Positions 1-10,623 of a stretch of DNA of 10,623 bases are shown in pieces. Numbering within the stretch: the stretch's first letter is position 1; every line of letters begins with the position of its first letter. This DNA comes from an uncultured Campylobacter sp. Lineage in GTDB: Bacteria > Campylobacterota > Campylobacteria > Campylobacterales > Campylobacteraceae. The stretch spans positions 1-10,623 of the forward strand of contig CASFHJ010000172.1 of assembly GCA_949294425.1 (NCBI GenBank), in the 5' to 3' direction. Position numbers and translations under genes: made by a program. The notes beneath the pieces are model-generated. The model was not told the origin of the DNA. It made no database searches and was given only the letters and a program-made list of their open reading frames with translations.

Positions 1-1
1 A

Positions 2-226
2 GAAATACGAAAAAAAGATATGCAAAGGCAGTTTTCTTTGGACGCTGCTGGGAAGTATTTTAGGGTGGAATTTTATGAGTTAAGGCATGCGGATTTAAAC
101 CAACAACTACTTCCAACAACAAATAGCAAAACCATAGACAATGCCCCTTACCTAAGCGATAGGCAGTATCAAGAGGCTTTGAAAAAAGATAAATTTTTAG
201 GTTCTATCTTGGTGGAGTTTAAATGA
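2..226 (+). CDS. 3' end of a probable Pgp1-like peptidoglycan carboxypeptidase (partial)
   Basis: The reading frame is open from the left edge of the window and ends at TGA 224-226, so only the last 74 residues are visible. The internal ATG at position 20 has no ribosome binding site, and the frame continues upstream of it, so it is not taken as the start. The visible part is polar and mixed-charge, with alternating hydrophobic stretches (KYFRVEFYEL, FLGSILVEFK) that fit a beta-sandwich C-terminal domain; no catalytic motif lies in this part. The stop overlaps the start of tsaD by four bases (ATGA), indicating translational coupling. In C. jejuni, as I recall, the gene in this position before tsaD is pgp1 (Cj1345c), an M99-family DL-carboxypeptidase that trims peptidoglycan and helps set helical cell shape. 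The identification rests mainly on that recalled synteny and is moderate. Confidence 0.5.
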   Translation, partial: EIRKKDMQRQFSLDAAGKYFRVEFYELRHADLNQQLLPTTNSKTIDNAPYLSDRQYQEALKKDKFLGSILVEFK

Positions 227-1230
227 AAAATCACATCTTAGCCATAGAAAGCTCCTGTGATGATAGCTCCATAGCCATTATAAATAAAGATGATTTTTCT
301 TTGCTTTTTGAGTCAAAAATATCGCAAGAAAATGAGCATAGCAAATATGGAGGCGTAGTGCCTGAACTAGCTTCAAGATTACACACAAAGGCTTTGGCTG
401 ATATTTTAGAAAAATGCCAAAAGCATTTTGATAAGCTTTGTGCCATAGCAGTTACTAATGAACCCGGCTTAAGTGTTTCTTTAATAGGAGGCATAAGCAT
501 GGCAAAAACTCTATCACTAGCCCTAAATTTGCCATTAATTGCCATAAATCACCTAAGAGGGCATGTTTATTCTTTGTTTTTAAATGAAGAGGCTAAATTT
601 GATATGGGGATCTTGCTTGTAAGTGGCGGACATACCATGCTTTTTCATGTTGATGATAAGGCTAAGATAAAGCTTATAGCAAAAAGCGATGATGATAGCT
701 TAGGAGAGAGCTTTGATAAGGTAGCTAAGATGATGAATTTAGGCTACCCAGGCGGTGCTGTCATAGAAAATTTAGCCAAAAAGGCTAAGAAAAAAAGCTT
801 AAAATTTAGCATACCATTAAGTTCTACAAAGGAGCTTAAATACAGCTTTTCAGGTCTTAAAAATCAAGTTCGCCTAGAGCTTTTAAAGCATGAAAATCTA
901 GATGAAAGCACAAGGGCTGAAGTTGCTTTTGCCTTTGAGGAGGCTGCGCTTTCTCATATAATGCAAAAATTAAAACTAGCCTTTGAGCTATACCGCTTTA
1001 AAAGCTTTGGTATAGTGGGCGGTGCTAGTGCTAATTTAAATTTAAGATCCAAGGTGCTTACCTTATGCAAACTTTATGAGTGCGAGTTAAAACTAGCCCC
1101 GCTTAAGTATTGTAGTGATAATGCTTTTATGATAGCTAGAGCAGCCTGTGAGGATTATAAAAAAAAGAATTTTGTAAGTCTTAGCGATGATATAATGCGT
1201 AGTAAGAGCGTGAATTTGGATTATATTTAA
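223..1230 (+). CDS. tsaD: tRNA N6-adenosine threonylcarbamoyltransferase TsaD
   Basis: TsaD (formerly Gcp/YgjD) transfers the threonylcarbamoyl group from threonylcarbamoyl-AMP to A37 of ANN-decoding tRNAs, in the cytoplasm, working with TsaB and TsaE. At 335 aa it has the usual bacterial length. The ASKHA-type fold signatures are clear: the N-terminal LAIESSCDDSS phosphate loop (residues 6-16), the metal-binding pair His110 and His114 in INHLRGH, LLVSGGHT (131-138), SLGESFDKVAKMMNLGYPGG (159-178), YSFSGLKNQV (207-216), VGGASAN (265-271), and the C-terminal metal ligand Asp299 in CSDNAFMIA. The ATG at 223 is preceded by GGTGGAG at 211-217 and overlaps the upstream stop. The neighbours, a Pgp1-like gene before and a pseudopilin after, match the order I recall from C. 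jejuni (Cj1345c-Cj1344c-Cj1343c). No key residue is missing. Confidence 0.96.
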   Translation: MKNHILAIESSCDDSSIAIINKDDFSLLFESKISQENEHSKYGGVVPELASRLHTKALADILEKCQKHFDKLCAIAVTNEPGLSVSLIGGISMAKTLSLALNLPLIAINHLRGHVYSLFLNEEAKFDMGILLVSGGHTMLFHVDDKAKIKLIAKSDDDSLGESFDKVAKMMNLGYPGGAVIENLAKKAKKKSLKFSIPLSSTKELKYSFSGLKNQVRLELLKHENLDESTRAEVAFAFEEAALSHIMQKLKLAFELYRFKSFGIVGGASANLNLRSKVLTLCKLYECELKLAPLKYCSDNAFMIARAACEDYKKKNFVSLSDDIMRSKSVNLDYI

Positions 1231-1241
1231 GGGAAGTGGGT

Positions 1242-1811
1242 ATGAAAAAAGCTTTCACGGTTTTAGAGTTAGTCTTTGTTATAGTCATTTTAGGTATCTT
1301 AGCAGCAATAGCCCTTCCCAAATTTAGCTCAAGTAAAGATGAAGCAGAGATTAGCAAGGCACTTAGCAATCTTAAAACCATAATATCTGATTTTAGCACT
1401 TACGCTCTTAAAAATGATTCTTTAAGTAGCACGGCTTTAATGAGTTCTGTAAATGCTATAGACAACGAGGATTTAAGTAGTTTAAGCGGGGTAAAAGAGA
1501 TAAATTTCAAGGTAGCAAACGATGAGCACTGTTTAAAAATAGTCTTTGTAAATGAAAGCTCCATCTTAGCTTTTGGCATAGCTAGTAACGAAAATGTTAA
1601 GCAAGAAATTCAAAATATCATCTCTTTGCAAAACAAGCTTTCATCAAATAAAAGCGATAATGCCGTAAAAAACCAGCTACTTTCAGCCCAGAATTCCTTG
1701 ATAAATGCGGATTTCACAAGCACTTCCACGAGTAAAGCTTGCGTAGCTTTAAGCAAGGAAGCAAATTTTAAAAACCTAGCAAGTAAAATTTACATATTGC
1801 TTGGAAACTAG
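1242..1811 (+). CDS. ctsG: Type IV pilin-like pseudopilin, probable competence protein CtsG
   Basis: This is a 189-aa protein with a classic class III (prepilin) leader: MKKA followed by FTVLE and a 20-residue hydrophobic helix. A prepilin peptidase would cut between Ala4 and Phe5, leaving N-methylatable Phe1 and the conserved Glu5 of the mature protein. The rest is a hydrophilic Ser/Asn/Lys-rich periplasmic domain with two cysteines (Cys97 and Cys167) that could form a disulfide, as in many pilins. It should sit in the inner membrane as part of a type II secretion/type IV pilus-like machine. In C. jejuni the equivalent gene after tsaD (Cj1343c) is, as I recall, ctsG of the natural transformation system. 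The start is set at ATG 1242 because AAGGGAAG (1229-1236) is correctly spaced for it; a GTG at 1236 is part of that site. It lies 11 bases after tsaD and is probably cotranscribed with it. Confidence 0.85.
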   Translation: MKKAFTVLELVFVIVILGILAAIALPKFSSSKDEAEISKALSNLKTIISDFSTYALKNDSLSSTALMSSVNAIDNEDLSSLSGVKEINFKVANDEHCLKIVFVNESSILAFGIASNENVKQEIQNIISLQNKLSSNKSDNAVKNQLLSAQNSLINADFTSTSTSKACVALSKEANFKNLASKIYILLGN

Positions 1812-1878
1812 TTTGATTATGTAAAAATGGATTTGTAAGTCCTTATACTTATAAAAAACTTAATTTAATCAAAACAAA

Positions 1879-1904
1879 AGCAAAAATTTGCTAGAATTTG
1901 CTCT
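1879..1904 (+). promoter_or_regulatory. Promoter of infA
   Basis: A TAGAAT -10 box at 1892-1897 is preceded by GC, matching the Campylobacter sigma-70 pattern (gnTAnAAT), and lies downstream of an A/T-rich tract with no obvious -35. Transcription would start near 1904, giving a leader of about 27 bases before the TTG start of infA. A small palindrome, AGCAAA-AA-TTTGCT (1879-1892), abuts and overlaps the first base of the -10 box and could be an operator, but there is no independent support for that. The call rests on motif match and position only. Confidence 0.55.
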
Positions 1905-1930
1905 TTAATTTTCCAGAAAGGAGAGTATAT

Positions 1931-2149
1931 TTGGCAAAAGATGATGTTATAGAAATAGACGGCACGGTTATAGAGGCTTTGCCAAATGCTACCTTTAAGG
2001 TAGAGCTTGATAATAAGCACGTTATTTTATGCCACATAGCTGGTAAGATGCGTATGCACTACATTAGGATTATGCCCGGAGACAAGGTAAAAGTCGAGCT
2101 TACACCTTATAGCTTAGACAAGGGCAGGATTACTTTTAGGTATAAATAA
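1931..2149 (+). CDS. infA: Translation initiation factor IF-1
   Basis: IF-1 is a 72-aa OB-fold protein that binds the A site of the 30S subunit during initiation and modulates IF-2 and IF-3. The product matches the family end to end: [19 protein letters not shown] at the N terminus, a central [20 protein letters not shown] core, then [11 protein letters not shown] and the C-terminal GRITFRYK. The start is TTG at 1931: it gives exactly the family length, and the strong AAAGGAGAG site at 1917-1925 ends five bases before it. No in-frame ATG exists upstream, and the first internal Met lies deep in the conserved core. An upstream in-frame TTG at 1898 would begin inside the promoter and is rejected. 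A new promoter follows 12 bases after the stop, so infA may be expressed partly independently of the r-protein genes that follow. Confidence 0.97.
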
Positions 2150-2161
2150 GTTTTACTTAGA

Positions 2162-2174
2162 TATAATCAAACTT
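2162..2174 (+). promoter_or_regulatory. Promoter for rpmJ and the alpha operon
   Basis: A perfect TATAAT -10 hexamer at 2162-2167 sits 12 bases downstream of the infA stop. The start site would be near 2174, leaving an untranslated leader of about 119 bases before rpmJ. A second possible -10 box, TATAAA at 2238-2243, lies inside that leader. The predicted start coincides with the first base of the 5' strand of the leader's outer stem. The assignment rests on sequence match only. Confidence 0.6.
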
Positions 2175-2280
2175 TTTGCAACGAAACTGACACAAGAAAC
2201 ATTTTTAAAATTTAACACTTGTTTTAAAAATGCTTGCTATAAAAAAGCTATGTTGCAAAATCTAAAGTGAATTTACTTTC
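2174..2280 (+). promoter_or_regulatory. Structured 5' leader of the rpmJ-alpha operon mRNA
   Basis: This non-coding interval holds nested inverted repeats. The outer stem pairs TTTTGCAAC (2174-2182) with GTTGCAAAA (2252-2260), nine perfect base pairs. Inside it, CATTTTTAAAA (2200-2210) pairs with TTTTAAAAATG (2222-2232), eleven perfect pairs with an 11-base loop. That stem extends below a three-base bulge by CAAG (2193-2196) with CTTG (2233-2236). A third small hairpin, AAAGTG (2264-2269) with TACTTT (2274-2279), lies directly against the ribosome binding site of rpmJ (AAAGGAG from 2281). Such leaders before ribosomal protein operons often bind one of the encoded proteins (S4 in the E. coli alpha operon). 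Which protein, if any, binds here is unknown, and the fold is read by eye. Confidence 0.5.
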
Positions 2281-2292
2281 AAAGGAGAGGGT

Positions 2293-2406
2293 ATGAAGGT
2301 CAGACCATCTGTAAAGAAGATGTGCGACAAGTGCAAGGTGGTGCGTCGTAAGGGCGTGGTTCGTATAATATGTGAAAATCCAAAACACAAGCAAAGACAA
2401 GGATAG
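2293..2406 (+). CDS. rpmJ: Large-subunit ribosomal protein bL36
   Basis: bL36 is the smallest protein of the 50S subunit, near the peptidyl transferase region. The ORF encodes 37 aa starting [15 protein letters not shown] and ending HKQRQG, the standard length and pattern. It is the zinc-binding (C+) form: Cys11, Cys14, Cys27 and His32 are all present, forming the CxxC...C...H site. The ATG at 2293 follows an AAAGGAGAGG ribosome binding site at 2281-2290. The stop (2404-2406) is three bases before the rpsM start, and the AAGGA at its 3' end serves as the rpsM ribosome binding site, so the two genes are tightly linked. Because it is under 40 codons it is easily missed by ORF length cut-offs. 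Confidence 0.97.
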
Positions 2407-2409
2407 TGC

Positions 2410-2775
2410 ATGGCTCGTATAGCTGGGGTTGATTTACCAAAGAAAAAAAGAATAGAATATGGTTTAACCTATATATATGGTATAGGTTTATACACTTCAA
2501 GAAAGATTCTTGATAAAACTGGAATTTCTTATGACAAAAGAGTTGCTGATTTGAGTGAAGATGAGGCTGCTGCTATAAGAAAAGAGATACAAGAAAGCTA
2601 TATGGTTGAAGGTGATCTTAGAAAGCAAGTGGCTATGGATATAAAGGCTCTTATGGATCTTGGTTCTTACAGAGGCTTAAGACATAGAAAGGGCTTACCT
2701 GTAAGGGGTCAAAAAACTAAGACTAATGCCAGAACACGTAAAGGCAAAAGAAAAACAGTTGGTGCTAAATCATAA
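2410..2775 (+). CDS. rpsM: Small-subunit ribosomal protein uS13
   Basis: uS13 lies in the head of the 30S subunit and contacts 50S and the P-site tRNA. The 121-aa product carries the family signatures: [10 protein letters not shown] at the N terminus, [13 protein letters not shown] [10 protein letters not shown] with the helix-hairpin-helix region, the central [40 protein letters not shown], and a lysine-rich tail that reaches the tRNA. It starts at ATG 2410, three bases after rpmJ, using AAGGA at the end of rpmJ. It is followed after nine bases by rpsK. The order rpmJ-rpsM-rpsK-rpsD-rpoA-rplQ is the classic bacterial alpha operon. Confidence 0.98.
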
Positions 2776-2784
2776 GGATAGGAA

Positions 2785-3177
2785 ATGGCAAAAAGAAAAG
2801 TTATAAAGAAAAAAGTAGTAAAGAAAAATATAGCCAAGGGCATAGTTTACATAAATGCTACTTTTAATAATACTATGGTTACGGTTACAGATGAAATGGG
2901 AAATGTTATAGCTTGGTCCTCGGCTGGTGGTCTTGGCTTTAAGGGTTCTAAGAAATCAACTCCTTATGCTGCACAACAAGCAGTAGAAGATGCTCTAGCT
3001 AAGGCAAAAGAACATGGCATAAAAGAGCTTGGTATAAAGGTTCAAGGTCCAGGAGGCGGTAGAGAAACCGCTGTAAAAAGCGTGGGTGCAGTAGAGGGTA
3101 TAAAGGTAACATTTTTAAAAGATATAACACCATTAGCACATAATGGTTGCAGACCACCTAAACGTCGTCGTGTTTAA
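2785..3177 (+). CDS. rpsK: Small-subunit ribosomal protein uS11
   Basis: uS11 binds the 690 and 790 loops of 16S rRNA on the 30S platform and partners with bS21 and uS7. The 130-aa product has a basic N-terminal tail ([13 protein letters not shown]), then the conserved core [21 protein letters not shown] (residues about 19-39), [33 protein letters not shown] and the C-terminal [15 protein letters not shown]. Length and both ends match the family. The ATG at 2785 is preceded by AAGGATAGG, and rpsD begins 12 bases after the stop. Confidence 0.98.
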
Positions 3178-3188
3178 AAGGAGATAAA

Positions 3189-3815
3189 ATGGCAAGATAT
3201 AGAGGAGCTGTAGAAAAACTTGAAAGACGTTTTGGCGTAAGCTTGGCGCTTAAGGGAGAGAGAAGATTAGCCGGTAAAAGTGCTTTAGATAAAAGACCTT
3301 ATGCACCGGGACAACATGGAGCAAAAAGAGGCAAGATAAGCGAATACGGGCTCCAGCTAAGAGAAAAACAAAAGGCTAAATTTATGTATGGAGTTAGTGA
3401 AAAGCAGTTTAGAAGGCTTTTTGCAGAGGCAGCTAGAAGAGATGGAAATACAGGGGTTTTACTCATACAACTCTTAGAACAAAGGCTTGATAATGTAGTT
3501 TATAGAATGAGTTTTGCTACCACTCGCCGTTTTGCAAGACAATTAGTAACACACGGACATATACTAGTTGATGGCAAAAAGGTTAATATACCTAGTTATA
3601 GGGTTGAAGCAGGACAAAAGATAGAGATAGTAGAAAAAAGCAAAAATAATCCTCAAATTTCAAGAGCCATAGAGCTAAGTGCTCAAACAGGTATGGTTGC
3701 TTGGGTAGATGTTGAAAAAGAGAAGAGATTTGGAATTTTTACGAGGTATCCACAAAGAGATGAAGTAGTAATTCCTGTTGAAGAGAGATTTATAGTAGAG
3801 CTATACTCTAAGTAA
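3189..3815 (+). CDS. rpsD: Small-subunit ribosomal protein uS4
   Basis: uS4 is a primary 16S rRNA binding protein that nucleates assembly of the 30S body and helps monitor decoding fidelity. In E. coli it also represses its own operon. The 208-aa protein starts [16 protein letters not shown], contains [22 protein letters not shown] (about residues 37-57), then an S4 RNA-binding domain (about 98-150; [34 protein letters not shown]). The N-terminal zinc cysteines of the C+ form are absent, so it is the zinc-independent type. The ribosome binding site AAAAGGAG precedes ATG 3189. If autoregulation exists here, the structured leader before rpmJ is a candidate target, but nothing in the sequence proves it. 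Confidence 0.98.
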
Positions 3816-3827
3816 GGGAGGCTAAGT

Positions 3828-4841
3828 ATGAAGACTATAACTACATCAGCTTATACGCCAAATAAATTTGACATAGAGGAGCTAAGTCCAACTACCGCTA
3901 AGATAAGTGCTTGGCCCTTTGAAATAGGCTACGGAATAACATTAGCTCACCCTTTAAGAAGGTTACTTTACACAAGCACAGTTGGTTTTGCACCAACTGC
4001 ACTTCACATAGATGGGGTCAGCCATGAATTTGATAGTATGCGTGGTATGCTTGAAGATGTTGCTTTATTTATAATCAATCTCAAAAAACTTCGTCTTAAG
4101 CTTAAAAATGATTCTAATAAGGAAGTGATAGATTTTCATTTCAAGGGTCCAAAAGAAATTCACGGCAAGGACCTAAATAATGATTTATTAGAGGTTGTAA
4201 ATGAGGAAGCTTATTTAGCCACTATAAATGAGGATGTTGATTTAAAATTTTCTATCATAGTAGAAAAGGGTATAGGCTATGTTCCTAGCGAGGATATAAG
4301 AGAGATGATACCAGATACTAAATTCATAGCTCTTGATGCCTTTTTTACACCTGTTAGAGAAGCGGTTTATGACATAGAAAAGGTTCTTTTTGGGGATAAT
4401 CCAGACTATGAAAAGGTAGTTTTTACCATAACAACAGATGGACAAATCTCTCCTAATAAGGCCTTTGAAAATGCCTTAGAGGCTATGTATAAACAACTTT
4501 CTGTCTTTGATAAGATTATGAATGTAGGAACTATGGTTAAAAGCCAAAATACCTCAAATGAGATAGAAAATATGAAGTTACTTCAAAATATAACGGATTT
4601 AAATTTAAGCGCTAGATCTTTTAATTGCCTTGAAAAAGCTGGGATAACCTACATAGGTGAGCTTGCCCTGATGAGTCTAAATGAACTTGCTGCTCTTAAG
4701 AATCTAGGTAAAAAGTCCCTAGATGAAATAAAAAGCATAATGGAAAGCATAGGGCTACCGGTTGGCACTTCGAAGTTAAGTGATAATAAGGAAGCTTTGA
4801 AGAAAAATATAGAAGAGCTTAAAGCACAAAATGAAGGATAA
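3828..4841 (+). CDS. rpoA: RNA polymerase alpha subunit
   Basis: RpoA dimerises to scaffold core RNA polymerase and, through its C-terminal domain, touches upstream promoter DNA and activators. The 337-aa product has a full N-terminal domain (about 1-235) with the assembly motif [10 protein letters not shown] (41-50; Arg44 and Arg45), then a linker and the alpha-CTD (about 252-312) with [16 protein letters not shown] and [13 protein letters not shown]. The DNA-contacting Arg263 and Asn266 align with Arg265 and Asn268 of E. coli. A charged tail of about 25 residues (315-337) extends past the usual end of the CTD. GGGAGG precedes ATG 3828. rplQ starts three bases after the stop, so the two are translationally linked. 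Confidence 0.98.
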
Positions 4842-4844
4842 AAA

Positions 4845-5198
4845 ATGAGACATAGACACGGATATAGAAAGCTAGGCAGAACCTCTTCTCATCGTGCTGC
4901 CTTACTTAAAAATTTAAGTATAGCCTTGATACAAAATTCTAAGATAGAAACTACCTTGCAAAAGGCTAAGGAATTACGTTCTTATATAGAAAAGCTTATC
5001 ACTAGAGCTAGGGTTGGGGATTTTAATGCACACAGAGCAATTTTTGCTGCCTTGCAAGATAAAGCTAGCACAAAAAAACTTGTTGATGAGTTAGCACCTA
5101 AATTTAAGGATAGAAAAGGTGGCTACACAAGGATAATTAAAACCAGACTTAGACGTGGTGATGCCGCTGAAATGGCTTTTATAGAATTTGTAGATTAA
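4845..5198 (+). CDS. rplQ: Large-subunit ribosomal protein bL17
   Basis: bL17 lies on the 50S surface near the exit tunnel. The 117-aa product has the family start [23 protein letters not shown], the [20 protein letters not shown] segment and the ending [23 protein letters not shown]. Length is typical. Its ribosome binding site (GAAGGA) lies inside the last codons of rpoA. It is the last gene of the operon: a strong hairpin terminator begins at its stop codon, and the next gene is on the other strand. Confidence 0.98.
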
Positions 5199-5224
5199 AA
5201 TAAGCACCTCCTTTGGTGCTTATT
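5199..5224. terminator. Bidirectional terminator between rplQ and metA
   Basis: AATAAGCACC (5199-5208) and GGTGCTTATT (5215-5224) form a perfect ten-base-pair stem with a six-base loop. On the plus strand it is followed by a T-rich tract (AAGTTTTAAAACTTTTTT, itself containing a small palindrome). On the minus strand the stem runs into TTTTAA. It lies between two convergent genes, immediately after the stop codons of rplQ and, read from the other side, metA, and so can end transcripts from both directions. Confidence 0.88.
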
Positions 5225-5240
5225 AAGTTTTAAAACTTTT

Positions 5241-6128
5241 TTAACTTAACTTAAAAGGAGTTGCTTGATATACCTCATAATTTAGCCAGTTTGAAAAAAT
5301 ACAATTTGCCTCGCAACGCCAAGAGTATTTTATCTTTCCTCTTTTATCATAGTAGTTTATAGGTTTTTTTATCTTTAATTTAGCCTTTAGATCTCTTTTA
5401 TACTCTAAGTCTAGGGTATTTTTAGTGTATTCAGGATGTCCAAGCATAAATAAAGACTTTTCATCTCTTAGCAAAACCACTCCTGCTTTTTTTGATTTAA
5501 GCAAAATTTTAAGCTCCTTGTGTTTTTTTATATCTTTTTCATCTATACTGGCATATCTTGAATTTGGTATAAAAATTTTATCGTCTAGATTAGTAAGCAC
5601 AAGATCATCTTTTACGATCTTGCACTTGTAAATTCCTGAAATTTTATCTTTTTGCACCCTTTTATTTAGACCATAAAAATGATAAAGTGCTGCCATGGCT
5701 CCCCAGCATATATACATAGTGCTTGTTACACGCCTCTTTAAAAAGTCAAGTATATCCCTAAACTCTTTCCAGTATTTTACCTTTTCATATTCTAAAAGCT
5801 CCACAGGAGCGCCCGTTACTATAGCTGCATCAAAATTTCTAGTCTTTACGTCATTAAGCCCCTTGTAAAATTTATCAAGATGAAGGCTTGAGGTATTCTT
5901 ACCCACGTAACTTTGGGTGGATAAAAATGTGATGTTGATTTGTAGTGGCGAGTTTGCAAGCAAACTTAAGAGCTGATTTTCTGCTTGAATTTTTATAGGC
6001 ATTAAATTTAGTATTAAAATTTCTAAGGCTCTTATATCCTGCGTATTGGCTCTTTTTGTGTCCATCACAAAGACTTCTTTTTGAAGTTTTTTAAAGGCTG
6101 GTATATCCTTTGGTATTATAACGGGCAT
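5241..6128 (-). CDS. metA: Homoserine O-acyltransferase MetA, predicted acetyl-CoA specific
   Basis: MetA acylates the hydroxyl of L-homoserine in the first committed step of methionine synthesis in the cytoplasm. The 295-aa product has the full family pattern: [11 protein letters not shown] start, [19 protein letters not shown] (26-44) with Lys46, NSPLQ (59-63), TGAPVELL (105-112), the nucleophile Cys141 in ICWGA, and the His231/Glu233 pair in GHPEY, ending [14 protein letters not shown]. Glu110 sits at the position known from the Bacillus cereus enzyme (Glu111) to favour acetyl-CoA, where succinyl-CoA enzymes carry Gly. O-acetylhomoserine is therefore the predicted product, which fits the MetY-type partner encoded upstream. 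The start codon has an AAGGAG site. It follows the metY stop by ten bases, so the two form an operon under the leader described at 7445-7617. Confidence 0.95.
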
Positions 6129-6138
6129 ATAAAACTCC

Positions 6139-7416
6139 TTATTTTTCTATGGCTTGTTTTAAATCATTTATTATATCGGCACTACTTTCTAAGCCTATGC
6201 TAAGTCTTACTGTGCTTGGTGTTATGCCCGCTATATCTAGCTCTTCTTTGCTTAGCTGAGAATGAGTAGTTGAAGCTGGGTGTATGATCAAGGACTTAGA
6301 ATCCCCCAAATTTGCAGCTATGGTAAATAGTTTTACTTCATTACAAATTTTCTTTGCCTCTTCATAGGAGTTTGCTTCAAAGCTTAAAAGACCGCTTGAT
6401 TTTGAGTCTTTGAAGTATTTTTTAAGCAAGGCATTGTATTTATTATTTTCTAGACCCGGGTAAAAAACTGAGCTTATTTTAGGGTGATCTTGTAAAAATT
6501 TAGCCACCTCTAAGGCATTTTGACTATGCTTGTTTATCCTAAGTTCTAGTGTTTCAAGCCCTTGTATCAAGTTCCAAGCACTACTAGCGCTAAGAGTAGC
6601 ACCTATGTTTCTTAGCCATTCTGTGATTATTCTTATTGAGAAAAATGGCAGGGGCAAAGAAGAATAAATAAGTCCATGATAGCTCTCATCAGGAGTATTG
6701 AAACTCTCATAGCGAGGATTGTCCTTTATAAGCTCGTTTAAGCCCTCTCTTTCTATTATCGCTCCTCCTAGAGTTGAACCTTGTCCGTTTACATATTTGC
6801 TTAGACTGTAAACTACCACATCAACTCCATGTTCAAAGGGCTTGTGTAAAAAGCTTGTTGCAACAGTATTATCACAAATTGTGATAATGCCATGTTTTCT
6901 AGCTATATCAGTGATAGATCTTGTATCAGCTATTGAAATTTGAGGATTTGAAAGACTTTCAAAAAATATAGCCTTTGTTTTATCGTCTATTAGGCTTTCT
7001 AGCGAGGCTGGATTATCTATATCAAAGCTTTGGGTTTGTATGCCAAATCTTTTTGGCAGAACGTAGGAAAGTAGGGTCTGTGAACCTCCGTAAATTTTGT
7101 TTGAGTAAAGAATTTTATCATTACTATGAGCTGAATTTAAAATAGAGTAAAAAACAGCGGCTGAACCACTTGAGGTAACATTTCCAAAGGCACCGCCTTC
7201 AACAGCTGCCAATCTCCTGCCTAAGATATCGCATGTTGGGTTAGTAACTCTTGAGTATATATTTCCTAGCTCCTCTAGAGCAAATCTAGCTGCTGCTTGT
7301 TCTAAATTTTCAAAACTATAAGCTGTGTTTTGATATATAGGAACTGATATTGTTCTTTGACCATCGTATTCATATCCTGCGTGTAGGGCTAGTGTATTTT
7401 CTGTGTATGTTGACAT
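6139..7416 (-). CDS. metY: O-acetylhomoserine sulfhydrylase (MetY/MetB family, PLP enzyme)
   Basis: This 425-aa protein belongs to the Cys/Met metabolism PLP family. It is expected to make homocysteine from O-acetylhomoserine and sulfide (direct sulfhydrylation). Visible landmarks are the substrate/cofactor motif YSR (54-56), the TSSGSAA phosphate loop (81-87), CDNT (Asp182, pairing with the pyridine nitrogen), [15 protein letters not shown] with the Schiff-base Lys207, [10 protein letters not shown] (379-388) and VRLSIGLE near the end. The length of about 425 and the [10 protein letters not shown] signature fit sulfhydrylases better than cystathionine gamma-synthase, which is nearer 385-400 aa. 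The C. jejuni counterpart is often labelled metB. AGGAG at 7423-7427 serves ATG 7416. It is the first gene of the operon, preceded by a 200-base leader with a probable Met attenuator. Confidence 0.93.
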
Positions 7417-7444
7417 ATTTTTCTCCTATGATTTTTATTTTGTT

Positions 7445-7464
7445 AAAAAAAATGCTAAGCATTT
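7445..7464 (-). terminator. Leader terminator (attenuator) of the metY-metA operon
   Basis: Read on the minus strand, AAATGC (7464-7459), loop TTA and GCATTT (7455-7450) form a six-base-pair hairpin whose 3' arm runs into eight consecutive T residues (7452-7445). This is a compact intrinsic terminator placed inside the untranslated leader, about 30 bases before the metY start and before its ribosome binding site. A terminator between a promoter and its own first gene is the hallmark of attenuation. The stem has only two G-C pairs, so it is likely inefficient or conditional. Confidence 0.6.
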
Positions 7465-7535
7465 AAACTTTTGGCTTAATTTCTTGTATGTTTATACTTT
7501 AAAGATAGAAAATTTACTCGCACACAAGCGTGTGC
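7455..7535 (-). promoter_or_regulatory. Candidate pause and antiterminator structures of the met leader RNA
   Basis: Three pairings compete in the leader RNA. Hairpin 1 is GCACAC (7535-7530) with GTGTGC (7525-7520), loop GCTT, starting right after the Met codons of the leader ORF. Alternative 2 pairs CTTGTGTG (7528-7521) with CATACAAG (7490-7483), eight pairs including one G-T, and excludes hairpin 1. Alternative 3 pairs TTAAGC (7479-7474) with GCTTAG (7460-7455), which covers the loop and inner stem of the terminator and so excludes it. The layout resembles ribosome-controlled attenuation; the exact coupling between 2 and 3 cannot be settled by eye. Confidence 0.5.
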
Positions 7536-7591
7536 ATATACATCATAGAAGAGTTAAGGATAAGAGAATTAGTATAGTGAAAAAATAACAT
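7514..7591 (-). CDS. Methionine-rich leader peptide of the metY-metA operon (proposed)
   Basis: This is a 25-codon ORF: ATG at 7591-7589, stop TAA at 7516-7514. It has an excellent ribosome binding site, GGGAAAGGAG (7608-7599), seven bases before the ATG, in an otherwise non-coding leader. The peptide starts MLFFHY and carries Met at residues 16, 17 and 19 (SSMMYMH), three Met in four codons, besides the initiator; it ends LVCE. There is no resemblance to a functional protein. Its position suggests it is a sensor: 26 bases after the predicted transcription start, just before hairpin 1, and 50 bases before the leader terminator. Ribosomes stalled at the Met codons when charged Met-tRNA is scarce would alter folding downstream and allow read-through into metY-metA. 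The function is inferred. The ORF is too short for ordinary gene finders. Confidence 0.7.
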   Translation of the reverse strand: MLFFHYTNSLILNSSMMYMHTLVCE

Positions 7592-7616
7592 TTTAAATCT
7601 CCTTTCCCAAAATAAA

Positions 7617-7652
7617 TTTTTGTATCTTATCTTAAAAAAAATAAAAAGTCAA
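7617..7652 (-). promoter_or_regulatory. Sigma-70 promoter of the met leader and metY-metA
   Basis: On the minus strand TTGACT (7652-7647, one mismatch to TTGACA) is followed after exactly 17 bases by TAAGAT (7629-7624). The spacer is almost all T, typical of Campylobacter. The start would be near 7617, leaving a short stretch before the leader-peptide ribosome binding site and a total leader of about 200 bases before metY. A recognisable -35 box is uncommon in Campylobacter promoters. It lies back to back with the ybeY promoter. Confidence 0.6.
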
Positions 7653-7674
7653 GTAATGCTTAAGAGTATTAAAG

Positions 7675-7687
7675 TAAAATTCTAGAA
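7675..7687 (+). promoter_or_regulatory. Probable promoter of ybeY
   Basis: TAAAAT at 7675-7680 differs from TATAAT at one base and lies about 25 bases before the ybeY start. A start near 7687 would give a leader of only 18 bases that just includes the GGAGA site (7696-7700). It is divergent from the met promoter, whose -35 box lies about 25 bases away. The call rests on motif match and position only. Confidence 0.4.
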
Positions 7688-7704
7688 AAAATTATGGAGA
7701 TATT

Positions 7705-8100
7705 ATGCTTCTTTGCGATAGAACCTTTGAGCTTTTAAATAAGATAGCAAGCACCTTAAGCCCTAAGGATATAGAGTTAATCTTTGTAGGTGATGAGGCT
7801 ATGAGAGAATTAAATTTAAAGCATAGAAAGGTAGATAAAAGCACAGATGTGCTTTCCTTTCCCTTAGCAGATGTGCCAAATTCTATACTTGGAAGTGTGG
7901 TTATAAATGAAGATGAGGCTTTAAGAATGGCTAAAAAATTAGGACATAGTTTAGAGGAGGAAGTCGCCATACTTTTTTTACATGCCACCTTGCATCTACT
8001 TGGTTTTGATCACGAAAAAGATGAGGGAGAAATGAGGGCAAAAGAAGAAGAGCTTATGCTTAAATTTAATTTGCCAAAAAGTCTCATACTAAGAACTTAA
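7705..8100 (+). CDS. ybeY: Endoribonuclease YbeY (rRNA maturation)
   Basis: YbeY is a small zinc-dependent RNase involved in 16S rRNA 3' end maturation and 70S quality control. At 131 aa it is slightly short but complete. The zinc site [11 protein letters not shown] supplies His93, His97 and His103 (HxxxHxxxxxH), and the conserved TDVLSFPL (47-54) and LGSVVIN (62-68) segments are present. ATG 7705 follows GGAGA at 7696-7700. It is divergent from the met operon and convergent with the solute-binding protein gene. Its stop TAA (8098-8100) overlaps the stop of that gene in a shared TTAA, leaving no room for a terminator between them. Confidence 0.94.
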
Positions 8101-9605
8101 TCAAAGCTCCATTCCCAAGCATTATAAGCAAATCCTATGCCATGATGTCCTAAAATATAGCTTTTTACTCCCTTTATCTCCTTTCTAAATACCACAGGAT
8201 AGTCAATATAAGCTATAAAGATAAAAGGAGGGTTTTCATCAAGGGCTTTTATAAAATTTAAATACTGATTTTGTCTTTCTTTTTTATCTAGGGTATTTCT
8301 TGCTAAAGTTAGGCTTTCATCAACTTTTTTATCACTATAATCCCCAAAATTCCATTCTTTATTTGTAGAAAAAACTCTGTAAGTATGAAGATCTGGATCA
8401 TATGGGCTACCCCAGCCGACTAAAAAGCTATCTACCTTTGTGTAGTCAAAGCTTCCAGAAGGCTTTGCTATGCCTTTTGCTACTACACCAAGTTTTTTAA
8501 ACTCGCTTAATAAAACCTGAGTTAGAGCCACTCTTAAAGGATCCTCACTCATAGTGTAAATTTCAAATTCTAAAATCTTGCCATTTTTTTCATAAATACC
8601 CTCTTTATTTTTTCTAAATCCAGCCCTTTGCAAAAGCTCATTAGCCTTGTTTAAATCGTATTCATAAGCACTTTTAAAACTCTTAGTATTAGCCCAAGAA
8701 TTCTCAAGAGGATGCCTTGCAACAAAGCCCATATTATGCATCAAATTTTTTACTATGGCTTCTTTGTTTACAGCGTAATTTAGAGCCTTTCTTACGTTTA
8801 TATCCCTTAAAAATTCATTTTTAAAAGAAAACATTAAGGCTCTATAATCAGCTGATTTTTCTATCTTTAGCTTAAAATTTTTATCATTTTTAAAATCTTT
8901 AAGCAAATTATAATCTATCAAAGCCACGTCCACAAGTCTATTTTTTAGCTCTATGGCAGCTATTTTTGGATCTTTTATGTGTTTTAGTATTAATTTTTTT
9001 GTCTTAACCTCGCCAAGATAAAAATTTTCATTTGCCTCAAGCTCTGTAAAAAAACCCTTTTTCCATAGTTTTAACTTATAAGGTCCTGTTCCTATGGGCT
9101 TTTGATTAAAATACGCCTTATTTATATCCTCATTTTCTAGCAAGTGTTTTGGTATCATACCTACACTAAGGCTATCAAGTAGAGCGGGGAAGGGCTTTGA
9201 AAGCCTTATTCTAAGCCTTGTATCGCTTAAAAGCTCTATGCTTTTTATATCCTTAAAATTCTCTCTAAGAGGACTTAAAAGTCTTTTGTTAAGCAAGGAT
9301 TTTAGGGTAAATTCAACATCTTTTGCACTAAATTTAACTCCATCATGCCAAAAAACATCAGCTCTTAGCTCAAATTCATAGCTAAGCCCGTCCTTGCTTA
9401 TCTGCCAAGATTTAGCTAAGTCTGGTTTTAAATTCATATTCTCATCAAAGCGTGTAAGTCCTGAAAAAACTAAGGCTAAGACACTATCGTGATCCTCGCT
9501 AAAAATTGGATTCATTCTGCTTGGCTCATTTTGAACTGCTATTACAATGCTATCTTTAGCTAACAAAACAAGGGGTAAGAGTATAAAAAAGATAAATTTT
9601 TTCAT
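8097..9605 (-). CDS. Periplasmic solute-binding protein, peptide/nickel family (DppA/NikZ-like)
   Basis: This is a 502-aa family-5 extracellular solute-binding protein (SBP_bac_5). The signal peptide [16 protein letters not shown] would be cut before KDS; no lipobox cysteine is present, so it should be free in the periplasm. Family landmarks follow: [10 protein letters not shown] (26-35), [19 protein letters not shown] with [18 protein letters not shown] (63-101), PIGTGPYKL (170-178), [14 protein letters not shown] (271-284), [13 protein letters not shown] (397-409) and the end [17 protein letters not shown]. It probably binds oligopeptides or a Ni-histidine complex. C. jejuni has a similar protein at Cj1584c (NikZ). 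The His487-His488 pair close to the C terminus could matter for a metal ligand, but this is conjecture. ATG 9605 has an AAAAAGG site eight bases upstream. No permease or ATPase gene lies next to it. Confidence 0.88.
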
Positions 9606-9623
9606 CGATAAAACCTTTTTGTT

Positions 9624-9636
9624 TTTTGAAATTCTA
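9624..9636 (-). promoter_or_regulatory. Promoter of the solute-binding protein gene
   Basis: On the minus strand TAGAAT (9636-9631), within TATAGAAT, is a good Campylobacter -10 box. Transcription would start near 9624, about 19 bases before the ATG at 9605. It lies just downstream of the hairpin at 9656-9673, so the gene appears to be a single transcription unit insulated from anything upstream. Confidence 0.5.
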
Positions 9637-9655
9637 TATTTAAATGAGTATTTTT

Positions 9656-9673
9656 AAAAGCCCCCTTAGGGCT
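9656..9673 (-). terminator. Possible terminator with no gene in front of it
   Basis: On the minus strand AGCCC (9673-9669), loop TAAGG and GGGCT (9663-9659) form a GC-rich five-base-pair hairpin in otherwise very AT-rich DNA, followed by a run of four T (9659-9656). Flanking AAAAA/TTTTT tracts could lengthen the stem. It would end transcripts arriving from the right, yet no coding gene ends nearby: the nearest minus-strand stop is at 10194. It may belong to a lost gene or a non-coding RNA. Confidence 0.4.
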
Positions 9674-9883
9674 AAAAATTTAAGATTTATTAAGAGTGGA
9701 TTTTCATAATTTTATATTAATTTTAGACTTTTTTATAATAGAAATTTAATCCGATTGAATTCAAACTATGAAATTAAAGTCCTATTTTATAGTTATTCGC
9801 AGATTTAAGTTTTTATTTAGCAACCCAATTGGTAACCTAATTTATATTTTTAATGGTGAATTTTATAAAAAATCAAAACAAAG

Positions 9884-10025
9884 ATTTCTTTTTATCTTTG
9901 GGGTATCTCGTTTTAATTTCTTTTTACTGCCATTAAAAAGAAATAACACATTGATATATAGACATTTGAAAGCATTTTTTCTATTTCTTTTTAAAAAATA
10001 GGTGTGTATAGGGATAAAAAGAAAT
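9884..10025. repeat. Five copies of an 11-base repeat in mixed orientation
   Basis: The word ATTTCTTTTTA occurs at 9884-9894, 9916-9926 and 9983-9993 on the plus strand. Its exact complement, TAAAAAGAAAT, occurs at 9934-9944 and 10015-10025. Copies two and three form a hairpin with a seven-base loop; copies four and five form another with a 21-base loop. Copies three and four share a longer 13-base identity in opposite orientation (9933-9945 and 9982-9994). The word is T-rich, which raises its chance frequency in this DNA, but five exact copies in 142 bases is striking. Confidence 0.65.
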
Positions 10026-10151
10026 ACAAATTTATATGTTAAAAGTTCTATGTAGTAGTGTTTTGGATTACTTTTTAACAAGATTAAAATAATTCTTAGG
10101 ATTAAGATTTTATGTAGTAGAAATATTTCATCTTTCCTTTGGAGTTTATGG

Positions 10152-10191
10152 AAAGCTCTTTAAAAATACTCTAGGTATTTTTAAAGGCTTT
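10152..10191. repeat. Long hairpin at the 3' end of the mob-like gene
   Basis: TTTAAAAATAC (10159-10169) pairs perfectly with GTATTTTTAAA (10175-10185), eleven base pairs around a five-base loop. The stem resumes after a small internal mismatch as AAAGC (10152-10156) with GCTTT (10187-10191). It begins three bases after the stop of the minus-strand mob-like gene. It could be a terminator for that gene, although no clean T tract follows, or a structural element such as an origin hairpin. Confidence 0.5.
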
Positions 10192-10193
10192 GC

Positions 10194-10622
10194 TTAAATT
10201 TTATCCTTTGTCTTTTTGATTATATTTTCTAAATTTAAAGTCAATTTATCAATTTTTGCAACTATGTTTTTTAACATTAGCTCGAGATTTTTTTCATTAA
10301 CCTTAATCAAATTTTTTCTTTTAAGCTCTCTATTTAATGCGTTTAAATTTCTACCCAATATATTTATACTTGTCTTAGTTGATGTGAGCTCTAAAAGTTC
10401 TTTAGTGTTTTGAAATTTATCTTTATAAATTTCATTTAGTATTATGTATCTTAATTCTTGCGTTAAATATTTATGCCCATTTAACGTTGATTTTTCTTTT
10501 AATATTTTCCACTCGTTTGGAGTAAAACAAACCCTAACTTCCTTTGTTCTTTCCTCTTTTCTTTCATTTTTATAGCAAAGTAAATTTTCCTTTATTTCCT
10601 CATCCTCTTGGCTTATTTTTAA
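10194..10622 (-). CDS. MobC-like plasmid mobilisation accessory protein (partial, 5' end missing)
   Basis: The frame is open to the right edge of the window, with no start codon before the conserved region. The visible 142 residues end at TAA 10196-10194. After an acidic, charged stretch comes EVRVCFTPNEWKILKEKS, then YLTQELRYIILNEIY. This is the pattern of a ribbon-helix-helix relaxosome protein (compare RVRFTPEEW...LKE...SEYIR in MobC-type proteins). Further on, INILGRNLNALNRELKRKN matches the family's IGRNLNQLAR-type motif, and a C-terminal helix KNIVAKIDKLTLNLENIIKK follows. MobC-type proteins bind oriT and help the relaxase open it. No relaxase gene follows downstream, where it is often found; it may lie beyond the right edge or be lost. 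The family assignment is by motif recognition only. Confidence 0.55.
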   Translation of the reverse strand, partial: LKISQEDEEIKENLLCYKNERKEERTKEVRVCFTPNEWKILKEKSTLNGHKYLTQELRYIILNEIYKDKFQNTKELLELTSTKTSINILGRNLNALNRELKRKNLIKVNEKNLELMLKNIVAKIDKLTLNLENIIKKTKDKI

Positions 10623-10623
10623 A

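Follow-up and report, generated by a model that had tools for sequence, protein, structure and literature searches.

In the trp, his, and leu attenuators of Escherichia coli, codons for the end product lie in a short ORF that overlaps the first hairpin and precedes the biosynthetic genes. In other bacteria, methionine genes are controlled by SAM riboswitches and T-boxes; to our knowledge methionine is not among the amino acids with textbook leader-peptide control, perhaps since a shortage of Met should also affect initiation. The closest described system is MetL of Campylobacter jejuni, a 20-aa ORF with three Met codons that was detected by differential RNA-seq on a short RNA before metBA (Porcelli et al., 2013; PMC3847290). 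The accessible portion of that report proposes that stalling for want of charged tRNA leads to antitermination, places the end of the short RNA soon past the stop codon, and lists MetL for C. jejuni, C. coli, and C. doylei only (PMC3847290). A 2025 Ribo-seq study, in its available text, records a strong retapamulin initiation peak at C. jejuni MetL and proposes a second, 6-aa Met-rich leader found by the same method, CJsORF19 (MMYQMR), before Cj0772c (PMC11955535). No functional test of MetL was found in the literature searched, as far as its text was accessible, and the literature retrieved for Campylobacter, Rho-dependent termination, and methionine concerned, judging by title, other bacteria.

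The window, meaning the whole stretch of DNA analyzed here, is 10,623 nt of contig CASFHJ010000172.1 from an uncultured Campylobacter sp. whose genome is 77 percent complete in 281 contigs. The leader that it contains and MetL of C. jejuni are one and the same system: a ribosome binding site (RBS) and its short ORF lie directly 5' of metY(metB)-metA and downstream of a promoter-like site. The features of the locus, in order of transcription, are as follows.

7652-7624, minus strand: sigma-70-like promoter, TTGACT at 7652-7647 and TAAGAT at 7629-7624, from a consensus scan
7605-7599, minus strand: RBS of the leader ORF, AAAGGAG, read from the sequence
7591-7514, minus strand: MetL leader ORF, ATG at 7591 and TAA at 7516-7514, 25 codons plus stop, peptide MLFFHYTNSLILNSSMMYMHTLVCE; C. 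jejuni counterpart in print
7537-7535, minus strand: last Met codon (residue 19), whose G is the first stem base of hairpin 1; this codon is present in all leaders found
7535-7520, minus strand: hairpin 1, GCACAC-GCTT-GTGTGC, 6-bp stem within the leader ORF, from consensus scan and folding
7519-7480, minus strand: spacer after hairpin 1, of balanced composition in the window (C 4, G 4)
7464-7443, minus strand: terminator-like hairpin AAATGC-tta-GCATTT (7464-7450) plus U-run, -2.5 kcal/mol, with 10/200 shuffles as good
7416-6139, minus strand: metY, O-acetylhomoserine sulfhydrylase, TIGR01326 above cut-off
6128-5241, minus strand: metA, homoserine O-acyltransferase, PF04204 above cut-off, NCBIfam MetA models matching below theirs

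Near its end (10194-10622) the window has an ORF that is open at the contig end and has, by eye, the look of a mobilisation-type protein.

The initial annotation of this DNA had presented the leader as unannotated. A 2013 study had predicted MetL, as a tRNA-sensing leader, 5' of metBA in C. jejuni (PMC3847290); because the attenuator proposal is already in print for C. jejuni MetL, that annotation was right in kind but not new. The additions made here are the reach of the leader, the fixed geometry of codon and hairpin, and extra copies. Its description of a 25-codon ORF with a strong RBS, carrying MMYM at residues 16-19, agrees with the sequence; Met occupies residues 1, 16, 17, and 19, and the peptide ends in SSMMYMHTLVCE. 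The sigma-70 promoter that it called good does have a site at the expected place, with 9/12 consensus matches, a 17-nt spacer, and a transcription start expected near 7617, but the consensus scan of 801 nt reported 5 such sites where 2.9 would be expected (SD=1.9), which leaves the candidate promoter plausible and unproven. By eye, TTGAC-type and TATAAT-like hexamers also lie upstream of four related leaders (L003, L004, L011, L012). No Rfam family reaches its gathering score on either strand of the window, so no described SAM riboswitch or T-box is present, as had been stated, nor any other described RNA at that threshold; a search of nine related loci returned tRNAs only.

The Met codons had been placed in front of an RNA hairpin, with the ORF preceding it. 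Instead, hairpin 1 lies inside the ORF and begins at the G of the last Met codon, so that the first hairpin overlaps the regulatory codons, as a trp-type attenuator requires. The consensus scan reports this hairpin itself as terminator-like (7536-7519, tail AGTAAATTTT). In the genus group, 20 of 49 genomes have a metY ortholog (E <= 6e-181), the genome of the window among them, and all 20 genes are preceded by an SD-like motif, itself a requirement of the scan, and a short ORF of 15 to 28 codons in which the G of a Met codon opens a 6-bp stem. At these 20 oriented loci the loop measures 3 to 6 nt and the stop codon falls within or just past the hairpin, and in 17 leaders (leaving aside the repeats L010 and L015, and L019, where a long insertion intervenes) metY begins 70 to 112 nt beyond the hairpin end. 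A strict form of this architecture, consisting of an SD-like motif, a short ORF, an AUG that supplies with its G the first base of a stem (6 bp or more, 4 or more of them G-C pairs), and a stop close behind, was scanned for on both strands of 593 kb of fetched loci and occurs, besides the metY leaders, at three chance loci (L058, L074, L099); the 232 kb of fetched metQ and metE loci contained no copy. Only 3 chance loci in 593 kb against 20/20 metY genes place the architecture beyond chance.

Hairpin 1 is paired in 99 percent of cells among 17 distinct sequences, compared with 89.6 percent in shuffles, and two-sided changes are seen at 3 of its 6 pairs in 15 cells versus 5.5 in shuffles, these statistics including L004, which has a longer loop and is partly misaligned. 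Every slid version of the alignment scores lower. The number of pairs with a two-sided change (3 vs 2.4) and the number of further pair types (8 vs 8.7) do not exceed shuffles. Met accounts for 39 of the 404 internal residues of 18 leader peptides against 43 of 2778 in 11 window proteins; each leader has one to three internal Met residues at otherwise varying positions, and where there is a single one (3/18; L005, L009, L017) it is that at the hairpin base. What all leaders have in common is not a cluster of three Met codons in four but a single one of these codons, with its G as the first base of the 6-bp stem. Of the conservation that the initial annotation proposed to look for, the short ORF (20/20) and the drift of its N-terminal residues are borne out, whereas the Met cluster varies around its one fixed member and a terminator-like hairpin follows in 13/19 leaders.

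A covariance model of the hairpin recovers all 20 metY leaders because it was built from those leaders or their repeats. Applied to 150 family genomes it adds L222, in a genome of another genus (G075; E 0.0012), once more 5' of metY, with the hairpin ending about 60 nt before the gene and no terminator-like hairpin between. Outside the genus 11 genomes gave a model match, and of the two inspected L222 looks real and L223 looks like chance. Presence in 20/20 metY-bearing genomes of the genus group and in L222 gives MetL a much wider reach than the 2013 list. Among 80 named loci fetched by metY similarity, a MetL-type leader is found in L032, which has the same sequence as L003, and in L036 only; L049 is a chance match at looser settings, and a few of the other 77 loci have a short upstream stretch, that of L084 being practically nil. 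L036 is a 3.2-kb contig labelled Brachyspira catarrhinii with a MetL-type leader and a metY 72 percent identical to that of the window, and is either assembly contamination or a gene transfer.

We consider the MetL leader of the metY-metA operon to be, probably, a ribosome-sensing attenuator, most likely one that works by stalling at a shortage of Met-tRNA. Judged by comparison of sequences the sensing step is well supported, while the output step is unproven. Given the known size of the ribosome, one that has the last Met codon in its A site would extend some 12 nt past the A of this codon, which in the window takes it to the end of the loop. The 5' arm and the loop would then be covered and the 3' arm free, which is the arrangement of a leader-peptide attenuator. 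At a shortage of Met-tRNA, the ribosome would wait there, its front, roughly 12 nt ahead, would keep hairpin 1 from forming, and transcription would continue into metY. With Met-tRNA plentiful, the ribosome would reach the stop codon and leave, hairpin 1 would form, and transcription would tend to end over the following ~100 nt. In leaders that have the weak U-run hairpin it would end there, and in the others perhaps with help from Rho. The loss of hairpin 1 may be passed on by a weak antiterminator pairing, by a lost polymerase pause, or by loss of the end point itself.

The output step is less clear than the sensing step. The leader terminator claimed in the initial annotation is best matched by the second hairpin with its U-run (7464-7450), which is weak and which the consensus scan missed because it has just two G-C pairs. 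Hairpins of this kind with a U-run occur in 13/19 leaders, and in 7 leaders their rank among shuffles is 5 percent or better, counts in which L012/L013 and L014/L016 are close pairs; they start 44-58 nt past hairpin 1 in 12 of the 13 and 28 nt past it in L006, and none was found in L004, L005, L009, L011, L019, or L036. A trp-type antiterminator was not demonstrable by folding or by duplex tests against shuffles. Pairing of the hairpin 1 3' arm with downstream RNA is not above shuffles (mean z +0.12, 19 leaders), and with the terminator 5' arm alone as the target the effect is marginal (13 leaders, mean shuffle rank 0.33 and 0.32; in the window, -6.1 kcal/mol and ranks 0.08 and 0.07). Refolding without the 5' arm altered hairpin 1 alone in 12/19 leaders, by eye; in the other 7 the freed arm gains a few pairs at no common place, that of L008 pairing with the metY start region, which would be of the wrong sign. 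The three leaders with a single internal Met would be weak sensors, which counts against an attenuator, as does the expectation that a Met shortage should also slow initiation on the leader itself. A Met-tRNA-sensing attenuator, as the initial annotation called it and as was already proposed for C. jejuni MetL, is still the best reading, with a weak terminator, no demonstrable antiterminator, and a Met cluster that is not conserved.

An unlikely alternative is Rho-dependent attenuation. Once translation of the leader is over and the ribosome gone, Rho would load onto a G-poor spacer and end transcription 5' of metY, with hairpin 1 acting as a pause site or as 3'-end protection of the short RNA. 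The first 40 nt of the spacer contain 103 C and 27 G over 17 distinct leaders, compared with 368 C and 327 G in 69 same-genus control 40-mers (Mann-Whitney p 6e-6, uncorrected for relatedness), a composition that would suit Rho, as would the six leaders that have no terminator-like hairpin. The window's own spacer is balanced, however, and this reading does not account for the sign of the response, since a ribosome stalled at the Met codon would leave the spacer exposed. Distinctly improbable is translational attenuation, with the spacer after hairpin 1 hiding the metY RBS. Same-genus metQ leaders, described below, resemble such a type, and the metY SD pairs with the first 40 nt of the spacer in the top 10 percent of shuffles in 5/18 leaders (L003, L012, L013, L020, L036), three of them in the top 4 percent; but over all 18 leaders, pairing of the SD does not exceed that in shuffles (mean z -0.45 in total and +0.51 with the first 40 nt), and in the window its pairing with these 40 nt has a value of 0.03 (39/100 shuffles as high).

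We give very little credence to the ORF being a working small protein with an incidental Met codon: an initiation peak is reported in the accessible text for C. jejuni (PMC11955535), but, close pairs aside, the N-terminal part varies freely from species to species, and conservation is confined to the residues that the hairpin encodes. Least credible is a DNA operator for a repressor under a chance ORF. Many of the sequences do show a near-perfect dyad at the DNA level, GCGTGC-N3-GCACGC, but the dyad lies downstream of the expected transcription start, stays in phase with the Met codon in 20/20, and is retained through G-U pairs, which keep an RNA stem and break DNA symmetry, in 5/19 aligned sequences (L007, L009, L012, L013, L036; also L010, a repeat of L007).

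The element is not confined to metY. Of 13 second-locus or weaker model matches that were read, four look real (L209-L212, model E 7e-4 to 0.04 per genome) and nine look like chance (L213-L221). Two of the four, L209 in G003 and L211 in G041, have a peptide end of STMSCCMHTFVCKNS and lie just upstream of a 401-aa ORF identified as yedE/fdhT (NF033796 above cut-off in L209), which is followed by a 75-aa ORF that appears TusA-like by eye; two Cys codons beside Met in this leader suggest a link to sulfur or selenium. The other two, L210 and L212, are both in G044 and share the peptide end SMMMHTLVC, the next long ORF being an NtaA/DmoA-family monooxygenase and an MFS transporter, respectively. 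Counted from a start that has an SD-like motif, their leader ORFs are longer, at 55 and 47 codons, and a further 300-400 nt or so lie between them and the genes, which makes the link to those genes less sure. Behind the L212 leader there is a GCCC/GGGC hairpin with TTTTTT.

Met-rich leaders of another kind precede metQ and metE. A six-codon ORF (MMxxM plus one residue) lies upstream of metQ in 13/30 fetched loci (L116:1303-1442; L113, L114, L117, L120, L121, L123, L124, L126, L127, L130, L134, L138), reading MMPQMR, MMSQMR, MMYQMR, MMHQMR, MMSSMR, MMSQMS, or MMSQMF. Three mutually exclusive pairings follow, the last of which covers the metQ SD. Twelve leaders were folded and read by eye: 7 gave the off state, in L124 and L127 the alternative helix in the middle forms, and in L120, L121, and L126 the helix that hides the SD is preceded by a different fold. 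The middle helix has a two-sided change in L121 and in L124. On these predicted folds the metQ leaders look like Met-sensing translational attenuators in anatomy, and this alternative-pairing anatomy is not worked out in the available text of the Ribo-seq study (PMC11955535). In the window's genome no Met leader was seen at the one metQ-like gene fetched, which stands closely behind another gene, and the pattern ATGATGNNNCARATG has a single match there, in an apparent secA.

For metE or its operon, a Met-rich leader ORF was found in 10/23 fetched loci, seven of the MKLMCQM type and three others. The leaders rich in Met and Cys (MKLMCQMCNI and kin) are those of L144, L145, L149, L150, L151, L154, and L155, and further ones are at L156, L162, and L164. 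A similar structured RNA with possible alternative helices stands behind the leader in the first seven, and nine short slices holding metE leaders gave nothing in Rfam but a tRNA, even at E 1.

Taken as a tentative model, and one that may well not hold, Campylobacter would have a multi-gene leader regulon for sulfur amino acids. It would be built on a one-hairpin switch with a single Met codon at the base of a short stem, in which a waiting ribosome keeps the stem open and no antiterminator is needed, with copies at metY-metA, yedE/fdhT, the NtaA-type monooxygenase, and the transporter, and with a second, alternative-pairing type at metQ and metE. In the bacteria concerned, no Rfam riboswitch or T-box was found at methionine genes in the loci searched, and the fixed geometry of Met codon and hairpin across metY-bearing genomes makes the idea of a single-Met-codon sensor directly testable.

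Like the trp, his, and leu attenuators of E. coli, the window leader has its regulatory codons in a short ORF that overlaps the first hairpin 5' of biosynthetic genes; unlike them, it has no demonstrable antiterminator, the terminator is weak or missing, and some of its relatives have a single regulatory codon. CJsORF19, which in the accessible text precedes a methionine-transport gene (PMC11955535), is likewise a Met-rich leader; it has 6 codons, and behind its relatives in the present set come three alternative pairings, one of them including the metQ SD. To C. jejuni MetL (metBA, cj1727c-1726c) it corresponds in place, in operon, and in being a short ORF with an RBS and several Met codons. 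The window leader is longer and has the MMYM cluster, and the accessible portion of the 2013 report makes no mention of a hairpin opening at the last Met codon (PMC3847290); the 20-aa, three-Met description of C. jejuni MetL fits the MSYISFNLMLSSFCMRAWHA-type leaders found here.
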